Assembly: GCF_024195295.1 (NCBI RefSeq)
Contig: NZ_JAMFTH010000001.1
Location: 744,001-808,000 of the forward strand
Origin: Gilvimarinus xylanilyticus
GTDB lineage: Bacteria > Pseudomonadota > Gammaproteobacteria > Pseudomonadales > Cellvibrionaceae
Direction: 5' to 3'
DNA length: 64,000 nucleotides
Within the stretch, counting starts at the first letter, position 1. Each line of letters begins with the position of its first letter. Below, one piece after another: positions 1-64,000 of the stretch. Made by a program: the position numbers and the translations under genes. Below the pieces are notes generated by a model. It made no database searches and was not told where the DNA came from. It saw only the letters and a list, made by a program, of their open reading frames with translations.

Positions 1-1331
1 TGACCATCGGTTCGCTGTCTTTTGGCCAACTGCCGGTGATCTTTATTCCCGCCGGCCCGATGACGCCGGGCTTGCCCAATGCCGAGAAAGTTCGCGTGCG
101 TCAGCTGTTTGCCGAGGGCAAAGTAGGCCGTAAAGAGCTGCTAGAAGCCGAAAGTGCCTCTTACCACAGTGCCGGTACCTGTACCTTTTACGGCACCGCC
201 AACTCCAACCAAATGTTGATGGAGATCATGGGCCTGCACCTGCCGGGCAGCTCTTTTGTTAATCCGGGCACGCCTCTGCGCGACGCTTTGACCGACGCCG
301 CCGTGAAGCAGCTGGCCAGTATTACCACTCACGGTAATTACACACCCATGGCTGAGGTCGTGGATGAAAAGGCTATTGTTAATGGCATGGTGGGCCTGCT
401 CGCCACCGGCGGCTCCACCAACCACGCGATCCACTTGATGGCCATGGCACGCGCGGCCGGCGTTATTGTGGATTGGCAGGATCTGTCTGATTTGTCCGAT
501 GCTGTTCCCTTGATGTGCCGTATCTACCCCAATGGTTTGGCGGACATTAACCGTTTCCAGGCCGTGGGCGGCATGGGTTATTTAATGCGCGAGCTGCGTG
601 ACGCCGGTATTTTGCACGACGACGTAAAAACCGTGATGGGCGAGGGCGGTTTAGAGCCCTACACCAAAGAGCCTTTCCTGGAAGACGACAAGCTGGTGTG
701 GCGCGATGCCCCCAAAGAAAGCCTGGACGATGGCGTGCTGCGTCCGCCCCAGTCGGCCTTTAGTGCCAGTGGCGGTATGAAGCTGCTAACCGGCAACCTG
801 GGGCGCTGTGTGATCAAAGTCTCGGCCGTCAAGCCCGAGCACCGCAAGGTGAAGGCCCCGGCCAAGGTATTTCACACCCAGGATGCGGTGCAGAAGGCGT
901 TCAAGGCTGGCGAACTGGACCAGGATTTTGTCGCAGTGGTGCGTTTCCAAGGGCCTAAAGCCTGCGGTATGCCCGAGCTGCACAAGCTCACGCCGCCTTT
1001 GGGCGTGCTGCAAGATCGCGGTTACAAAGTGGCTCTGGTCACTGACGGACGTATGTCCGGCGCCTCGGGCAAGGTGCCTGCGGCGATTCACCTGACCCCC
1101 GAGGCCTTGGACAAAGGCCCCATTGGCCTGGTGCGCGATGGCGACATCGTAGAAGTAGATGCCGAGACCGGCGTGCTGCACTTGCATGTGGATGACGCCG
1201 AGTTGGCCAAGCGCGAGCACCAGGACTACGATTTGTCAGAAAGTCACGACGTGATGGGCCGCGAGCTGTTTGCACCGCTGCGCAAAACTGTTGGATCGGC
1301 CGAAGAGGGCGCGACGGTTTTTCGCTGGTAA
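1..1331 (+). CDS. edd: 6-phosphogluconate dehydratase (5'-truncated by window edge)
   Basis: Dehydrates 6-phosphogluconate to KDPG, the first dedicated step of the Entner-Doudoroff pathway. The reading frame is open from base 3, so the gene starts outside the window; about 440 residues are present of a family length near 600. Visible family signatures are [14 protein letters not shown] near the left edge, the Cys-containing [13 protein letters not shown] stretch, [10 protein letters not shown] and the C-terminal [12 protein letters not shown]...[14 protein letters not shown] block. The Cys residues in these blocks are known in the IlvD/Edd family to bind the Fe-S cluster. It is followed after 41 bases by zwf in the same direction. 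The match to Edd rather than dihydroxy-acid dehydratase is supported by the neighbouring zwf, pgl and eda. Confidence 0.95.
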
Positions 1332-1372
1332 GCGGCCGCGAGCTAAACATTCAGAACAAGTAGGACTATTAA

Positions 1373-2848
1373 ATGCAAAAGCCTTTTGACTTTGTCATTT
1401 TTGGGGGCGCGGGTGATTTGGCCCTGCGCAAATTAATCCCGGCCTGGTACCGCGCTTACCGCGAGGGGCAAATGCCCAAAGGGTCGCGTATTTTTGGCAC
1501 GGTACGTCGCACCGAGCAGGCCGATGGCTATCGTGAAATGGTACGCGAGGCGGCTTACAGCTATTTGCGCGATGACGAAATTGACAATGAAACCTGGCAA
1601 GAATTTGAAGCCTGTATCCACGGTGTGTTTATCAATATCACCGAGCTGGATGAGCACTGGGAGTCACTGGCCAAAACCCTGAATGAAGGCAACGAAGAGC
1701 GCGTGTTCTACATGGCCACACCGCCTGCGGTGTTTTCGGCCTGTTGTAAGAATATTCACGACGCCGGCATGATCACCCCGACTTCGCGCGTGGTGGTGGA
1801 AAAACCCTTGGGTTACGACGCCAAGTCCGCCGATTCTATTAACGCTGACATCGCCCAGTACTTTGAAGAAAACGCGATTTTCCGCATTGACCACTACCTG
1901 GGTAAAGAAACCGTACAAAACCTGCTGGCGCTGCGGTTTACCAACTGTATTTTTGAGCATTTGTGGGATTCCAAGTCCATCGACCATGTGGAAATCAGCA
2001 TTTCCGAAACCGTTGGCCTGGAAACCCGCGCGGGTTTCTACGACGACGCTGGCGCGCTGCGCGATATGGTGCAGAACCACCTGATGCAGCTGCTGTGTCT
2101 GGTGGCCATGGAGCCGCCCAGCAAATTAAACGCCGACAGCATTCGCACCGAAAAACTTAAGGTGCTGGATGCGTTGCGTCCGCTGGTGGGCGACGATGTG
2201 GCCAAAAACACCGTGCGCGGTCAGTATGTGGCCGGTGAAATGGGCGGTAAAAAAGTTGACGGTTATCTGGACGAGCTGGGTAAAGACAGCAACACCGAAA
2301 CCTTTGTGGCCATTCGCGCCCATATTGATAACTGGCGCTGGTCCAACGTGCCTTTTTATCTGCGTACCGGTAAACGCTTAAAGCAGCGCTGCGCGGAAAT
2401 TATTATTCAGTACAAAACCCCCACCCACCACATCTACCCAGATTCGGCCGGCGCCATGATCCCCAACCGTTTGGTGATCCAGCTGCAACCGGATGAGCGG
2501 GTACAAATGATCGTGACCTCCAACAACCTGGAAAAACACGATGCCGAGTTGGTGCCGGGCGTTATGGACTTGGGGCTGACCGATCGCTATGAAAAATTTT
2601 ACTCGGATGCCTATAAGCGTTTGATGCTGGATGCGGCTGCCAACAACCCGGCGCTGTTTATTCACCGCAACGAGGTAGACGCCGCCTGGAATTGGATCGA
2701 TCCGATTATCGAAGCCTGGCAGCGCCCCGAGAACAAGCCCAAGCCCTACGAATCGGGCAGCTGGGGTCCTAAAGAGTCCGAAGACTTGCTGCGCACCGAC
2801 GGTAGCGCTTGGTTTAACGCCGGCGATAACATCTCAGGAGAGTGCTAA
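1373..2848 (+). CDS. zwf: Glucose-6-phosphate 1-dehydrogenase
   Basis: Oxidises glucose-6-phosphate to 6-phosphogluconolactone with NAD(P)+, feeding the Entner-Doudoroff and oxidative pentose phosphate routes in the cytoplasm. At 491 aa it has the usual full length. The N-terminal nucleotide-binding motif is FGGAGDLALRK (residues about 10-20), a slight variant of the common GASGDLxxRK. The catalytic block RIDHYLGKETVQN is intact, as is the substrate-binding EKPLGYD. The ATG at 1373 begins MQKPFDFVIFGG. Its TAA overlaps the ATG of pgl (TAATG), so the two are translationally coupled. Confidence 0.97.
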   Translation: MQKPFDFVIFGGAGDLALRKLIPAWYRAYREGQMPKGSRIFGTVRRTEQADGYREMVREAAYSYLRDDEIDNETWQEFEACIHGVFINITELDEHWESLAKTLNEGNEERVFYMATPPAVFSACCKNIHDAGMITPTSRVVVEKPLGYDAKSADSINADIAQYFEENAIFRIDHYLGKETVQNLLALRFTNCIFEHLWDSKSIDHVEISISETVGLETRAGFYDDAGALRDMVQNHLMQLLCLVAMEPPSKLNADSIRTEKLKVLDALRPLVGDDVAKNTVRGQYVAGEMGGKKVDGYLDELGKDSNTETFVAIRAHIDNWRWSNVPFYLRTGKRLKQRCAEIIIQYKTPTHHIYPDSAGAMIPNRLVIQLQPDERVQMIVTSNNLEKHDAELVPGVMDLGLTDRYEKFYSDAYKRLMLDAAANNPALFIHRNEVDAAWNWIDPIIEAWQRPENKPKPYESGSWGPKESEDLLRTDGSAWFNAGDNISGEC

Positions 2849-3555
2849 TGGCGGTTGAAGAACGTTTTTTTGACACCCGCGAAGAGATGATTGATGCGGT
2901 GTTTGCGCAAACCATTGGCGCTCTGGAAGAGGCCGTAAAAGAGCGCGATGAAGCCAGTTTTTTGGTCTCAGGTGGCAGCTCACCGGCGCCTATTTACAAG
3001 CGTTTGTCGGAAGCGGATTTGGCCTGGAACCGAGTTAAAGTGGCATTGGTCGACGAGCGCTGGGTCGATTATGACCACGATAAAAGCAATGAAGCTTTTA
3101 TTGTTAAAACACTGATGCAAAACAACGCTGCCAATGCCAAGTTGATCGGCATGAAAAACACCAGCGAATCAGCCGCCGCAGGCTTGGCGCAGTGTGAGTC
3201 TGCCTACCAGACTCTCGCCAAGCCCTTCGATGTGACGGTTTTGGGTATGGGCCCGGACGGTCACACGGCCTCGCTATTTCCGCACGCACAAGGGTTGGCC
3301 GAAGCGCTGGAAACCAAAAACCTGTGCAGTGCGATTAAGGCGATTAAAAGCGAAGTGACCGGCGATTGCACCGAGCGCATGACCTTGTCTCTGGCTGGCA
3401 TCAGCAATTCTCGCGAAGTGCTGTTGTTAATTTCCGGTGACGAAAAACTCGCCACTTACCGCGAAGCTATGGCCGGTGGTGACGTTGCTGAAATGCCGGT
3501 GCGCGCAGTGCTTAATCAGCAAGATATAAAAGTCACCGTTTACTGGGCGCCGTAA
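2848..3555 (+). CDS. pgl: 6-phosphogluconolactonase
   Basis: Hydrolyses 6-phosphogluconolactone to 6-phosphogluconate, bridging Zwf and Edd. It is a DevB/SugE-type lactonase of 235 aa with the conserved VSGGSSPAPIYKRL, VDERWVDYDHDKSNEAF and GMGPDGHTASLFPH motifs. The ATG at 2848 is preferred over the in-frame GTG at 2842 because AGGAG at 2836-2840 lies at ideal distance and the start overlaps the zwf stop codon. It is the third gene of the edd-zwf-pgl-eda-gap-pyk cluster, all on the plus strand. Confidence 0.95.
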   Translation: MAVEERFFDTREEMIDAVFAQTIGALEEAVKERDEASFLVSGGSSPAPIYKRLSEADLAWNRVKVALVDERWVDYDHDKSNEAFIVKTLMQNNAANAKLIGMKNTSESAAAGLAQCESAYQTLAKPFDVTVLGMGPDGHTASLFPHAQGLAEALETKNLCSAIKAIKSEVTGDCTERMTLSLAGISNSREVLLLISGDEKLATYREAMAGGDVAEMPVRAVLNQQDIKVTVYWAP

Positions 3556-3587
3556 GGGCCATCACTATTTCTTAAGAGGACAAAGAC

Positions 3588-4220
3588 GTGGGTTTATCCA
3601 TTGATGAGATTTTAAAAGTCGCACCGGTTGTGCCGGTCATGGTCATTGACGATTTGGAAAACGCCGTACCCCTGGCGCGCGCGCTTTACAATGGCGGCTT
3701 AAAAGTACTGGAGATTACCCTGCGCACACCTGTGGCGCTGGATGCGATTAAAGCCATGGTGAAAGAACTGCCCGAAGATGCAGTGATTGGCTCGGGTACT
3801 GTAGTGACTCCGGAAGATCTGCAGGCCTCTGTGGATGCCGGCGCTAAGTTTATGGTGAGCCCCGGAACCACCCCGGCGCTGATTGAAGCGGCCAAGAAGT
3901 GCCCGGTACCTTTGTTGCCCGGTATTGCCACCCCATCCGAGGCGATGAACCTGTACACCCAGGGTTTTAAGCATTTGAAATTTTTCCCGGCTGAAGCGGC
4001 CGGTGGCGTACCCATGGTTAAGTCCATCGGAGGCCCGCTGCCACAGATCACCTTCTGCCCCACCGGTGGTATTAATTTAGAAAAGGCGCCGACTTATTTG
4101 GCTCTGCCCAACGTTGCGTGTGTGGGCGGTACCTGGATGGCGCCGAAAAACCTGATTGCGGAGAAAAAGTGGGACGAAATCGAAACCCTCGCCCGCCAGG
4201 CGGCCAGTCTTGAGCGCTAA
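3588..4220 (+). CDS. eda: KHG/KDPG aldolase
   Basis: Cleaves 2-keto-3-deoxy-6-phosphogluconate to pyruvate and glyceraldehyde-3-phosphate, the closing step of the Entner-Doudoroff pathway; it may also cleave 4-hydroxy-2-oxoglutarate. At 210 aa it is the typical length. The Schiff-base lysine is in KHLKFFPAE (about Lys131), preceded by the glycine-rich GSGTVVTPEDL and followed by the phosphate-binding GGINLEKAP. It starts at GTG 3588 with AAGAGGA upstream, 32 bases after pgl. Its glyceraldehyde-3-phosphate product is the substrate of the gap gene immediately downstream. Confidence 0.97.
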   Translation: MGLSIDEILKVAPVVPVMVIDDLENAVPLARALYNGGLKVLEITLRTPVALDAIKAMVKELPEDAVIGSGTVVTPEDLQASVDAGAKFMVSPGTTPALIEAAKKCPVPLLPGIATPSEAMNLYTQGFKHLKFFPAEAAGGVPMVKSIGGPLPQITFCPTGGINLEKAPTYLALPNVACVGGTWMAPKNLIAEKKWDEIETLARQAASLER

Positions 4221-4264
4221 AACTTAAGCATTTAACGACTTTTTATTTACGACTGAGTTAGCAA

Positions 4265-4283
4265 TTGCCGGCGGCGCCGGCAA
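4265..4283. repeat. Perfect 19-bp GC-rich palindrome in the gap leader
   Basis: TTGCCGGCG, one base, then CGCCGGCAA: nine-base perfect arms ending 24 bases before the gap ATG. A second small palindrome, GTCAATTGAC (4285-4294), touches the gap ribosome-binding site. There is no U-run, so it is not an ordinary terminator. It could be an operator, a stabilising mRNA hairpin separating eda from the more strongly expressed gap, or a processing site. Confidence 0.5.
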
Positions 4284-4307
4284 CGTCAATTGACAGGAGA
4301 GAAACAC

Positions 4308-5318
4308 ATGACCATTAAAGTAGCTATTAACGGTTACGGACGTATTGGCCGCAATGTTCTGCGCGCTCTGTATGAATCAGGCTATCGCGATCGCATTCAA
4401 GTGGTTGCCGTAAACGATTTGGGCGATGCCGATCTGAATGCCCACTTGACCAAGTACGATTCTGTACACGGCCGTTTCCCCGGCGAAGTATCCGTTAGTG
4501 GCGACAAAATGATCGTTAACGGCGACGAAATTCAAATTACCGCCGAGCGCAATCCCGCCGATTTGCCCTGGGGCAAGCTGGGCGTCGACGTGGTTTACGA
4601 GTGCACCGGTATCTTCACCAGCCGTGAAAAAGCCAAGTCGCACCTGGAAGCGGGCGCGAAAAAAGTGATTATTTCGGCTCCTGGCACCGATGTCGATGCC
4701 ACCGTCGTATACGGTGTAAACAACAATGTGCTGAAAGCCTCTGATGAAATTATTTCTAACGCTTCCTGCACCACTAACTGCTTGGCGCCTGTGGCGAAAG
4801 TTTTGCACGATAAGTTCGGTATCGAGCAGGGCTCTATGACTACCATTCACGCCTATACTAACGATCAGCACTTGAGCGATGTGTTTCACAAAGACATCTA
4901 CCGTGCGCGCTCTGCGACTCAGTCGATGATTCCCACCTCTACCGGTGCCGCTCGTGCGGTTGGTTTGGTGCTACCTGAGTTGAACGGCAAGCTGGACGGC
5001 ATGTCTGTTCGCGTACCGACCATCAACGTTTCTCTGGTTGACTTGAACGTTTTGGTTAAACAAGACGTTACCGTCGAAGAAGTTAACGCGGCCATGAAAG
5101 AAGCGTCCGAAAAAGAAATGCCAGGCGTGCTGGTTTACAACGACGAGCCTTTGGTATCAATCGACTTTAACCATCACCCCGCGTCTTCAAACTTTGACTC
5201 CAAGCAGACCAAAGTAATGGGTAGCCGCTGGGTGAAAATTATGTCCTGGTACGACAACGAGTGGGGTTTCTCCAACCGCATGCTGGACAACACCATCGCA
5301 CTGATGAACGCTAAGTAA
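4308..5318 (+). CDS. gap: Glyceraldehyde-3-phosphate dehydrogenase
   Basis: Phosphorylating NAD-dependent GAPDH: converts glyceraldehyde-3-phosphate, phosphate and NAD+ to 1,3-bisphosphoglycerate. The Rossmann motif [10 protein letters not shown] is at residues 7-16. The catalytic Cys is in [12 protein letters not shown] (about Cys154), with HAYTNDQ and the C-terminal [12 protein letters not shown] also present. The ATG at 4308 gives 336 aa, the normal length. An in-frame TTG at 4290 is rejected because AGGAG (4295-4299) is correctly placed for 4308. The sequence resembles the GapA/Epd branch seen in pseudomonad Entner-Doudoroff clusters, so erythrose-4-phosphate dehydrogenase activity cannot be excluded. 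Its operon position, after eda and before pyk, favours GAPDH. Confidence 0.95.
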
Positions 5319-5334
5319 GAAAAGAGAGAGAGCT

Positions 5335-6771
5335 ATGTTACGCCGTACCAAAATCGTCAGTACGCTGGGCCCGGCTTCCGAGTCAGAAGACGTTCTGGAA
5401 AAACTCATTCTTGCCGGCGTTAATGTCGTGCGGTTGAATTTTTCTCATGGCGCCCCGGAAGATCACAAAAACCGCGCCGAGGCGGTTCGCCGCCTCGCCG
5501 CCAAGCACGACCGCTTTGTCGCTGTGCTGGGTGATCTGCAAGGCCCTAAAATTCGCATCGCACGTTTTGCCGATGGCCCGATTAAATTAGCCATTGGCGA
5601 TAAGTTTATTCTGGATGCCTCGCTCGAGCGCGACGCGGGTAACCAGGAGCGTGTGGGAATCGACTACAAAGAACTGCCTCAAGACTGTAAGCCAGGCGAC
5701 AAGCTGTTGCTGGATGATGGTCGCGTGGTGTTGGACGTGGATAAAATCGAAGGCACTCAGGTATTTTGTACCACCAGTGTTGCTGGCCCTCTGTCTAACA
5801 ACAAGGGCATCAACCGTCAGGGCGGTGGTTTGTCTGCGCCGGCTTTGACCGAGAAAGACCTGGCCGACATTAAAACCGCTGCCGAAATCGGCGTGGATTA
5901 CCTGGCCGTGTCGTTCCCGCGCAGTGCCGATGATATGAACCAGGCGCGCAAACTGTTGCATGAAGCGGGCGGTACGGCAGGCTTGGTTTCTAAGATTGAG
6001 CGCGCCGAAGCGGTAGCCGACGACGAAACCCTGGATTCTATTATTGAAGCCAGTGATGCGGTGATGGTTGCTCGTGGTGATTTGGGTGTGGAAATTGGCG
6101 ATGAAGAGTTGATTGGTGTGCAAAAGCGCATTATCACCCGCGCCCGTGCTCAGAACCGCACTGTGATTACCGCCACCCAGATGATGGAGTCGATGATCAA
6201 CTCGCCTCTGCCGACCCGCGCCGAAGTGTTCGACGTCGCTAACGCTGTGCTCGATGGCACCGACGCGGTTATGCTGTCGGCCGAAACCGCTGCCGGTAAC
6301 TTCCCGGTTGAAACCGTTCAAGCGATGGCTCGCGTTATCGTGGGTGCGGAAAAACATCCGCAGGCTTGTCGTGAAACTTACCGCGTGGACGAAGAGTTTG
6401 GCTCTATCGATCAGTCAATTGCGTTGGCTACTATGTACACCGCCAACCATCTATCCGGTGTGAAAGCCATTATTGCTCTGACCGAGTCGGGTACCACCCC
6501 GCGCTTGATGTCTCGCGTGGGTTCACAGCTGCCTATCTTCGCTTTCTCTCGTTACATTGAGACGCAGCGTCGCGTGGCTCTGTACCGCGGTGTGCAGCCT
6601 GTACCTTTCGATACCGATGAAGTGCCCAGTAAGAAAGACTATGGTCGCGCCATCGCTATCTTGAAAGATCGCGGAGTCCTGGCCGACGGCGATCTGGTTA
6701 TTTTGACCGCGGGCGACAGCAATCAGCTCGGTGGCACCAACACCATGAAAGTGATGCGTGTGGGCGACTAA
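5335..6771 (+). CDS. pyk: Pyruvate kinase (type II-like)
   Basis: Transfers phosphate from phosphoenolpyruvate to ADP, giving pyruvate and ATP. The 478-aa protein starts [15 protein letters not shown] and has the PK signature [14 protein letters not shown], the catalytic Lys in [21 protein letters not shown], and the C-terminal regulatory domain ending [14 protein letters not shown]. The start ATG at 5335 lies 17 bases after gap, with a purine-rich GAAAAGAGAGAGAG leader. It is the last gene of the glycolytic cluster and is followed by a strong rho-independent terminator. Confidence 0.96.
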
Positions 6772-6790
6772 GTTCGTTGCGATCTCGTTA

Positions 6791-6820
6791 AAAACGGCAG
6801 CCTCGGCTGCCGTTTTTTTT
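6791..6820 (+). terminator. Rho-independent terminator after pyk
   Basis: AACGGCAGCC, a TCG loop, GGCTGCCG, followed by eight T residues. It sits 20 bases beyond the pyk stop and closes the edd-to-pyk transcription unit. Confidence 0.92.
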
Positions 6821-6890
6821 GCCCCGATGTAAGATACTATGATTATTTCAGGTTCTATTGACGGGGCTTGTGCTGTTACGGAGATACTTT

Positions 6891-7715
6891 ATGTTTAATC
6901 GGTTTTGGTTACTGCTGTTGGGGTTGTTGTTCACGTTCGCCCACGGCGCCCAAGAAACGCCGCTGCTGTCCCAGCTGAAAGGGGAGTGGACCCAGGGTGC
7001 TGTGCTGCGAGGCAAGGTTAAACCGGGCACTCAGGTCAGCTTTTTAGGGCAAAACATTCCGGTGGGGCCGGACGGTGAATTTGTGCTCGGCTTGGGTCGC
7101 GATGCGGGCGCCAATGCCGAGTTGATCCTTAAAAAGGGCGAGGATGAATGGCGTCACACCTACACGGTGGCACGGCGCGATTATAATATTCAGCGCATTG
7201 AAGGCGTGCCGCAGAAAACGGTGACTCCTTCGCCCGAGCAACAAGAGCGGACCCGCCGCGAAGCGGCCAAAGTGTGGCAGGCACGGCAGACCGAGCGGGA
7301 CACCGTGGAGTTTATGCAGGACTTTAAATGGCCGCTAGTTGGCCCCATTACAGGGGTGTATGGCTCGCAGAGATTTTACAATGGCGAGCCACGCTCACCG
7401 CACTATGGAGTGGATATCGCCGCCCCCACAGGAGCCGGGGTCATTGCCCCGGCCGCGGGCGAAGTGATTTTAGCCGAACCCGATTTGTTCTATTCAGGTG
7501 GCACCTTAATTATCGACCATGGACACGGGCTTTCGTCGACCTTTATTCACCTGTCTGAAATCTTGGTGCAGGTCGGTGATAGCGTGACCCAGGGGCAAGA
7601 AATTGCCGAGGTAGGCGCCAGCGGACGCGCGACTGGACCACACCTGGATTGGCGTATGAACTGGCGCGGTGAGCGGGTAGACCCTACCACCCTGGTAGGG
7701 CCCATGCCCCAGTAG
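6891..7715 (+). CDS. Exported M23-family (LytM-like) peptidase domain protein
   Basis: A 274-aa periplasmic protein expected to cleave or regulate cleavage of peptidoglycan cross-links. The ATG at 6891 is chosen over an upstream in-frame start because ACGGAG lies 7 bases before it and it produces a clean signal peptide (MFNRFW, then a Leu/Phe-rich core, ending AHGA). The region around residues 20-145 is an accessory domain with a basic helix. The M23 domain (about 150-270) carries HYGVD (His171, Asp175) and GPHLDW (His251-Leu-Asp253). Canonical M23 enzymes have HxH here, and the second His is a zinc ligand; this protein has Asp, so zinc binding may be altered. It stands alone after the pyk terminator. 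Confidence 0.88.
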   Translation: MFNRFWLLLLGLLFTFAHGAQETPLLSQLKGEWTQGAVLRGKVKPGTQVSFLGQNIPVGPDGEFVLGLGRDAGANAELILKKGEDEWRHTYTVARRDYNIQRIEGVPQKTVTPSPEQQERTRREAAKVWQARQTERDTVEFMQDFKWPLVGPITGVYGSQRFYNGEPRSPHYGVDIAAPTGAGVIAPAAGEVILAEPDLFYSGGTLIIDHGHGLSSTFIHLSEILVQVGDSVTQGQEIAEVGASGRATGPHLDWRMNWRGERVDPTTLVGPMPQ

Positions 7716-7808
7716 CGGTTGACGCTTTCGGGGCGGCAAGACACAAGCGCCCGAGCGGTGTAAACTAGCGCCCCTTGAATTTATCGCCCAATCGCGCAGG
7801 TAAGAGCC

Positions 7809-8006
7809 ATGATCGATAAAAAATTGCTGGGAATTTTAGTGTGCCCCGTGAGCAAAGGTGAGCTGGAGTACCGTAAAGAGGCCTCCGAGCTGGTGTGCTA
7901 CAGCAGTGGTCTGGCATACCCGGTGCGCGATGGTATTCCGGTGATGCTGGAATCCGAAGCGCGCCGCCTGAGCGACGAAGAAAAACAGGCACACAGAAAC
8001 CGCTGA
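7809..8006 (+). CDS. Trm112/YcaR family small protein
   Basis: A 65-aa protein ([21 protein letters not shown]...) of the UPF0434/Trm112 family: an N-terminal CPVSKG element, a second cysteine in [21 protein letters not shown], and an acidic-basic tail. Family members are small zinc-ribbon-like proteins; the eukaryotic homologue activates methyltransferases, while the bacterial role is not settled. In many proteobacteria the gene sits between lpxK and kdsB; here it precedes alaS instead. The start ATG at 7809 is the only good one. Confidence 0.88.
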
Positions 8007-8065
8007 TTCCGCCCCGCAAGAATCCGCAGACAACCGAATTGATACAGATAGCCAACGGAAACTCT

Positions 8066-10666
8066 ATGAAAAGCGCTGAAATTCGCGACGCCTTTTTAAA
8101 GTACTTTGAATCAGAAGGGCACAGTATCGTGCCATCCAGCTCGCTGGTGCCGGGCAATGACCCGACCCTCTTGTTTACCAATGCGGGCATGAACCAGTTT
8201 AAAGACGTTTTTTTGGGCGGCGATAAGCGTCCCTACAGCCGCGCTACCAGCTCACAGCGCTGTGTGCGGGCAGGGGGAAAGCACAATGACCTGGAAAACG
8301 TTGGCTATACCGCGCGTCATCACACATTTTTTGAAATGCTGGGTAACTTCAGCTTTGGTGACTACTTTAAACGCGACGCGATTCAGTTTGCCTGGAAATT
8401 TCTTACCGAGGTTCTGGGGCTACCACCCGAGCGCCTGTGGGTAACCGTGCATATCTCCGATGACGAGGCCGCCGATATTTGGCAAAAGGAAATGGGGGTT
8501 AGCCCCGAGCGCTTTTCGCGTCTGGACGAAGACAACTTCTGGCAAATGGGCGATACCGGCCCCTGTGGCCCCAGCTCGGAGATTTTTTACGATCACGGCG
8601 CTGATGTACCCGGTGGCCCTCCGGGTAGCGAAAACGATGACTTAGATCGCTACATCGAAATCTGGAACCTGGTGTTTATGCAGTACGAGCGCCAGGCCGA
8701 CGGCGAGCTAAAACCATTGCCCAACCCCTCCATTGATACCGGCATGGGCCTTGAGCGTATTGCCGCCGTGATGCAGGGCGTCCACAACAACTACGATATT
8801 GATTTGTTCCAGCACCTGCTTAAAGCCGCCGCTAAGGCGACCGGCTCGGATGATTTGGAGCATAAATCACTGCGGGTGATTGCCGATCATATCCGCTCCA
8901 GCGCTTTTTTAATCAGCGATGGGGTATTGCCCTCTAACGAAGGGCGGGGCTATGTGTTGCGCCGTATTATTCGCCGCGCCATTCGCCACGGTCACAAATT
9001 GGGTCAGAAAGACGCTTTCTTTAACACCCTCGTGGATGCCCTCGCTGACGTAATGGGCGAGGCATACCCCGAACTGAACGAGCGCAAAGCCCAGATTGCC
9101 AAGGTGCTGCTGACCGAAGAAGAGCAGTTTGCCAAAACCCTGGATAAAGGCATGGGCGTCTTGGAAGACGCACTGGCGGATTTGTCCGGCACTGAAATTC
9201 CCGGCGATGTGGTGTTTACCCTCTACGATACCTATGGCTTTCCGGTGGATTTGACCGCCGATATCGCCCGCGAGCGGGACTTAAGCATTGATCAGGCAGG
9301 CTATGAGGCCGCCATGGAAGCCCAGCGTCAGCGCGCCCGCGCGGCGGGGAATTTTAAAGTCGACTATACCCAGGCCTCTCTAGATGTGCCCGCGACCGAA
9401 TTTACCGGCTATAGCGAGCTGGCAGGTGAAAGTAAAGTGCTGGCCCTGCTGCGCGACGGCGCCAGTGTCGAGCAAATCAGCGAAGGTGAAGAAGCCGCGG
9501 TGGTGCTGGATAGCACACCGTTTTACGCCGAATCCGGCGGCCAGGCCGGTGATAGCGGCTATCTGGAGGCCAATGGGATCCGTTTTGAAGTTCGTGATTG
9601 TATTAAACAGGGCAATCACTTTTTGCACCTGGGGCAATTGCTGCAGGGGTCGCTCGAATCCGGCGTTGCTCTGCAGGGGCAGGTGGACAGTGAGGTACGC
9701 CAGGCCACGGCTTTGAATCACTCGGCTACCCACTTGTTGCACGCGGCGCTGCGCAAGGTGCTGGGCGAACATGTCACTCAGAAGGGCTCGCTGGTGAACT
9801 CCGAGCGTTTGCGCTTTGATTTTTCTCACTTTGAGCCGGTCAGTCCGGACGAATTAAAAACCATTGAGCGGATGGTAAACGAGCAGGTTTTGGCCAATAC
9901 CCCCGTCGCTACCGAGCTGTGCGATATGGAAACCGCCCAGGCAAAAGGTGCCATGGCGCTGTTTGGTGAAAAATACGGCGATGAAGTGCGGGTGCTGAGC
10001 ATGGGCACCGACAGCTTTTCGGTTGAGCTGTGCGGCGGCACCCATGTGAGCCGCACGGGCGATATCGGCCTGATGCGCATTGTCAGCGAATCGGGTATTG
10101 CCTCGGGCGTGCGTCGGATTGAAGCCATCACCGGTAAAGCGGCGCTAGCGGCGTTTGACGAAGCCGAAGCGCGCTTGGCCAAAGCGGCGGCGCTCATCAA
10201 GGCCAATCCGGACAATTTGGTGGAAAAGCTGGAACAGCTAAGCGCTCAAAGCCGCAAGTTGGAAAAAGACCTGGCGGCGCTTAAAACGAAACTGGCCACT
10301 GCCGGCAGCCGCGATCTGGCTGCCGAAGCAGTCGAGGTGCAGGGCATCAAGGTGCTCGCGGTTAAACTTGAGGGCGCCGATGCCAAATCACTGCGCGACA
10401 GTGCCGATCAGCTTAAAAACAAACTGGGTACCTCGGTGGTGTTACTGGCCGCCGAAGACGAGGGCAAAATTGCCCTGGTAGCCGGTGTCAGTAAAGATGC
10501 CACGGCCCAGGTTAAGGCGGGCGACTTAATGCGCCATGTGGCCCAGCAAGTGGGCGGCAAGGGCGGCGGTCGCCCCGATATGGCCCAGGGCGGCGGTAGC
10601 GACGTGGCGGCCCTAGAGGGCGCGTTGGCCTCGGTTGCCCCCTGGGTTAAAGAACAATTGGGTTAA
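8066..10666 (+). CDS. alaS: Alanyl-tRNA synthetase
   Basis: Charges tRNA-Ala in the cytoplasm and edits mischarged Ser/Gly-tRNA-Ala. The ATG at 8066 ([19 protein letters not shown]) gives 866 aa, close to the E. coli length; the frame is open further upstream but that part overlaps the previous gene. Class II motifs are visible ([45 protein letters not shown]). The editing domain carries HSATHLLH and [10 protein letters not shown], which hold the zinc-binding residues. The C-terminal C-Ala domain ends [12 protein letters not shown]. It is the first gene of the alaS-lysC-csrA-tRNA-Ser order also found in Pseudomonas. Confidence 0.98.
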
Positions 10667-10834
10667 CCCTAGCTCGAATATGACAAATCTGTAAAAAAGT
10701 GTTTCGACGGGCAATAAACTGATTAACTTTTGTCTAATTATCGTGTTTAATTGCCGCCTTTTGCGCCAAGCCCCTTAGGGCGAGTGTCAGGGCAGTGCGT
10801 CGAAAAGACGACAAATGTGAGGAATAGGCCGGGA

Positions 10835-12070
10835 ATGAGCTTATTGGTACAAAAATACGGTGGCACTTCGGTGGGTACCGTAGAGCGTATCGAAGCGGTC
10901 GCTGATAAAGTGGCCGGCTTTCGCGCTCAGGGGCACGATATGGTGGTTGTGGTTTCCGCCATGAGCGGCGAAACCAATCGCTTAATTGCCCTAGCTAAGG
11001 ATATTCAGCAAGCCCCCGATCCCCGCGAGATGGACGTGTTGGTTTCCACCGGTGAGCAGGTCACCATCGCGCTTTTGTGCATGGCGCTGAAAAAGCGCGG
11101 CTGTGACGCGCGTTCCTACACGGGTGGCCAGGTGCGCATTTTGACCGATGATGCCCATACCAAGGCCCGTATCCAGGAGATTGACGACGCCAATATGCGC
11201 GCCGATCTGGCGGCAGGGCGTGTGGTTGTGGTTGCGGGGTTTCAGGGCGTCGATGAGGCAGGCAATATCACCACTCTCGGACGCGGCGGCTCGGATACCA
11301 CCGGTGTTGCGCTGGCGGCAGCCTTAAAAGCCGACGAATGTCAGATCTATACTGACGTTGACGGCGTATACACCACAGACCCCAGGGTGGTCGACAAGGC
11401 CCGGCGCCTAGAGCAAATCACTTTTGAAGAGATGCTGGAAATGGCCAGCCTGGGCTCAAAGGTATTGCAGATACGCGCCGTTGAGTTCGCCGGCAAATAC
11501 AATGTACCACTGCGGGTGCTGTCCAGCTTTGCCGACGGCCCTGGCACTTTGATTACCCTCGATGAGGAAGAGAGCACTATGGAACAGCCCGTTGTCTCTG
11601 GGATTGCGTTTAACCGCGATGAGGCCAAAATTACCCTGGCTGGTATTCCCGATACCCCCGGTATTGCATCTAAAATTCTGGCGCCGGTGGGTAAAGCCAA
11701 TGTTGAGGTTGACGTTATCGTGCAGAACGTCGGTGCCGACAACACCACGGATCTGACTTTTACTGTTAATCGCGGTGATATGAATAAAACCGTGGATTTG
11801 TTGTCTAACGTCGTGAAAGAGATTGGCGCACGGGAAGTGACGAGTGACGATGCCATCGCCAAAGTGTCTATTGTGGGTGTGGGAATGCGCTCTCACGCGG
11901 GCGTGGCTTCGACCATGTTCACGGCGCTCGCCGAAGAGGGCATTAATATTCAGATGATTACCACATCAGAAATCAAGATTTCGGTGATTATCAGCGAGAA
12001 ATATTTAGAGCTTGCTGTGCGAACCTTGCACAGTGCGTTTGGCCTGGATGCCGAACCTGCTCAGGCGTAA
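10835..12070 (+). CDS. lysC: Aspartate kinase
   Basis: Phosphorylates aspartate, the entry to lysine, threonine, methionine and diaminopimelate synthesis. The ATG at 10835 (MSLLVQKYGGTSVGTVERI) gives 411 aa, matching the single-chain Pseudomonas enzyme. The kinase domain has KYGGTSVG, STGEQVTIALL and LGRGGSDTTGVALA. Two ACT domains follow (about residues 265-411, with GIPDTPGIASKI and GVGMRSHAGVASTMF), expected to mediate feedback inhibition by Lys/Thr. No convincing lysine riboswitch is seen in the 168-base gap after alaS. Confidence 0.97.
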   Translation: MSLLVQKYGGTSVGTVERIEAVADKVAGFRAQGHDMVVVVSAMSGETNRLIALAKDIQQAPDPREMDVLVSTGEQVTIALLCMALKKRGCDARSYTGGQVRILTDDAHTKARIQEIDDANMRADLAAGRVVVVAGFQGVDEAGNITTLGRGGSDTTGVALAAALKADECQIYTDVDGVYTTDPRVVDKARRLEQITFEEMLEMASLGSKVLQIRAVEFAGKYNVPLRVLSSFADGPGTLITLDEEESTMEQPVVSGIAFNRDEAKITLAGIPDTPGIASKILAPVGKANVEVDVIVQNVGADNTTDLTFTVNRGDMNKTVDLLSNVVKEIGAREVTSDDAIAKVSIVGVGMRSHAGVASTMFTALAEEGINIQMITTSEIKISVIISEKYLELAVRTLHSAFGLDAEPAQA

Positions 12071-12104
12071 GTGGTTGTACCTGAGCAATAACAGGGTCGG
12101 ATGA

Positions 12105-12136
12105 CCTCAGACGTTTAAGGTCTGAAATTTTTTTGG
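12105..12136 (+). terminator. Probable terminator after lysC
   Basis: TCAGAC, a short loop, GTCTGA, then AAATTTTTTTG. The stem is only six to seven base pairs but the T-run is good. It lies 35 bases after the lysC stop, so csrA probably has its own promoter in the remaining 150 bases. Confidence 0.65.
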
Positions 12137-12286
12137 GGGCAATTCCCTTTTTGCGAAAAATGAACTTTACTTAAGGTAAGGATCAGAAATCACCAGCTTG
12201 GTAGATTGGATCGCATTAAGGGCTAAATAGTGGCATAGGAGTTGGATTCCGGCCGCACTTACAGGATGGATTGAAGGAGTTGTACT

Positions 12287-12478
12287 ATGTTGATCTTAAC
12301 CCGCCGTATTGGCGAAACCCTAATGGTTGGCGATGAAGTGACCGTGACTGTACTGGGTGTTAAAGGCAACCAAGTTCGTATTGGTGTTAATGCACCTAAA
12401 GATATCGCGGTACACCGCGAAGAGATTTACCAGCGCATTCAGCGCGAAAAACAAAATCAACAAGAAGGTCTGGCTTAA
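12287..12478 (+). CDS. csrA: Carbon storage regulator CsrA/RsmA
   Basis: A small homodimeric RNA-binding protein that binds GGA motifs near ribosome-binding sites and controls translation of carbon-storage, motility and biofilm genes. At 63 aa it is full length: [51 protein letters not shown], with the key Arg44-equivalent in AVHREEI. AAGGAG precedes the ATG at 12287. A terminator follows 17 bases after the stop codon. In related gammaproteobacteria this locus also lies between lysC and tRNA-Ser(GCU). Confidence 0.97.
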
Positions 12479-12494
12479 TCTGACCTCGTTGAGT

Positions 12495-12523
12495 AAACGG
12501 CAACCAAGGGTTGCCGTTTTTTT
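12495..12523 (+). terminator. Rho-independent terminator after csrA
   Basis: AACGGCAACC, loop AAG, GGTTGCCG and seven T residues directly downstream of csrA. Confidence 0.9.
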
Positions 12524-12666
12524 ATGCGTTTTGTTTGTACACTGGGCAGCGGCGCGAAAAATCTAACCCCAAATGCTTACAAGCCTTTGAATTTCTGCCA
12601 AATATGGTATTATGCCGCCCCAGTTGAGCAGATGCCCCAAGGCATTTACTGAACCACAAATTGCAC

Positions 12667-12756
12667 GGAGAAGTGGCCGAGTGGCCGAAGGCGCTCCCCT
12701 GCTAAGGGAGTATACCTTGATCGGTATCGAGGGTTCGAATCCCTCCTTCTCCGCCA
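12667..12756 (+). tRNA. serV: tRNA-Ser (anticodon GCT)
   Basis: The acceptor stem GGAGAAG pairs with CTTCTCC, followed by discriminator G and an encoded CCA. The anticodon arm CTCCCCTGCTAAGGGAG presents GCT, reading AGC/AGU serine codons. A long variable arm, as expected for tRNA-Ser, precedes the T arm GAGGGTTCGAATCCCTC. Total length is 90 nt. The 3' part from the T arm onward is duplicated 179 bases downstream (see the repeat entry). Confidence 0.96.
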
Positions 12757-12763
12757 TACATTA

Positions 12764-12801
12764 AAACCGCCAGAGGCTAAATTCCCTCCGGCGGTTTTTT
12801 T
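12764..12801 (+). terminator. Terminator of tRNA-Ser (repeated downstream)
   Basis: AAAACCGCC, then AGAGG and CCTCC, then GGCGGTTTTTTT, just 8 bases after the tRNA CCA. Near-identical copies occur at about 12943-12980 and 13169-13208, so three successive terminators follow one tRNA. Confidence 0.88.
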
Positions 12802-12832
12802 ATACACAAAAGGTTAACAGGAGGCGTTCGAG

Positions 12833-12919
12833 CCCGACAGAGGGTCGACCAAACGCCGGGAGCGTTTGGTACCGAGCGAAGCGAGCCCGAAGGGTGGGCG
12901 CAGGATGCGCCCAGTAAAT
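12833..12919 (+). repeat. Structured repeat unit, copy A
   Basis: An 87-base unit beginning CCCGACAGAGGGTCGAC. It contains three potential hairpins: CAAACGC-CGGGA-GCGTTTG, GAGC-GAA-GCGAGC-like, and GGGCGCA-GGA-TGCGCCC. It runs directly into the second copy of the tRNA 3' end. Copy B, about 85 percent alike by eye, lies 231 bases further on. It resembles a palindromic intergenic repeat rather than a gene. Confidence 0.7.
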
Positions 12920-13063
12920 CCCTCCTTCTCCGCCATACATTAAAACCGCCAGAGGCTAAATTCCCTCCGGCGGTTTTTTTGTGCGAGAAAGGTTAACAGG
13001 AGGCGTTCGACCGCTCATCTGCCTCCCTGCAGTCACAGCATTTGTGCATCCATGCACATCAAA

Positions 13064-13150
13064 CCCGACAGAGGGTCGACAAAACGCCGGGAGCGTTTTG
13101 CACCGAGCGCAGCGAGCCCGCAGGGTGGGCGCAGGACGCGCCCAGTAAAT
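13064..13150 (+). repeat. Structured repeat unit, copy B
   Basis: Same order of elements as copy A, beginning CCCGACAGAGGGTCGAC. The first stem is changed on both sides (AAAACGC-CGGGA-GCGTTTT against CAAACGC...GCGTTTG in copy A), so pairing is retained. The last stem reads GGGCGCA-GGA-CGCGCCC. It ends in AAATCCCTCC, a fragment of the tRNA-Ser 3' end. Confidence 0.7.
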
Positions 13151-13343
13151 CCCTCCCGCAGCACATACTAAAACCGCCGAAGGTCATTTCACCTCCGGCG
13201 GTTTTTTATACGCAAAAGCCCGCGAGCGACACTCGCCCCCAAATCCAAAACCATCACGCTTGCCTCACCGGAGCATTTCCCGTACCCCTCCGTCGCAATC
13301 ACAAATAAAATACATATTTAAATATAAAAATAAATACGCTAAA

Positions 13344-13355
13344 GTAACCGTTTAC
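13344..13355. promoter_or_regulatory. Candidate LacI-family operator upstream of GH5 gene
   Basis: GTAACCGTTTAC is a 10-of-12 palindrome with the central CG typical of LacI/GalR-family operators (GTAAxCGxTTAC type). It lies 29 bases before the start codon, in an AT-rich promoter-like region, where a repressor could block transcription. The family assignment is inferred from the motif only. Confidence 0.5.
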
Positions 13356-13383
13356 ACAATAACGAATAACAGTAGGAGAGCCT

Positions 13384-14634
13384 GTGTCTCATTTGAATAA
13401 AAGTGGTATCGCCGCGCTTGCTTTGGTCCTGAGTGCCTGTGGTTCTGGCGGTGGGGGGGCAAGCCCGCCGGTCGCCAGTGCGTCCAGTCAAGCGTCGTCA
13501 ATGGCGTCGAGTACCTCGGTGTCCTCTTCGATTGATTCCAGCAGTGAGCCCTCATCCAGTCACTCTTCTGCTGTCAGTTCCGAGCCCGGCGATTTTGATA
13601 TAAGCAGTGTGGCTCTAACCCAAAAGTTGGGTATTGGTTGGAATCTCGGCAATACCTTAGAGGCCGTGGGCGGCGAAACGGCCTGGGGTAACCCCAAAGC
13701 TACTCCCGAGTTAATGCAGGCCGTGAAGGCGGCTGGTTTCGATTCGGTGCGCATTCCTGTGGCCTGGAGTCAGTTCAGCGATCCGGCAAACTTTATTATC
13801 GAGTCTGCCTGGATAGATCGGGTTGAAGAAGTAGTAAACGACGCCTTAGAGGCCGATCTGTATGTCATGATGAATATGCACTGGGACGGCGGTTGGATGC
13901 AGCCTACTTACGCCGAGCAGGACTATGTGCTGGGGCGTATGGACGCTCTGTGGGAGCAAATTGCCCTACGCTTTGCCGATTACGATGAGCGCCTGGTTTT
14001 TGCCTGTACCAATGAGGTGATGGTGGAAGGGGACTACGGCACCCCGACCGAAGAGTATTACACCGTGCAAAATGGCTACAACCAGCAGTGTGTGGATACT
14101 GTGCGAGCCACCGGCGGGAATAATCCTCACCGCTTTTTGGCGGTGCAGGGCTTTAACACCAATATCGACCACACTCTGAGCTTTTTCACTTTGCCGGAAG
14201 ACCCCGCCGACGATAAATTGTTGGTAGAGGTTCACTACTATGATCCCTATAACTTCACCCTTAACAATGAGAGCCAGGTAACCCAGTGGGGGGATGAAGC
14301 CGAAGATCTTAGCAAAACCGAAACCTGGGCCAATGAAGCTCACGCCGATGAGCAATTCGGGCGAATGCAAGAGCGTTTTGTGGATCAGGGGATTGGGGTG
14401 ATTTTGGGGGAGTACGGGGCAATACATCGCCCAAACATAGACCATCACCAGCGCTACCAAATCTATTGGAATGAGTATATTACCGCCTCTGTGCTTGAGC
14501 ATGGCTTGGTCCCGGTGGTGTGGGACAATGGTGTTACCGGCAATACCGGTTTGGGATTGTTTGACCGCGCCAGTGCGGAACAGGCTTATCCCGAACTTAT
14601 CGAAGCCATTACCGGCGCAGGCGTTAACCCGTAA
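13384..14634 (+). CDS. GH5 endoglucanase, outer-membrane lipoprotein
   Basis: Predicted to hydrolyse beta-1,4-glucan (cellulose or related) at the cell surface. The lipoprotein signal MSHLNKSGIAALALVLSAC has its lipobox Cys at residue 19. A Ser-rich low-complexity linker (about 25-68), characteristic of Cellvibrionaceae carbohydrate enzymes, leads to the GH5 domain (about 72-416). Family blocks are GIGWNLGNTLEA, the proton donor in CTNEVM (about Glu211) and the nucleophile in ILGEYGA (about Glu343). The residue after the donor Glu is Val where GH5 usually has Pro. There is no carbohydrate-binding module. The start is GTG at 13384 with AGGAG five bases upstream. The gene is convergent with the MCP gene. 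Confidence 0.9.
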   Translation: MSHLNKSGIAALALVLSACGSGGGGASPPVASASSQASSMASSTSVSSSIDSSSEPSSSHSSAVSSEPGDFDISSVALTQKLGIGWNLGNTLEAVGGETAWGNPKATPELMQAVKAAGFDSVRIPVAWSQFSDPANFIIESAWIDRVEEVVNDALEADLYVMMNMHWDGGWMQPTYAEQDYVLGRMDALWEQIALRFADYDERLVFACTNEVMVEGDYGTPTEEYYTVQNGYNQQCVDTVRATGGNNPHRFLAVQGFNTNIDHTLSFFTLPEDPADDKLLVEVHYYDPYNFTLNNESQVTQWGDEAEDLSKTETWANEAHADEQFGRMQERFVDQGIGVILGEYGAIHRPNIDHHQRYQIYWNEYITASVLEHGLVPVVWDNGVTGNTGLGLFDRASAEQAYPELIEAITGAGVNP

Positions 14635-14670
14635 TTACGGTTAGCCTCGGCACGGCTTGGCCGTCTGGTG

Positions 14671-15978
14671 TTACTGTTCTGCCAGACGGCTAACGGTTTG
14701 CGCAAAGTTCATTACACCTTGCTCGATCTGCTCGACCCCCTCCGAGACATGGTGAATTTTGGTTTCACCCTGCTCGGAAATCGAGCTGACTTCTTCCATT
14801 TGCGTTTTAATTTGCTGAGCCAGTTCATGGTTGTCGCCCACGACGCGGGAAATTTCCTCGGTGGCCTCGCTGGTGCGTCCGGCGAGCTGGCGCACCTCAT
14901 CGGCTACCACGGCAAAGCCTCGCCCCTGGTCGCCCGCCCGGGCCGCCTCGATGGCCGCGTTTAATGCGAGCAGATTAGTTTGATCGGCAATAGAGCGAAT
15001 GGTGGTGACGATTTCGGCAATGCTTTCCGACTGCTCGTTCAATCGGTCGGTGATCGCAGCGGCCTGTTTTATTTGCGTGGCAATTTTTTCTGATGTGGTG
15101 ACCGCATCGTCCAGTAGACCTTTGGCATTCAGGGTGATTTGCGAGGTTTCTTCCGAGGTGGACGAAGCCGCTTCTACAGCTTCCATAGCCGCGCTAACTC
15201 GGTGGGTAATGTTGCTGGCAAACTTAATCACCTTATAAACCTTGCCACTGGCATCGCGCACCGGATTGTAGGTGGCTTCTACCCAAATGGTATTGCCCCG
15301 AGCATCTTTGCGCTCAAACTTGCCCGATTCAAAGTGTCCCGCAGCTAGGCGCGACCAAAAGTCCGGGTTCTGCTGGTAAAAGCGCTCGTAACAGAACATG
15401 CGATGGTGTTGGCCGACGATATCATCCAGTTGATAGCCGATAGTGTTTAAGAAGTTCTGGTTGGCAGTAAGAATATTGCCGTGAGGGTCAAATTCAATCA
15501 CCGCCAGCGAGCGGTCCAGGGCGTCAAACAAGGCGTTGCGATCCAGTAACGAGCTGCGCGATTCGGTGACATCCGAGGCAATTTTAATGATTTTAGTCAC
15601 CTGGTTATCGTTTCTTACCGGAAAGTAGCTGGCCTCAAGCCATATGACTTGGCCGCGTTTGCCAAAGCGTTGAAAGGTGCCTTGCTGGCTTTTGCCGGCG
15701 GCTAGCTGACGCCAAAACTCGGCGTAGTCTTCGCTGGCAGCGTAGGAAGAGTCGCAAAACATACGGTGGTGACGCCCGCGAATTTCTTCCAACGGGTATC
15801 CCACTACATCCAAAAAAAGCGCGTTGGCGGTAATAATTTCCCCGGTAGGGGTAAACTCGATATACCCCATATGCGCCTGGATGGCGGAAATATCGGCCTC
15901 AAGTGTATGATTTTTATCGCTAAGTTCTTCTACTTCCGACTCTAACGCTCTTGCTCTGCCAAACATTGTCTTAAACAC
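14671..15978 (-). CDS. Soluble PAS-PAS methyl-accepting chemotaxis protein (BdlA-like)
   Basis: A 435-aa cytoplasmic chemoreceptor: a short N-terminal coiled coil (to about 30), two PAS domains (about 35-150 and 157-270) with matching HHRMFC motifs and PAC segments ([16 protein letters not shown]), then an MCP signalling domain with the CheA/CheW contact tip ([37 protein letters not shown]). No transmembrane segment is visible. The architecture and length match Pseudomonas BdlA, which senses redox state and triggers biofilm dispersal; the same job here is inference. Upstream on the minus strand GCCGATAC (16035-16042) resembles a sigma-28 -10 but no matching -35 is seen. The 3' end carries a 9-bp inverted repeat (14660-14690) shared with the convergent GH5 gene. 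Confidence 0.9.
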
Positions 15979-16149
15979 TCCATTTTTAAGGGAAGGCAGT
16001 AAGGAATTGTTAATTTGCTCACTGACACTTTAAAGTATCGGCAAAATTTGACATTCCTCAAGTTTTTATTGGATTTTATCGGTTAAGGCGAAGATGAAAG
16101 GTTGGCCACTGTCCCTGTGGCCATGGCTGTATACGCCCGTCATTTTTAT

Positions 16150-19100
16150 TTACGGTTGGGGTTCGTAACCCAGTACGGGGCTTAACCAGCGCTCAAGCTC
16201 GGTCTGTGACATGCCTTTTCGCTCGGCCAGCGATTCCACCTGGTCTTTCTCAATCTTGCCAATGGCAAAGTACTCGGACTCGGGGTGCGAGAAATACCAG
16301 CCAGAAACGGCGGCGGTGGGGAACATGGCGTAGTGCTCGGTCAAGGTGAGGCCGGTGTTTTTCTCCGCATCCAGTAGCTTAAACAAGGTACCTTTTTCGG
16401 TGTGATCCGGGCAGGCGGGGTAGCCTGGTGCCGGGCGAATACCTCGATAGCGCTCGCGAATTAAATCCTCGTTGGCCAGCGCCTCGTCTTTATCGTAACC
16501 CCAAAACTCTTTGCGCACCCGCAAATGCATATGCTCGGCGAGTGATTCGGCCAAGCGATCCGCCAGGGCTTTAACCATAATCGCGTTATAGTCATCGCCT
16601 TTGGCTTCATACTCTTTGGCCAACTCTTCGGCGCCAATGCCGGCGGTGACCGCAAAGCCGCCAATGTAGTCTTGCTTGCCGCTGTCTTTAGGGGCGACAA
16701 AGTCGGCCAGCGAAAAGTTGGGTTTGCGGTTGCCGGGCTTTTGCTGTTGTTGGCGCAAGTGGTGCAGGCGCGCCAGCTCTTCGCCATCTTCGCCAAACAC
16801 GGCAATATCGTCGTGGTCGACGGTATTGGCAGGCCAAAAGCCGAGTACCGCGCGGGCTTTAAGCAGCTTTTCGTCGATCAGCTTTTTCAGCATCTTTTGC
16901 GCGTCGTCAAACAGGTTGCGCGCCGCTTCGCCGACCACTTCGTCTTCCAAAATGCGCGGATACTTACCCGCCAAATCCCAGCTGATAAAAAACGGCGTCC
17001 AATCGATGGTGTCAATCAGCTGCTCCAGCGGGTAGTCGTCAAACACTTTAACGCCGGTAAAGCTGGGGGCAGGAGGGGTGTAGTTTTCCCAATCGGCCTT
17101 AAAGCCGTGCTTGATAGCGTCATTGTAGGTGCGCAAAGTGCCGCGGGGTTTGCGGTTGGCGTTGCGCACCCGCACGGCTTCGTACTCGGTTTTCAAGTCG
17201 GCGACAAAACCGTCGCGGTTGGCATCGCTTAACAAGGTGGAGCATACCCCTACCGCGCGCGAGGCATCGGCTACATAAACCACTTGGTTAATGTTAAGCG
17301 CCGGATCAATTTTGACGGCCGTGTGCGCTTTAGAGGTGGTGGCACCGCCAATCAACAGGGGTTTATCGATGCCCTGGCGTTCCATTTCGCGGGCGACGCT
17401 GACCATTTCGTCCAGCGATGGGGTGATCAAGCCGGACAAACCGATAATATCGCAGTTTTCTTCCACGGCGGTTTGCAGGATTTTCTCGCCGGGTACCATT
17501 ACGCCCATATCGACGACTTCAAAGTTATTGCACTGCAAGACAACCCCGACAATATTTTTGCCGATGTCGTGCACATCGCCTTTAACCGTGGCCATTAAAA
17601 TCTTGCCGTTGGGTTTGGCCCCTTCGACTTTTTCCGCCTCGATGTAGGGTTGCAAGTAGGCCACGGACTGTTTCATCACCCGCGCGGATTTCACCACCTG
17701 GGGCAGGAACATTTTACCGGCGCCGAATAAATCACCCACCACGTTCATGCCGTCCATCAGTGGGCCTTCAATCACATCCAGAGGTTTTTCTGCCTGCTGG
17801 CGGGCCTCTTCGGTGTCTTCAATAATGTAGGCCGAAATACCTTTTACCAGCGAGTGCTCAATGCGTTTTTTAACGTCCCAGCTGCGCCACTCTAAATCTT
17901 CTTTTTTGCCGCTGTCGCCACCGCCTTCGCGGTATTTCTCGGCAATATCTAACAGCGCTTCGGTGGCATTGTCGTTGCGGTTTAAAATTACATCTTCGAC
18001 TTTCTCGCGCAGTTCATTGGGCAAGTCGTCATACACCGCCAGCTGGCTGGCGTTGACGATGCCCATGTTCATGCCCACTTTAATCGCATGGTACAAAAAC
18101 ACCGAGTGAATCGCCTCGCGCACCGGGTTATTCCCCCGGAAGGAGAAAGACACGTTGGATACACCGCCGGATACACCGGCGTGGGGCAGGTTTTCGCGAA
18201 TCCAGGCGGTGGCTTCAATAAAGTCCACGGCGTAGTTGTTGTGCTCTTCAATACCCGTGGCGACGGCGAAAATATTGGGGTCGAAAATAATGTCTTGGGG
18301 TGGAAAGCCGACTTTATCCACCAGCACCCGGTAGGAGCGCTCGCATATTTCTTTTTTGCGCGCGGCGGTATCCGCCTGGCCGGTTTCGTCAAAGGCCATG
18401 ACCACGACGGCAGCGCCATAGCGCATGCACAAACGGGCCTTTTCAATAAACTCGTCTTCGCCTTCTTTAAGGCTGATGGAGTTGACGATACCCTTGCCCT
18501 GAATGCATTTAAGCCCGGCTTCAATCACCTCCCATTTGGAGGAATCCACCATAATCGGCACACGGGAAATATCCGGCTCGCCTGCAATCAGGTTTAAAAA
18601 GCGCACAATCGCCGCTTCGGCGTCGAGCATGCCCTCATCCATATTAATGTCGATAACCTGAGCACCGCCTTCGACCTGCTCCAGCGCGACCTCCAACGCG
18701 GTGTCATAGTCTTCTTCGACAATTAAACGCTTAAAGCGGGCCGAGCCTGTAACATTACAGCGTTCGCCCACGTTCACAAACAATGAATCTTGGGTGATGT
18801 TAAAAGGCTCCAGGCCCGACAAGCGGCACGCGGGTTCAATGTCGGGAATCTGGCGCGGCGGGTGTTTGGCCACGGCCTCGGCAATGGCCTGAATATGATC
18901 GGGCCGTGTGCCGCAGCAGCCGCCGATAATATTTAAAAAGCCTGACTGGGCGAACTCTTCGATAATCGCCTGCATTTCTTCGGGCTCTTGATCATACTCG
19001 CCAAACTCGTTGGGCAGGCCCGCATTGGGGTGGGCCGATACATGGCAGTTGGCGATACGCGACAACTCTTGTACATACTGGCGCAGCTCGGCCGCGCCTA

Positions 19101-19860
19101 GGGCGCAGTTAAGGCCAATGGACAAGGGCTTGGCGTGGGCCAGCGAGTTGTAAAAGGCCTCGGTGGTCTGGCCCGACAGGGTGCGGCCCGAGGCATCGGT
19201 AATGGTGCCCGAGATCATCAGTGGCAGCTCGGTACCCAGCTCTTCGAACACCTCCTGCACCGCAAATATGGCGGCTTTGGCGTTTAGGGTGTCAAAGATG
19301 GTTTCGATCAGAATCAGATCCGAGCCGCCCTCGATCAGCGCTTTGGTTGCTTCTATGTAGTTCTCTACCAGCTGGTCAAAGGTGACGTTGCGCGCGCCCG
19401 GGTCGTTAACGTCCGGCGAGATAGAGCAGGTGCGCGAGGTCGGCCCTAACACCCCGGTGACATAACGGGGTTTGTGGGGTTCGGCCTCAGTCAGCTCGTC
19501 GGCCACTTCGCGGGCAATGCGCGCACCGGCCAGGTTCAGCTCGTAGGCCAGATCTTCCATGCCGTAATCGGCCATGGAGATGCGGGTGGAGTTAAAGGTG
19601 TTGGTTTCAATAATATCCGCGCCGGCTTCCAGGTAGTCCCGGTGGATCTGCTTCATCAACTCGGGTTGGGTGAGGTTAAGCAGGTCGTTATTGCCCTTCA
19701 CATCGCGGTTGTAATCGGCAAAGCGCTTGCCCCGGTACTCTTCCTCGCTGAGCTTGTGGCTCTGAATCATGGTGCCCATACCGCCGTCGAGCACCACAAT
19801 GCGCTCGGCTAGGGTTTGTTTTAGTTGGGCAATGCGTTGCTCGCGGGGGGTAGCGCTCAT
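16150..19860 (-). CDS. metH: Cobalamin-dependent methionine synthase
   Basis: Transfers methyl from methyl-tetrahydrofolate through cobalamin to homocysteine, giving methionine. The 1236-aa chain has all four modules. The homocysteine domain (about 1-335) has VLDGGMGTM and the zinc Cys pair in [11 protein letters not shown]. The pterin domain (about 350-620) contains [16 protein letters not shown]. The B12 domain (about 650-895) has the cobalamin-ligand motif [12 protein letters not shown] and [10 protein letters not shown]. The reactivation domain (about 900-1236) has [18 protein letters not shown] for AdoMet binding. The ATG at 19860 follows a short leader of about 30 bases; there is no room for, and no sign of, a cobalamin riboswitch. 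It lies downstream of the mutarotase gene with a terminator between them. Confidence 0.98.
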
Positions 19861-19892
19861 GCGGAAAACCTGTAATCAAATAGCAGAAATAG

Positions 19893-19926
19893 AAAAGCCC
19901 GCAATTTTACAACAATTGCGGGCTTA
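19893..19926 (-). terminator. Terminator between the mutarotase gene and metH
   Basis: Read on the minus strand: AAGCCCGCAATTG, short loop, AAATTGCGGGCTT followed by TTCTATTT. It lies 20 bases beyond the mutarotase stop codon. Confidence 0.8.
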
Positions 19927-19946
19927 GGTCGTGCGGTACTGGGGGC

Positions 19947-20876
19947 TTAGGCGGCTTTAATCGTCATATGCGCGCTTCGGGCCTGTCCCGCGGGCAGGCG
20001 CCAGGTGTCGCCCAGGCAGGCGCCGCGCTCGACACACACATAACCCCGGTGGTTATCGGGGCCGATATCGGCAATGCCGCTACCCGCCTCGGCGCCGATA
20101 TTCCACACCACCACGCTCGGGCACTGGTCGCCTTCAATACGGTAGCGGTGTTGGCCGTCGTCCAGGGTAACGGGCAGTTGGATATCTTCGTACACCCGGT
20201 CCACCTCGCCGTTAAAGGTGACGGGGCCGCTCTGGGTAAAGTATTTTCCGCCTTCGACTTTATCGGCGTATTCGCGCCCGTCCAGGCCTTCAACCCGGGC
20301 CGCCTCCAAGCTGTTTATGGCGAAATAGGTGTGCATCACCCAGCTGGCGTCAAAGTCGGTAGCGCCTGTATTGGTCAGGGTTAGGTGCAAGGTGGGGGTA
20401 ACGCCTAGCGACAAGGTCAGCTCGGCGCTAAAGTCGTGTTCAAACAGCTCGTCTGCTTTGTGGTGCAGGGCGAGTTTAAGGTGACAGACGCCAGAGTCGT
20501 CCAGCTGCGCGCTTTGCAATGCCCATTCGCGAGTGCGGGCAATACCGTGCTTGGGGCGGGTGTCATCCGTGGGGTGGGGGCCAAACCAGGGCAGGCACAG
20601 AGGAATACCGCCGCGCAGACTGGCGCCCGGGCTAAAATTGCAGTTGGGGCTAACCCATAGCAGCTCCTCGCCGCCTTTCGGGGTAAAGCTTAATAGCTGG
20701 CCGCCGTTGGTGGTCAGCAGTGCCTGGCACAAGGGGGTGTCGACACAGATTAAGGGGAGCCCATCGCCCTTACTGCCGGGAAAATAGGTTTTACTGTCGC
20801 TTAGGCTTAAAAAATCGTGTTTATCCACCAGTGCTTGCAGTGATTGGGGAACCTCGGGGCTCGCGTTTTGACTCAT
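19947..20876 (-). CDS. D-hexose-6-phosphate mutarotase (YeaD-like)
   Basis: A 309-aa aldose-1-epimerase-superfamily protein expected to interconvert alpha and beta anomers of glucose-6-phosphate. Signatures are GGQLLSFTPKGGEELLWVSP near the N-terminus, RGGIPLCLPWFGPHP, the catalytic-His region WVMHTYFAI, and the C-terminal acidic block ADIGPDNHRGYVCVERG. The YeaD/YMR099c branch rather than GalM is suggested by the SPNC...RGGIPLCLPWFG pattern. It is divergent from rapA with 124 bases between the starts. It would feed the Entner-Doudoroff enzymes encoded earlier in the window. Confidence 0.9.
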   Translation of the reverse strand: MSQNASPEVPQSLQALVDKHDFLSLSDSKTYFPGSKGDGLPLICVDTPLCQALLTTNGGQLLSFTPKGGEELLWVSPNCNFSPGASLRGGIPLCLPWFGPHPTDDTRPKHGIARTREWALQSAQLDDSGVCHLKLALHHKADELFEHDFSAELTLSLGVTPTLHLTLTNTGATDFDASWVMHTYFAINSLEAARVEGLDGREYADKVEGGKYFTQSGPVTFNGEVDRVYEDIQLPVTLDDGQHRYRIEGDQCPSVVVWNIGAEAGSGIADIGPDNHRGYVCVERGACLGDTWRLPAGQARSAHMTIKAA

Positions 20877-21000
20877 ATAGCATCTACTCTTACTTTGGCG
20901 CTCAAAAACGACTGCTATTTTATCAGAAACCGGTTTCGCGGTTTAGTTTACCGCCCAGTCGCAGTATCATGCGCGCCCCAATCACAGCAGCGAGGTTCCC

Positions 21001-23952
21001 GTGTCCCAGGCAGAAGTCACCTTAGGTCAACGTTATGTGAGTGATACCGAGCCCGAATTAGGCTTGGGTGTGGTGTTACAGGTGGACGGTTCTACCGTGG
21101 ACATAGGCTTTCCCGCCGCCGGCGAAAGGCGGACCTATTCGCTAAAGCAGGCGCCTTTAAGCCGGGTGCGCTTTACCGAAGGCGAAAAAATCAAACACCA
21201 GGACGGCACCCGCGTGGTGGTGCAAGAGGTGATAGAGCAGGCTGGTTGTTTGTTGTACCAGACAGTCACCGATGAAGGCGAAGAGCGCGCCGTACCCGAG
21301 TTTGAACTGGACAGCTATGTGCAGTTCTCCACTCCGCGCGAGCGCTTGTTTGCCGGGCAAATCGATAAAAGTAATCACTTCTCGCTGCGCTACCAAAGCC
21401 GGTTGCTGCGTCATAAGGTAGAGCAGACCAACACCTTTGGCTTGGGCGGCCCACGGGTCTCGCTATTGCCCCACCAGTTGTACATTGCCGAGCAGGTCGC
21501 CTCACGCTTTAGCCCCCGGGTATTACTGGCTGATGAAGTAGGCCTGGGTAAAACCATTGAGGCGGGGATGATTTTGCACCGCCAGTTGCTCACCGGTCGC
21601 GCTTCGCGGGCGCTGGTCATTGTACCGCCGGCGTTATTGCACCAGTGGCTGGTGGAGATGCTGCGCCGCTTTAATCTGTCTTTTACCCTGTTGGATGAAG
21701 AGCGCTGCCTGTCGTTGGAAGGTAAAGATACCGAAGACGATATTATGGATTTTGAGCTAGACGCTGATGATCTGCTGGATGAAGAGGACGGCCCTGCCGT
21801 TAACCCGTTTGAGCAGGCCCAGCTGGTTCTTTGCTCGCTGGACTTTATAACCCAAAACCCCGAGCGTCTGGCCCAGGCCGAGGCCGCCGATTGGGACTTG
21901 CTGTTGGTGGACGAAGCTCATCACCTAAGCTGGAGCCCCGACGCCCCGAGCGACGAATACCTGGCTGTAGAGCGGCTTGCCCAGCGCGCCCGAGGTTTAT
22001 TACTGTTAACTGCCACTCCCGAACAGTTGGGGGTTGAGAGCCACTTTGCCCGTTTGCGCCTGCTGGACCCGGACCGCTACTATGATTTAGAAGTGTTTAC
22101 CCGCGAGCAGGCCGACTATGGCCCCCTAAGCGCTCTGGTAGAGCAGCTATTGGAGGCTCGTCCCGATGACGCTGAGCAAACCGGCGAGCTCCCCACCGCG
22201 ACTCTCAAGGGGCTTGAGCAATTTCTGGATGCCGTTCAGTTAGAGGCGCTTAGTAGCCAGGCTCGCGAAACCTCCCAGGCTCAGGCGATTGATGAGGTTA
22301 TCAGTGTACTGCTGGATCGCCACGGCACCGGCCGGGTACTGCTGCGCAATACTCGCCACGCGGTGGCGGGCTTTCCCGAGCGGCATTTGCACACCTATCC
22401 GCTGGAGCTTGAGGCAGGCGATGCCGAGGCCCTCGCAGAAATGGAGCTGCAAGCGCAGTTATACCCCGAGCAGTATTGGGAGTCTCAGGGTGAATGGTGG
22501 ATTAACGACCCCCGGGTACTCTGGTTAAAAGATTTAATCAAAGAAAAGCGCGGCCAAAAGATTCTGGTGATCTGCGCCGACAGTGATACCGCGCAGTCAC
22601 TCGAGCTTTACCTGCGTTTGCGTCACGGCATCGCCTCGGCGGTATTCCACGAGTCCATGAACCTGATTGCCCGCGACCGCGCCGCGGCCTATTTTGCCGA
22701 TACCGAAGAAGGCGCCCAGGTGTTAATCGCCTCGGAGATTGGCAGTGAAGGGCGCAACTTTCAGTTTGCCCAAGACTTGGTGCTGTTCGACTTGCCCCTT
22801 AACCCGGATTTGCTCGAGCAGCGCATCGGCCGCTTGGATCGCATCGGTCAGGCGGGGGAGATTCATCTGCACCTACCGCTGTATACCAGCGAGGGTTCAC
22901 CCACCGCGCAGGAAAAGCTCAGCCGCTGGTACCACGAGGGCATTAACGCCTTTGAGCACACCTGCGCCATTGGTCACAGCGCGTACACCGCTTTTGCCGA
23001 TCGCCTGCTGCCCGCGTTAACCGGGCCGGGCGACGACTTTGAAGCCTTGCTTAGCGATACCCGAGCCTTTGCCGATAAGTTGAATGCCGAGCTCCAGGCG
23101 GGGCGCGATAAGTTGTTGGAGTTAAACTCCTGCCGCCCCGGTAAAGCCGAGGCGTTGGTGGAAAACCTAAGCGAGCAAGACGCTGACCCGGCGCTGCCCG
23201 ATTACGTTATGCGCGCGCTGGACAGCTTTAACGTGGACTATGAGCGTCACAGCGAAAACGCCTGGGTATTGCACCCGGGCGAACACATGCGCGTTGATCC
23301 TTACCCCGGTTTGCCCGAATCCGGCTTAACGGTCACTTTTGACCGCGAACAGGCCCTGTCGCGTGACGATATGAGCTTTCTCACCTGGGAGCACCCGCTG
23401 GTGCGCGGCACCCTGGAGCTGATTGCCGATACCGAATACGGCAATACCGCCGTGGCGACCCTTAAGTTGCCGCCGCTCAAGCCCGGCACCATGATGGTCG
23501 AGGCGGTATTTTGCCTGATGAGCCCGGCCCCGGCCGAGCTGCAGTTAAATCGCTATATCCGCGAGCCTCTGGTTCGGGTATTGTTAGACAGCAACGGCAA
23601 GGACTTTGCCCAGGCACTGGGGGCCGACAAGCTGCACCAGATTCTCAAAAAAGTCCCCCGCGCGACCGCTCAGGAACTGGTGCGCCACAGCCGCGAGGCG
23701 ATTGCCACCTTGCTGGATCAGGCCGAAGCAAAGGTTGAACCCTTGCGCGACCAACAGGTGGACGACGCCAAATCGGCCGCGCGCGAAGACATTGGCCGCG
23801 AGATAGAGCGCCTGCAAGATCTGGCCAAGATAAACCCCAACATTCGCGAAGAAGAACTTAACTACCTGCAAACCCGTTTGGATACCAGCCTGGAGTGCTT
23901 AGACCACGCCAGCTTAAAACTGGACGCCGTGCGGGTAATTGTGGCGGTATGA
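21001..23952 (+). CDS. rapA: RNA polymerase-associated ATPase RapA
   Basis: A Swi2/Snf2-type ATPase that binds core RNA polymerase and promotes its recycling. At 983 aa it is close to E. coli RapA (968). The N-terminal tandem SH3-like region begins VTLGQRYVSDTEPELGLG. The helicase core shows Walker A in ADEVGLGKTIEAG (about residue 180), the Walker B/DEAH motif in LLVDEAHHLSW, TATPEQ, and the second lobe IGSEGRNFQFAQDLVLFDLPLNPDLLEQRIGRLDRIGQ. An acidic insert (EDDIMDFELDADDLLDEEDG) lies inside lobe 1. The start is GTG at 21001, fitting the family N-terminus; no better ATG exists. Confidence 0.96.
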   Translation: MSQAEVTLGQRYVSDTEPELGLGVVLQVDGSTVDIGFPAAGERRTYSLKQAPLSRVRFTEGEKIKHQDGTRVVVQEVIEQAGCLLYQTVTDEGEERAVPEFELDSYVQFSTPRERLFAGQIDKSNHFSLRYQSRLLRHKVEQTNTFGLGGPRVSLLPHQLYIAEQVASRFSPRVLLADEVGLGKTIEAGMILHRQLLTGRASRALVIVPPALLHQWLVEMLRRFNLSFTLLDEERCLSLEGKDTEDDIMDFELDADDLLDEEDGPAVNPFEQAQLVLCSLDFITQNPERLAQAEAADWDLLLVDEAHHLSWSPDAPSDEYLAVERLAQRARGLLLLTATPEQLGVESHFARLRLLDPDRYYDLEVFTREQADYGPLSALVEQLLEARPDDAEQTGELPTATLKGLEQFLDAVQLEALSSQARETSQAQAIDEVISVLLDRHGTGRVLLRNTRHAVAGFPERHLHTYPLELEAGDAEALAEMELQAQLYPEQYWESQGEWWINDPRVLWLKDLIKEKRGQKILVICADSDTAQSLELYLRLRHGIASAVFHESMNLIARDRAAAYFADTEEGAQVLIASEIGSEGRNFQFAQDLVLFDLPLNPDLLEQRIGRLDRIGQAGEIHLHLPLYTSEGSPTAQEKLSRWYHEGINAFEHTCAIGHSAYTAFADRLLPALTGPGDDFEALLSDTRAFADKLNAELQAGRDKLLELNSCRPGKAEALVENLSEQDADPALPDYVMRALDSFNVDYERHSENAWVLHPGEHMRVDPYPGLPESGLTVTFDREQALSRDDMSFLTWEHPLVRGTLELIADTEYGNTAVATLKLPPLKPGTMMVEAVFCLMSPAPAELQLNRYIREPLVRVLLDSNGKDFAQALGADKLHQILKKVPRATAQELVRHSREAIATLLDQAEAKVEPLRDQQVDDAKSAAREDIGREIERLQDLAKINPNIREEELNYLQTRLDTSLECLDHASLKLDAVRVIVAV

Positions 23953-23969
23953 TTTCCCGTCTGAAGTCC

Positions 23970-24019
23970 GATGTCTGACGTCTGATGCGTCTGACCTTAG
24001 ACTTCTGACATCAGACATC
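23970..24019 (+). repeat. GTCTGA-rich inverted repeat downstream of rapA
   Basis: GATGTCTGA at 23970-23978 pairs with TCAGACATC at 24011-24019. The stretch between is built from further TCTGA/GTCTGA-type heptamers. A related patch (TTCAGACGTCCGACATCAGACG) occurs at about 26778-26800. It may end rapA transcription, although the following T content is modest. Confidence 0.5.
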
Positions 24020-24032
24020 TCTTGAGGTTTTT

Positions 24033-24320
24033 ATGTTTATATTCTCCGCCGATGCCACGGCGCGCAAAGACATTGACGAAGACGTAAAAGAGGGCCAGAA
24101 AGTGCCTTTTATTGTCTATATCCACTTTGCCGATATGTTCGGTGCCGAGCAGTTATGTAAGGTTTATCTGATGCGCGCGGGCTTTACCGATATTCAAATT
24201 CACAATCGCAAAACCGTAGCGCCTTCACTGTTGCAAGACGAGCGAGTGCTGGCCGCCGATAAAGCCATGAGTGAAGCGGTGGATGGCGGCTATCATATTC
24301 AAATGTTTGACGATTTTTAG
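24033..24320 (+). CDS. Uncharacterised 95-aa protein
   Basis: Not recognised. A small soluble acidic protein (MFIFSADATARKDIDEDVKEGQKVPFIVYIHFADMFGAEQLCKVYLMRAGF...) with no signal peptide or membrane segment and one Cys. The alternating beta/alpha pattern and the central FADMFGAEQLCKVYLMRAGFTDIQI suggest a compact domain in which a position along a polypeptide or pathway is sensed, but no family can be named. The ATG at 24033 follows TTGAGG. It sits between rapA and the ydbS/ydbT pair; codon use resembles the neighbours, so it is likely native. Confidence 0.75.
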   Translation: MFIFSADATARKDIDEDVKEGQKVPFIVYIHFADMFGAEQLCKVYLMRAGFTDIQIHNRKTVAPSLLQDERVLAADKAMSEAVDGGYHIQMFDDF

Positions 24321-24384
24321 CCGGGTTCTAGCACCACGCAATTCTGTTAATATAGGCTTATAAAAATCATCACGGATTGAGATT

Positions 24385-24930
24385 ATGAGCCTGCATGACC
24401 CGGTGATTAGCACCGATCAACTCCCCCCTTTAGACAATGAACCCTGGACCCCGATTGAGCGCGCCTACCGCTCGGTGCTGCGCTGGATGGTGTTTATCTG
24501 GTGCGCTATTCCCCTTATCGGTTTAGGGGGTGTTATCTGGTTTAACCTCGATCACTTACGTTTTCCCGCGCAAATAGCGGCTGGTGTTGTGGTTGCACTT
24601 GGGCTGTTTTTAATGGGGGTGTGGGTACCACGCCGGGTGGCCCATACCCAGTACTTATTACGCGAGCTGGACATACACAAACGCACGGGCTTTTGGTGGC
24701 ATAAAACCACCTCGGCGGGGCATAACCGTATTCAGCATATCGAAGTCATCCAAGGCCCGATTGAGCGCCTGTATGGTCTTAGCCAATTAGTGTTGTATAC
24801 CGCCGGTGGTTTTCAGTCGGACGTTCGTATTCCCGGCCTGAAAACCGACGAAGCGCATCGCTTAAAACAGTATCTAACCCAGCGCATTGTCAGCGAAGAG
24901 CCAGCGGAGAGCGACAATGCCACGGCCTGA
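24385..24930 (+). CDS. PH-domain membrane protein, YdbS-like
   Basis: A 181-aa protein with two hydrophobic segments (about residues 35-55 and 62-80) followed by a bacterial PH domain (bPH2, DUF304) with RELDIHKRTGFWWHKTTSAGHNRIQHIEVIQGPIERLYGLSQLVLYTAGG. YdbS/YdbT homologues occur as pairs in many bacteria; their function is poorly defined and membrane-stress or export roles have been proposed for some. Its 3' end overlaps the start of the following ydbT-like gene by 14 bases, so the two proteins are probably made together and may form a complex. Confidence 0.88.
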   Translation: MSLHDPVISTDQLPPLDNEPWTPIERAYRSVLRWMVFIWCAIPLIGLGGVIWFNLDHLRFPAQIAAGVVVALGLFLMGVWVPRRVAHTQYLLRELDIHKRTGFWWHKTTSAGHNRIQHIEVIQGPIERLYGLSQLVLYTAGGFQSDVRIPGLKTDEAHRLKQYLTQRIVSEEPAESDNATA

Positions 24931-26419
24931 AGACGATCGCTTGCATTGGCGCCGGGTGTCTCCGGTGGCGATGATCTACTTCGCCCTAAAAATGCTTCCC
25001 GCACTGGGGCAAATGTGGCCCGCGCTGATTCCGCTTTTTGCCGGTGGCGAGGAAATACGTCAGATTTTTTGGGTATGGGGTATACCCGCGGCGTTATTAC
25101 TCTTGTCGATGGGGGTGGTGCTCTACTGGTGGTTTTTCAGTTTTGCAATTGAGGATAATCGTCTGACATTGCGCAGCGGCGTCTTTAATCGCAAACGCCT
25201 CAGCCTGGACTTTGAGCGTGTCCAACAGGCTGATATTGCCGACCCGTTTTATTTTCGCCCCTTTAAACTGGTTACCCTGGGGCTGGAAAGTGCGGGCTCG
25301 GCGCAGCAAGAGGTGGATGTACCGGGTATTCCCGTGGCTCTGGCTGAATCCCTGCGCCATACCATTTTGGAAAAACAGGTCCAGACTAAGCCAGCCACGG
25401 AAACTGAGGTTCACGCTGCAACGTCTGCGGCCGATTATCGCTTAAGCCTGGGGCCGGCTGAGATCGCGCGCTACGGCTTAATGCACAACACGCTTTTGTA
25501 TCTGGCGCCTTTGGCCGCGCCCTTTGGTCAACACCTGGGGCCGCTGTTTGAAAGCTGGTTGGTCAGTTTAGAGTCTTCCCAGGTCTACTCAGCCTTTAAC
25601 TGGTTGAGCGCTAACCTGGCGGTCTCGGTTACCTTAGTGTTGGCGGTGTTTGCGGTGCTGGTGGGCACCTCTGTGTTGTTTGGGTTGTCTGTGCTCTTGG
25701 CCTTTGTGCGCTACTGGGGTTACACCCTCACGCGCGTCGACGATCGCTATCAGAGCCGCGCCGGTTTAACCACGGTACGGACCCGAGGGTTTAAAATCCA
25801 TAAGCTGCAGAAAGTGACCTTAGTGCAGGGCGTCATCGCCAAGCTGTTAAAACGCTATACGGTTTCTATCAGCAAAGCCGGGGGCATAGCGGGGCAGTCG
25901 CCCCAAGCGCAGGATAAAAATTTTACCGTACCCGTACTGGACGAGCTTAACTGGCTATTGCTGCGCGGCGAATTGAAACTGCCCAAACCCGAATGGACAC
26001 GGGTTCACCCCTTTAGCTGGCGTTTTCCCTGCGCGATATGCAGTCTCATTATTGTGTTAAGCGCCCTTGCCGCCAGTTTTAAACTAGGCGCTGTGGCTTT
26101 TACGGGGTTGCTGGGCTTAGTGCCTTTGTTGCTAATCGGACGGCGGCTATGGCGGCAAAAAGGCTACTTCTACAACGGCGAGTGGCTAGCCTGGCGTCGT
26201 GGGTTTATCGGCTTTTCCGAGCAGTGGTTACCGGTGGGGAAGTTGCAGAAAATCCAGTTGGCCCAGTCTCCGCTTAAGCGTTTGGTGGGGTTGTGTGATT
26301 TGCAGGTGTGGAGCGCCGATGGGCGGGTGACTTTGGTTTGTTTGCCAAAGGGCGAGGCGCAGCGGTTGCGGGATGGGCTTTTGACTGGGGTGGTGATGTA
26401 TAAGAAGCCTTGGTTTTAA
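24917..26419 (+). CDS. PH-domain membrane protein, YdbT-like
   Basis: A 500-aa membrane protein with repeated bPH2 domains separated by hydrophobic segments (about 20-40, 50-75, 195-270 and 365-400). Each PH unit shows the TLRSGVFNRKRLSLDFERVQQADI, TTVRTRGFKIHKLQKVTLVQGVIAKLL or EWLAWRRGFIGFSEQWLPVGKLQKIQLAQSPLKRL type of pattern. The ATG at 24917 (MPRPEDDRLHWRRVSPV) is chosen over an upstream in-frame start because it gives the expected N-terminus and a short overlap with the ydbS-like gene. A terminator hairpin follows the stop codon. Confidence 0.88.
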   Translation: MPRPEDDRLHWRRVSPVAMIYFALKMLPALGQMWPALIPLFAGGEEIRQIFWVWGIPAALLLLSMGVVLYWWFFSFAIEDNRLTLRSGVFNRKRLSLDFERVQQADIADPFYFRPFKLVTLGLESAGSAQQEVDVPGIPVALAESLRHTILEKQVQTKPATETEVHAATSAADYRLSLGPAEIARYGLMHNTLLYLAPLAAPFGQHLGPLFESWLVSLESSQVYSAFNWLSANLAVSVTLVLAVFAVLVGTSVLFGLSVLLAFVRYWGYTLTRVDDRYQSRAGLTTVRTRGFKIHKLQKVTLVQGVIAKLLKRYTVSISKAGGIAGQSPQAQDKNFTVPVLDELNWLLLRGELKLPKPEWTRVHPFSWRFPCAICSLIIVLSALAASFKLGAVAFTGLLGLVPLLLIGRRLWRQKGYFYNGEWLAWRRGFIGFSEQWLPVGKLQKIQLAQSPLKRLVGLCDLQVWSADGRVTLVCLPKGEAQRLRDGLLTGVVMYKKPWF

Positions 26420-26443
26420 GGCTTTTAAAAAGGGGAGATGGGG

Positions 26444-26468
26444 TCGCCCGTTGGGCGAGTTTTTTTGT
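26444..26468 (+). terminator. Terminator after the ydbT-like gene
   Basis: TCGCCC-GTT-GGGCGA followed by GTTTTTTT, 25 bases after the stop codon. The dispersed repeat copy R1 begins exactly at its T-run. Confidence 0.85.
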
Positions 26469-26726
26469 GCCCGAGTCGCCGGGCGTGGCGAGTTACTTTT
26501 CTGTTGTGTGGGCAACAGAAACCTAACGAAAAGAGAAGCCCACCCCGGTTCGCGGCCCTGGCGGGTTCCCTCACTCCAATCGATTTTAGGAGGCCGTATC
26601 GACAGCGCGTCCTTGCGCTGGCGATACTTGCGCAAACGTCCTGTTTGCTTTCCCCCTAAAATCGATCTCCGTTCGGCTCGCTCTCAGGGGCCCCGGGGGT
26701 GCCATTCTGGTGGTCAGGCAGATATG
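26468..26726 (+). repeat. Dispersed structured repeat, copy R1
   Basis: About 259 bases, starting TGCCCGAGTCGCCGGGCG. It contains, in order: GGCGAGTTAC; a hairpin TTTCTGTTG...CAACAGAAA; CCCTCACTCCA; an outer stem ATCGATTTTAGG (26579-26590) pairing with CCTAAAATCGAT (26655-26666); and inside this a two-part stem GTATCG-A-CAGCGC...GCGCTG-G-CGATAC (26596-26627) and a hairpin GCAAAC...GTTTGC (26632-26648). It then ends in CTCCGTTCGGCTC and GCCATTCTGGTGGT. Copies R3 (34214, same strand) and R2 (31638, opposite strand) share this order. Arms of R1 and R3 differ by compensatory changes. Short open frames here are not credible genes. Confidence 0.85.
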
Positions 26727-26851
26727 GCTCATCCGATTCCGTTTATCCTATAGCAGGTAATCATTTTTTCGTCGAACTTCAGACGTCCGACATCAGACGT
26801 TAACCCGTTGCCAAACGGGTCAACTTATGGCACTCTTTTCATTAAGTGTTT

Positions 26852-26893
26852 TGTGGGCTTAATTCGGCTTGTTTAACCCGAATTAAGCCCACA
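26852..26893. repeat. Perfect 16-bp inverted repeat (hairpin)
   Basis: TGTGGGCTTAATTCGG, a 10-base loop, then CCGAATTAAGCCCACA with no mismatch. No T-run follows on either strand. A second hairpin, ACCCGTT-GCCA-AACGGGT, lies about 30 bases upstream. The 26,727-27,349 gap contains these and no convincing gene; a 95-codon minus-strand frame (26873-27160) is not supported by any recognisable motif. Confidence 0.75.
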
Positions 26894-27349
26894 GCAGGGC
26901 CAGCGGAAAGGTAGGGTAAACAGTGCATCGGGACTGATGTGCGGGCACTTCTCCCTTCTGTTTTGAATATTCTCCATATTTCTTTTTGGCCCATTGTGAC
27001 ATGCCATGACTATTGGTCTTTGGTGGTCAAAACTAGTGCGACCAAGCAAAGTAAGCTGACTCACTTTGCTTTCCAGTTTCGTTAATGCTACTGGAATGAA
27101 TGCGATAGTATTCGGATGCTGAAAGCGTAAAGCTAACGTTATCAAACAGAATCGACACATCGCCAGTGTGGAAGTAAGACGGCTTCGTTATAAACCAAAA
27201 TAAATTCGTCAAATGGCCGGTAACTTAAGAGGTAGCAGAAGGTTGAAAGCACTTTTTAAAAATTTTCTTGGTAGGAAATGTTGCCAGGCGTATTTTTCAA
27301 TTTGCATATTAATAAACTGATAGTTGCTTATTTCCAGCGGGGGTTTGCA

Positions 27350-28105
27350 ATGAATCCAAAGTTATTTTTTGATTCAATTAAGGAAAAGCACGATAGATAC
27401 TTCATAGAATATTACCCTCCAATGCACGGTTTTCTATTTGCAAACCTCCAAATCACTTACATGTATGATATCAAGCTGCATCAAATGAAGGCTGACATGG
27501 AGGAGCTTGCCAAAAAATGGGTGAAAAGGTATCCAGTATCGCTAATGGTTTCTGCTTTCGATGATCATGGCAGATTGATTAGTTTTAGTGGCGGAGCTGG
27601 TGAGAGCTACTTAATAGCACTTAAAGTAGATGGCTCATTTGATTTGCTTTGGAAATCTGTTCCCGACAGCTCATTTCCAACAGAAGTTCTGGATGCTGAT
27701 TACTTACTTTCTGTTTACAAGGATATTAATTTTAGAACTCAGGAAGAGATAAGGCAATCAGCGCAAGAATCGCTTAAGCCCATGCGTAGGCTAAAGTTTC
27801 TTATTTTGATCTGGGCTGTTTTTATACCTGCGCTCATTGCAGTGCTGGAATTCTTTAGCCCTACTTGGGTTGCACTAATAGCCTTGGCATATAGCCTTTG
27901 GCAGGCTTATCAAAAGTATTTGATTATGACTGGCCGCAAAGTAAAGAAAGATGCCGAGATTGAAAAAGAGAAGGAAAAACAAAGAATGGAGCACCATCAT
28001 TACCATTGCGAGCTAAATCCCGATGGGTTTGTCCGCTTGAGGAATGAAAACTTCAAGGCAGATGCTAAGTATAGAACGAGGAAGGAATACGATGCACTGT
28101 CTTAG
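27350..28105 (+). CDS. Uncharacterised two-TM protein with C-terminal charged tail
   Basis: Not assigned to a named family. The ATG at 27350 (MNPKLFFDSIKEKHDRYFIEYYPPMHGFLF...) gives 251 aa; an upstream in-frame start at 27278 has no ribosome-binding site. The N-terminal 150 residues look like a soluble alpha/beta domain. Two adjacent hydrophobic segments (about 165-185 and 188-205, FLILIWAVFIPALIAVLEFF and WVALIALAYSLW) follow. Then comes a Lys/Glu-rich helix (KKDAEIEKEKEKQ) and a His-rich tail MEHHHYHCELNPDGFVRLRNENF. I have a recollection of similar HHHYHC tails in accessory-region hypotheticals. Base composition is more AT-rich than rapA or the flagellar genes, which suggests acquisition by transfer. 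Confidence 0.75.
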   Translation: MNPKLFFDSIKEKHDRYFIEYYPPMHGFLFANLQITYMYDIKLHQMKADMEELAKKWVKRYPVSLMVSAFDDHGRLISFSGGAGESYLIALKVDGSFDLLWKSVPDSSFPTEVLDADYLLSVYKDINFRTQEEIRQSAQESLKPMRRLKFLILIWAVFIPALIAVLEFFSPTWVALIALAYSLWQAYQKYLIMTGRKVKKDAEIEKEKEKQRMEHHHYHCELNPDGFVRLRNENFKADAKYRTRKEYDALS

Positions 28106-28130
28106 AACAACGAACAAAAAGTTGTTGGAT

Positions 28131-28165
28131 ATAGCCCGCACTGCTCCGCTAACGCGGCGGGCTAT
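28131..28165. repeat. 9-bp hairpin between island genes
   Basis: ATAGCCCGC (28131-28139) pairs with GCGGGCTAT (28157-28165). It is enclosed by weaker TTGGA/TCCAA pairing and preceded by AACAAC...GTTGTT. It lies between the 27350 gene and the broken gene at 28218 and ends 34 bases before GTTAAGC. The layout vaguely recalls a recombination site, but the expected partner core was not found. Confidence 0.45.
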
Positions 28166-28217
28166 GGGCTCGTATTCGCTCGCTCCAATAGAAAAACGTT
28201 AAGCAGGGAGGCATGCC

Positions 28218-28505
28218 ATCATAGCATTATATTTCTTGTTAACATCTTTGCTCTATTTGTGGAGTTATAGCCTGCTCTGTAAAGCTCATCCGGATGAGGC
28301 AAAAGAACTAGCGCTTTGAGATTGTCAGTGGTATTTCTCGAAAACAAAGTCTTTGTATCTGGGATGGCTTATATGTGGGCATTATGTTCCTCTTTTTCGA
28401 GGCACTGGCTACAGGTGGTTCTTCGAGATAGTGCGAATTCTAGTGGTCACGAGCCTCATTTTTACCATATACCACTTGATAAGTTTGTTGCCGCGCTATG
28501 TTTAG
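28218..28505 (+). pseudogene. Probable pseudogene of a small membrane protein
   Basis: From 28218 one frame reads IIALYFLLTSLLYLWSYSLL CKAHPDEAKELAL (split here for length), a TGA at 28317-28319, then DCQWYFSKTKSLYLGWLICG and on to a hydrophobic end IVRILVVTSLIFTIYHLISL before TAG at 28503. Both sides of the TGA read like one membrane protein of about 95 residues with a TM segment at each end. GGGAGG at 28206-28211 is well placed, but the codons that follow are ATC ATA, not a normal start. The simplest reading is a gene that lost its start codon and acquired a nonsense mutation. A TTG start at 28236 would give only a short fragment. Confidence 0.5.
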
Positions 28506-28583
28506 AGCCAGTAGGCGTATGTAAAATTTATCCCTTGAAATGCCCAGCCAAGCGGCTGGTTACTCAAATTATTTTGTTAATGT

Positions 28584-28868
28584 ATGATGAAAAAGTACTT
28601 AATAGCACTCGCTTTCTCTGTAGGCACCGTGGTTGCGATTTTATTCAGTTTTGAGTTTAGAGATTTTCAAACCACGGATAAATGTGTCGATTTGGGGGGT
28701 AGAGTTTTGTATTCGGGATTCTGCGAGTTCGTAGGTGGAAGTGTTCGAGCTCTAGAGCTTAACAAAATTGAGCTTTCTTCAGTTCTATTTGCGGGTGTTA
28801 TTGTCTGCAATGTTATAGGTTTTTGTGTTTACGCTATTGGCGCTAGACTTATCAAAGTAACTGGATAA
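28584..28868 (+). CDS. Small two-TM hypothetical membrane protein
   Basis: Not recognised. 94 aa starting MMKKYLIALAFSVGTVVAILFSF, an N-terminal membrane segment or uncleaved signal; then a short exported loop with two cysteines (KCVDLGGRVLYSGFCEF) that could form a disulfide, and a second membrane segment (SSVLFAGVIVCNVIGFCVYAIGA). The topology suggests a small inner-membrane protein with a periplasmic loop. AT-rich composition like the other island genes. An inverted repeat AATGTTAT...ATAACATT (about 28867-28907) follows the stop. Confidence 0.6.
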   Translation: MMKKYLIALAFSVGTVVAILFSFEFRDFQTTDKCVDLGGRVLYSGFCEFVGGSVRALELNKIELSSVLFAGVIVCNVIGFCVYAIGARLIKVTG

Positions 28869-28951
28869 TGTTATCGCGTGCTGAAGAGCCCGGCTGGAAT
28901 AACATTAGACGCATGCCTTACACGACTCCAATATTACGGTGTTAAGTGCCT

Positions 28952-29407
28952 ATGATCGACCACGAGAGATTTCGGGCCTTGGTGAAGGATCTTTATGCCA
29001 CGGTCAACGAGTTGGAGAGTATGTTTCCGGGCAGGCACTTTACACCGGATGGTCATATGGTCGGAAGTTTAGGGGAATGCTTAGTGGCTGATGCCTACGA
29101 CTTGAAGCTTATGACAGCATCCAACAAAGGCTATGATGCTGTGACGGAAACCGGTTTGGAGGTAGAGATTAAGGCGACACAATCTAATACCGTTGCTTTC
29201 CGAAGTCAGCCTCAGCATGCGATCATCATAAAGATCATGTGTGACGGTACGTTCGAAGAAATCTATAACGGACCTGGGGCCCTTGTTTGGGAGCTGTTTT
29301 CGGGTAAACGGCTGCCGAGTAATGGTCAGTTTCAGGTATCTCTCAGCAAACTCCGTCAACTTAACCAAACTGTGGCTGAAGCGGATCAGGTGCCCAGAGC
29401 TTTATAG
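28952..29407 (+). CDS. DUF6998-like protein with PD-(D/E)XK nuclease-like motif
   Basis: 151 aa: MIDHERFRALVKDLYATVNE LESMFPGRHFTPDGHMVGSL (split for length), then GECLVADAYDLKL, KGYDAVTETGLEVEIKATQ and a C-terminal DGTFEEIYNGPG segment. The arrangement Glu in LGE, Asp in GYDAV and E-x-K in VEIKAT matches the restriction-endonuclease-like fold. The overall sequence agrees with what I recall as the DUF6998 family of unknown function. The ATG at 28952 is preferred to GTG 28946, though neither has a strong ribosome-binding site. A nuclease-like gene in a small AT-rich island could belong to a defence or mobile function; that is inference. Confidence 0.7.
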   Translation: MIDHERFRALVKDLYATVNELESMFPGRHFTPDGHMVGSLGECLVADAYDLKLMTASNKGYDAVTETGLEVEIKATQSNTVAFRSQPQHAIIIKIMCDGTFEEIYNGPGALVWELFSGKRLPSNGQFQVSLSKLRQLNQTVAEADQVPRAL

Positions 29408-29505
29408 TAAGCAATATACACGTCAGCACTGTTTAGCGAATGGTATGACTGTGCAGCGTAAATTAGATGCTTTTTTTGTGAAAAACAAGCGTAGTGACTT
29501 TAGCT

Positions 29506-30003
29506 ATGAATCGGAAAACCTGTATTTGTTTCATTTGGGTGCTTAGCGCGCCCCGAATTCTAGCTTGTGAGCTCATAGCTCCCGTTGTTATTCCCCCATC
29601 AACACTGGATGGCGATTTTCATTACATTTACCCCGATTACCAAAAAGAGTTGGAAAACTCTGTTCGCACTGAAAAAGATGTGGCGGTCGTGAAAGTCCTT
29701 AACGATTCCTTATCAGAGTCCAAGTTTGGGCAACAGGTTGCTGTGGCTACTTTGGAGTTGCTGCATGGCTGGGGATACCAATCCAGTCGTTATATGCCTT
29801 ATAAGAGAGAAGAGTCCACTTGCGGAAAGCCCCAAAAGATTATCAGTTCAAAGTGGCATGTAGCAATTTTTCGTTACACCGACGTTTATGCCTTAATTCC
29901 CTATGATGCCGTGGAAAAGCAGATCAAGTCGCGCGGTAAGCCTGATTATGTATATTCTGCCATTGGTTTGATCAGGAGGCAGCGCGGTGATCATACGCAT
30001 TAG
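29506..30003 (+). CDS. Uncharacterised exported protein
   Basis: Not recognised. The ATG at 29506 (MNRKTCICFIWVLSAPRILA C) gives 165 aa with an N-terminal signal-like segment; ILAC could be a marginal lipobox. The mature part is a mixed alpha/beta domain with FHYIYPDYQKELENSV, ATLELLHGWGYQSSRYMPY and SSKWHVAIFRYTDVYALIPYDAVEKQI. An in-frame GTG at 29494 is less likely. It is the last plus-strand gene of the island and ends only 3 bases from the stop codon of the convergent minus-strand gene. Confidence 0.6.
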   Translation: MNRKTCICFIWVLSAPRILACELIAPVVIPPSTLDGDFHYIYPDYQKELENSVRTEKDVAVVKVLNDSLSESKFGQQVAVATLELLHGWGYQSSRYMPYKREESTCGKPQKIISSKWHVAIFRYTDVYALIPYDAVEKQIKSRGKPDYVYSAIGLIRRQRGDHTH

Positions 30004-30006
30004 CTG

Positions 30007-31509
30007 TTAGGCGCTGTTAAGATCTGTAGCTTCAGTAAGCGGGTTTAATAAGGCAATCAGCTCCGCTTTGGCTTGTTTTTTCGAGGCCAAATCGGTAGAT
30101 GCGCTGGCGTTTGTTAGAAGGCGTATAGCATCAACGGTGTCGATGCTTTGTCGCTCGTCCCGTTGCTCGTCAATAAGATTTCCTTCGCTCCAGGTTTGCT
30201 GAGAATTTTGGATGCTGGTTAAACGTTGTATTGAGGCGTTATCGATTTTCTCATTCTTCCAGGTTTGCTGGCTGACTATTTGTATCGACTCATCAACTTT
30301 GTGCCATTTAAAGTTTTCTCGGGCTAAATCGATATTTTCAAGGTGCGGTAGCGAGGTAAAGTACGCGGCCTCAAGGTCAATGTTTTGTGTTTGAGTTATG
30401 GATGTGGTCCCGTTTTCTGTTTCAGTGTGGGTAACTTGACCGATGCTAAGCAAACGAATACCCGAGTATTTGTCGTGATGCTCGTTGCGGCGAGATGGGT
30501 AGTCTACCTTGCCTTTAAAGTCGAGCTGATAGTCGGGTAGGCCCGTTAATAATGCTGAACCTTTTTCTGGTTGTGCCGATGGTGCCTGGTTGTTTGAAAC
30601 GTTAAACAGCGATAGGGCATTGAGCAAGGCCTTGGTGTCAGATGATTCGGCTCGTCCTTTGTCTAAATATTCAAGTAGAGTTTCGCGTAGGCGTGATAGA
30701 TCTTGCTGGTTGCTTTCTCCCGGTTGAATGGCGAGATTGAGTGATCGACCATTCCAGGCCAGATTAAACTCGGTACCTAGGGTGTTACGTGAGTAATCAA
30801 GTGACAAGGTCTTTTGATCGGCCGTTTTTAAACTCAGCTGTATAGACTCAATCTCAGTTAATTGCGAGAGGTTTAAATGGCTTATATCAGGCTCGCCACC
30901 TGCGGCAAAGTTGGTCGCAAAAGTGCCTAAGTTTTTGCTCAGTGTTTGCAGCTCGGCTTGTTCTTCTTCGGTTAATTCGGCATCAGACCAAAACTGCACA
31001 TCCATACTGCGAAATGCGACCAGGTTTTCGCTAGATTTTTCAAGACCTGAATGGGCGTTAATCGAGAAGGTAACTTTCGTCCCGCTTGCCAGAGTGGCCG
31101 AAAAAGACATTCCTCCCAATGATGACCGGCTGATTACCTGCGGTTCGGTATTTCCCTCGGTGCGAGGCGTCAGTCGGGTTGTAGCGTTTTGTTCGATAGA
31201 GCGGTATTGGCTGATTTGTCCAAGCCCACCAGCGAGAGCTTGCCAGCTGCGGGCGTCTGGTAGTTGGTTTAACGCTCCCTCAAGTGTCTTATCCCAATTG
31301 CTACCGCTGGTTGGAGGCTCTACTTTAGTAACTCGTTCGGTAGGTACGGGGCGTGTAAAAGCCGGCTCCGGCGCGGTTGTAGTACGTGAAATCTGCGGGG
31401 TTTCGGCTTCGGCCTGAAGGCTCGGTTTACTGGTGTCTGGCAAAGCGGCAGCACTGAGCGGAGTGCCGCTGGGAGTTGTTGCAGTCCGTGAAAGTCCATT
31501 GATGTCCAT
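30007..31509 (-). CDS. Uncharacterised 500-aa protein under a sigma-28 promoter
   Basis: Not recognised. The N-terminal 90 residues are Thr/Pro/Ser-rich and probably disordered (MDINGLSRTATTPSGTPLSA). A structured middle follows (about 130-290) with SFSATLASGTKVTFSINAHS, a helical DAELTEEEQAELQTLSKNL and a second beta-rich part. The C-terminal region has repeated SQQTW motifs (IVSQQTWKNEKIDN, NSQQTWSEGNLIDE) and a final helix. There is no signal peptide or membrane segment. A near-consensus FliA promoter lies about 36 bases upstream, so it is probably expressed with late flagellar or chemotaxis genes. The sequence is native-looking in composition, unlike the convergent island genes. A cytosolic or type-III-exported motility factor is possible; no function is claimed. 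Confidence 0.75.
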   Translation of the reverse strand: MDINGLSRTATTPSGTPLSAAALPDTSKPSLQAEAETPQISRTTTAPEPAFTRPVPTERVTKVEPPTSGSNWDKTLEGALNQLPDARSWQALAGGLGQISQYRSIEQNATTRLTPRTEGNTEPQVISRSSLGGMSFSATLASGTKVTFSINAHSGLEKSSENLVAFRSMDVQFWSDAELTEEEQAELQTLSKNLGTFATNFAAGGEPDISHLNLSQLTEIESIQLSLKTADQKTLSLDYSRNTLGTEFNLAWNGRSLNLAIQPGESNQQDLSRLRETLLEYLDKGRAESSDTKALLNALSLFNVSNNQAPSAQPEKGSALLTGLPDYQLDFKGKVDYPSRRNEHHDKYSGIRLLSIGQVTHTETENGTTSITQTQNIDLEAAYFTSLPHLENIDLARENFKWHKVDESIQIVSQQTWKNEKIDNASIQRLTSIQNSQQTWSEGNLIDEQRDERQSIDTVDAIRLLTNASASTDLASKKQAKAELIALLNPLTEATDLNSA

Positions 31510-31544
31510 ACGTCACATTTGCTCTGTTCGTACCCTTTTAGTCA

Positions 31545-31571
31545 TTATCGGCTGTGATTGTCGTCGCTTTA
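31545..31571 (-). promoter_or_regulatory. Sigma-28 (FliA) promoter for the 500-aa gene
   Basis: On the minus strand: TAAAGCGA, exactly 11 bases, GCCGATAA. The enteric/pseudomonad FliA consensus is TAAAGTTT-N11-GCCGATAA, so the -10 matches 8/8 and the -35 5/8 with perfect spacing. Transcription would start about 30 bases before the ATG at 31509. Confidence 0.8.
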
Positions 31572-31637
31572 GGTGTTTTTTGCGGCATGATTATGAAGGG
31601 GGGAGGAAAATAGAGGAGTGTGTGAAATAAGATGAAG

Positions 31638-32024
31638 ATATCTGTCTAACCACCAGAATGGCACACCCGAGGCTCCTGCGAATGCGCCGAACGAAGGCGT
31701 GTTTTTGTGGGTAAGCACGCAGGAGGAGAGGTGAATGCCGGAGGCAGAGAGGCCGGCCTGGGCCGCGCGTGCGCAAGAATCGCCAGGACAGGGAGGTCTT
31801 GTCGATACGGCCCTCAAAAATAGGCCGTAGAGAGGGACCCGTTAGGGCCATTCGCGGGGTGGGCTGTTGAGGTGAAGGGATTCACAAATGCAGCGGGCGC
31901 AGGGACAAGGTGAATGCCGAAGGCAGAGAGGGCGGCCTAGGCCGGGCGCAGGACCTGCCTTTTCGTTAGGTTTCTGTTGCCCAAACAACAGAAAAGTAAC
32001 TCGCTACGCCCGGCGATGCGAGCC
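31638..32024 (-). repeat. Dispersed structured repeat, copy R2 (inverted, longer)
   Basis: Reading the minus strand from 32024: GCGATGCGAGCC side, GCGAGTTACTTTTCTGTTG, GGGCAACAGAAACCTAACG (as in R1), an extra segment of about 120 bases, CCCACCCCGCG, GGGTCCCTC, GGGCCGTATCGAC, CGATTCTTGCGC, CGTTCGGCGCATTCG and finally GTGCCATTCTGGTGGTTAGACAGATAT. It is more degenerate than R1/R3 in the stem region, but the first 50 and last 30 bases are very close to R1. It fills most of the 605-base gap between the 500-aa gene and deaD; no credible gene is seen. Confidence 0.8.
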
Positions 32025-32056
32025 TATAAAAAAGCCGTTAATTTATTAACGCCCAA

Positions 32057-32091
32057 TAAAAACCGCCACAGCAGTCTCCTGCTGTGGCGGT
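32057..32091 (-). terminator. Terminator of deaD
   Basis: On the minus strand ACCGCCACAGCAG, loop GAGA, CTGCTGTGGCGGT then TTTTTATT, 24 bases past the deaD stop codon. A 13-bp perfect stem. Confidence 0.92.
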
Positions 32092-32114
32092 ATATTGATT
32101 ACCCGTCGGTAGGT

Positions 32115-33812
32115 TTAGGCTTTACGCTTACGCGGCTTAGCCTTCCCTTTATCCCCACCTTTACGCATAGGCCCGCGGTCTTCACTCAGTGACAACTGCT
32201 GACCACGCACGTGCAGCGAGGCAATTTTCTTCGCCTGTGCTGGGGCCAGGTCTTCGGGCAGGTCGAGAGTGGCGAAGCTGTCGAACAGTTTAATCTGGCC
32301 GATGCTGCGGCCTTTTAAACCGGCTTCGTTGGCGATGGCGCCGACGATATCGCCTGGGCGGGCGCCGTGGTTACGGCCCACTTCAATGCGGTAGCGTTTC
32401 ATGCCTTCTTCCGGGCCACGGTTGCTGCGACGTGGGCGTTCGCCACGCTCGCCGCGATCACGGCTGCGCTCGCGCTCGGGTTTGATGTCGGCGAATTTAA
32501 CCTGTAGCGGACGGTTCTTTTGCAGCAGGTAGGCCAGAGCGGTGGCAATGGCTTCCGGCTCCAGGTCGTTTTCGCGGCTGTATTTGGCCAGCAGCTCTTC
32601 GAAAAAGCTCATGTCTTCTTCGCTGTTGACCACGTCGGTAATCTGCTGCAAGAACTGGTCAATACGTGCGGCACTGACGGTGTCGCCGCTGGGCAGTTTC
32701 ATGGCTTCAATACGCTGGCCGGTGGCTTTCTCGATTGAGTAAAGCAGACGCTTTTCGCGCGGGGCGACAAACAAGATGGCTTTGCCCGAGCGACCGGCGC
32801 GGCCGGTGCGGCCAATGCGGTGTACGTAGGCTTCGCTGTCGTAAGGAATGTCGTAGTTAATCACGTGGCTGACGCGCTCAACGTCAATGCCGCGGGCGGC
32901 TACGTCGGTGGCGATCAGAATATCCAGCGATTTGTTTTTTAAGCGCTCAATGGTACGTTCTCGCAGCGCCTGGTTCATGTCGCCGTTAATGGCGGCGGCG
33001 CTGTAGCCACGGGCTTCGAGCTTTTCGGCAAGCTCGACGGTGGCGGTTTTGGTACGCACGAACATGATGATGCCGTCGAAAGGTTCAACTTCCAGAATGC
33101 GGGTTAGGGCGTCCAGTTTGTTGGTGCCGCTGACCATCCAGTAGGCCTGCTCGATGTTGCTGCCAGTGGTGCTTTCGCGGGCCACTTTAATCTCTTCGGG
33201 CGAGCGCAGGTAGGTGTTGGCAACACGGCGGATTTCTTTGGGCATGGTGGCCGAAAACAGCGCGGTTTGGCGGCTCTCGGGGGTGTGCTCCATAATCCAG
33301 GTTACGTCGTCAATAAAGCCCATACGCAGCATTTCGTCGGCTTCGTCCAGCACCATGGCTTTCAGGTTAGACAAATCCAGACTGTTGCGGCGCAAGTGGT
33401 CCATAACCCGGCCGGGTGTGCCTACCACAACCTGAGCGCCGCGCTTTAACTGGCGTAGCTGGCCGCGCATATCCTGGCCGCCGTAAATGGGCAGTACGTG
33501 AAAGTTGTTCAGCTCGCTGGCGTAGCTTTGAAAGGCTTCGGCCACCTGAATAGCCAGTTCGCGGGTCGGGGCCAACACCAGTACTTGGGTATCGGAGCTT
33601 TGGGTGTCAATGCTGGAAAGCAGGGGCAGGGCAAAAGCGGCGGTTTTACCGGTACCGGTTTGTGCCAGGCCGACAATATCTTTACCGTCCAGCAGCGCGG
33701 GAATGGCGCGTGCCTGAATCGGTGAGGGGGTTTCGTAGCCAATTTTAGAAATGGCGTTAAGAACGGGCTGAGACAGGTTCAGCTCGGAAAAAGCAATATT
33801 TTCTGATGACAT
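32115..33812 (-). CDS. deaD: ATP-dependent DEAD-box RNA helicase DeaD/CsdA
   Basis: An RNA helicase for ribosome assembly and mRNA remodelling, usually important in the cold. The ATG at 33812 (MSSENIAFSELNLSQPVLNA) gives 565 aa; an upstream in-frame start adds 26 residues with no family resemblance. Motifs: Q motif (YETPSPIQARAIP), I AQTGTGKT, Ia PTRELA, II DEAD, III SAT, VI HRIGRTGRAGRSG. The C-terminal DbpA-like RNA-binding domain (RYRIEVGRNHGARPGDIVGAIANEAG...) is followed by a basic tail (KGGDKGKAKPRKRKA). The 5' leader is long (to about 34,080), as is common for cold-inducible helicase mRNAs; autoregulation is inference. Confidence 0.96.
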   Translation of the reverse strand: MSSENIAFSELNLSQPVLNAISKIGYETPSPIQARAIPALLDGKDIVGLAQTGTGKTAAFALPLLSSIDTQSSDTQVLVLAPTRELAIQVAEAFQSYASELNNFHVLPIYGGQDMRGQLRQLKRGAQVVVGTPGRVMDHLRRNSLDLSNLKAMVLDEADEMLRMGFIDDVTWIMEHTPESRQTALFSATMPKEIRRVANTYLRSPEEIKVARESTTGSNIEQAYWMVSGTNKLDALTRILEVEPFDGIIMFVRTKTATVELAEKLEARGYSAAAINGDMNQALRERTIERLKNKSLDILIATDVAARGIDVERVSHVINYDIPYDSEAYVHRIGRTGRAGRSGKAILFVAPREKRLLYSIEKATGQRIEAMKLPSGDTVSAARIDQFLQQITDVVNSEEDMSFFEELLAKYSRENDLEPEAIATALAYLLQKNRPLQVKFADIKPERERSRDRGERGERPRRSNRGPEEGMKRYRIEVGRNHGARPGDIVGAIANEAGLKGRSIGQIKLFDSFATLDLPEDLAPAQAKKIASLHVRGQQLSLSEDRGPMRKGGDKGKAKPRKRKA

Positions 33813-34213
33813 GAATACATCCAATTGTGGCGCGGGGCGCCGATTGCAAAATGGCGTAATGCGTACGCCGCGAGTCGGAGATTGACTCAAACAGACAGGT
33901 CAGGGCGCCAAAGCGCCGGCAACAATCACAGGTTTACCGCAGTGCCCGCAGGCCGCTGCTTTCAGGTATCTAATTCAGGCGGGGAAATACATAACCGCTT
34001 GAGGCATACGCTGGAGTAAATCTCCATCAGTATTTGCCTCATAGCACGGTGCGCAAATGGCGCGGGTCTCGAACGGAGCTCTTAGGGCTCTTGTGAGGCT
34101 TTCACTGAGGGCGCGGAGTATAGGGTATTGTTTAACCTTTGGCCAGTACTTTCGAGTGAATATTTTATCGACACTAGGAAACAAAACGCTGAAATTGGCA
34201 TTTCTCGTCCATA

Positions 34214-34411
34214 TGCCCGTGTCGCCGGGCGTGGCGAGTTACTTTTTTCGGCAAAAAGTAACCAAAAACCTCGCCCAACAACTGACCCCTTCGGGGGCCC
34301 CTCACTCCAGCCTATTTTAGCGGGCCGTATCGACAGGCCTTCCTTGGCCTGACGATACTTGCGCAAACCTCCTGTTTGCTTACCCCTAAAATAGGCTTCC
34401 GTTCGGCTCAG
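34214..34411 (+). repeat. Dispersed structured repeat, copy R3
   Basis: About 198 bases, beginning TGCCCGTGTCGCCGGGCG. It has GGCGAGTTAC, a hairpin GTTACTTTTT-TCGG-CAAAAAGTAAC, and CCCTCACTCCA. The outer stem GCCTATTTTAG (34310-34320) pairs with CTAAAATAGGC (34386-34396). Inside it are GTATCG-A-CAGGCC...GGCCTG-A-CGATAC (34327-34358) and GCAAAC...GTTTGC, then TTCCGTTCGGCTC. Compared with R1 the stem sequences changed on both strands so that pairing is kept. It occupies the 33,813-34,598 gap together with the deaD leader; no gene is evident there. Confidence 0.85.
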
Positions 34412-34598
34412 TTGTAAACGGGCGAAAAACCCAGTTGGTTCCACGCTGTTTGACTTGTATTAAAGTTGAGCAGTCCGGATGCGTATGATTGGTGGTGAGG
34501 GAGTGTCTGGCAAAAAATGAGGACCATTTCTCGTTTGTTGGTGAAGATTATAGCGAGCGGTAGTGTGCTAATCTTGCACAAAAGTAACGGGCGGGCGT

Positions 34599-35444
34599 AT
34601 GAGCAGGGAACCACAGCAAAAGCATCTATCCACCACGGCCCTGGCTAAGGTGATTGGCAAAGACAGCAAAGAGCTGTTTATTTTGCTGGCCAATAGCGGT
34701 TGGATTATTAAAACGGACGGCCAGTGGCATTTAACCGAAAAGGGCCGTTTTGAGGGCGGTAGCTACGCCAATCATCCTAAGTATGGCGAGTATATTGTCT
34801 GGCCCGAAAGCCTGAAAAGTCACCCGGTGATGGGCTTGCTGCCAGAGGCGCCTTTAAGTGCGCGCAATTTATCCTTTAAGCTGGGGCTGCCAGCTCGGTT
34901 GGTCAATATGCTACTGGCCGAGCGCGGCTGGATTGAAAAGTATGTGCACGGCTGGCTGGCCACCGAAGCGGGTAAAGCGCTGGGCGCGCAGCAGCATACC
35001 AGCGATACCAGCGGTATTCCCTTTGTTACTTGGCCCGAAACCCTGCTAGATAACCCCGCCTTGCAGCAAAGCGCCCGCGCCCTCAAACCGGCGGCGGCCG
35101 ATTGTCTGGACGGCCATGGCGCGGGCGAGGGCGGTTTGGGCTTTATCGATAATTGGCTTTATGTCACAGGCTTGCAGCACGCGCGCGAGTACCCTTTGGC
35201 GTTAAGTGTGGGCCAGTACCGGGGCGAGTCGGTCATGGTGGATTTTTATTTGCCCCAGCAGCGGGTGGCGATTGTTTATTGGCCCGCCGACCCCAAGCCC
35301 GGCAAGTTGGCGGCAACGCTTGATTTGCGCGAAAAACTTAAGGCCGCCCACTGTCCGGTGATTGAATTGGAGCAGTCGCAGCTGGATAATTTGGATGAAA
35401 TTTTAGCGCGTGAGCTGATGAAGCTTGGCGTCGCGGTTTATTAA
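34599..35444 (+). CDS. Two-repeat N-terminus plus degenerate nuclease-like domain protein
   Basis: A 281-aa cytoplasmic protein. Residues about 12-75 and 82-150 form an internal repeat, each a helical (winged-helix-like) unit followed by a GW-x-LTExG...G..I.WPE.L motif (SGWIIKTDGQWHLTEKGRF...IVWPESL; RGWIEKYVHGWLATEAGKAL...VTWPETL). The C-terminal part (about 165-281) follows the Vsr/DUF559-type nuclease pattern (FIDNWLY, VDFYLPQQRVAIVYW, LREKLKAAHCPVIELE). From memory, relatives, often mislabelled as glycerol kinase, carry GExxIDNWLY and IEYW. Here both acidic positions are replaced (Leu and Val), so nuclease activity is doubtful. It starts at ATG 34599 and is followed 13 bases later by the HIT gene, probably as one operon. 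Confidence 0.7.
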   Translation: MSREPQQKHLSTTALAKVIGKDSKELFILLANSGWIIKTDGQWHLTEKGRFEGGSYANHPKYGEYIVWPESLKSHPVMGLLPEAPLSARNLSFKLGLPARLVNMLLAERGWIEKYVHGWLATEAGKALGAQQHTSDTSGIPFVTWPETLLDNPALQQSARALKPAAADCLDGHGAGEGGLGFIDNWLYVTGLQHAREYPLALSVGQYRGESVMVDFYLPQQRVAIVYWPADPKPGKLAATLDLREKLKAAHCPVIELEQSQLDNLDEILARELMKLGVAVY

Positions 35445-35457
35445 TGTAGAGGTTTTT

Positions 35458-35850
35458 ATGGCAAGTGTATTCAGCAAAATCATCGCCGGCGAACTGCCCG
35501 GACATTTTGTCTACCAAGATGATCTGGCGGTGGCCATTATGACCATCGCGCCGTTAAAAGACGGCCATGTACTGGTGATTCCCCGTGAGGAAATCGACCA
35601 CTGGTACGACCTGCCCGCCGAGACTCTGGCGCACTTAACCGTGATTAGCCAAAAGGTGGCAAAGGCGCTGCAAAAAGCCTTTCCCGCGACCCGCGTGGGA
35701 ATGATGATCGCGGGGTTGGAAGTGCCCCATACTCACCTGCACTTGGTGCCTATGGACGAGATGAGCGAGCTGGATTTTTCCAACGCCAAGCCCGCAGAAG
35801 GTGATGTGCTGGCCGCTCAGGCCGAGAAGATTAAGGCGGAGTTGGAGTAA
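35458..35850 (+). CDS. HIT-family nucleotide hydrolase/transferase
   Basis: A 130-aa histidine-triad protein (MASVFSKIIAGELPGHFVYQDD) with the catalytic triad PHTHLHLVPM (His-x-His-x-His). Related enzymes hydrolyse nucleoside phosphoramidates or dinucleotide polyphosphates. The ATG at 35458 follows TAGAGG; an in-frame extension upstream overlaps the previous gene and lacks family similarity. It probably shares a transcript with the nuclease-like gene upstream. Confidence 0.93.
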   Translation: MASVFSKIIAGELPGHFVYQDDLAVAIMTIAPLKDGHVLVIPREEIDHWYDLPAETLAHLTVISQKVAKALQKAFPATRVGMMIAGLEVPHTHLHLVPMDEMSELDFSNAKPAEGDVLAAQAEKIKAELE

Positions 35851-36105
35851 CGAGAAAGAAGATGGATAAGGCTCCGCTCCACGCAGAGCAGTGATGGGCG
35901 TTCGAGCCGGAAACCTTACCTTGCACCTGAGGCCGTGACCATAAACTGGCGATTACGCGAATAAAAACTGGTTTTATAGGGCTCGCATGCTTGTAGATCC
36001 AAGGTGGTAAGCCTGTCTGGCGCGAATCCATACAATAATTTCAATCACTAGAACGATGCAAATAAGAGAATTAAATTTCGGCGGCTTTACAGGAAAGAGG
36101 TTTAG

Positions 36106-36309
36106 ATGAAAATTGTTGTAAGTAGTATGAGCGCGGCGTTCCTATCACTAGCCGCCTGTGGTCCCGCTCCGAACGAAGCGTCAAAAACGCATGAAGAAAA
36201 AGGTGCGTTTGAATCTTACACAGAGACTCAAAAAGAAACCTTGGACAAGGCTAAATCCCTTCGGGACGAGATGGAAAAGGTCAATGAAGAGCGTTTAAAA
36301 GACCTTTAG
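36106..36309 (+). CDS. Small predicted lipoprotein
   Basis: 67 aa with a lipoprotein signal MKIVVSSMSAAFLSLAAC (lipobox LAAC, Cys18) and a short, highly charged helical mature part (EKGAFESYTETQKETLDKAK and SLRDEMEKVNEERLKDL) likely to form a coiled coil. AGGAAAGAGG precedes the ATG. This resembles small lipoproteins anchored by one acyl chain, but no family is recognised. The 255 bases between the HIT gene and this gene contain nothing obvious. Confidence 0.7.
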   Translation: MKIVVSSMSAAFLSLAACGPAPNEASKTHEEKGAFESYTETQKETLDKAKSLRDEMEKVNEERLKDL

Positions 36310-36329
36310 CTCTATACCTCCCCATACAA

Positions 36330-36352
36330 AAAGCCCCGCCTGAGCGGGGCTC
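36330..36352 (-). terminator. Terminator for the 36372 minus-strand gene
   Basis: On the minus strand AGCCCCGCTCAGGCGGGGCTTTTTGT: a GCCCCGC/GCGGGGC-type stem with a five-T run. On the plus strand the T-run is absent, so it serves mainly the minus-strand gene, though it may act in both directions. Confidence 0.8.
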
Positions 36353-36371
36353 GACCTTTCGGCAAGAATGA

Positions 36372-36659
36372 TTAACTGTTCAGCTTTTTGAATTCGCGGA
36401 TGGTTTTGTTAAATGCATCGGCGTAGGCGCGCAGCTCGTCTTCGGCTTTGCGTACTTCTGAGGAGCTCATGCCGGCGCACGACAGATATTCTTCGGTCGC
36501 TTTAACATAAGCTTTTACTTCATTGTTTGACTTAACCATCTGCGCGGTTACGGCAGTGGTTGGGTCGGGAATGGCGGGCTTGTTTTGCGGCTTATCACAG
36601 GCCAAAGCTGGTGCGGCTAAAACAGACAGTACGGTGGCGGCAAACAATGATTTTTTCAT
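36372..36659 (-). CDS. Uncharacterised small periplasmic protein
   Basis: 95 aa with a clear signal peptide (MKKSLFAATVLSVLAAPALA, cleavage before CDKP). The helical mature domain has two cysteines (residue 21 region and EEYLSCAGMSS) that may pair. The ATG at 36659 is preferred over one four codons upstream because it starts the canonical MKK signal. No family recognised. It is convergent with the small lipoprotein gene. The 698-base stretch to fleQ beyond it is AT-rich; it holds the FleQ-box-like palindrome near 37,235 and a CGCTGGGT...ACCCAGCG hairpin near 37,300, but no credible gene. Confidence 0.7.
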   Translation of the reverse strand: MKKSLFAATVLSVLAAPALACDKPQNKPAIPDPTTAVTAQMVKSNNEVKAYVKATEEYLSCAGMSSSEVRKAEDELRAYADAFNKTIREFKKLNS

Positions 36660-37234
36660 AACTCGTTCCATAAATTAAAAAGTCATCAGGCCGTCTTTTG
36701 AACAGCCCCTGGGCAGTTGATGTCTGAGTAGTGTGATCTGCGTCTCAAACTGGCGGTTATTTTGCCATCAAAAATTCCGCTGTAAAGCGCCATTACTAAT
36801 CAATTCGCTATCAATGTGGCGCAAAAACTAACATTTGGTTATGCTTATAGGCTCTAAAAATAAAGTTCTGATATTTCGTAACGGTATTATGGCGTTTAAG
36901 GCAGTGGGGTCGTGAAAATCGAAATCTAGACATTATTTTGACGAGCTTTTTATTGTTTTAATGGATGTCTAAGAAGACGCGGGGGGCTCAAAACGGCCAT
37001 CCATTGTCGTCGCATACTATGGATATAGCTAAGGTCCCTGCGCCAAAAGTGTTAGGATTGCCCTTTCTGCTAAAGACGATGGCCGTTGCCGCTGAAGAGT
37101 GCCTTAGGCCAAGGGGACAGTTCAAATAACGAACATTCAGGAGCCTTCCTTTTGCGGTTAAAGGGCGTGATTTGAACTCACGTAGGGACAATTGAGAATA
37201 ACCGAGAGTTTACTCGATCTTCTAACGTCTCTTC

Positions 37235-37250
37235 TGTCAAAAGTTTGACA
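37235..37250. promoter_or_regulatory. FleQ-box-like palindrome upstream of fleQ
   Basis: TGTCAAA-AG-TTTGACA, seven-base perfect arms. The FleQ consensus in Pseudomonas is GTCAATNNATTGAC, matched at 12 of its 14 positions here counting the two free bases. It lies 107 bases before the fleQ ATG, consistent with autoregulation. Confidence 0.6.
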
Positions 37251-37357
37251 TCCTGAGCAAGGCAAGCTATTTCTATAGCAACGACAAAAAAACGTCGGTT
37301 TCGCTGGGTGAGTTTGCCTACCCAGCGGCCAGGCGTTGTGAGTTTTGGGGACGAGGT

Positions 37358-38800
37358 ATGTACCACAACAATAAAGTGTTGATTTTAGAAGAAGATGCCC
37401 AAAGAATCGCCGAATTGGGTACGGTATTTCGGTTTTTGGGTGAAGAGCCCGAATTTTACGGTCCCACCGAGCTAGACACTTTACTAAGCCTGCCACCCGC
37501 TGATGCTTTTGCCACGTTAATGCTAGTCAGTACAGACTTGGCCGGTTGGGGTGAAGCTCTGGTCGAGCGCTTACATCGTTGGAATGACGAGTTGGCCTTA
37601 GCAACCTTGGGGGGCGAGCGTTGCGAGGTAAACAATTTTAGCCCAGAACTGCGAATCAAAGTGATTGGCGCCCTGGAAACGCCTGTGGCTTACAACCCCT
37701 TAATGGACTTGCTGCACCGCGCGCGGGTATACAGCGCTGCGCAAAATGCCAATAAAAAGCGTGCCCAGCGCCGTCCCGTGCATTTGTTTCGCTCTCTGGT
37801 GGGTACCAGTCGCGAAGTGAGCGACGTGCGCGAGATGATGGGGCAGGTGGCCGATAAAGACGTATCGGTGCTCATAACCGGTGAGTCGGGTACTGGTAAA
37901 GAAGTGGTGGCACGCAACCTTCACTACCATTCCCCCCGCCGCGATAAGCCCTTTGTACCGGTTAACTGTGGCGCCATCCCCGCCGAGCTGCTGGAAAGCG
38001 AGCTATTTGGCCACGAAAAAGGTGCCTTTACCGGCGCGATTACTGCCCGAGCCGGTCGATTTGAGCTGGCCGAAGGCGGCACGTTGTTTTTGGATGAAAT
38101 CGGGGATATGCCTCTTAACATGCAGGTGAAAATCCTGCGGGTTTTGCAAGAGAAATGCTACGAGCGAGTGGGCAGCAACAAAACCGTTATGTCGGATGTG
38201 CGCATAATCGCCGCCACTCACCGCGATTTAGAAGCGATGATCACCGAGGGCAGCTTTCGCGAGGACTTGTTCTACCGCTTAAATGTGTTCCCTATTGAGC
38301 TGCCTCCGCTTAAAGACCGCGCCGAGGATATCCCACTGCTGATTAACGAACTGGTTTCGCGGATGGAAAGCGAGGACCGGGGCTCCATCCGATTTAATTC
38401 CGCCGCTATTTTGTCCCTGTGCCGTCACGCCTGGTCGGGGAATATTCGCGAGTTAGCTAACCTGGTTGAGCGGATGGCAATCATGCATCCCTACGGAGTG
38501 ATTGGGGTCTCTGACTTACCCGTTAAATACCGCCACGTGGATTATCAAGAGGAAAGCTTTCTTACCGACGATGAAACGCCAGTCGCGACCAATGGCACGA
38601 CGGTCGTGAGCATGAATGACACGCCGCTGTTGCCGGATCAGGGGATAGACCTGCGCGAATATCTTACCCGCCTGGAGAAAGACTTGATCCAGCAGGCGCT
38701 TAACGATTGCGGTGGAGTGGTGGCCCGGGCGGCCGATAAGCTGTCGATTCGTCGCACCACTTTGGTAGAGAAAATGCGCAAGTACGAACTCCAGCGTTAG
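37358..38800 (+). CDS. fleQ: Flagellar master regulator FleQ (sigma-54 activator)
   Basis: Top-tier enhancer-binding protein that, with sigma-54, switches on class II flagellar genes; in Pseudomonas it also binds c-di-GMP and represses exopolysaccharide genes. 480 aa: N-terminal FleQ (REC-like) domain (1-125), AAA+ domain (145-385) with Walker A GESGTGKE (175-182), the sigma-54 contact GAFTGA (222-227), Walker [11 protein letters not shown], and a Fis-type HTH at the C-terminus ([21 protein letters not shown]). It is first of the flagellar block and is followed by its own terminator, then fleSR behind a sigma-54 promoter, as in Pseudomonas. Confidence 0.96.
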
Positions 38801-38817
38801 TCGGTTAATCGCATGAG

Positions 38818-38862
38818 CGGTGAATGCTGGGCATTTCCGGCATTCACCGTGGCTTTTTAATT
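38818..38862 (+). terminator. Terminator after fleQ
   Basis: CGGTGAATGC, 12-base loop, GCATTCACCG, then TGGCTTTTTAATTTTT. A ten-bp stem 18 bases after the stop codon. Confidence 0.85.
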
Positions 38863-38939
38863 TTTGCCAATTCGCCAAAATATTGGCTTCTTTTTTCTTC
38901 CCCCTCTCTAACCTTTTGAAAATAAAAGAATAATTTCTT

Positions 38940-38955
38940 TGGCATTAGCCTTGCA
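38940..38955 (+). promoter_or_regulatory. Sigma-54 promoter of fleSR
   Basis: TGGCATTAGCCTTGCA matches the -24/-12 consensus TGGCACG-N4-TTGCA with GG and GC dinucleotides at correct spacing, 66 bases before the fleS ATG. FleQ is the expected activator. Confidence 0.88.
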
Positions 38956-39021
38956 GTAACCCTCTTAAATCTCGAAATTCGCGCCGTTGCTGACAAAGTA
39001 TCGGCGCATAAAGGTATAGGC

Positions 39022-40242
39022 ATGGTGCAAGAGGCAAAGGTTCAGTCATTTCCCGCAAACCCTAAAAGCCGTGGTGAAGCCCAGGATAAGGCCGAGGCCT
39101 TAGCCGATGCCTTTGCGCTTTTTTCGGAAATGTCCGAGCAGCTGACCGAATCTTATCAACAACTGGAGCAGCGAGTCAGCGACCTTAATGAAGAGCTGAA
39201 CGCCGAAACCGAGCAGCGTTTAAAAGAGTTGGCCGAAAAGGAGCGTATCGCTCACCGCTTGGAAGAATTGCTAAATGTTTTGCCGGGCGGGGTAGTGGTG
39301 CTGGATTACAGCGGTCGAGTGCGCGACTGTAACCCCGCCGCCATTGATCTGTTGGGCGAGCCACTTGAAGGCGAGCTGTGGCGCGAGGTCATTACCCGCA
39401 ACTTTGCCCCGCGCGGTGACGATGGGCATGAAGTTTCTTTGCGCGATGGTCGCCGTATTAGCTTGGCCACTCGCAGTTTGGGTGGCGATGGACAAATCAT
39501 TCTGTTAACCGATCAAACCGAAACCCGTCGCTTGCAAGGTGAGCTGGCCCGCCACGAGCGTTTATCCGCACTGGGGCAAATGCTGTCGGCGCTGGCCCAC
39601 CAAATTCGCACGCCCTTATCAGCGGCGTTGTTGTACGCCGGCCATTTGCAACGCGAAGAGCTAGCGCCGCAAAAACGTCAGGTGTTTGCTGAAAAAGTCT
39701 CTAAGCGTTTGCTCCATATGGAGCGCCAGGTGCAGGACATGCTGCTGTTCGTTAAAGGTGATATGCCTATTAACGATGTGATGGGTGTTGATGAGTTGGC
39801 GCGCGAACTGGCCGAAGCCATGGAAGTGCCGGTCGAAACCTCGGGCAGTCGTGTGATGTGGGACATTGAGGAGACTGACGCTCAGCTTGCCTGCAATCGC
39901 GACGCCTTGATTAGCGCCTTACTGAACCTAGTGAACAATTCTATTCAGGCGGTGGGGCAAAAGGCCGAGATTCAAATTGGTATTAGCACTCACACGGTCG
40001 CGGATAAACGCTGGCTGGCGATTGAGGTGGACGATAAAGGCCCGGGTATTCCCGAATCGCTGCTGCCCCAGCTGGGCGAGCTGTTTGTCACCACCAAATC
40101 TCAGGGGACGGGGCTGGGGCTAGCGGTGGTTCATGCGGTAGCCAAGTCTCACGGTGGTCGCTTTACCTTGCGCTCGACCGAGGGTAAGGGCACTCAAGCT
40201 ATTTTGTTATTGCCTTGTTTGGCAATCGAAACTCAACAATAA
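39022..40242 (+). CDS. fleS: Flagellar sensor histidine kinase FleS
   Basis: Kinase of the FleSR two-component system that controls mid-stage (class III) flagellar genes. 406 aa, no membrane segment: N-terminal coiled coil (about 25-80), PAS domain (about 82-165), HisKA with the phospho-acceptor His193 in LSALAHQIRTPLSA, and HATPase with the N box LLNLVNNSIQA and G boxes DKGPGIP and GTGLGLAVV. It starts ATG 39022 behind the sigma-54 promoter. fleR follows 35 bases later. Confidence 0.95.
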   Translation: MVQEAKVQSFPANPKSRGEAQDKAEALADAFALFSEMSEQLTESYQQLEQRVSDLNEELNAETEQRLKELAEKERIAHRLEELLNVLPGGVVVLDYSGRVRDCNPAAIDLLGEPLEGELWREVITRNFAPRGDDGHEVSLRDGRRISLATRSLGGDGQIILLTDQTETRRLQGELARHERLSALGQMLSALAHQIRTPLSAALLYAGHLQREELAPQKRQVFAEKVSKRLLHMERQVQDMLLFVKGDMPINDVMGVDELARELAEAMEVPVETSGSRVMWDIEETDAQLACNRDALISALLNLVNNSIQAVGQKAEIQIGISTHTVADKRWLAIEVDDKGPGIPESLLPQLGELFVTTKSQGTGLGLAVVHAVAKSHGGRFTLRSTEGKGTQAILLLPCLAIETQQ

Positions 40243-40277
40243 GCCCGCAGGGCGTCGAAAACACAACAGGTAGACAC

Positions 40278-41735
40278 ATGGTTAATGCAGCTTATGCTCA
40301 GTCGGTAACACCGCAGGAATCTCAGGCACGGGTTTTGGTGGTTGAGGACGATCCGGATTTGCGCGAAGCTCTGGTGGATACTTTGATGCTGGCCGACTAT
40401 GAGGTCGGTGAGGCCTGTAGTGCGGAAGAGGCTTTACTCAATCTTAAGAAAGATGCTAACTACGCGTTGATTGTCTCGGATGTGAATATGGGCAATCTAA
40501 GCGGCTATGATTTGCTGCGTCAGGTGCGCGCCGACTACCCCCATATTCCCATGGTGCTGATTACCGCTTACGCCAGTATTTCCGACTCGGTCGCGGCGAT
40601 AAAAGAGGGCGCGGTGGACTATTTAGTTAAACCCTTCGAGCCCGACGCTTTGCTGGACGTGGTGGGCCGTCACGCGGGAGTAAAGGGCGCCCATACCGAA
40701 GAGCCCATCGCCGAGGCTGCCTCTAGCCAGAAACTGTTGCAGTTGGCTCGCCGGGTGGCGCAGTCCGAATCCACCGTACTGGTGGTGGGTGAATCCGGTA
40801 CCGGTAAAGAGGTATTGGCCCGTTATATCCACGACCAGTCGAACCGGCGCGATCAACCGTTTGTAGCGATTAACTGCGCGGCGATTCCCGAAAACATGCT
40901 AGAGGCTACCTTGTTTGGCCATGAAAAAGGGGCCTACACCGGGGCTCACACCAGCGCACCGGGTAAGTTTGAACAGGCCAATGGCGGCACCTTATTGCTG
41001 GATGAAATTTCGGAAATGGACGTGGGCTTGCAAGCAAAACTTTTGCGGGTGCTACAGGAAAAAGAAGTGGAGCGTTTGGGCGGGCGTAAAACCATTGCTT
41101 TGGATGTGCGGGTTATTGCGACCTCAAACCGCGATATGCGCGAGGCGGTGGTCGCCGGTCGCTTCCGCGAAGACTTGTATTTTCGTCTGAGTATTCTTCC
41201 ATTGCAGTGGGCGCCGTTGCGTGATCGCCCGGAAGACATTGTGCCTTTAGCGGAAAAATTACTCGCCAAACATGCGCGCAAGCAAAAGCGCGGCAGGGTA
41301 CACCTGGCCGGTTGCGCTCACCGGGCGTTAACGGCATACCCCTGGCCTGGCAATGTGCGCGAGCTGGACAATATTATGCAGCGGGCGTTGATATTGCAGC
41401 CGGGGCGGACCATCCGCGCCGACGACTTGGGTCTGACCGCAGAAGCCGCGTTTAGCGAAAAGCCCAGCTTGCTGCAGACGGACTTTACCACGACGCCCGC
41501 CGCCAGTGGCGACTTTATGACGGCTGTCAGTGGCAATAGCGAACCGGCGTCGGTTGATGAAAGCCCGGCCCTGGGCTCAGATTTAAAGCAACGCGAGTTT
41601 GAAATTATTCGCGAGACCCTTCTGGCGGTAAAAGGTAGCCGCAAGCAAACCGCTGAACGCCTGGGTATTAGCGCTCGCACTTTGCGGTATAAAATCGCGC
41701 GGTTAAAAGATGAGGGGTATCATCTGGATATTTAA
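40278..41735 (+). CDS. fleR: Flagellar sigma-54 response regulator FleR
   Basis: Response regulator that activates class III flagellar promoters with sigma-54 after phosphorylation by FleS. The ATG at 40278 gives 485 aa; an upstream in-frame start at 40215 lies within fleS. REC domain 18-130 with phospho-acceptor Asp68 (IVSDVNMGNLSGYDLL). AAA+ with GESGTGKE (171-178), GAYTGA (219-224, a Phe-to-Tyr variant of GAFTGA seen in other activators) and Walker B GTLLLDEISEM. A C-terminal Fis-type HTH follows (RKQTAERLGISARTLRYKIARL). A strong terminator follows. Confidence 0.95.
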   Translation: MVNAAYAQSVTPQESQARVLVVEDDPDLREALVDTLMLADYEVGEACSAEEALLNLKKDANYALIVSDVNMGNLSGYDLLRQVRADYPHIPMVLITAYASISDSVAAIKEGAVDYLVKPFEPDALLDVVGRHAGVKGAHTEEPIAEAASSQKLLQLARRVAQSESTVLVVGESGTGKEVLARYIHDQSNRRDQPFVAINCAAIPENMLEATLFGHEKGAYTGAHTSAPGKFEQANGGTLLLDEISEMDVGLQAKLLRVLQEKEVERLGGRKTIALDVRVIATSNRDMREAVVAGRFREDLYFRLSILPLQWAPLRDRPEDIVPLAEKLLAKHARKQKRGRVHLAGCAHRALTAYPWPGNVRELDNIMQRALILQPGRTIRADDLGLTAEAAFSEKPSLLQTDFTTTPAASGDFMTAVSGNSEPASVDESPALGSDLKQREFEIIRETLLAVKGSRKQTAERLGISARTLRYKIARLKDEGYHLDI

Positions 41736-41761
41736 ACGCCGAATTGTAACAAGCGCGCAGT

Positions 41762-41798
41762 AAAAGCCGCCGCAAAACAATTTGCGGCGGCTTTTTTA
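41762..41798 (+). terminator. Terminator after fleR
   Basis: AAAAGCCGCCGCAAA, short loop, TTTGCGGCGGCTTTTTT. A long GC-rich stem with A/T-runs on both sides, so possibly bidirectional. Confidence 0.93.
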
Positions 41799-41861
41799 TC
41801 TGTGCACAGACGCTGGTGGGATGAATCCTGCCGGCGGCAAAAGATCACCTGCGGCAAACTC

Positions 41862-41877
41862 TGGCCTGGTTTGTGCA
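41862..41877 (+). promoter_or_regulatory. Sigma-54 promoter of the fliEFGHIJ operon
   Basis: TGGCCTGGTTTGTGCA: TGG and TGCA at exact -24/-12 spacing, 79 bases before the fliE ATG. Less perfect than the fleSR and fliL promoters. Confidence 0.7.
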
Positions 41878-41956
41878 GTATTCCACCTAAAGGCATTTAA
41901 TCCGTTAAATCGCCAAAAAAACGACGTTTTTTATCGAAAATTAAAGTGGCCAGATT

Positions 41957-42322
41957 ATGAGCAACCGGGTCGATATCAATAACCTGCTGACTGAAATGCG
42001 GTCGTTAAAGTCTCAAACGCAGGCGTTCCAGAAGCCGCAGGCACTGAATGAGCTAAACCCCACCGATCAGGTTAATCGGGTTGATAAAACCGAAGAGGTT
42101 CCGGGCTTTGGCGATGTTATGGCCCAGGCGGTGAATAAGGTCAACGATGTTCAGCAAACCGCCGGCGACATGGCGGAGGCCTATCAGCGCGGCGAACCCA
42201 ACGTGGACATTACCGATGTAATGGTGGCATCGCAAAAAGCCAGTGTCTCTTTCGAGGCGGCGGTGCAAGTGCGCAATAAGCTGGTAGAAGCCTACCGCGA
42301 TGTAATGAATATGCCGATTTAA
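41957..42322 (+). CDS. fliE: Flagellar hook-basal body protein FliE
   Basis: Links the MS ring to the proximal rod and is exported by the flagellar type III system. At 121 aa it is typical. The N-terminal helix is followed by a flexible segment and the conserved C-terminal helices ([58 protein letters not shown]). First gene of the operon, 20 bases before fliF. Confidence 0.95.
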
Positions 42323-42342
42323 GGCTAATGGAGTAATACACC

Positions 42343-44037
42343 ATGGCAGAAGCGCAGACCCCCGATCTCGGCTCGCAAGAACGGGAAAAAGCACCTCGCA
42401 GTAGCAGCGACCTTGTTGAGGGTTTCAGCAACTTGCCGCTATTGCGCCAAGTGGGTTTGATGATCGGTCTGGCCGCGTCGGTGGCCATTGGTTTTTATGT
42501 GGTGCTCTGGAGTCAGGGCGAAGACTACAAGCCGCTTTACGGCAGTTTGGATCGCCTGGATTCGTCGCAGGTGGTGGAAATTCTCGAGCAAAATCAAATT
42601 CCCTACAAAATAGAGCCCTCTACCGGCGCGCTTTTGGTGACCAGTGAACAGCTGCATACCGCCCGTTTAAAACTGGCCGAAATGGGCATTGGCAATAATC
42701 AGTCGGTGGGGTTTGAGCTGCTGGAGAAAGAGCAGCCCTTGGGCACCAGCCAGTTTATCGAAAGTGCCCGCTACCACCGCAGTCTCGAGGGAGAGCTGGC
42801 ACGCACCGTAACCAGCATTCACACGGTGCGCTCGGCACGGGTACATCTGGCGATTCCCAAGCGCAGCGTGTTTGTGCGCGATGCCCGCAAACCCACGGCG
42901 TCAGTGTTTGTTGAAGTTTATCCCGGGCGCGAGGTGGAGCCCCGCCAGGTAAAAGCCATTGCCAACCTGGTTGCCTCGAGTATCAGCGAACTCAAAAATG
43001 AAGACGTTACCGTGATTGATCAGCACGGGAATTTACTCTCGGCCGGTGAAGAGGCGCCCGAGCTGATATTGGCCGATAAGCAGCGTCAGTACACCGCCAA
43101 TTTAGAAGAGGGGCTGCTTAATCGCGTCAACAGCATTTTGCAGCCCGTGATTGGCGCGGGGAACTTTCGCGCCGAAGTCAGCGCCGATGTCGACTTTACC
43201 GCGGTAGAACAGGCCGAAGAGCTTTACAGCGACGAAAACCCGGTGCTGCGTAGCGAGCAGTCGCACATGGAAACTAAAACCGGAGATACCCAAATTGGCG
43301 GTATTCCGGGGGCGTTGACCAATCAACCTCCCGCCGAGGCTGAGGCGCCCGAGCAAGTACTGGCCGATGGCGAGCAAGCCGAGGCGGTGCCTCAACACCG
43401 TCGCGAACAGGTAACCAAAAACTATGAAGTGGACCGGGTGATCAGCTATACCCGTCGCCAACAGGGCAATCTGGAGCGACTCAGCGTAGCTGTGGTGGTC
43501 GATGACAAACTGGTGCCCGGCCCCGAGGGCGAACCAGTGCGCGAGGCCTGGACCGCCGCTGAGTTGGAGCGCCTGACCATGCTGGTGCGCGATGCGGTGG
43601 GTTTTTCGGCCGCCCGCGGCGACAGTGTAAATGTGGTCAATTCGGCCTTTATGGCGCGTGACACTGGGCTGAGCGAGCCAGTTGAACGTCCCTGGTGGCA
43701 GCAGGAATGGCTGCAGCCTTTTGTTAAACCGCTGGTGGGTTTTCTGTTAGTCTTGGCACTTATCTTTGGGCTTTTGCGTCCGGTGCTTAAAACCATTGCC
43801 AAATCCGGCGCCGATGAAGCCGAAGACGAAGAGTCGCGCCAATTAGAAGCGTTAGAAGCGGCTGGGTTGGGCGGCGATGTATCCGCCGACTCGGTCACCT
43901 TAACTGGCGGCGCCATGGCATTACCTGGCCCCGAAGAGGGCTACGAGCAACAATTAAACGCGATTAAAGGCTTAATTGCCGAAGACCCCGGCCGCGTGGC
44001 GCAGGTGGTTAAATCCTGGATAAACAAAGACGAGTAA
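42343..44037 (+). CDS. fliF: Flagellar MS-ring protein FliF
   Basis: Forms the MS ring in the inner membrane, the base on which rotor and export gate assemble. 564 aa with a first TM segment (about 36-56, GLMIGLAASVAIGFYVVLWS), the ring-building YscJ-like and FliF domains (about 60-445, with VRSARVHLAIPKRSVF and YEVDRVISYTRRQQGNLERL), a second TM (about 463-485, FVKPLVGFLLVLALIFGLL), and an acidic C-terminal tail ending VVKSWINKDE that contacts FliG. Start ATG 42343. Confidence 0.97.
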   Translation: MAEAQTPDLGSQEREKAPRSSSDLVEGFSNLPLLRQVGLMIGLAASVAIGFYVVLWSQGEDYKPLYGSLDRLDSSQVVEILEQNQIPYKIEPSTGALLVTSEQLHTARLKLAEMGIGNNQSVGFELLEKEQPLGTSQFIESARYHRSLEGELARTVTSIHTVRSARVHLAIPKRSVFVRDARKPTASVFVEVYPGREVEPRQVKAIANLVASSISELKNEDVTVIDQHGNLLSAGEEAPELILADKQRQYTANLEEGLLNRVNSILQPVIGAGNFRAEVSADVDFTAVEQAEELYSDENPVLRSEQSHMETKTGDTQIGGIPGALTNQPPAEAEAPEQVLADGEQAEAVPQHRREQVTKNYEVDRVISYTRRQQGNLERLSVAVVVDDKLVPGPEGEPVREAWTAAELERLTMLVRDAVGFSAARGDSVNVVNSAFMARDTGLSEPVERPWWQQEWLQPFVKPLVGFLLVLALIFGLLRPVLKTIAKSGADEAEDEESRQLEALEAAGLGGDVSADSVTLTGGAMALPGPEEGYEQQLNAIKGLIAEDPGRVAQVVKSWINKDE

Positions 44038-44042
44038 GCACT

Positions 44043-45065
44043 GTGGCCGATAATAACGAATCCAAAGCCCTCACTAGCATGACCCACGTGGATCAGGCGG
44101 CGATTTTGCTTATGTCGCTGGGCGAACGCGATGCGGCCGAAGTACTGAAGCATATGGGTCCTAAAGAGGTTCAGCGAATTGGCGCGGCCATGTCGGGTTT
44201 GTCCAACGTGCAGCAGGCGGATGTGCAATCGGTTATGCAGCATTTTTTGGAAGATGCCCGCACCCTGACCGGCTTGGGGTTGGGCGCCGATAATTACATT
44301 CGCAATATGCTGGTAACCGCGCTGGGTGAAGACAAGGCCAGCTCTCTCGCCGATCGCATTTTGATGGGCGGCAATACCACCGGTTTGGATACTCTAAAGT
44401 GGATGGATGCGCGCTCCATTGCCGATGTTATTCGCAACGAACACCCGCAAATTCAGGCGATTGTGGTGGCGTATCTGGATGCCGATCAATCGGCCGAAGT
44501 ATTGACTTTTTTTACCGAAAAAGTCCGTATCGATATCATGATGCGTGTGGCATCACTGGACACGGTGCAGCCCAGTGCCCTGCAAGAACTTAACGATATT
44601 TTAGAGAAGCAGTTTAGCGGTAAAGGCGGTTCGCAAACCAAAGCCATGGGCGGCTATAAAGTCGCGGCTGAAATTATGAACCACCTGGATGGCGGCATCG
44701 AAACCGAACTGATGGATGCGATTAAAGAAGTCGACGAGGATATGGGCAATCAGATTCAGGATCTGATGTTTGTGTTTGAAAACCTTAAAGACGTCGACGA
44801 CCGCGGCATTCAGATGCTGCTGCGAGAAGTGTCCTCTGAAGTACTTATTGTCGCGCTTAAGGGCGCCGATGGTGAGCTGCAAGATAAAATCTTTAAGAAT
44901 ATGTCTAAGCGCGCGGCCGAACTATTGCGCGATGATCTGGAAGTGAAGGGGCCAGTGCGCATATCCGAAGTGGAAGCGGCGCAAAAAGAAATTCTGACCA
45001 CCGCGCGCCGAATGGCGGATGCCGGTGAAATCGCGCTGGGTGGCAGCGGCGAGCAAATGGTTTAA
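44043..45065 (+). CDS. fliG: Flagellar motor switch protein FliG
   Basis: Rotor protein that transmits torque from the stator. 340 aa, starting at GTG 44043 just 5 bases after fliF. N-terminal FliF-binding domain (MTHVDQAAILLMSLGERDAAEVLKHMGPKEVQRIG), the middle EHPQIQAIVVAYL motif, and the C-terminal torque domain (DLMFVFENLKDVDDRGIQMLLREVSSEVLIVALKG) with its charged helix (KNMSKRAAELLRDDLEVKGPVR). No departures from the family. Confidence 0.97.
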   Translation: MADNNESKALTSMTHVDQAAILLMSLGERDAAEVLKHMGPKEVQRIGAAMSGLSNVQQADVQSVMQHFLEDARTLTGLGLGADNYIRNMLVTALGEDKASSLADRILMGGNTTGLDTLKWMDARSIADVIRNEHPQIQAIVVAYLDADQSAEVLTFFTEKVRIDIMMRVASLDTVQPSALQELNDILEKQFSGKGGSQTKAMGGYKVAAEIMNHLDGGIETELMDAIKEVDEDMGNQIQDLMFVFENLKDVDDRGIQMLLREVSSEVLIVALKGADGELQDKIFKNMSKRAAELLRDDLEVKGPVRISEVEAAQKEILTTARRMADAGEIALGGSGEQMV

Positions 45066-45079
45066 CGGGTACCAGAATT

Positions 45080-46128
<1,049 letters not shown>

Positions 46129-46132
<4 letters not shown>

Positions 46133-47511
46133 GCTCGCGTCGCGATTTATGGTACCGCTTGCGGCCCTATTTGCCCGACCCCGAACCGCTCCGGCCCGAA
46201 GCCGAGGGCAAGCTAGTGCGCTCGGTGGGGCTGACCCTTGAGGCCGTGGGGCTGAATGTGTCGGTTGGCCGTCAGTGTGCGGTGTGTTCCCGCGACGGTC
46301 GCCGGGTTGAGGCCGAAGTGGTCGGGTTTGCCGGTTCCAGTATTTACTTAATGCCTGTCAAACGGGTAGAGGGGTTAGAACCCGGTGCTCGGGTTATTCC
46401 TTTGGCGCATACCGATGCAATGCGTATTGGATTACAGACCCTGGGGCGCGTCGTTAATGGTTTGGGGCAGCCGCTGGATGGGTTAGGACCCTTGCAGGGC
46501 AGTGAGTTTCTGGACGCGATGCCGCGCGACATTAACCCTCTAAACCGCCACCCGATTAACGAGCCCCTTGATGTAGGCATTCGCGCCATTAACGCCTTGG
46601 TGACAGTGGGGCGCGGCCAGCGTATGGGGTTGTTTGCCGGTAGCGGCGTGGGTAAAAGCGTGCTGATGGGCATGATGACCAAATACACCACTGCCGATGT
46701 GGTGGTGGTGGGGCTGGTGGGCGAGCGGGGCCGCGAGGTTAAAGAGTTTATTGATCATATTCTGGGGCCCGACGGGATGAGCCGGGCGGTTGTGGTGGCA
46801 TCCCCAGCCGACGATGCGCCGCTGATGCGGTTGCGTGCCTCGCAACTGGCCAGTCGAATTGCGGAGTTCTATCGCGACCAGGGGTTGAACGTCCTCTTGC
46901 TGATGGATTCGCTCACCCGCTTTGCTCAGGCCCAGAGGGAAATTTCTCTGGCGATTGGCGAGCCACCGGCAACCAAAGGGTACCCGCCCTCGGTGTTCGC
47001 CAAAATTCCCGAGCTAGTCGAGCGCGCCGGTAATGCCGCTGAGGGTGAGGGCTCAATTACCGCGTTCTATACCGTGTTAACCGAAGGGGACGACCTGCAA
47101 GATCCCATAGCCGACTCGGCGCGGGCGATCCTGGATGGCCATATAGTTTTATCCCGGACCTTGGCAGAAGAGGGTATCTACCCGGCGATCGATGTCGAGG
47201 CATCCATTAGCCGCGCCATGCCCAATATTGTTGCCGAGGATCACTTAAAGCTGATGCAGGGCTTTAAGCAAATGTTGTCGCGTTACAATCAAAACCGCGA
47301 TTTGATTGCCATTGGGGCTTATAGTCCGGGCTCCGACCCGGTTACCGATGAGGCTATTGAACGCTTTCCCAAGCTGCGCGCTTTTATTCAGCAGGGTTTA
47401 AAAGAGTCGGTGCATTTGCCCGAGTCGCTGCAGAACCTGCGCGCGGTGATCAATCCGCCCCAGCAAAACAAAGTACAAAGCCCGCTGGCGGCCGCGCACA
47501 AAAAGGGATAA
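46129..47511 (+). CDS. fliI: Flagellum-specific ATPase FliI
   Basis: Hexameric ATPase that energises the flagellar type III export apparatus. 460 aa with Walker [15 protein letters not shown] (about 167-180), [15 protein letters not shown], Walker [26 protein letters not shown], and the F1-beta-like C-terminal helical domain. The start overlaps the fliH stop by four bases. The N-terminus is slightly longer than in enteric proteins. Confidence 0.97.
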
Positions 47512-47514
47512 TAA

Positions 47515-47958
47515 GTGGCGGTCAAACGGTCACAGCGCATGGCGGTGGTGTTGATGCTGGCCGAGCGTCATGAACAAGAGGCTGCTGATTATTTAACGCA
47601 ACACAAGGAGCGAGTCGATCAGCAGCAGGCCCAGTATGACGAGCTGATGCAATACCGCGAGACCTATGTGGCGCGCTATCAAAGTGAGCAAGGGCAACTG
47701 GCGCCCCAGGATTTAGTCCGCTACAGCCAGTTTATTCAACATTTAGCCGGTGCCATTAAAGAGCAGGAGCAGGCCTTGGAATTGCTGAACACTCAATTGG
47801 CCAAGTTGCGGCAACATTGGCATGGGCAGCATCTGCGGCGCAAGGCCATTGCGGATTTGCTTGATCGTTTAAAACGCGGAGAAGACCAAGCTGCCGAAAA
47901 ACAGTTGCAAAAGCAGCTGGATGAAATGGCTCAGGCCGCCAGCCGTGCCAAACTTTAG
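47515..47958 (+). CDS. fliJ: Flagellar export chaperone FliJ
   Basis: A 147-aa all-helical coiled-coil protein that inserts into the FliI ring and escorts export chaperones. The start is GTG 47515, three bases after fliI. The composition (QQQAQYDELMQYRETYVARYQ..., LRRKAIADLLDRLKRGED) and position identify it, as sequence conservation of the family is low. It is the last gene before the MITE-like insertion. Confidence 0.92.
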   Translation: MAVKRSQRMAVVLMLAERHEQEAADYLTQHKERVDQQQAQYDELMQYRETYVARYQSEQGQLAPQDLVRYSQFIQHLAGAIKEQEQALELLNTQLAKLRQHWHGQHLRRKAIADLLDRLKRGEDQAAEKQLQKQLDEMAQAASRAKL

Positions 47959-47971
47959 GTTTTCTGGCGCG

Positions 47972-48330
47972 GGAGCCTCTGATCAAGTCCCCGGTGGTCT
48001 CTGCGCGAGTCAAAACGTTCACTCCTTCGCCGGAAAATGCTCCTGCCTTTCCGGCATTCGGGCAATCCATTGCCCTTGGCGCGCTTCGTAGGCAATGGCC
48101 ATAGCCCTTGGCAAGAAGTGCAAGCCTTCCGCGTCCTGCTCACGGCCCTTACCTACATCCGTGTAGGCAACACAGCGGATGGACGTTTTGGCCGCGCCCT
48201 TCGGGGCTTACAGAGCTTTCCGATCTCTGCGTTGGCTCACCTCACCGGGCCGTCAGCCCGCTTTCTATTCGCCGCCTTGATCTCGAAAAGCTCTGTAGCC
48301 AGAGGCCGTTGGGGACTAATCAGAGGCTCC
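47972..48330. mobile_element. MITE-like element with 31-32 bp terminal inverted repeats
   Basis: The left end (47972-48003) begins GGAGCCTCTGATCAAGTCCC. The reverse complement of the right end (48300-48330) begins GGAGCCTCTGATTAGTCCCC; about 26 of 32 positions agree with one gap. The 359-bp interior holds further small hairpins (GGCAAT...ATTGCC, CTACA...TGTAG, CGGGC...GCCCG) and no credible gene. The size and ends fit a non-autonomous miniature inverted-repeat element. No clean target-site duplication was found (TTAGG occurs near both ends but not symmetrically). It fills the gap between fliJ and hsbA. Confidence 0.7.
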
Positions 48331-48474
48331 TTAGGCCTATTGTTTAGCGTCGAAATAGTCTATTCTTATCACAAACAAAGCCGCTGGTGACTAAGGCAAT
48401 AATAATGGCGGTATTTCAACGGGTAAGACCCAACACCATGGATTCATCTTGTCGGTTACAAAAAGGGGTAGGTT

Positions 48475-48780
48475 ATGGCCGTTACGTCGACGATATCAGG
48501 AGATGGCGCAGATTTAACGATCGTCATTAAAGGGCGGTTTGATTTTAGTTCCCATCAGGACTTTCGCGGTACCTACGAAAACTTGCCCCACAAGCCTACT
48601 CGCTATGTGATCGATATGCAGGACACAGCTTATCTCGATAGCTCGGCGCTGGGTATGTTGCTGCTTCTACGCGATTACGCCGGGGGCGACAAAGCCAATA
48701 TCCAGATTCTAAACGCCAGCGACGATGTAAAAAGAATTTTAACCATTTCCAACTTTGAGCAGTTGTTCAGTATCGAGTAG
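48475..48780 (+). CDS. hsbA: STAS-domain anti-anti-sigma factor HsbA
   Basis: A 101-aa SpoIIAA-type antagonist with the phospho-serine motif YLDSSALGMLLLLRDYA (Ser56/57). In Pseudomonas, unphosphorylated HsbA binds the anti-sigma factor FlgM and frees FliA, while the phosphorylated form engages the diguanylate cyclase HsbD. Here it is encoded inside the flagellar cluster next to hsbR and hptB, the same order as in P. putida, so the assignment is by domain plus context. AGGGGTAGG precedes the ATG. Its stop lies 16 bases before hsbR. Confidence 0.85.
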   Translation: MAVTSTISGDGADLTIVIKGRFDFSSHQDFRGTYENLPHKPTRYVIDMQDTAYLDSSALGMLLLLRDYAGGDKANIQILNASDDVKRILTISNFEQLFSIE

Positions 48781-48796
48781 CACTCTGGGGCCGACT

Positions 48797-50494
48797 ATGA
48801 GGGATGAGCGCGCCATTCGAGTCTTGATCGCGGATGATACCAATACGGATCGGCTGATCCTTGAAGCCATTGTGCGCAAAGAAGGGCACGAGGTTATCAG
48901 CGCCCGTGACGGGACAGAGGCTCTGGAGCAGTTTGAGCGCGAGCGCCCTGATATTATATTGCTGGATGCATTAATGCCTCGTATGGATGGTTTTGAGACG
49001 GCGCGAAGAATTAAAGCCCTGGCCGGCGAAGAGCTGATCCCTATTATTTTTTTAACTTCTCTGTCCGATACCCAGTCGCTGGTTAAGTGTTTAGATGCCG
49101 GTGGTGACGACTTTATTTCCAAACCCTACAACCGGGTGATTTTGCAGGCAAAAATCCGCTCCTTTTACAGGATGCGTACCATGAACCGGACCATGCTCGA
49201 GCAGCGCGATCAAATTGCGCGCCATAACGAGCATTTTCTGCAAGAGCAAACCGTCGCTAAACAGGTGTTTGACAACATCACCAGTGGCGGCCACTTAAAC
49301 AATCCCAATCTACGCTATTTTATGTCTCCCCTGGCCGTGTTTAACGGCGATGTCATGGTGGCTGCTACCACGCCCGCGGGCAACTTGATGGTCTTACTGG
49401 GCGATTTTACCGGGCATGGCCTGCCTGCCGCTATTGGCGCAATGCCACTGGCGACCACTTTTTACGGGATGGTGGGCAAGGGTTACTCAATGGCCGATAT
49501 TTTGTCGGAGATTAACGGCAAGTTAAAAAGCTTGTTACCGGTGGGGCTTTTTTGTTGCGCGTCGATGGTGGAGTTGAACTTTCGCAAAGGCACCGCGCGT
49601 ATTTGGAACGGGGGGCTGCCTGCCGCCTATATTTACCGCTTGGGGGGCAGTGTAGAACAGGTGAAATCCACCCATTTACCATTGGGGGTCGTGGGCAATA
49701 AGGACTTCAAGGCCGACGCCGCACTCTATTCCCTGGAGGAGGGCGAGCGCCTCTATCTATGGTCCGATGGGATTCACGAGGCTCGCAACAGCGACGGCGA
49801 CATGTTTGGCGAAGAGCGGGTTATGGCCGCGTTTGCCAGCAATCAGACCCGTCAGTGCATGTTTGACGAGTTGTTGGGCCAGGTCAAAGGCTTTATTGGC
49901 GAGGGCGAAAAAAGTGATGATTTGTCTCTTATAGAGTTACTGATGGCCCCCTCGTCGGTGGCCTTTAATCAGCAAGGGCAGACATCGAATGATCAATCGC
50001 AGTTGGCCGAGTGGAGCCTGGCTTTTGAGGTAAAGCCCTCAAGTTTTGCGATTTTTGATCCTCTGCCGCTGCTGTTAAGCGTGCTGTTGGAAGTGCCGGG
50101 GCTGCGCAATCACAGCGGCACCCTCTATACTGTCATCTCCGAGTTGTATAGCAACGCTTTAGAGCATGGTGTTTTGCAGCTGGACTCGAAAATGAAAACC
50201 GACCCCAATGGTTTTGACCGATATTACGAGCTTCGCAAGCAGCGTACCGCCCAAGTAAGTGAGGGATTTATACGCATCACCTTGACTCACCAAACCTTTG
50301 ACGAAGGCGGATGTCTGACGATTGAGGTGGCGGACAGCGGTGCCGGTTTTGAGACGGGCGCCCTGACATCGGGGAATATAGAAAGGTACAGTGGTCGCGG
50401 TGTTGCCCTGGTTGAGTCACTGTGTGACACCGTGGAATATCAGCCGCCCGGCAATAAAGTGCGCGCTACCTACCAGTGGCACCGCGATGACTAA
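48797..50494 (+). CDS. hsbR: Response regulator-phosphatase-kinase HsbR
   Basis: 565 aa from ATG 48797 (MRDERAIRVLIADDTNTDRL); an in-frame upstream start overlaps hsbA. Order of domains: REC (about 7-122) with phospho-acceptor Asp57 in IILLDALMPRMDG, a helical linker, a SpoIIE/PP2C phosphatase (about 170-385, with LLGDFTGHGLPAAIGAMP and WSDGIHEARN), and a C-terminal RsbW-like HATPase kinase (about 415-560, with SELYSNALEHGVL and SGRGVALVESL). Known role of the family: dephosphorylates or phosphorylates HsbA depending on signal received through HptB. Confidence 0.88.
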   Translation: MRDERAIRVLIADDTNTDRLILEAIVRKEGHEVISARDGTEALEQFERERPDIILLDALMPRMDGFETARRIKALAGEELIPIIFLTSLSDTQSLVKCLDAGGDDFISKPYNRVILQAKIRSFYRMRTMNRTMLEQRDQIARHNEHFLQEQTVAKQVFDNITSGGHLNNPNLRYFMSPLAVFNGDVMVAATTPAGNLMVLLGDFTGHGLPAAIGAMPLATTFYGMVGKGYSMADILSEINGKLKSLLPVGLFCCASMVELNFRKGTARIWNGGLPAAYIYRLGGSVEQVKSTHLPLGVVGNKDFKADAALYSLEEGERLYLWSDGIHEARNSDGDMFGEERVMAAFASNQTRQCMFDELLGQVKGFIGEGEKSDDLSLIELLMAPSSVAFNQQGQTSNDQSQLAEWSLAFEVKPSSFAIFDPLPLLLSVLLEVPGLRNHSGTLYTVISELYSNALEHGVLQLDSKMKTDPNGFDRYYELRKQRTAQVSEGFIRITLTHQTFDEGGCLTIEVADSGAGFETGALTSGNIERYSGRGVALVESLCDTVEYQPPGNKVRATYQWHRDD

Positions 50495-50515
50495 GGCCGC
50501 AAACAGGAGGTGTGA

Positions 50516-50857
50516 GTGAGCGAAAAACAACTAATTGACCACGAAGCTCTGGCGGGGTTGCAGGAAGTATTGGAAGATGACTTTCAGCAGTTAATCGACA
50601 CTTTTATAAGTGATTCCCGCGCCAACCTTGTGGCCATGCAAAAAGCCCTGGCAGCCGATGACAGCGATACCCTACGCCGCGCCGCGCACAGTCTAAAGGG
50701 CAGTTGCTCGAATATCGGCGCCGCCGGCCTGATGCAAACCAGCTTGGATGTCGAGGCACGAGCCCACCGCGGGGATCTGCAGGGGGTTGAGCATTTATTG
50801 GTCGAGTTACAGGGCGAATTCCAGCAGGTGCAACAACAGCTCGAAGTCTATCGTTAA
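50516..50857 (+). CDS. hptB: Histidine phosphotransfer protein HptB
   Basis: A 113-aa four-helix Hpt domain with the phospho-histidine in RRAAHSLKGSCSNIGA (about His58). It would relay phosphate from hybrid sensor kinases to the REC domain of HsbR. The start is GTG 50516 with CAGGAGG upstream, 21 bases after hsbR, so hsbA-hsbR-hptB look like one operon. A sigma-54 promoter for fliK begins 17 bases after its stop. Confidence 0.88.
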   Translation: MSEKQLIDHEALAGLQEVLEDDFQQLIDTFISDSRANLVAMQKALAADDSDTLRRAAHSLKGSCSNIGAAGLMQTSLDVEARAHRGDLQGVEHLLVELQGEFQQVQQQLEVYR

Positions 50858-50874
50858 TCATCTCCATTCCCTAT

Positions 50875-50890
50875 TGGCATTGCTTTTGCT
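50875..50890 (+). promoter_or_regulatory. Sigma-54 promoter of fliK
   Basis: TGGCATTGCTTTTGCT matches TGGCAC-N5-TTGCW with correct -24/-12 spacing, 73 bases before the fliK ATG. Confidence 0.85.
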
Positions 50891-50963
50891 GATTACTCCT
50901 CAGAACCCTAAATAACCCTTAGGTGCGGCAAGAGATTGCCGCTTATGCAAGGAGTGGTCGGCC

Positions 50964-52451
50964 ATGGCCAACACAACATTACTCAGCTCGTTAATGAACA
51001 ATCCACCGGTAGAGGCCAAGGCCCGGACAGGTGGCGCCAGACAGGCGGGGGATGATCCCTTTTCCAGTATTTTCGCATCAACCCGAAGCGAAGCGCCAAG
51101 GCGAGAGACTCCCGCTCGCGAGGGGCGTTCAGCTGACACCCCGTCGCATAAAACCGAGCAAGACCATAGTGCAAGATCGGAACCGGCTGGAAGTGAAAGG
51201 TCAGAGCGAGCGCAGGGCCCCCAATCTGACGGACTTGAGGCCGAGCGCAAAGCCGAAGCCGGTAATACTTCTCAGCCCACAGAGAACAAGCAATCCGGGA
51301 CCTCTGTTGACGAGCCCCGCGAGGCTTTGACTGAAGAGCAAAAAGCGACACTAGAAGCTCTGCCAGAAGAGCAACAACAGGCGCTGGAGGCTCTGGGGGG
51401 CGAACGCCTAGCCAAATTGTTGGATATGATGATGGCGCAGCGGGATGCTCTGAACCAAATCGCTCCCGATATTGCCGCCAAGCTTAGTGAGCTAAGTGAA
51501 GCTGAGATAGAGCAGCTACAGGGCGTGCTGAATAAGCTCGCACAGATGGCAGAAACCCAGGCGTTGGCCGCTGAGGATGTGGCGGGGTTGATCGACGAAC
51601 AAATAGGTGATCCTCAGCTGGCGGAGATGGTTAAACAGGCATTGCTTACCGGGGTCGCTAAAGCGGATGCCCAGGCAACTGGAACCAAGTTAACCGACAA
51701 TCTTGCGGGTATGCAATTGGCCCTTGCAAATGCAGGCTCAGGAAAAGGTTATGCCGTTTCTTCGGAATTGCTTTCGGGTTCTGTGTTCAAGGGTACCAAG
51801 CTTGATTTGGCAGATTGGGGAGCGGCATTCAAAGAGCAGACGACAGCGCTTAATAGCGCCGCAAAGGGTCCGATGAACGAATCCGCCCAGCTTCACAACC
51901 TACTGGCCCCCAAGGTGACATTAGAAGAACCCAAGATGTCGCCGAGCGGGTTTGCCTCAATGGTAGAGGCGGCCCAGCGCGCCAATGTGCGCAGCGAAAC
52001 TCCACCGGTTCTGCAGTCGCAGCTGGGAACCAAGTTTGGCAGTGGCGGGTGGAATGACGCTGTGGGGCAAAAAGTCATGTGGATGGCCAAGCAAAATATC
52101 GGCGCCGCCGAGTTGCGTCTGGACCCGCCGGATTTAGGGCCTTTACAGGTGCGTGTCAATGTCCACAATGACCAAACCCACATTACTTTTACCAGCCATC
52201 AATCGGTGGTGCGCGACGCCCTGGATCAATCGGCTTTTCGTCTGCGCGAAATGCTGGCCGAGCAGGGGATGACCCAAGTTAATGTGGATGTATCCGGGCG
52301 CGATGACGGGCGTCCATCCGACCAAGAACTGGTGGGCGAACCTCAAAGTGACGGTGAAGAGGTGGCCGGTGGTGTCACTGGCGAAGGAGATCAGAGTGGG
52401 GTTGGCCTTGAAAACGGAGGTGTTGTTCACCTAGTTGATCATTACGCATAG
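50964..52451 (+). CDS. fliK: Flagellar hook-length control protein FliK
   Basis: A secreted molecular ruler that sets hook length and switches export specificity. 495 aa: a long low-complexity N-terminal and middle part rich in Glu, Ala, Gln and Ser, and a conserved C-terminal switch domain (about 370-455) with AELRLDPPDLGPLQVRVNVH and VRDALDQSAFRLREMLAEQGM. The length is within the broad family range. It lies alone between a sigma-54 promoter and a terminator, so it is a monocistronic unit. Confidence 0.93.
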   Translation: MANTTLLSSLMNNPPVEAKARTGGARQAGDDPFSSIFASTRSEAPRRETPAREGRSADTPSHKTEQDHSARSEPAGSERSERAQGPQSDGLEAERKAEAGNTSQPTENKQSGTSVDEPREALTEEQKATLEALPEEQQQALEALGGERLAKLLDMMMAQRDALNQIAPDIAAKLSELSEAEIEQLQGVLNKLAQMAETQALAAEDVAGLIDEQIGDPQLAEMVKQALLTGVAKADAQATGTKLTDNLAGMQLALANAGSGKGYAVSSELLSGSVFKGTKLDLADWGAAFKEQTTALNSAAKGPMNESAQLHNLLAPKVTLEEPKMSPSGFASMVEAAQRANVRSETPPVLQSQLGTKFGSGGWNDAVGQKVMWMAKQNIGAAELRLDPPDLGPLQVRVNVHNDQTHITFTSHQSVVRDALDQSAFRLREMLAEQGMTQVNVDVSGRDDGRPSDQELVGEPQSDGEEVAGGVTGEGDQSGVGLENGGVVHLVDHYA

Positions 52452-52479
52452 CCCCGGTTTTATTTGGAATCGCAGAAGG

Positions 52480-52512
52480 AACGCCCGAAGTACTCGCTTC
52501 GGGCGTTTTTTT
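52480..52512 (+). terminator. Terminator after fliK
   Basis: AACGCCCGAAG, loop TACTCG, CTTCGGGCGTTTTTTT: an 11-bp stem with a seven-T tail. Confidence 0.95.
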
Positions 52513-52559
52513 ATGGTCTGCAATGTCATTGTTCCCATTTCTCCTATCGGCTAGACTCG

Positions 52560-52575
52560 TGGCACGGCAATTGCT
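52560..52575 (+). promoter_or_regulatory. Sigma-54 promoter of the fliLMNOPQR-flhB operon
   Basis: TGGCACGGCAATTGCT is a perfect match to the sigma-54 consensus TGGCACG-N4-TTGCW, 49 bases before the fliL ATG. The best promoter in the window. Confidence 0.93.
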
Positions 52576-52624
52576 GAAACCCTTAAAACGGCGACTGATA
52601 ACGCACGAGTGACGGATATTTGAC

Positions 52625-53146
52625 ATGGCCGAAGACGACCAAGAAGAAAACGAAGGCGCTGAAGGCGAGCAGCCCGAGAAAGGCAAAAAGAAGAAGTGGT
52701 TATTGTTGGGCGGTGCACTGTTGTTGCTAATCGCTGCTTCTGTGGGGGCGACCCTTTATTTTCTGGGCTTTTTCGGGGCCGAAGAGGCCTCTGAGCAGCC
52801 TGTGGAAGAGCCGGTGGAAGAGGTGAGTGCGGCGGTTTACTACCCGTTAAAGCCCGCTTTTATCACCAACTTTGATGTTCGCGGACGGCAGAGATTTATG
52901 CAGGCGGAGCTGACTTTAATGTTGCGGGATAACTCAGTGATCCCCGCAATTGAGTTACACATGCCCGCTATTCGCAACGCTTTGGTAATGCTGATGCGGG
53001 GCCAGGACTACCGAGAGCTGCAAACTCCCGAGGGCAAAGCGCTGCTACGACAGCGCGCTTTGCTCGAGGTGCAAGAGGTTTTGCAGCAGGAAATCGACTC
53101 TCCCGGCGTGGAACAAGTGTTATTCACCAATTTGGTACTGCAATAG
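52625..53146 (+). CDS. fliL: Flagellar basal body-associated protein FliL
   Basis: An inner-membrane protein that stabilises stator engagement. 173 aa: an acidic then lysine-rich cytoplasmic N-terminus (EQPEKGKKKK), one TM segment (about 24-45, WLLLGGALLLLIAASVGATLYFLG), an acidic linker, and the periplasmic FliL domain (YYPLKPAFITNFDVRGRQRFMQAELTLMLRD...). First gene of the operon behind a perfect sigma-54 promoter. Confidence 0.94.
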   Translation: MAEDDQEENEGAEGEQPEKGKKKKWLLLGGALLLLIAASVGATLYFLGFFGAEEASEQPVEEPVEEVSAAVYYPLKPAFITNFDVRGRQRFMQAELTLMLRDNSVIPAIELHMPAIRNALVMLMRGQDYRELQTPEGKALLRQRALLEVQEVLQQEIDSPGVEQVLFTNLVLQ

Positions 53147-53156
53147 GGGCTGACAG

Positions 53157-54164
53157 GTGCAAGACTTACTCACTCAGGATGAAATCGATGCGCTGTTACA
53201 CGGCGTAGATGACGGCGATATCGACACCGATGCCGATGACGACCCCAGTGCAGTCCGCTCATATGATTTAACCAGTCAGGACCGTATTGTTCGCGGGCGA
53301 ATGCCTACGCTCGAGATGATTAATGAGCGCTTCGCTCGCTATACCCGCATTAGCATGTTTAACCTGTTAAGACGCACCGCCGATGTGTCTGTGGGTGGCG
53401 TGCAAATTCAAAAGTTTGGCGAGTATGTGCATACACTCTATGTGCCGACCAGCTTGAACATGGTTAAATTTCGTCCCCTGCGGGGAACCGCATTAATCAT
53501 TCTCGATGCGCGCCTGGTGTTTAAACTGGTGGATAACTTTTTTGGCGGCGATGGCCGACACGCCAAAATTGAGGGTCGGGAATTTACCCCGACCGAGTTA
53601 CGCGTTGTGCAAATGGTACTTAACCAGGTGTTTGTGGACTTGGGCGAAGCCTGGAAGGCGGTAATGCCAATCGAGTTTGAATACATCAACTCGGAAGTGA
53701 ACCCGTCACTTGCCAATATTGTCAGTCCCAGCGAAGTGGTGGTGGTCAGCACTTTTCATATTGAGCTGGACGGCGGGGGCGGAGACTTACATCTAACCAT
53801 CCCTTACTCCATGATTGAGCCCATCCGGGAGGTGCTGGATGCCGGTTTGCAAAGCGATAGTGATGAGTATGATGAGCGCTGGATAAAAGCGCTGCGCGAA
53901 GACGTTCTCAGCGCACAGGTCAATCTTGAGTGCGAGATTGTTAAGCGCGAGATTACTCTGCGCGATATTGTCGATTTGGATGTAGGGGATATTATTCCTG
54001 TGGAATTTCCCGAGCAGCACGTGCTTACCGCCAATGGGGTGCCTGTGTTCCGGACCCAGCTGGGACAACATAAAGGCAACTTGGCCTTAAAGATTAACGA
54101 TTTTATTGACCACAGTATTGCTCACAATATTACCGTGGCCGAGGGAGGTAAAAATGGCGAATGA
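53157..54164 (+). CDS. fliM: Flagellar motor switch protein FliM
   Basis: C-ring protein that binds CheY-P and sets rotation direction. 335 aa from GTG 53157. The CheY-binding peptide is at the extreme N-terminus (LLTQDEIDALLHGV), followed by the CheC-like middle domain with GGDGRHAKIEGREFTPTELR and a C-terminal SpoA/FliN-like domain. The stop overlaps the fliN start by 11 bases. Confidence 0.97.
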   Translation: MQDLLTQDEIDALLHGVDDGDIDTDADDDPSAVRSYDLTSQDRIVRGRMPTLEMINERFARYTRISMFNLLRRTADVSVGGVQIQKFGEYVHTLYVPTSLNMVKFRPLRGTALIILDARLVFKLVDNFFGGDGRHAKIEGREFTPTELRVVQMVLNQVFVDLGEAWKAVMPIEFEYINSEVNPSLANIVSPSEVVVVSTFHIELDGGGGDLHLTIPYSMIEPIREVLDAGLQSDSDEYDERWIKALREDVLSAQVNLECEIVKREITLRDIVDLDVGDIIPVEFPEQHVLTANGVPVFRTQLGQHKGNLALKINDFIDHSIAHNITVAEGGKNGE

Positions 54165-54606
54165 CGATAACGAGAATCAAGAGGGCGGCGAACTGGATCA
54201 AGATGCCATGGCCGATGAGTGGGCCGCCGCCATGCAAGAACAAGAGGCCATGGATAGCGAACCTGACGCCGGCGCGGCTAGCCAAGGGGCAACCGATTCG
54301 ATGGCTTTAGATGAGCTTGAAAGTGAGGGTGCCCCGCGCGAGGTGGGGCCCGAACTGGATTTGATTTTGGATATTCCCGTTTCTATTTCGATGGAAGTGG
54401 GCAGTACCGCGATCACCATTCGCAACCTACTGCAGCTGAATCAGGGCTCGGTAATTGAGCTGGACCGTTTGGCGGGTGAGCCCCTGGATGTCAAAGTCAA
54501 CGGCACCCTTATTGCCCACGGCGAAGTGGTGGTGGTTAATGAAAAGTTCGGCATCCGAATGACCGATGTGATCAGTCCGTCCGAACGCATTAAAAAGCTT
54601 CGGTAA
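54154..54606 (+). CDS. fliN: Flagellar motor switch protein FliN
   Basis: C-ring component that also docks FliH. The ATG at 54154 follows GGGAGGTAAAA and gives 150 aa; an in-frame start at 54106 is inside fliM and rejected. Acidic N-terminal extension (about 1-60), then the SpoA domain: ELDLILDIPVSISMEVGSTA, LLQLNQGSVIELDRLAGEPL, DVKVNGTLIAHGEVVVVNEKFGIRMTDVIS. Confidence 0.96.
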   Translation: MANDDNENQEGGELDQDAMADEWAAAMQEQEAMDSEPDAGAASQGATDSMALDELESEGAPREVGPELDLILDIPVSISMEVGSTAITIRNLLQLNQGSVIELDRLAGEPLDVKVNGTLIAHGEVVVVNEKFGIRMTDVISPSERIKKLR

Positions 54607-54610
54607 GGTC

Positions 54611-55039
54611 ATGTCACTATTACTGTTGAGCGCCCAGGCAGCGGCCTCGCAAGTGCCGGTACAAAGCGGCAGTGTCAGTCAGCTGGTGTCGGTGTTGTTG
54701 GCATTGGCGGCGGTACTGGGGCTAATCTTTTTGTTGTCCTGGCTGGTCAAACGCAGTGGTGCCGGTTGGGGGCGATCCGATCATATTAAAGTACTCTCAA
54801 CCATGGCGCTCGGGACCCGTGAGCGAATCATGCTTGTGGAGGTGGGGCCCACCCAGATGCTATTGGGCGTTACGGCGCACTCGATTAAAACGCTTCATGT
54901 TTTTGCCGAACCTGTTATCGCGCCGGGGGAAAAGCCCGGGCCAGATTTTGCGGGTAAATTGGCGCAGTACTTACAACCTCAAAAAGGGGCCAGTCGAACT
55001 CGGGCCGATGCGGACAAGGAGTCGTCCCATGAACCTTAA
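54611..55039 (+). CDS. fliO: Flagellar export apparatus protein FliO
   Basis: A small bitopic membrane protein that helps assemble the FliP ring. 142 aa: one TM segment (about 22-42, [22 protein letters not shown]) followed by a cytoplasmic domain with the family signature [21 protein letters not shown] and [13 protein letters not shown]. The stop overlaps the fliP start by 11 bases. Confidence 0.92.
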
Positions 55040-55835
55040 AGTGGTGTTACGCAGTGCGCTGTTGATTCTTTTTTTGCTCTTGGCCTCGACAAGCGGTTTT
55101 GCTCAGGAGCAAACCGAGCTGTCGCAAAGCGTTGCCGATAATGCCTTGCCTGCTATACCAGGGTTACCCGCCTTTACGGTGACCACTAACGCCGACGGAA
55201 GCGAGGAATATTCGGTCACACTGCAAATACTGGCCTTAATGACAATGCTGACGTTTTTGCCAGCGCTGTTGATGATGGTCACCTCGTTCACCCGTATTAT
55301 TATTGTCTTTGCCATTTTACGCCAGGCATTGGGGCTGCAACAGTCGCCCTCTAACCAGATTTTGATCGGTTTATCGCTTTTTTTAACCCTGTTTATTATG
55401 AAGCCGGTTTTTGATCAATCCTACACTAATGCTCTGGAACCCTACATGAATAACGCCATACCCGCTCAGCAGGCGCTGGCGGAAGCGGCGAAGCCATTCC
55501 ATGAGTTTATGCTCGCCCAGACCCGTGAATCCGATATAGCGCTGTTTGTGGGGATTGCCGGCAATGTGGAAATTGAAACCCCGCAAGACACCCCTTTTTC
55601 TATTTTGGTGCCGGCGTTTGTAACCAGTGAGCTCAAAACCGCCTTCCAAATCGGGTTTATTATTTTTATTCCCTTTTTGGTGATTGATATGGTGGTGGCG
55701 AGCGTGTTAATGGCTATGGGGATGATGATGTTGTCCCCCCTAATTGTATCGCTACCGTTTAAAATTATGTTGTTTGTTTTGGTCGATGGCTGGGCCATGA
55801 TTATCGGCACCTTGGCGGCGAGTTTTGGGGTCTAG
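55029..55835 (+). CDS. fliP: Flagellar export gate protein FliP
   Basis: Core subunit of the FliPQR export gate. The ATG at 55029 gives 268 aa with a cleavable signal peptide ([26 protein letters not shown], split for length), the usual feature of FliP. FliP signatures are [20 protein letters not shown] and [20 protein letters not shown]. Longer in-frame starts lie within fliO and are rejected. Confidence 0.96.
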
Positions 55836-55837
55836 CC

Positions 55838-56107
55838 ATGACGCCCGAAATTGCGCTGAGTTTATTTGCCGACGGTTTGTACCTGACTGTATTACTGGTG
55901 CTGGTTATTGTCGGACCCAGTTTGGCGGTGGGTTTAATTGTGAGTATGTTTCAGGCTGCCACGCAAATTAACGAACAGACCCTCAGCTTTTTACCCCGTC
56001 TTATCGTTATGTTGATCACCATTATGATTGCGGGGCCCTGGATGGCGTCGGAATTAATGGACTTTTTTGACCGGCTGTTTAATGCGATTCCGCAGCTTAT
56101 AGGTTGA
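55838..56107 (+). CDS. fliQ: Flagellar export gate protein FliQ
   Basis: An 89-aa hairpin membrane protein of the export gate with two TM segments (about 14-38 and 50-72) and the family motif MFQAATQINEQTLSFLPRL. Two bases after fliP; its stop is two bases before the fliR ATG. Confidence 0.96.
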   Translation: MTPEIALSLFADGLYLTVLLVLVIVGPSLAVGLIVSMFQAATQINEQTLSFLPRLIVMLITIMIAGPWMASELMDFFDRLFNAIPQLIG

Positions 56108-56109
56108 TT

Positions 56110-56895
56110 ATGGAGTCTCTCGTCGTCTCAGATGAGCAGCTGATGCAATTTATGGCGCAGTATGTGTGGCCTTTTTTTCGCATTGGTGCCCTGTTTATGG
56201 CAGCCCCGGTGATTGGCGCCCGCACGGTTACCGCACGAGTCAGAATTATTCTCGCCGCCCTGGTAACCTTTTTGGTTGCGCCTTTGTTGCCCGATCCTCC
56301 CTCGGTTGACTTCCTCAGTCTGGCTGCGGCGCAAATTGTGTTATCTGAGGTGCTGATTGGCCTGGCCCTGGGGTTTGCCTTTCAGGTGGGGATGCATATT
56401 TTTGTGCTGTCGGGGCAGTTGGTGGCAATGAAAATGGGGTTGGGGTTTGCCTCTATGAATGATCCATCCAATGGCATTACCGTGACCGTGCTATCGCAGT
56501 TCTATTTGCTCCTGTCTACCGTGCTTTTTCTGATTTTCGACGGTCATTTGTTGATGATTGAGCTGATCAGCGCCAGTTTCTATTCCATGCCGGTCGGCGA
56601 GGGCGGACTGGGGCCGAACGAATTTGTTCAAATCGCGTCAATGGGGTCGTGGATGTTTAGCGCGTCGCTTATTTTCGTACTGCCGCTGTTTACCGCCTTA
56701 CTCGTTATTAATATGGCGTTTGGCGTTATGAATCGCTCTGCGCCACAAATTAACGTTTTTACGGTGGGTTTTCCGATTACCTTGATTTTCGGGCTGCTTT
56801 TTATGTGGATAGGTTTGGTGGCGTTTATTCCCTATTTTGAGCAAATTTTCGCTGATATGGCCTTGTTCGGTCGCCGTCTAATGGGGCTTCCGTAA
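56110..56895 (+). CDS. fliR: Flagellar export gate protein FliR
   Basis: Export-gate membrane protein, 261 aa with about six TM segments; typical GALFMAAPVIGARTVTARVR and LGFAFQVGMHIFVLSGQLVAMKMGLGFASMNDP. The ATG at 56110 is chosen; a TTG six bases earlier is in frame but overlaps the fliQ stop. The stop shares bases with the flhB ATG (TAATG). Confidence 0.95.
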   Translation: MESLVVSDEQLMQFMAQYVWPFFRIGALFMAAPVIGARTVTARVRIILAALVTFLVAPLLPDPPSVDFLSLAAAQIVLSEVLIGLALGFAFQVGMHIFVLSGQLVAMKMGLGFASMNDPSNGITVTVLSQFYLLLSTVLFLIFDGHLLMIELISASFYSMPVGEGGLGPNEFVQIASMGSWMFSASLIFVLPLFTALLVINMAFGVMNRSAPQINVFTVGFPITLIFGLLFMWIGLVAFIPYFEQIFADMALFGRRLMGLP

Positions 56896-58034
56896 TGGCG
56901 GGTGAGAACGATAGCAGTCAGGAAAAGACGGAAGAACCCACGGCACGAAAGCTGGAGAAAGCCCGTGAAGATGGGCAAATTCCCCGTTCGCGAGATTTAA
57001 CCACCACTTTCATCTTGCTGGCTGGTGCCCTGGGGCTGACGTTTTTTGGTCAGATAATCGGCGGCAGTATGCTGGGGCTGAGTAAAAATAATTTTACCTT
57101 ATCGCGGCGCGAAGTGTTTGATACTGACGCCATGTTCGCTCATCTGGCCAGCTCGTTTTACGACGGCTTTATGTCACTTGTGCCATTAATGGCGCTGCTT
57201 CTGATCGCCTCGGTGGTGGGGCCAGTGGCGCTCGGCGGTTGGTTGTTAAGCGCCAAGGCAATGGCACCCAAGGCTAGCCGTATGAGTCCTCTGGCGGGGC
57301 TCAAGCGCATGTTTTCGCTCAAGTCACTAATTGAGCTATTCAAATCCGTCGCCAAGGTTTCTTTGGTTATGATTGTCGCAATTATGGCGCTGTTGTATTG
57401 GCAGCAAGATATTATGCAGCTGGCGGGCGTAGAGGTAGAAGTCGGGATTATCGAGTCGCTGCAAATTAGTGCCTACGCGACTATTGCCATGGCGGCCATT
57501 ACTATTTTGGTGGCGGCCATTGATGTGCCTTTTCAAATTTACGAGCATGTCAAAAAGTTAAAAATGTCATTTCAGGAAGTTAAAGACGAGCACAAAGACA
57601 CCGAAGGTAAGCCCGAGGTGAAGGGCCGCATTCGTCAGTTGCAGCGGGAAATGGCTCAGCGGCGCATGATGAGCCAGGTGCCTGAGGCCGATGTGGTTAT
57701 CACTAACCCGACGCACTTTTCTGTCGCCCTAAAGTATGATCCTGAAACCATGAGCACTCCGGTACTCTTGGCAAAAGGCGTGGACCATACGGCGCTAAAA
57801 ATTCGCGAAATTGCCGGAGTCCACAAGATTGATATTATTCAATCCCCCATGCTCGCCCGTTCGGTGTACTACACCACTGATATTGACGAGGAGATTCCCG
57901 CAGGCTTGTATATGGCGGTAGCTCAAGTTTTGGCCTATGTTTTTGGCCTGCGCAACTTCCGTCGGGGCCACGGGGAAAAGCCTGTTTATCCGCGCAACAT
58001 TCAGGTTCCCAAAGACTTTCAGTACGATCAATAA
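56895..58034 (+). CDS. flhB: Flagellar export specificity switch protein FlhB
   Basis: Membrane protein that switches export from rod/hook to filament substrates. 379 aa: SSQEKTEEPTARKLEKAREDGQ at the N-terminus, four TM segments (about 36-56, 92-118, 152-170, 190-212), and the cytoplasmic domain with the autocleavage site VITNPTHFSVALKY (cleavage after about Asn271). Last gene of the fliL operon. Confidence 0.97.
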   Translation: MAGENDSSQEKTEEPTARKLEKAREDGQIPRSRDLTTTFILLAGALGLTFFGQIIGGSMLGLSKNNFTLSRREVFDTDAMFAHLASSFYDGFMSLVPLMALLLIASVVGPVALGGWLLSAKAMAPKASRMSPLAGLKRMFSLKSLIELFKSVAKVSLVMIVAIMALLYWQQDIMQLAGVEVEVGIIESLQISAYATIAMAAITILVAAIDVPFQIYEHVKKLKMSFQEVKDEHKDTEGKPEVKGRIRQLQREMAQRRMMSQVPEADVVITNPTHFSVALKYDPETMSTPVLLAKGVDHTALKIREIAGVHKIDIIQSPMLARSVYYTTDIDEEIPAGLYMAVAQVLAYVFGLRNFRRGHGEKPVYPRNIQVPKDFQYDQ

Positions 58035-58093
58035 ATGATCGCCGCGCCTGTCTTTAGGGTGCCCTTTAATAGTACCCGAAGGGATGTCTGAAT

Positions 58094-58109
58094 AGGTATG
58101 CTTCTTGCC
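58094..58109 (+). promoter_or_regulatory. Sigma-54 promoter of flhA
   Basis: AGGTATGCTTCTTGCC: GG at -24, TTGC at -12 with right spacing, 45 bases before the flhA ATG. The first base and positions 4 and 6 deviate from consensus. Confidence 0.7.
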
Positions 58110-58153
58110 ATAGTAGCTGTGGGTTCTATACAAGCGTCAAAATTCGGACATCT

Positions 58154-60361
58154 ATGGCACTTTCATTCGGGCAGATCAATAAAAGCAATAGTAAGGCGGC
58201 GCTGTTACAGCTAAAAGGCCTGGGCCATGGCAATGTGGGTATCCCCATTTTGCTGGTGATGTTGCTGGGAATGATGATCCTGCCCATGCCGGCATTTATG
58301 CTGGATGCTTTCTTTTCTTTTAACATCGCGCTGTCGATTGTGGTGCTTCTGGTAGGGGTGTACGCCCTGCGTCCATTGGATTTTGCCGCTTTCCCGACGA
58401 TTTTGCTGGTCGCCACTTTGTTGCGTCTCGCCCTTAACGTCGCCTCTACCCGTGTGGTTTTGCTTAACGGCCACGAGGGCGGAGATGCTGCGGGTAAGGT
58501 TATTCAGGCCTTCGGTGAAGTGGTGATTGGAGGCAATTACGCCGTCGGTCTGGTGGTGTTTTTGATTCTGATGATCATCAATTTTGTGGTGGTCACCAAG
58601 GGGGCGGGGCGCATATCCGAGGTGAGCGCGAGGTTTACTCTGGACGCCATGCCCGGCAAGCAAATGGCGATTGATGCGGACCTGAACGCGGGCCTGATTG
58701 ACCAGGAGCAGGCGCGGCAACGTCGCGAAGATGTGGCCAGCGAAGCGGACTTTTACGGCGCAATGGACGGTGCCAGCAAATTTGTGCGCGGCGATGCCAT
58801 TGCCGGTATTTTGATTCTGGCGATTAATATTCTGGGTGGGCTGGGTGTGGGCATGTTGCAACACAACCTGGAGTTTTCCGATGCTTTGGAAAAGTACATT
58901 CTTCTGACTATCGGTGACGGTCTGGTCGCACAGATCCCTTCGCTGATGTTGTCAACGGCTACGGCCATTTTGGTCACCCGGGTAAACAGCTCACAAGACA
59001 TGCGCGCGCAGGTTATGTCGCAAATGTTCGACTCCCCTAAAGCGCTGGCCATTGCCTCGGGTATGCTCTTCATTATGGGCGTGATTCCCGGGATGCCGCA
59101 TCTGGCGTTTTTGGGATTGGCTTTTTTGTGTGGCGCTTTGGCTTACTACATTCACTGGCGCAAGCAGCAGCCCGAGGCGGTTGAGGAAGACTACTTCCCA
59201 GGCGACAGACGCGCAGGTACATCCACAGGTGGTGGCTCCCCGTCACCGTCGACTCCTAGTCCGGCTCCAGCCTCTTCGGCGGCCTTACCGCCTGCGGAAA
59301 ACGTTGAGCTTAATTGGGACGATGTGCAGCCTGTGGACGTTATCGGTCTGGAGGTGGGGTATCGATTGATTCCCATGGTGGACAAATCACAGGGTGGGGC
59401 TTTGCTGGGGCGAATTAAAGGCGTTCGTAAAAAGCTGTCTCAGGAAATGGGCTTTTTAATCCCTACGGTACATATTCGCGACAACCTGGAGTTGGCACCC
59501 AACGGTTATCGGGTCAGCCTAATGGGGGTAACCGCCGCCGAGGCTGAAGTGCACCCCGATCGCGAGCTGGCGATTAATCCGGGGCAGGTGTTCGGCGAGC
59601 TTGAAGGGATTAAAACCAAAGACCCGGCCTTTGGGTTGGACGCGGTGTGGATCAGCGCGGGCCAGAAAGAGCAGGCGCAAACCCTGGGGTATACCGTGGT
59701 GGATGCGAGCACGGTGGTGGCAACGCACCTTAATCAAATACTGCAACAGCATGTGCACGAGTTGATTGGCCACGAAGATGTGCAAAAGCTGCTGGATATG
59801 CTGGGCAAAACATCGCCCAAGTTAGTTGAGGAACTAGTGCCTAACACTTTGAACCTCAATACTCTTTTGCGAGTATTGCAGAACCTGCTGCGGGAAAAAG
59901 TAGCGGTGCGGGATATTCGCACCATCGCCGAAGCTTTGGCGGGCCAGTCGGGTAAGAGTCAAGATCCCGCCGCTCTAACGGCTCTTGCCCGGGTGGCCTT
60001 AGCGCGCCAAATCGTTCAGGGAATCAATGGTACTGCGGCTGAGCTGCCGGTTATCACCTTAAACCCGCAGTTGGAACAGTTGTTGCTGAGTACTGTGCAA
60101 CAGGCACAAAAAGCCGGCGCCGACGACAGCGCTTTTGTCGAACCCGCGCTGGCGGAAAAGCTGCAACGATCCCTAAGTGCAGCGGCCCAAAAGCAGGAAA
60201 TGGCGGGCAAGCCTCAGGTGTTACTGGTGGCTGCTCCGCTGCGAACCATGTTGGTTCGGTTTTGTCGTCACAGTGTCCCGGATATGCATGTTTTGGCGTA
60301 TACCGAAGTGCCCGACAATAAACAGATCACCATAGACGCGTCGGTCAGTGCCGATGGTTAG
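58154..60361 (+). CDS. flhA: Flagellar export gate protein FlhA
   Basis: Forms the nonameric ring that receives substrates and chaperones at the export gate. 735 aa: eight TM segments in the first 350 residues, with the family signature AAFPTILLVATLLRLALNVA STRVVL (split for length) and the conserved cytoplasmic loop DAMPGKQMAIDADLNAGLI. A Ser/Pro/Gly-rich linker (about 345-380) precedes the cytoplasmic domain. Start ATG 58154. Confidence 0.97.
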   Translation: MALSFGQINKSNSKAALLQLKGLGHGNVGIPILLVMLLGMMILPMPAFMLDAFFSFNIALSIVVLLVGVYALRPLDFAAFPTILLVATLLRLALNVASTRVVLLNGHEGGDAAGKVIQAFGEVVIGGNYAVGLVVFLILMIINFVVVTKGAGRISEVSARFTLDAMPGKQMAIDADLNAGLIDQEQARQRREDVASEADFYGAMDGASKFVRGDAIAGILILAINILGGLGVGMLQHNLEFSDALEKYILLTIGDGLVAQIPSLMLSTATAILVTRVNSSQDMRAQVMSQMFDSPKALAIASGMLFIMGVIPGMPHLAFLGLAFLCGALAYYIHWRKQQPEAVEEDYFPGDRRAGTSTGGGSPSPSTPSPAPASSAALPPAENVELNWDDVQPVDVIGLEVGYRLIPMVDKSQGGALLGRIKGVRKKLSQEMGFLIPTVHIRDNLELAPNGYRVSLMGVTAAEAEVHPDRELAINPGQVFGELEGIKTKDPAFGLDAVWISAGQKEQAQTLGYTVVDASTVVATHLNQILQQHVHELIGHEDVQKLLDMLGKTSPKLVEELVPNTLNLNTLLRVLQNLLREKVAVRDIRTIAEALAGQSGKSQDPAALTALARVALARQIVQGINGTAAELPVITLNPQLEQLLLSTVQQAQKAGADDSAFVEPALAEKLQRSLSAAAQKQEMAGKPQVLLVAAPLRTMLVRFCRHSVPDMHVLAYTEVPDNKQITIDASVSADG

Positions 60362-60375
60362 CGGGAGATAGAAAA

Positions 60376-61731
60376 ATGCAGGTAAAACGCTTTGTCGCCA
60401 AAGATATGCGCCGAGCCCTAGAGATGGTTCGTCAGGCATTGGGTGAAGAGGCCATTATTCATTCCAGCCGCCGCGTAAAAGAGGGGGTCGAGCTGATCAC
60501 CAGCCTAGCCTCGTCACAGCCCGCGCTCGCCGATCCCTCGCCGGTTCCGCAAGCTCCGCCGCAGCAAACAAGCGATGACGATCTGCCCGCCCCGAAAGCT
60601 CCGGCGAAAAGCGGTCGCGATATCGCTGCCGATATAGAACTCGCTACCCGCCGCTTGGAAGCAAAGCGCTTGGCGGAGGCATCGGCTGATGAGTACTTGC
60701 AAGATAACCAAGTGGTCAATGCCGGTATCAAAATGCAGTCAGCCCAAGGGGAAGCCACTGCCCCGCAATCGGCGGCCGAGCGCTACGGTTTGGTTTCTCC
60801 CTCAGCACCTGCCGAGTCTGCCAATGCCGGGGACGAACTGGAAGCCTTGCACGAAGAAATCGCCCAGATGCGTCTGATGCTGGAGCAACAGTTAGGCCGC
60901 TTAGGAGCAGCGCCCACTGGGCCGGGTAATCGCCAGGCCAGCGCCCTGGCCCAACGCCTGCAAAAGCTAGGCTTGTCTGAGCAAACAGCCCAGGCATTAT
61001 TGCAGCAGCCCCTTAAACAGAGAGCTCTGGCTAAAGCTTGGCCCGAGGTTATGGCCCGGTTGGCACATGCGATTCCCGCGTGCAAAACGGATCTTACCGC
61101 TCAAGGAGGCGTTTTCGCCCTTGTGGGGCCCACAGGTGCCGGCAAAACCACGACTTTGGCAAAGCTTGCCGCTCGTTACGTGATGGCCCACGGTGCCGAC
61201 AAGGTGGCGCTGGTCACTACCGATACCCAGCGTTTGGGCGGGCAGGAGCAACTGCGCTCGATTGCGCGTATTTTGCAGGTGCCTTTACGCACCGTGGATG
61301 AAAATAATAGTTTGTCCGCCGTACTGCGCAGTTTGCGCAAATGTCCGTTAGTGCTTATTGACACCGCAGGGATGCGTGCCGGCGATCCCGCTCTGAATCA
61401 GAAAATGCTTGAGTTGGCCAACATCTCACGGGTGCAAAGCCTTTTGGTGCTGCCCGCCAACAGTCAGCCTCAAGTATTGAAAGCGGCGCTTCACAGTTAT
61501 CAAAAAGCCGATTTGGCGGGTTGTATTTTGAGCAAATTGGACGACTGCGCCAGCTTGGGCGAGGCCATCGACTGCGCGCTACAAGCCCGCCTGCCAATAG
61601 CCTATACTACCGATGGACAAGATGTTCCGGATGATATTGCTCTGGCGCGGGGTCATGCGTTGGTCAGCAAGGCTGCACAAATGGCCCAAAGTGCGAGGGG
61701 CCAGCACAATGCCCAGCGCTCACAAGCATAG
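60376..61731 (+). CDS. flhF: Flagellar SRP-type GTPase FlhF
   Basis: Polar flagellum placement GTPase. 451 aa: basic N-terminus (MQVKRFVAKDMRRALEMVRQ ALGEEAIIHSSRRV, split for length), a variable Ala/Pro/Glu-rich B region (about 50-165), then the N and G domains. The G1 loop is VGPTGAGKTTTLAKLAARY. G3 is LIDTAGM. The G4-G5 region is SKLDDCASLGEA. The G2-adjacent TDTQRLGGQEQL departs from the common TDTYRIGAHEQL. It pairs with fleN for flagellar position and number. Confidence 0.95.
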   Translation: MQVKRFVAKDMRRALEMVRQALGEEAIIHSSRRVKEGVELITSLASSQPALADPSPVPQAPPQQTSDDDLPAPKAPAKSGRDIAADIELATRRLEAKRLAEASADEYLQDNQVVNAGIKMQSAQGEATAPQSAAERYGLVSPSAPAESANAGDELEALHEEIAQMRLMLEQQLGRLGAAPTGPGNRQASALAQRLQKLGLSEQTAQALLQQPLKQRALAKAWPEVMARLAHAIPACKTDLTAQGGVFALVGPTGAGKTTTLAKLAARYVMAHGADKVALVTTDTQRLGGQEQLRSIARILQVPLRTVDENNSLSAVLRSLRKCPLVLIDTAGMRAGDPALNQKMLELANISRVQSLLVLPANSQPQVLKAALHSYQKADLAGCILSKLDDCASLGEAIDCALQARLPIAYTTDGQDVPDDIALARGHALVSKAAQMAQSARGQHNAQRSQA

Positions 61732-61779
61732 TTCGCTGGTTCGGTCCGGATCGCGGCAGTGAAATTAGAGAGATAATCA

Positions 61780-62607
61780 ATGAGTCAAAATCGCCCTGTA
61801 CAGGTCATCGCCGTCTCCGGGGGTAAAGGAGGCGTGGGCAAGAGTAATATTTCCGTCAACCTGAGTATTGCCCTGGCCCAGCTGCGTCGCCGAGTGGTTT
61901 TAATGGATGCGGACCTGGGGCTGGCTAACGTCGATGTCTTGTTGGGGCTAACCCCTAAATATACCCTCGCCGATGTTCTTACGGGCGAGTGCTCAATGTC
62001 TGAGGTTCTGGTGTCCGGACCGGGGGGCATTAAAATCGTTCCGGCCGCCTCTGGCGTGCAGCGCATGGCAGAACTGAGCGCGCAGGAACACGCGGGCTTA
62101 ATCAGCGCTTTTAGCGAATTGAGCGATCAGGTTGATATTTTGATTATCGATACCGCTGCAGGTATTTCTGATACGGTCGTCAGCTTTGTACGCGCCGCTA
62201 ATGAAGCTTTGGTGGTGGTGTGTGACGAGCCGTCCTCCATTACCGACGCCTACGCATTGATTAAACTGCTTCACAAAGAGCACGGCTTGCAGCGCTTTCG
62301 GGTGGTCGCCAATATGACCCGACGCAGCAACGAAGGCCAGCAAATGTTCAACAAGCTCAATGCGGTCTGTGAACGCTTTTTGGAGGTCGCCTTAGAGTAT
62401 GTCGGTCAGGTGCCTTTCGATGAAAGTGTACGCAAAGCTGTGCAAAAGCAGAAGGCATTGTTAGAGTTTGCCCCCCACTGCAAAGCGTCGCAGTCGCTGC
62501 GTGAGCTGGCCAAACAAGTAGATCGCTGGCCGTTGCCCAGCGCACCGACAGGAAAGCTGGAATTTTTTGTCGAACGATTGCTGCAGGCGGCAGCTTCGGG
62601 GTATTGA
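61780..62607 (+). CDS. fleN: Flagellar number regulator FleN (FlhG/MinD-like ATPase)
   Basis: A MinD-family ATPase that restrains FleQ and limits flagellar number. 275 aa with a deviant Walker A SGGKGGVGKSNISVNLS (about 14-30), VLMDADLGLANVDVLLGL and Walker B LIIDTAAGISDTV. It is 48 bases after flhF and 3 bases before fliA, in the Pseudomonas/Vibrio order flhF-fleN-fliA-cheY. Confidence 0.96.
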   Translation: MSQNRPVQVIAVSGGKGGVGKSNISVNLSIALAQLRRRVVLMDADLGLANVDVLLGLTPKYTLADVLTGECSMSEVLVSGPGGIKIVPAASGVQRMAELSAQEHAGLISAFSELSDQVDILIIDTAAGISDTVVSFVRAANEALVVVCDEPSSITDAYALIKLLHKEHGLQRFRVVANMTRRSNEGQQMFNKLNAVCERFLEVALEYVGQVPFDESVRKAVQKQKALLEFAPHCKASQSLRELAKQVDRWPLPSAPTGKLEFFVERLLQAAASGY

Positions 62608-62610
62608 CCT

Positions 62611-63348
62611 ATGAATGCGGCAAGTGGATTGGCTATGTACAATGAAACACGAGCGCAAACCAGCGACATTCGAGTTGAAGATTACGCGGGTCTGGTAAAA
62701 CGCATCGCCCACCACATGATGCTGAAAATGCCGGCCAGCGTGCAGGTGGATGACCTGATCCAGGCGGGTATGATCGGCCTGCTTGAGGCGGCGCAGAAAT
62801 ATGACGGGGGTAAGGGTGCGAGCTTTGAAACCTACGCTGGCATCCGCATTCGCGGCGCTATTGTCGATGAGATGCGGCGCGGCGATTGGGCGCCGCGTTC
62901 AGTGCACCGCAATGCCCGCCGGGTGGCCGAAGCCGTCAACCGGGTCGAGGCCCGAGTGGGGCGAGACGCGGATGATAGCGAAGTGGCGGCCGAGCTTGGG
63001 GTTGAGCTGGACGAGTATTACGCAATGCTTCGCGATGCGAACGCCAGCCGCTTATTCAGCTATGAAGAGACATTTGCCGACGATGCCGGCGCCAGCCTGG
63101 CGGGAGAAGGGGATACTTTTGTCAATCCCCAGGATGGCGTGACCCGCGACAGTTTAAAGCAATCCTTAGCTGCGGCGATTGGACAGTTGCCCGAGCGAGA
63201 GAAAATGGTGTTGGCGCTCTATTACGATCAAGAGCTAAACCTTAAAGAGATTGGTCAAATATTAGGCGTCAGTGAGTCGCGGGTCAGTCAAATCCACTCT
63301 CAGGCGGCGGCGCGGTTGCGCGCGCGTATGAGTGACTGGACACACTAG
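62611..63348 (+). CDS. fliA: Flagellar sigma factor sigma-28, FliA
   Basis: RNA polymerase sigma factor for late flagellar and chemotaxis genes. 245 aa: region 2 (VKRIAHHMMLKMPASVQVDD LIQAGMIGLLEAAQKYD, split for length), region 3 (AEAVNRVEARVGRDADDSEV) and region 4 with the -35-binding helix (LNLKEIGQILGVSESRVSQIHSQAAARLR). Start ATG 62611 (MNAASGLAMYNE), three bases after the fleN stop. Its own target promoters are visible at 63,591 and, on the minus strand, at 31,571. Confidence 0.96.
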   Translation: MNAASGLAMYNETRAQTSDIRVEDYAGLVKRIAHHMMLKMPASVQVDDLIQAGMIGLLEAAQKYDGGKGASFETYAGIRIRGAIVDEMRRGDWAPRSVHRNARRVAEAVNRVEARVGRDADDSEVAAELGVELDEYYAMLRDANASRLFSYEETFADDAGASLAGEGDTFVNPQDGVTRDSLKQSLAAAIGQLPEREKMVLALYYDQELNLKEIGQILGVSESRVSQIHSQAAARLRARMSDWTH

Positions 63349-63390
63349 CGGGGTCTATCCTCTTCAGCCCGGGCCTTGCGTGTAAGGACA

Positions 63391-63446
63391 GAGCGCCTTC
63401 AATTTTACTAGGCGGGGCATAGCGACATGGGGAAGGGCGCTCTTTT
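63391..63446 (+). terminator. Possible terminator after fliA
   Basis: GAGCGCC pairs with GGGCGCTC 42 bases later and TTTT follows. The loop is long and partly structured, so support is weak. The rest of the 370-base fliA-cheY gap holds the cheY promoter and leader and no gene. Confidence 0.4.
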
Positions 63447-63590
63447 GAGTGAGGCGCCGGGCTCCAGAGGCCGTCAATTGCCTAAAAAGCGCACAATGCT
63501 GGACTATTTTTCTGACCACTAAGTGAATCCTGTGGACTCTGCAAGATCGTCGGAGATTAAGTAAAAGTTCCTTTATATTGACCCCGGGGC

Positions 63591-63617
63591 TAAATCCCAG
63601 TACTTTTCCGCCGATAA
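63591..63617 (+). promoter_or_regulatory. Sigma-28 (FliA) promoter of cheY
   Basis: TAAATCCC, 11 bases, GCCGATAA: perfect -10 and spacing, a -35 retaining TAAA. It lies about 100 bases upstream of the cheY start, giving a leader of roughly 90 bases. Confidence 0.78.
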
Positions 63618-63718
63618 CGCGGTAAGCGTCACACATACATCTGATTCTGGCATTAGCCGAATCAGCCACTAGACTGAGAGTAAACCAGACTTCCCTGTTG
63701 GGTGAGACGGAGGCAGCA

Positions 63719-64000
63719 TTGGATAAAAATATGAAGATTCTTATTGTCGATGACTTTTCGACAATGCGACGGATCATTAAGAACCTACTGAGAGATCTCG
63801 GGTTTAACAATACCCACGAGGCAGACGATGGTCTTACCGCCTTGCCAATGCTCAAAGGGGGTGGTTTCGATTTCTTAATTACCGACTGGAACATGCCGGG
63901 CATGAGCGGGATTGATCTGCTTAAGGCCGTACGTGCCGATTCCAGCCTGGCTTCTCTGCCGGTGCTTATGGTCACGGCTGAAGCCAAGCGCGACCAAATC
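63719..64000 (+). CDS. cheY: Chemotaxis response regulator CheY (3'-truncated by window edge)
   Basis: Phosphorylated CheY binds FliM and changes flagellar rotation. 94 codons are present of about 125-130. Visible: [14 protein letters not shown] (acidic pair), phospho-acceptor Asp in [13 protein letters not shown], and MVTAEAKRD. The start is taken as TTG 63719 ([12 protein letters not shown]) because GGAGG at 63709-63713 is five bases from it but 17 bases from the ATG at 63731. An ATG start would shorten the protein by four residues. First gene of the chemotaxis block that must continue to the right. Confidence 0.93.

Follow-up and report, generated by a model that had tools for sequence, protein, structure and literature searches.

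TwoAYGGAY (Rfam RF01731), a family whose source paper is reportedly by Weinberg, is typed as cis-regulatory in Rfam and is held in the same clan, CL00106, as E. coli CsrB. The RNA was described in 2010 (PMC2864571), and binding of CsrA by it was already predicted in 2014 (PMC4333381). Two further papers give the Rsm motif as CANGGANG (PMC6849547) and the CsrB repeat as CAGGA(U/A/C)G (PMC7652899); according to the latter, hairpins obtained with CsrA in SELEX mostly have no more than four pairs, and stems of great stability may interfere with binding.

The repeats studied here, R1 and R3, lie in a window of 64,000 nucleotides of Gilvimarinus xylanilyticus DNA, and the words and stems quoted for them in the original prediction are present where it placed them. 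They are two of about 31 copies of a dispersed element in this genome, and all eight sampled genomes of the genus contain copies. The element is about 230-260 bp long, and TwoAYGGAY is its core: the RF01731 model gave 25 matches in the G. xylanilyticus genome at E ≤ 0.1, 17 of them over the gathering cut-off, while R1 (36.8 bits, 26571-26674, minus) and R3 (40.4 bits, 34302-34404, minus) fall below that cut-off of 43. The GGA of the AYGGAY terminal loop is conserved in both core hairpins, H3 reading ANGGAN and H4 mostly CAGGAC, without the Y. The repeat family is indeed wide, with the qualification that its core is already in Rfam. The region of a third copy, R2 (about 31640-32032), is split by two nested insertions, and nhmmer matched R2 in two pieces (31671-31868 and 31925-32021). 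The features are:

26469..26694, minus (inferred RNA strand): R1, full element, ends by profile (nhmmer, 1-217 of 227)
26469..26484, minus: R1 terminal hairpin GCCCG/CGGGC, from sequence and alignment
26492..26527, minus: R1 hairpin H1, GTTACTTTTCTGTTG / CAACAGAAACCTAAC on plus, with mismatches; H1 columns covary
26508..26513, minus: R1 pseudoknot arm within the H1 loop, GTGGGC on plus, complementary to 26538-26543
26538..26543, minus: R1 pseudoknot partner, GCCCAC on plus, from covariation and the loop-partner test
26579..26589, minus: R1 outer stem S, arm 1, ATCGATTTTAG on plus
26656..26666, minus: R1 outer stem S, arm 2, CTAAAATCGAT on plus
26596..26627, minus: R1 hairpin H3, minus-strand loop CAAGGACG, fitting the Rsm motif
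26632..26648, minus: R1 hairpin H4, minus-strand loop CAGGACG
34215..34429, minus: R3, full element (nhmmer, 1-222 of 227)
34310..34320, minus: R3 outer stem S, arm 1, GCCTATTTTAG on plus
34386..34396, minus: R3 outer stem S, arm 2, CTAAAATAGGC on plus
34327..34358, minus: R3 hairpin H3, minus-strand loop CAAGGAAG
34363..34379, minus: R3 hairpin H4, minus-strand loop CAGGAGG
34155..34565, no strand: 411-base stretch holding R3, absent at the same site in sister species G003 and G007 (1 base ambiguity)
31671..32021, RNA strand equal to window plus: R2, third copy, orientation opposite to R1 and R3 (nhmmer)
12287..12478, plus: csrA, candidate partner, 63 aa (Pfam PF02599, E 4.7e-25)

Between R1 and R3 five base pairs are changed on both sides with pairing kept, three in the outer stem and two in the inner, as had been counted by eye. 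We collected and aligned 62 distinct core copies of the 92 distinct cores found in eight genomes of the genus (1788 cells). Standard pairs filled 95.6% of cells compared with 80.9% after shuffling, double changes occurred at 24 of 29 base pairs (shuffled mean 15.0) and in 251 cells (shuffled 71.7), and none of 500 shuffles was as high on any of five measures; pairing dropped to 34-40% when registers were slid by 1 to 3 columns. Given that the covariation beats all 500 shuffles and that slid registers pair poorly, chance and decay are excluded. The proposal of a selected single-strand structure rather than a decaying duplicate is borne out across the genus: the fold is conserved by selection. 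The hairpin GCAAAC/GTTTGC, thought invariant, is so between R1 and R3 only, with double changes in five of its six pairs across copies. A coding role was considered, as open reading frames cross R1 and R3, and is disfavoured by the compensatory changes and by indels among copies.

The fold also extends beyond the three helices first proposed. The core is surrounded by a small hairpin, a long-range stem and H1, a hairpin that forms a pseudoknot between its loop and a segment close by. Mutual information, computed over 95 copies for every pair of columns, was highest at pairs most of which belong to S, H4, H3, H1 and the pseudoknot. Of 119 rows from other lineages 117 were usable, and in 110 of these the H1 loop matches its downstream partner, against a mean of 46.0 and a maximum of 61 in 2000 shuffles; the pairing is kept in 28 of 32 distinct loop-partner combinations.

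The architecture recurs in Xanthomonas and Methylomonas genomes with no RF01731 match, an observation that appears to be new. At E ≤ 0.001 RF01731 found no match in 17 of 26 genomes with the H1 pattern (as many as 71 candidates being scored in one genome), and an Rfam scan of 17 H1-bearing loci returned two RF01731 matches, both in one locus (L222), and no other family, leaving 16 of the 17 unrecognised. Of 102 segments with an H1 pattern that ignores GGA, 55 had at least two GGA-loop hairpins after it, compared with none of 1637 control windows. An earlier scan demanding maximal hairpins (27 of 101 segments with one, 5 with two; 0 of 1614 controls with two) was replaced because it excluded CATCCATG-type loops. 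We also gave up counting the exact H1 pattern across the class; being narrow, it was found in only 3 of 369 genomes and not at all in that of G. xylanilyticus.

On the minus strand the loops of H3 and H4 are among the most conserved letters of the element and fit the CsrA/RsmE consensus, presenting GGA in hairpin loops as CsrB and Rsm RNAs do. Among 95 copies the H3 loop reads C91 A90 N G94 G93 A91 N G91, and the GGA of H4 is conserved in 95, 95 and 94; both consensus motifs occur together in 72 of the 95, compared with 6 of 4750 mononucleotide-shuffled cores. The element's stems are longer than the SELEX hairpins of CsrA, which counts against binding. PF02599 matched once in the genome, at csrA, and csrA was found in all 34 tested carriers of the element (37 are known in all); it is nearly universal, being present also in 17 of 20 non-carriers. 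Among genomes with the H1 pattern, 15 of 23 that have csrA and 0 of 6 that lack it showed GGA hairpins after the sampled H1, a hint only, since three of the six were added after their loci were known to be hairpin-free (0 of 3 without those). In consensus scans of the minus strand the R3 RNA had a promoter-like site upstream and R1 had none, and neither copy had a terminator-like site.

On this sequence evidence we think it about an even call that R1 and R3 belong to a dispersed and apparently mobile element encoding a structured, candidate CsrA-binding RNA. The RNA would lie on the strand opposite to that quoted in the original prediction, with the outer stem enclosing the two GGA-loop hairpins. 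The minus strand would be transcribed, a CsrA dimer would bind the two loops, and the many copies may jointly titrate CsrA, or each may exert a local effect, by way of CsrA, on the transcript next to it.

The comparison with sister species favours a recent insertion at R3, whose site is empty in G003 and G007, and this absence looks to be a new observation; for R3, at least, gain and loss of copies among sister species is supported. Elsewhere in the genus the R3 spacer has no element in G001, G004 or G006, as in the two species with the empty site. An old copy there is possible, since a fragment of another subfamily, oriented as R3 is, scores 38.5 bits in G002, and G005 has a match of 12.8 bits, which is very weak. 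Copies are also clustered, 17 of the 31 in the genome having another at 5 kb or less, where random placement gives 2.3 on average and at most 11.

A rival explanation is non-autonomous mobile DNA, its single-stranded structure serving transposition or targeting by an enzyme acting in trans and its GGA loops being that enzyme's recognition letters. The many copies, close subfamilies, clustering, the clean 411-base absence of R3 and the T-rich stretch that precedes many GCCCG-type copies all suit this explanation, and it predicts a wobble bias toward one DNA strand equally well. Against it, the loops carry the CsrA/RsmE consensus, the single site available for R3, compared with the two empty sites, has neither terminal inverted repeats nor a clean target duplication, and no match was found for R1 in plasmids, for R3 in phages or for two patterns in viral contigs. 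We regard it as a real but minor possibility. Mobility and an RNA role are compatible, and the mobile-DNA account may be a partial truth.

The position of the copies relative to genes raises a further alternative, a cis element at gene ends that acts as a CsrA-responsive stability or antisense module for each neighbour, without pooled titration. By crude ORF calls, 76 of 101 classified copies have on their T-rich side a gene co-directional with the plus strand, at a median of 89.5 bases, and in 41 of 101 a gene converges from the other side, whose minus-strand transcript could enter the element; the Rfam type of RF01731 agrees. However, Pfam on seven window genes revealed no function known to be common to the neighbours of copies, and a location past gene ends is also expected if selection removes insertions elsewhere, and we judge this alternative unlikely. 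Terminator-like hairpins at first looked universal beside copies; many copies lack them, and we therefore claim no terminator target.

As the T-rich-side genes mostly run with plus, read-through from them would make the plus strand, against a minus-strand RNA. The minus strand is nevertheless probably the functional one, because G.U exceeds A.C there in the well-aligned helices: 12 to 3 for S, H3 and H4 in 24 G. xylanilyticus copies, 98 to 24 for S, H4, H3 and H1 in 95 genus copies (62.7 to 15.8 once similar copies are down-weighted), and 77 to 0 in 118 H1 stems of other records, where one column supplies 75 of the 77. Some counts oppose this. Helix P1 has 36 A.C to 10 G.T in the G. xylanilyticus copies and 27 to 3 on two columns in the genus, and one mini-hairpin column has 81 A.C in the genus. 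Both were left out after their values were known, P1 because its register differs from one subfamily to another and the column because it lies outside its CCC/GGG stem; before exclusion the totals were near even (37 to 39 and 98 to 105 for the two sets). Helix P0 (15 to 0) and the pseudoknot (32 to 1) favour minus, in equally poor alignment, and the wobble count of 2 to 1 from GGA hairpins in other lineages carries no information.

Some small RNAs with C-rich loops pair with the Shine-Dalgarno GGA of mRNAs, and a plus-strand RNA with UCC loops could do likewise; while plus, too, has a good fold (z -3.9; -5.2 for minus), T-rich-side genes usually point plus, and P1 and the mini-hairpin column favour it, this is very improbable given the excess of G.U over A.C on minus in S, H3, H4, H1 and other lineages and given that Shine-Dalgarno pairing offers no reason to conserve the letters around GGA.

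Returning to the candidate CsrA-binding RNA, a bolder form of it, which we find rather doubtful, is a mobile element that carries a CsrA sponge as cargo, a structured RNA that spreads itself and by its copy number determines how much of a global regulator is free across many gammaproteobacteria; were this true, regulator dosage would evolve by transposition. If CsrA binds the copies, part of the intergenic repeats of Xanthomonadaceae, Methylomonas and Gilvimarinus would be regulatory RNA, and a single protein would give a way to test what repeat number costs or brings. Even without CsrA, it is unusual for a repeat family to covary strongly and contain a pseudoknot. Three topics unlinked in the literature searched, an Rfam family of unknown function, dispersed repeats and the CsrA system, are here joined; among the matches listed, in which subscription journals are thinly covered, no title or abstract attributed dispersal or mobility to TwoAYGGAY or the H1 sequence.

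With the sponge RNAs CsrB/CsrC and RsmX/Y/Z the element shares GGA motifs in hairpin loops and the consensus letters. It differs in existing as tens of scattered copies with at most putative promoters and terminators, and in having two core sites per copy where 22 GGA are reported for CsrB (PMC7652899). Like REP/REPIN sequences, which are linked to RAYT and thought to move in trans (PMC3116915), it is a dispersed intergenic hairpin repeat, but it is much longer, multi-branched and pseudoknotted, with stems that covary. The enterobacterial RU-1 to RU-3 are likewise small, mobile, multi-copy intergenic repeats, MITE-like and about 100-170 bp long (PMC2759123, PMC2229807), whereas R3, at its one site, lacks the terminal inverted repeats and target-site duplication of MITEs, and the element has conserved loops resembling protein-binding sites. 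With TwoAYGGAY the element shares its strand and a two-hairpin GGA-loop core inside an outer stem, to which it adds the pseudoknotted H1 domain, other helices and a dispersed, probably mobile character; that TwoAYGGAY forms the core of a longer dispersed element, one whose pseudoknot covaries, appears to be new.

The original prediction, that R1 and R3 are copies of a dispersed repeat whose stems change on both sides, agreed with direct reading: the shared words, stems and coordinates match in both copies, and five base pairs are changed on both sides with pairing retained. The copies are 81% similar over 105 bases in a direct-repeat search. When R3 and R1 were each run by BLASTN against their own genome (13 contigs, 3.93 Mb), either query yielded 36 matches. 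Some represented parts of a single copy, and merging by hand left 31 places. The element comprises an outer stem S enclosing hairpins H3 and H4 (the core), a hairpin H1 with a pseudoknot, and further helices P0, P1 and a mini-hairpin. The features discussed here are:

26469-26694, minus strand: R1, copy of the repeat
34215-34429, minus strand: R3, copy of the repeat
31671-32021, plus strand: R2, copy with hairpin-repeat insertions
L133 13735-13993, L035 and L037 (other records): hairpin-repeat insertions
12287-12478: csrA, 14 kb from R1; PF02599 has no other match in the genome

R2, the third window copy (approximately 31640-32032), lies opposite in orientation to R1 and R3 and carries a pair of small nested insertions, one of them in the H4 loop, that are missing from the copy at the corresponding place in a relative (G003). 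Several copies, R2 among them, have a small hairpin repeat GGTGAAT...GAGAGG (RNA strand) inserted in the H3 or H4 apical loop directly after GGA, which suggests that another, tiny mobile element inserts preferentially into hairpin loops.

A profile search of stretches from eight genomes of the genus, window included, gave 136 matches, 105 near full length; of the latter, the 95 shorter than 290 bases went into the alignment and the ten longer ones were omitted. In background-corrected mutual information over all column pairs the strongest pairs fell mostly in H4, H3, S, H1 and the loop-to-downstream pairing, with some high pairs non-pairing or in poorly aligned parts. Double changes occurred in 24 of 29 pairs (62 of 92 distinct cores), none of 500 shuffles was equally high on any of five measures, six slid registers of the core gave only 34-40% pairing, and a consensus-fold program recovered a nearly identical fold. 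For R1 the folding z was -5.2 on the minus strand and -3.9 on the plus. The pseudoknot joins the H1 loop (GTGGGC in R1) to a complementary downstream GCCCAC. Among at least 119 H1 copies matching one pattern in named records, two variable loop letters predicted the downstream partner in 110 of the 117 usable ones (shuffled mean 46.0, maximum 61 in 2000 shuffles); kinship among copies inflates these counts, and the match holds in 28 of 32 distinct combinations. Genus-wide covariation thus upholds the reading of a structure under selection, which we regard as near certain.

Given that G.U is tolerated on a functional single strand and reads as A.C on the opposite one, wobble counts bear on which strand is functional. 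In 24 own copies minus-strand G.U exceeded A.C by 12 to 3 across S, H3 and H4; in the 95 copies the excess was 98 to 24 (weighted 62.7 to 15.8) across S, H4, H3 and H1; and in 118 H1 stems taken from other records it was 77 to 0, with 75 of the 77 in one column. P1, however, opposes the minus strand (A.C 36 vs 10 in own copies; 27 vs 3 on two columns of the 95), as does one mini-hairpin column (81 A.C, 95 copies). Both were excluded post hoc, once the counts were seen: P1 because its register differs between subfamilies, with 67 of 192 cells in own copies fitting neither pair nor wobble, and the column because it lies outside its CCC/GGG stem. P0 (15 to 0, own copies) and the columns of the pseudoknot (32 to 1, 95 copies) agree with the minus strand and were left uncounted, being no better aligned than the excluded helices. 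Since totals before exclusion were even (37 to 39 and 98 to 105, respectively) and some helices oppose, the minus strand is probably, but not certainly, the functional one; a wobble bias would look alike in RNA and in single-stranded DNA.

On this strand the H3 closing loop of the 95 copies reads C-A-N-G-G-A-N-G, and the H4 loop CA, occasionally one extra base, GGA and mostly C-G; the GGA letters occur in 94, 93 and 91 copies (H3) and 95, 95 and 94 (H4). H3 matches CANGGANG, named as the Rsm motif in a passage of PMC6849547, in 87 copies, H4 matches it or CAGGA(U/A/C)G, the CsrB repeat in a passage of PMC7652899, in 80, and both patterns occur together in 72. The H4 loop of R3, CAGGAGG, falls outside both H4 patterns. 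In R1 as in R3, the start of one GGA lies 29 bases from that of the other.

The repeat is very likely related to the Rfam family TwoAYGGAY (RF01731), which hits both R1 and R3 on their minus strand, slightly under cut-off, and has 25 matches in their own genome, 17 above it. At E <= 0.001 all eight genus genomes carry 6 to 24 matches each, and 30 other relatives 0 to 2 (6 with any); in a class sample with at most 7 candidates scored per genome, several genomes being at 7, 24 of 369 had matches. With an H1 pattern blind to GGA, and shorter segments dropped, at least two GGA-loop hairpins followed within 275 bases in 55 of 102 segments vs none of 1637 control windows; among 280 loop trinucleotides after H1, GGA occurred 130 times on the minus strand and once on the plus. 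H1 hosts among the matches listed (80 of at least 120 stretches) include Xanthomonas, Dyella, Lysobacter, Stenotrophomonas, Pseudoxanthomonas, Methylomonas and Thalassocella. Of 26 genomes chosen from H1 hosts, 17 had no RF01731 match, including 5/5 Xanthomonas, 3/3 Methylomonas and 2/4 Dyella; as many as 71 candidates were scored in each. Look-alikes of the H1 pseudoknot occur in Leeuwenhoekiella (L227, L243, L244) and in records labelled Chitinophaga (L220, L272, L290). Downstream of these no GGA hairpin was found, and the H1 module may thus predate the CsrA-like core or be separate from it.

At the R3 site the window has a surplus of 411 bases, made up of R3 with about 60 bases on one side of it and 136 on the other, and no clean target duplication when compared with G003 and G007, where the site is intact and empty (flanks 95% and 82%, and 91% and 81% identical). 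By DNA identity these genomes are the nearest to the window and the next, so that the simplest explanation is acquisition in the lineage of the window. But the G002 spacer holds a fragment of another subfamily, oriented as R3, and that of G005 a very weak match (G001, G004 and G006 have no element there), so an old copy at this place may instead have been lost later. Besides such gain, local duplication also multiplies copies: in L168 (2749-3684) the 60 bases to the left of three copies are identical, and L199 has two inverted pairs (4334-4893 and 8084-8647) that resemble each other at a distance of 3.75 kb. Of the 31 own copies, 17 have another within 5 kb, vs 2.3 expected. With crude ORF calls, 101 of the 105 near-full copies could be classified: on the T-rich side a plus-strand co-directional gene lies a median 89.5 bases away in 76, and on the other side a converging gene in 41. 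A T-rich stretch precedes many, not all, GCCCG-type copies, often behind a hairpin.

csrA lies downstream of an ORF (10751-12070) that by eye is presumably an aspartokinase, and upstream of a tRNA (12667-12753) whose 3' end, together with a terminator-like hairpin, recurs downstream (12667-13207, families D2-D4), a pattern that successive insertion or duplication events might leave behind. Positions 45874-45937 hold a short run of tandem GCCAGA units (family D5).

All 34 RF01731 carriers tested (of 37; G008, G011 and G019 omitted) have csrA vs 17 of 20 non-carriers, a weak argument for a link. Among H1-pattern genomes, at least one GGA hairpin followed a sampled H1 in 15 of 23 with csrA vs 0 of 6 without (Fisher about 0.006), a comparison biased in that three of the six were added after their missing hairpins were seen; the 26 genomes picked first, with 0 of 3, give a one-sided Fisher of about 0.06 (by hand). 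The six comprise two Leeuwenhoekiella, two records labelled Chitinophaga, one Desulfobulbus and one Sulfuricaulis bin, so that descent and incomplete bins confound the comparison. CsrA is predicted to bind the repeat RNA, as somewhat more likely than not. That the copies jointly titrate CsrA is a tentative proposal, and a mobile element carrying a CsrA sponge as cargo, its copy number setting free CsrA, is unlikely, and slightly more so given the biased csrA comparison and the imperfectly clean R3 site.

Neither the core nor the CsrA idea is new. Weinberg 2010 (PMC2864571) reported TwoAYGGAY as a probable RNA in sequences from the human gut, gammaproteobacteria and clostridia; its binding by CsrA was proposed in a 2014 motif paper (PMC4333381), and Rfam 15 reports two added covarying pairs (PMC11701678). 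What appears new is that the family forms a dispersed repeat in this genus, one that probably moves, and that the core forms part of a larger structure which includes the H1 pseudoknot. TwoAYGGAY itself shares its Rfam clan with E. coli CsrB.
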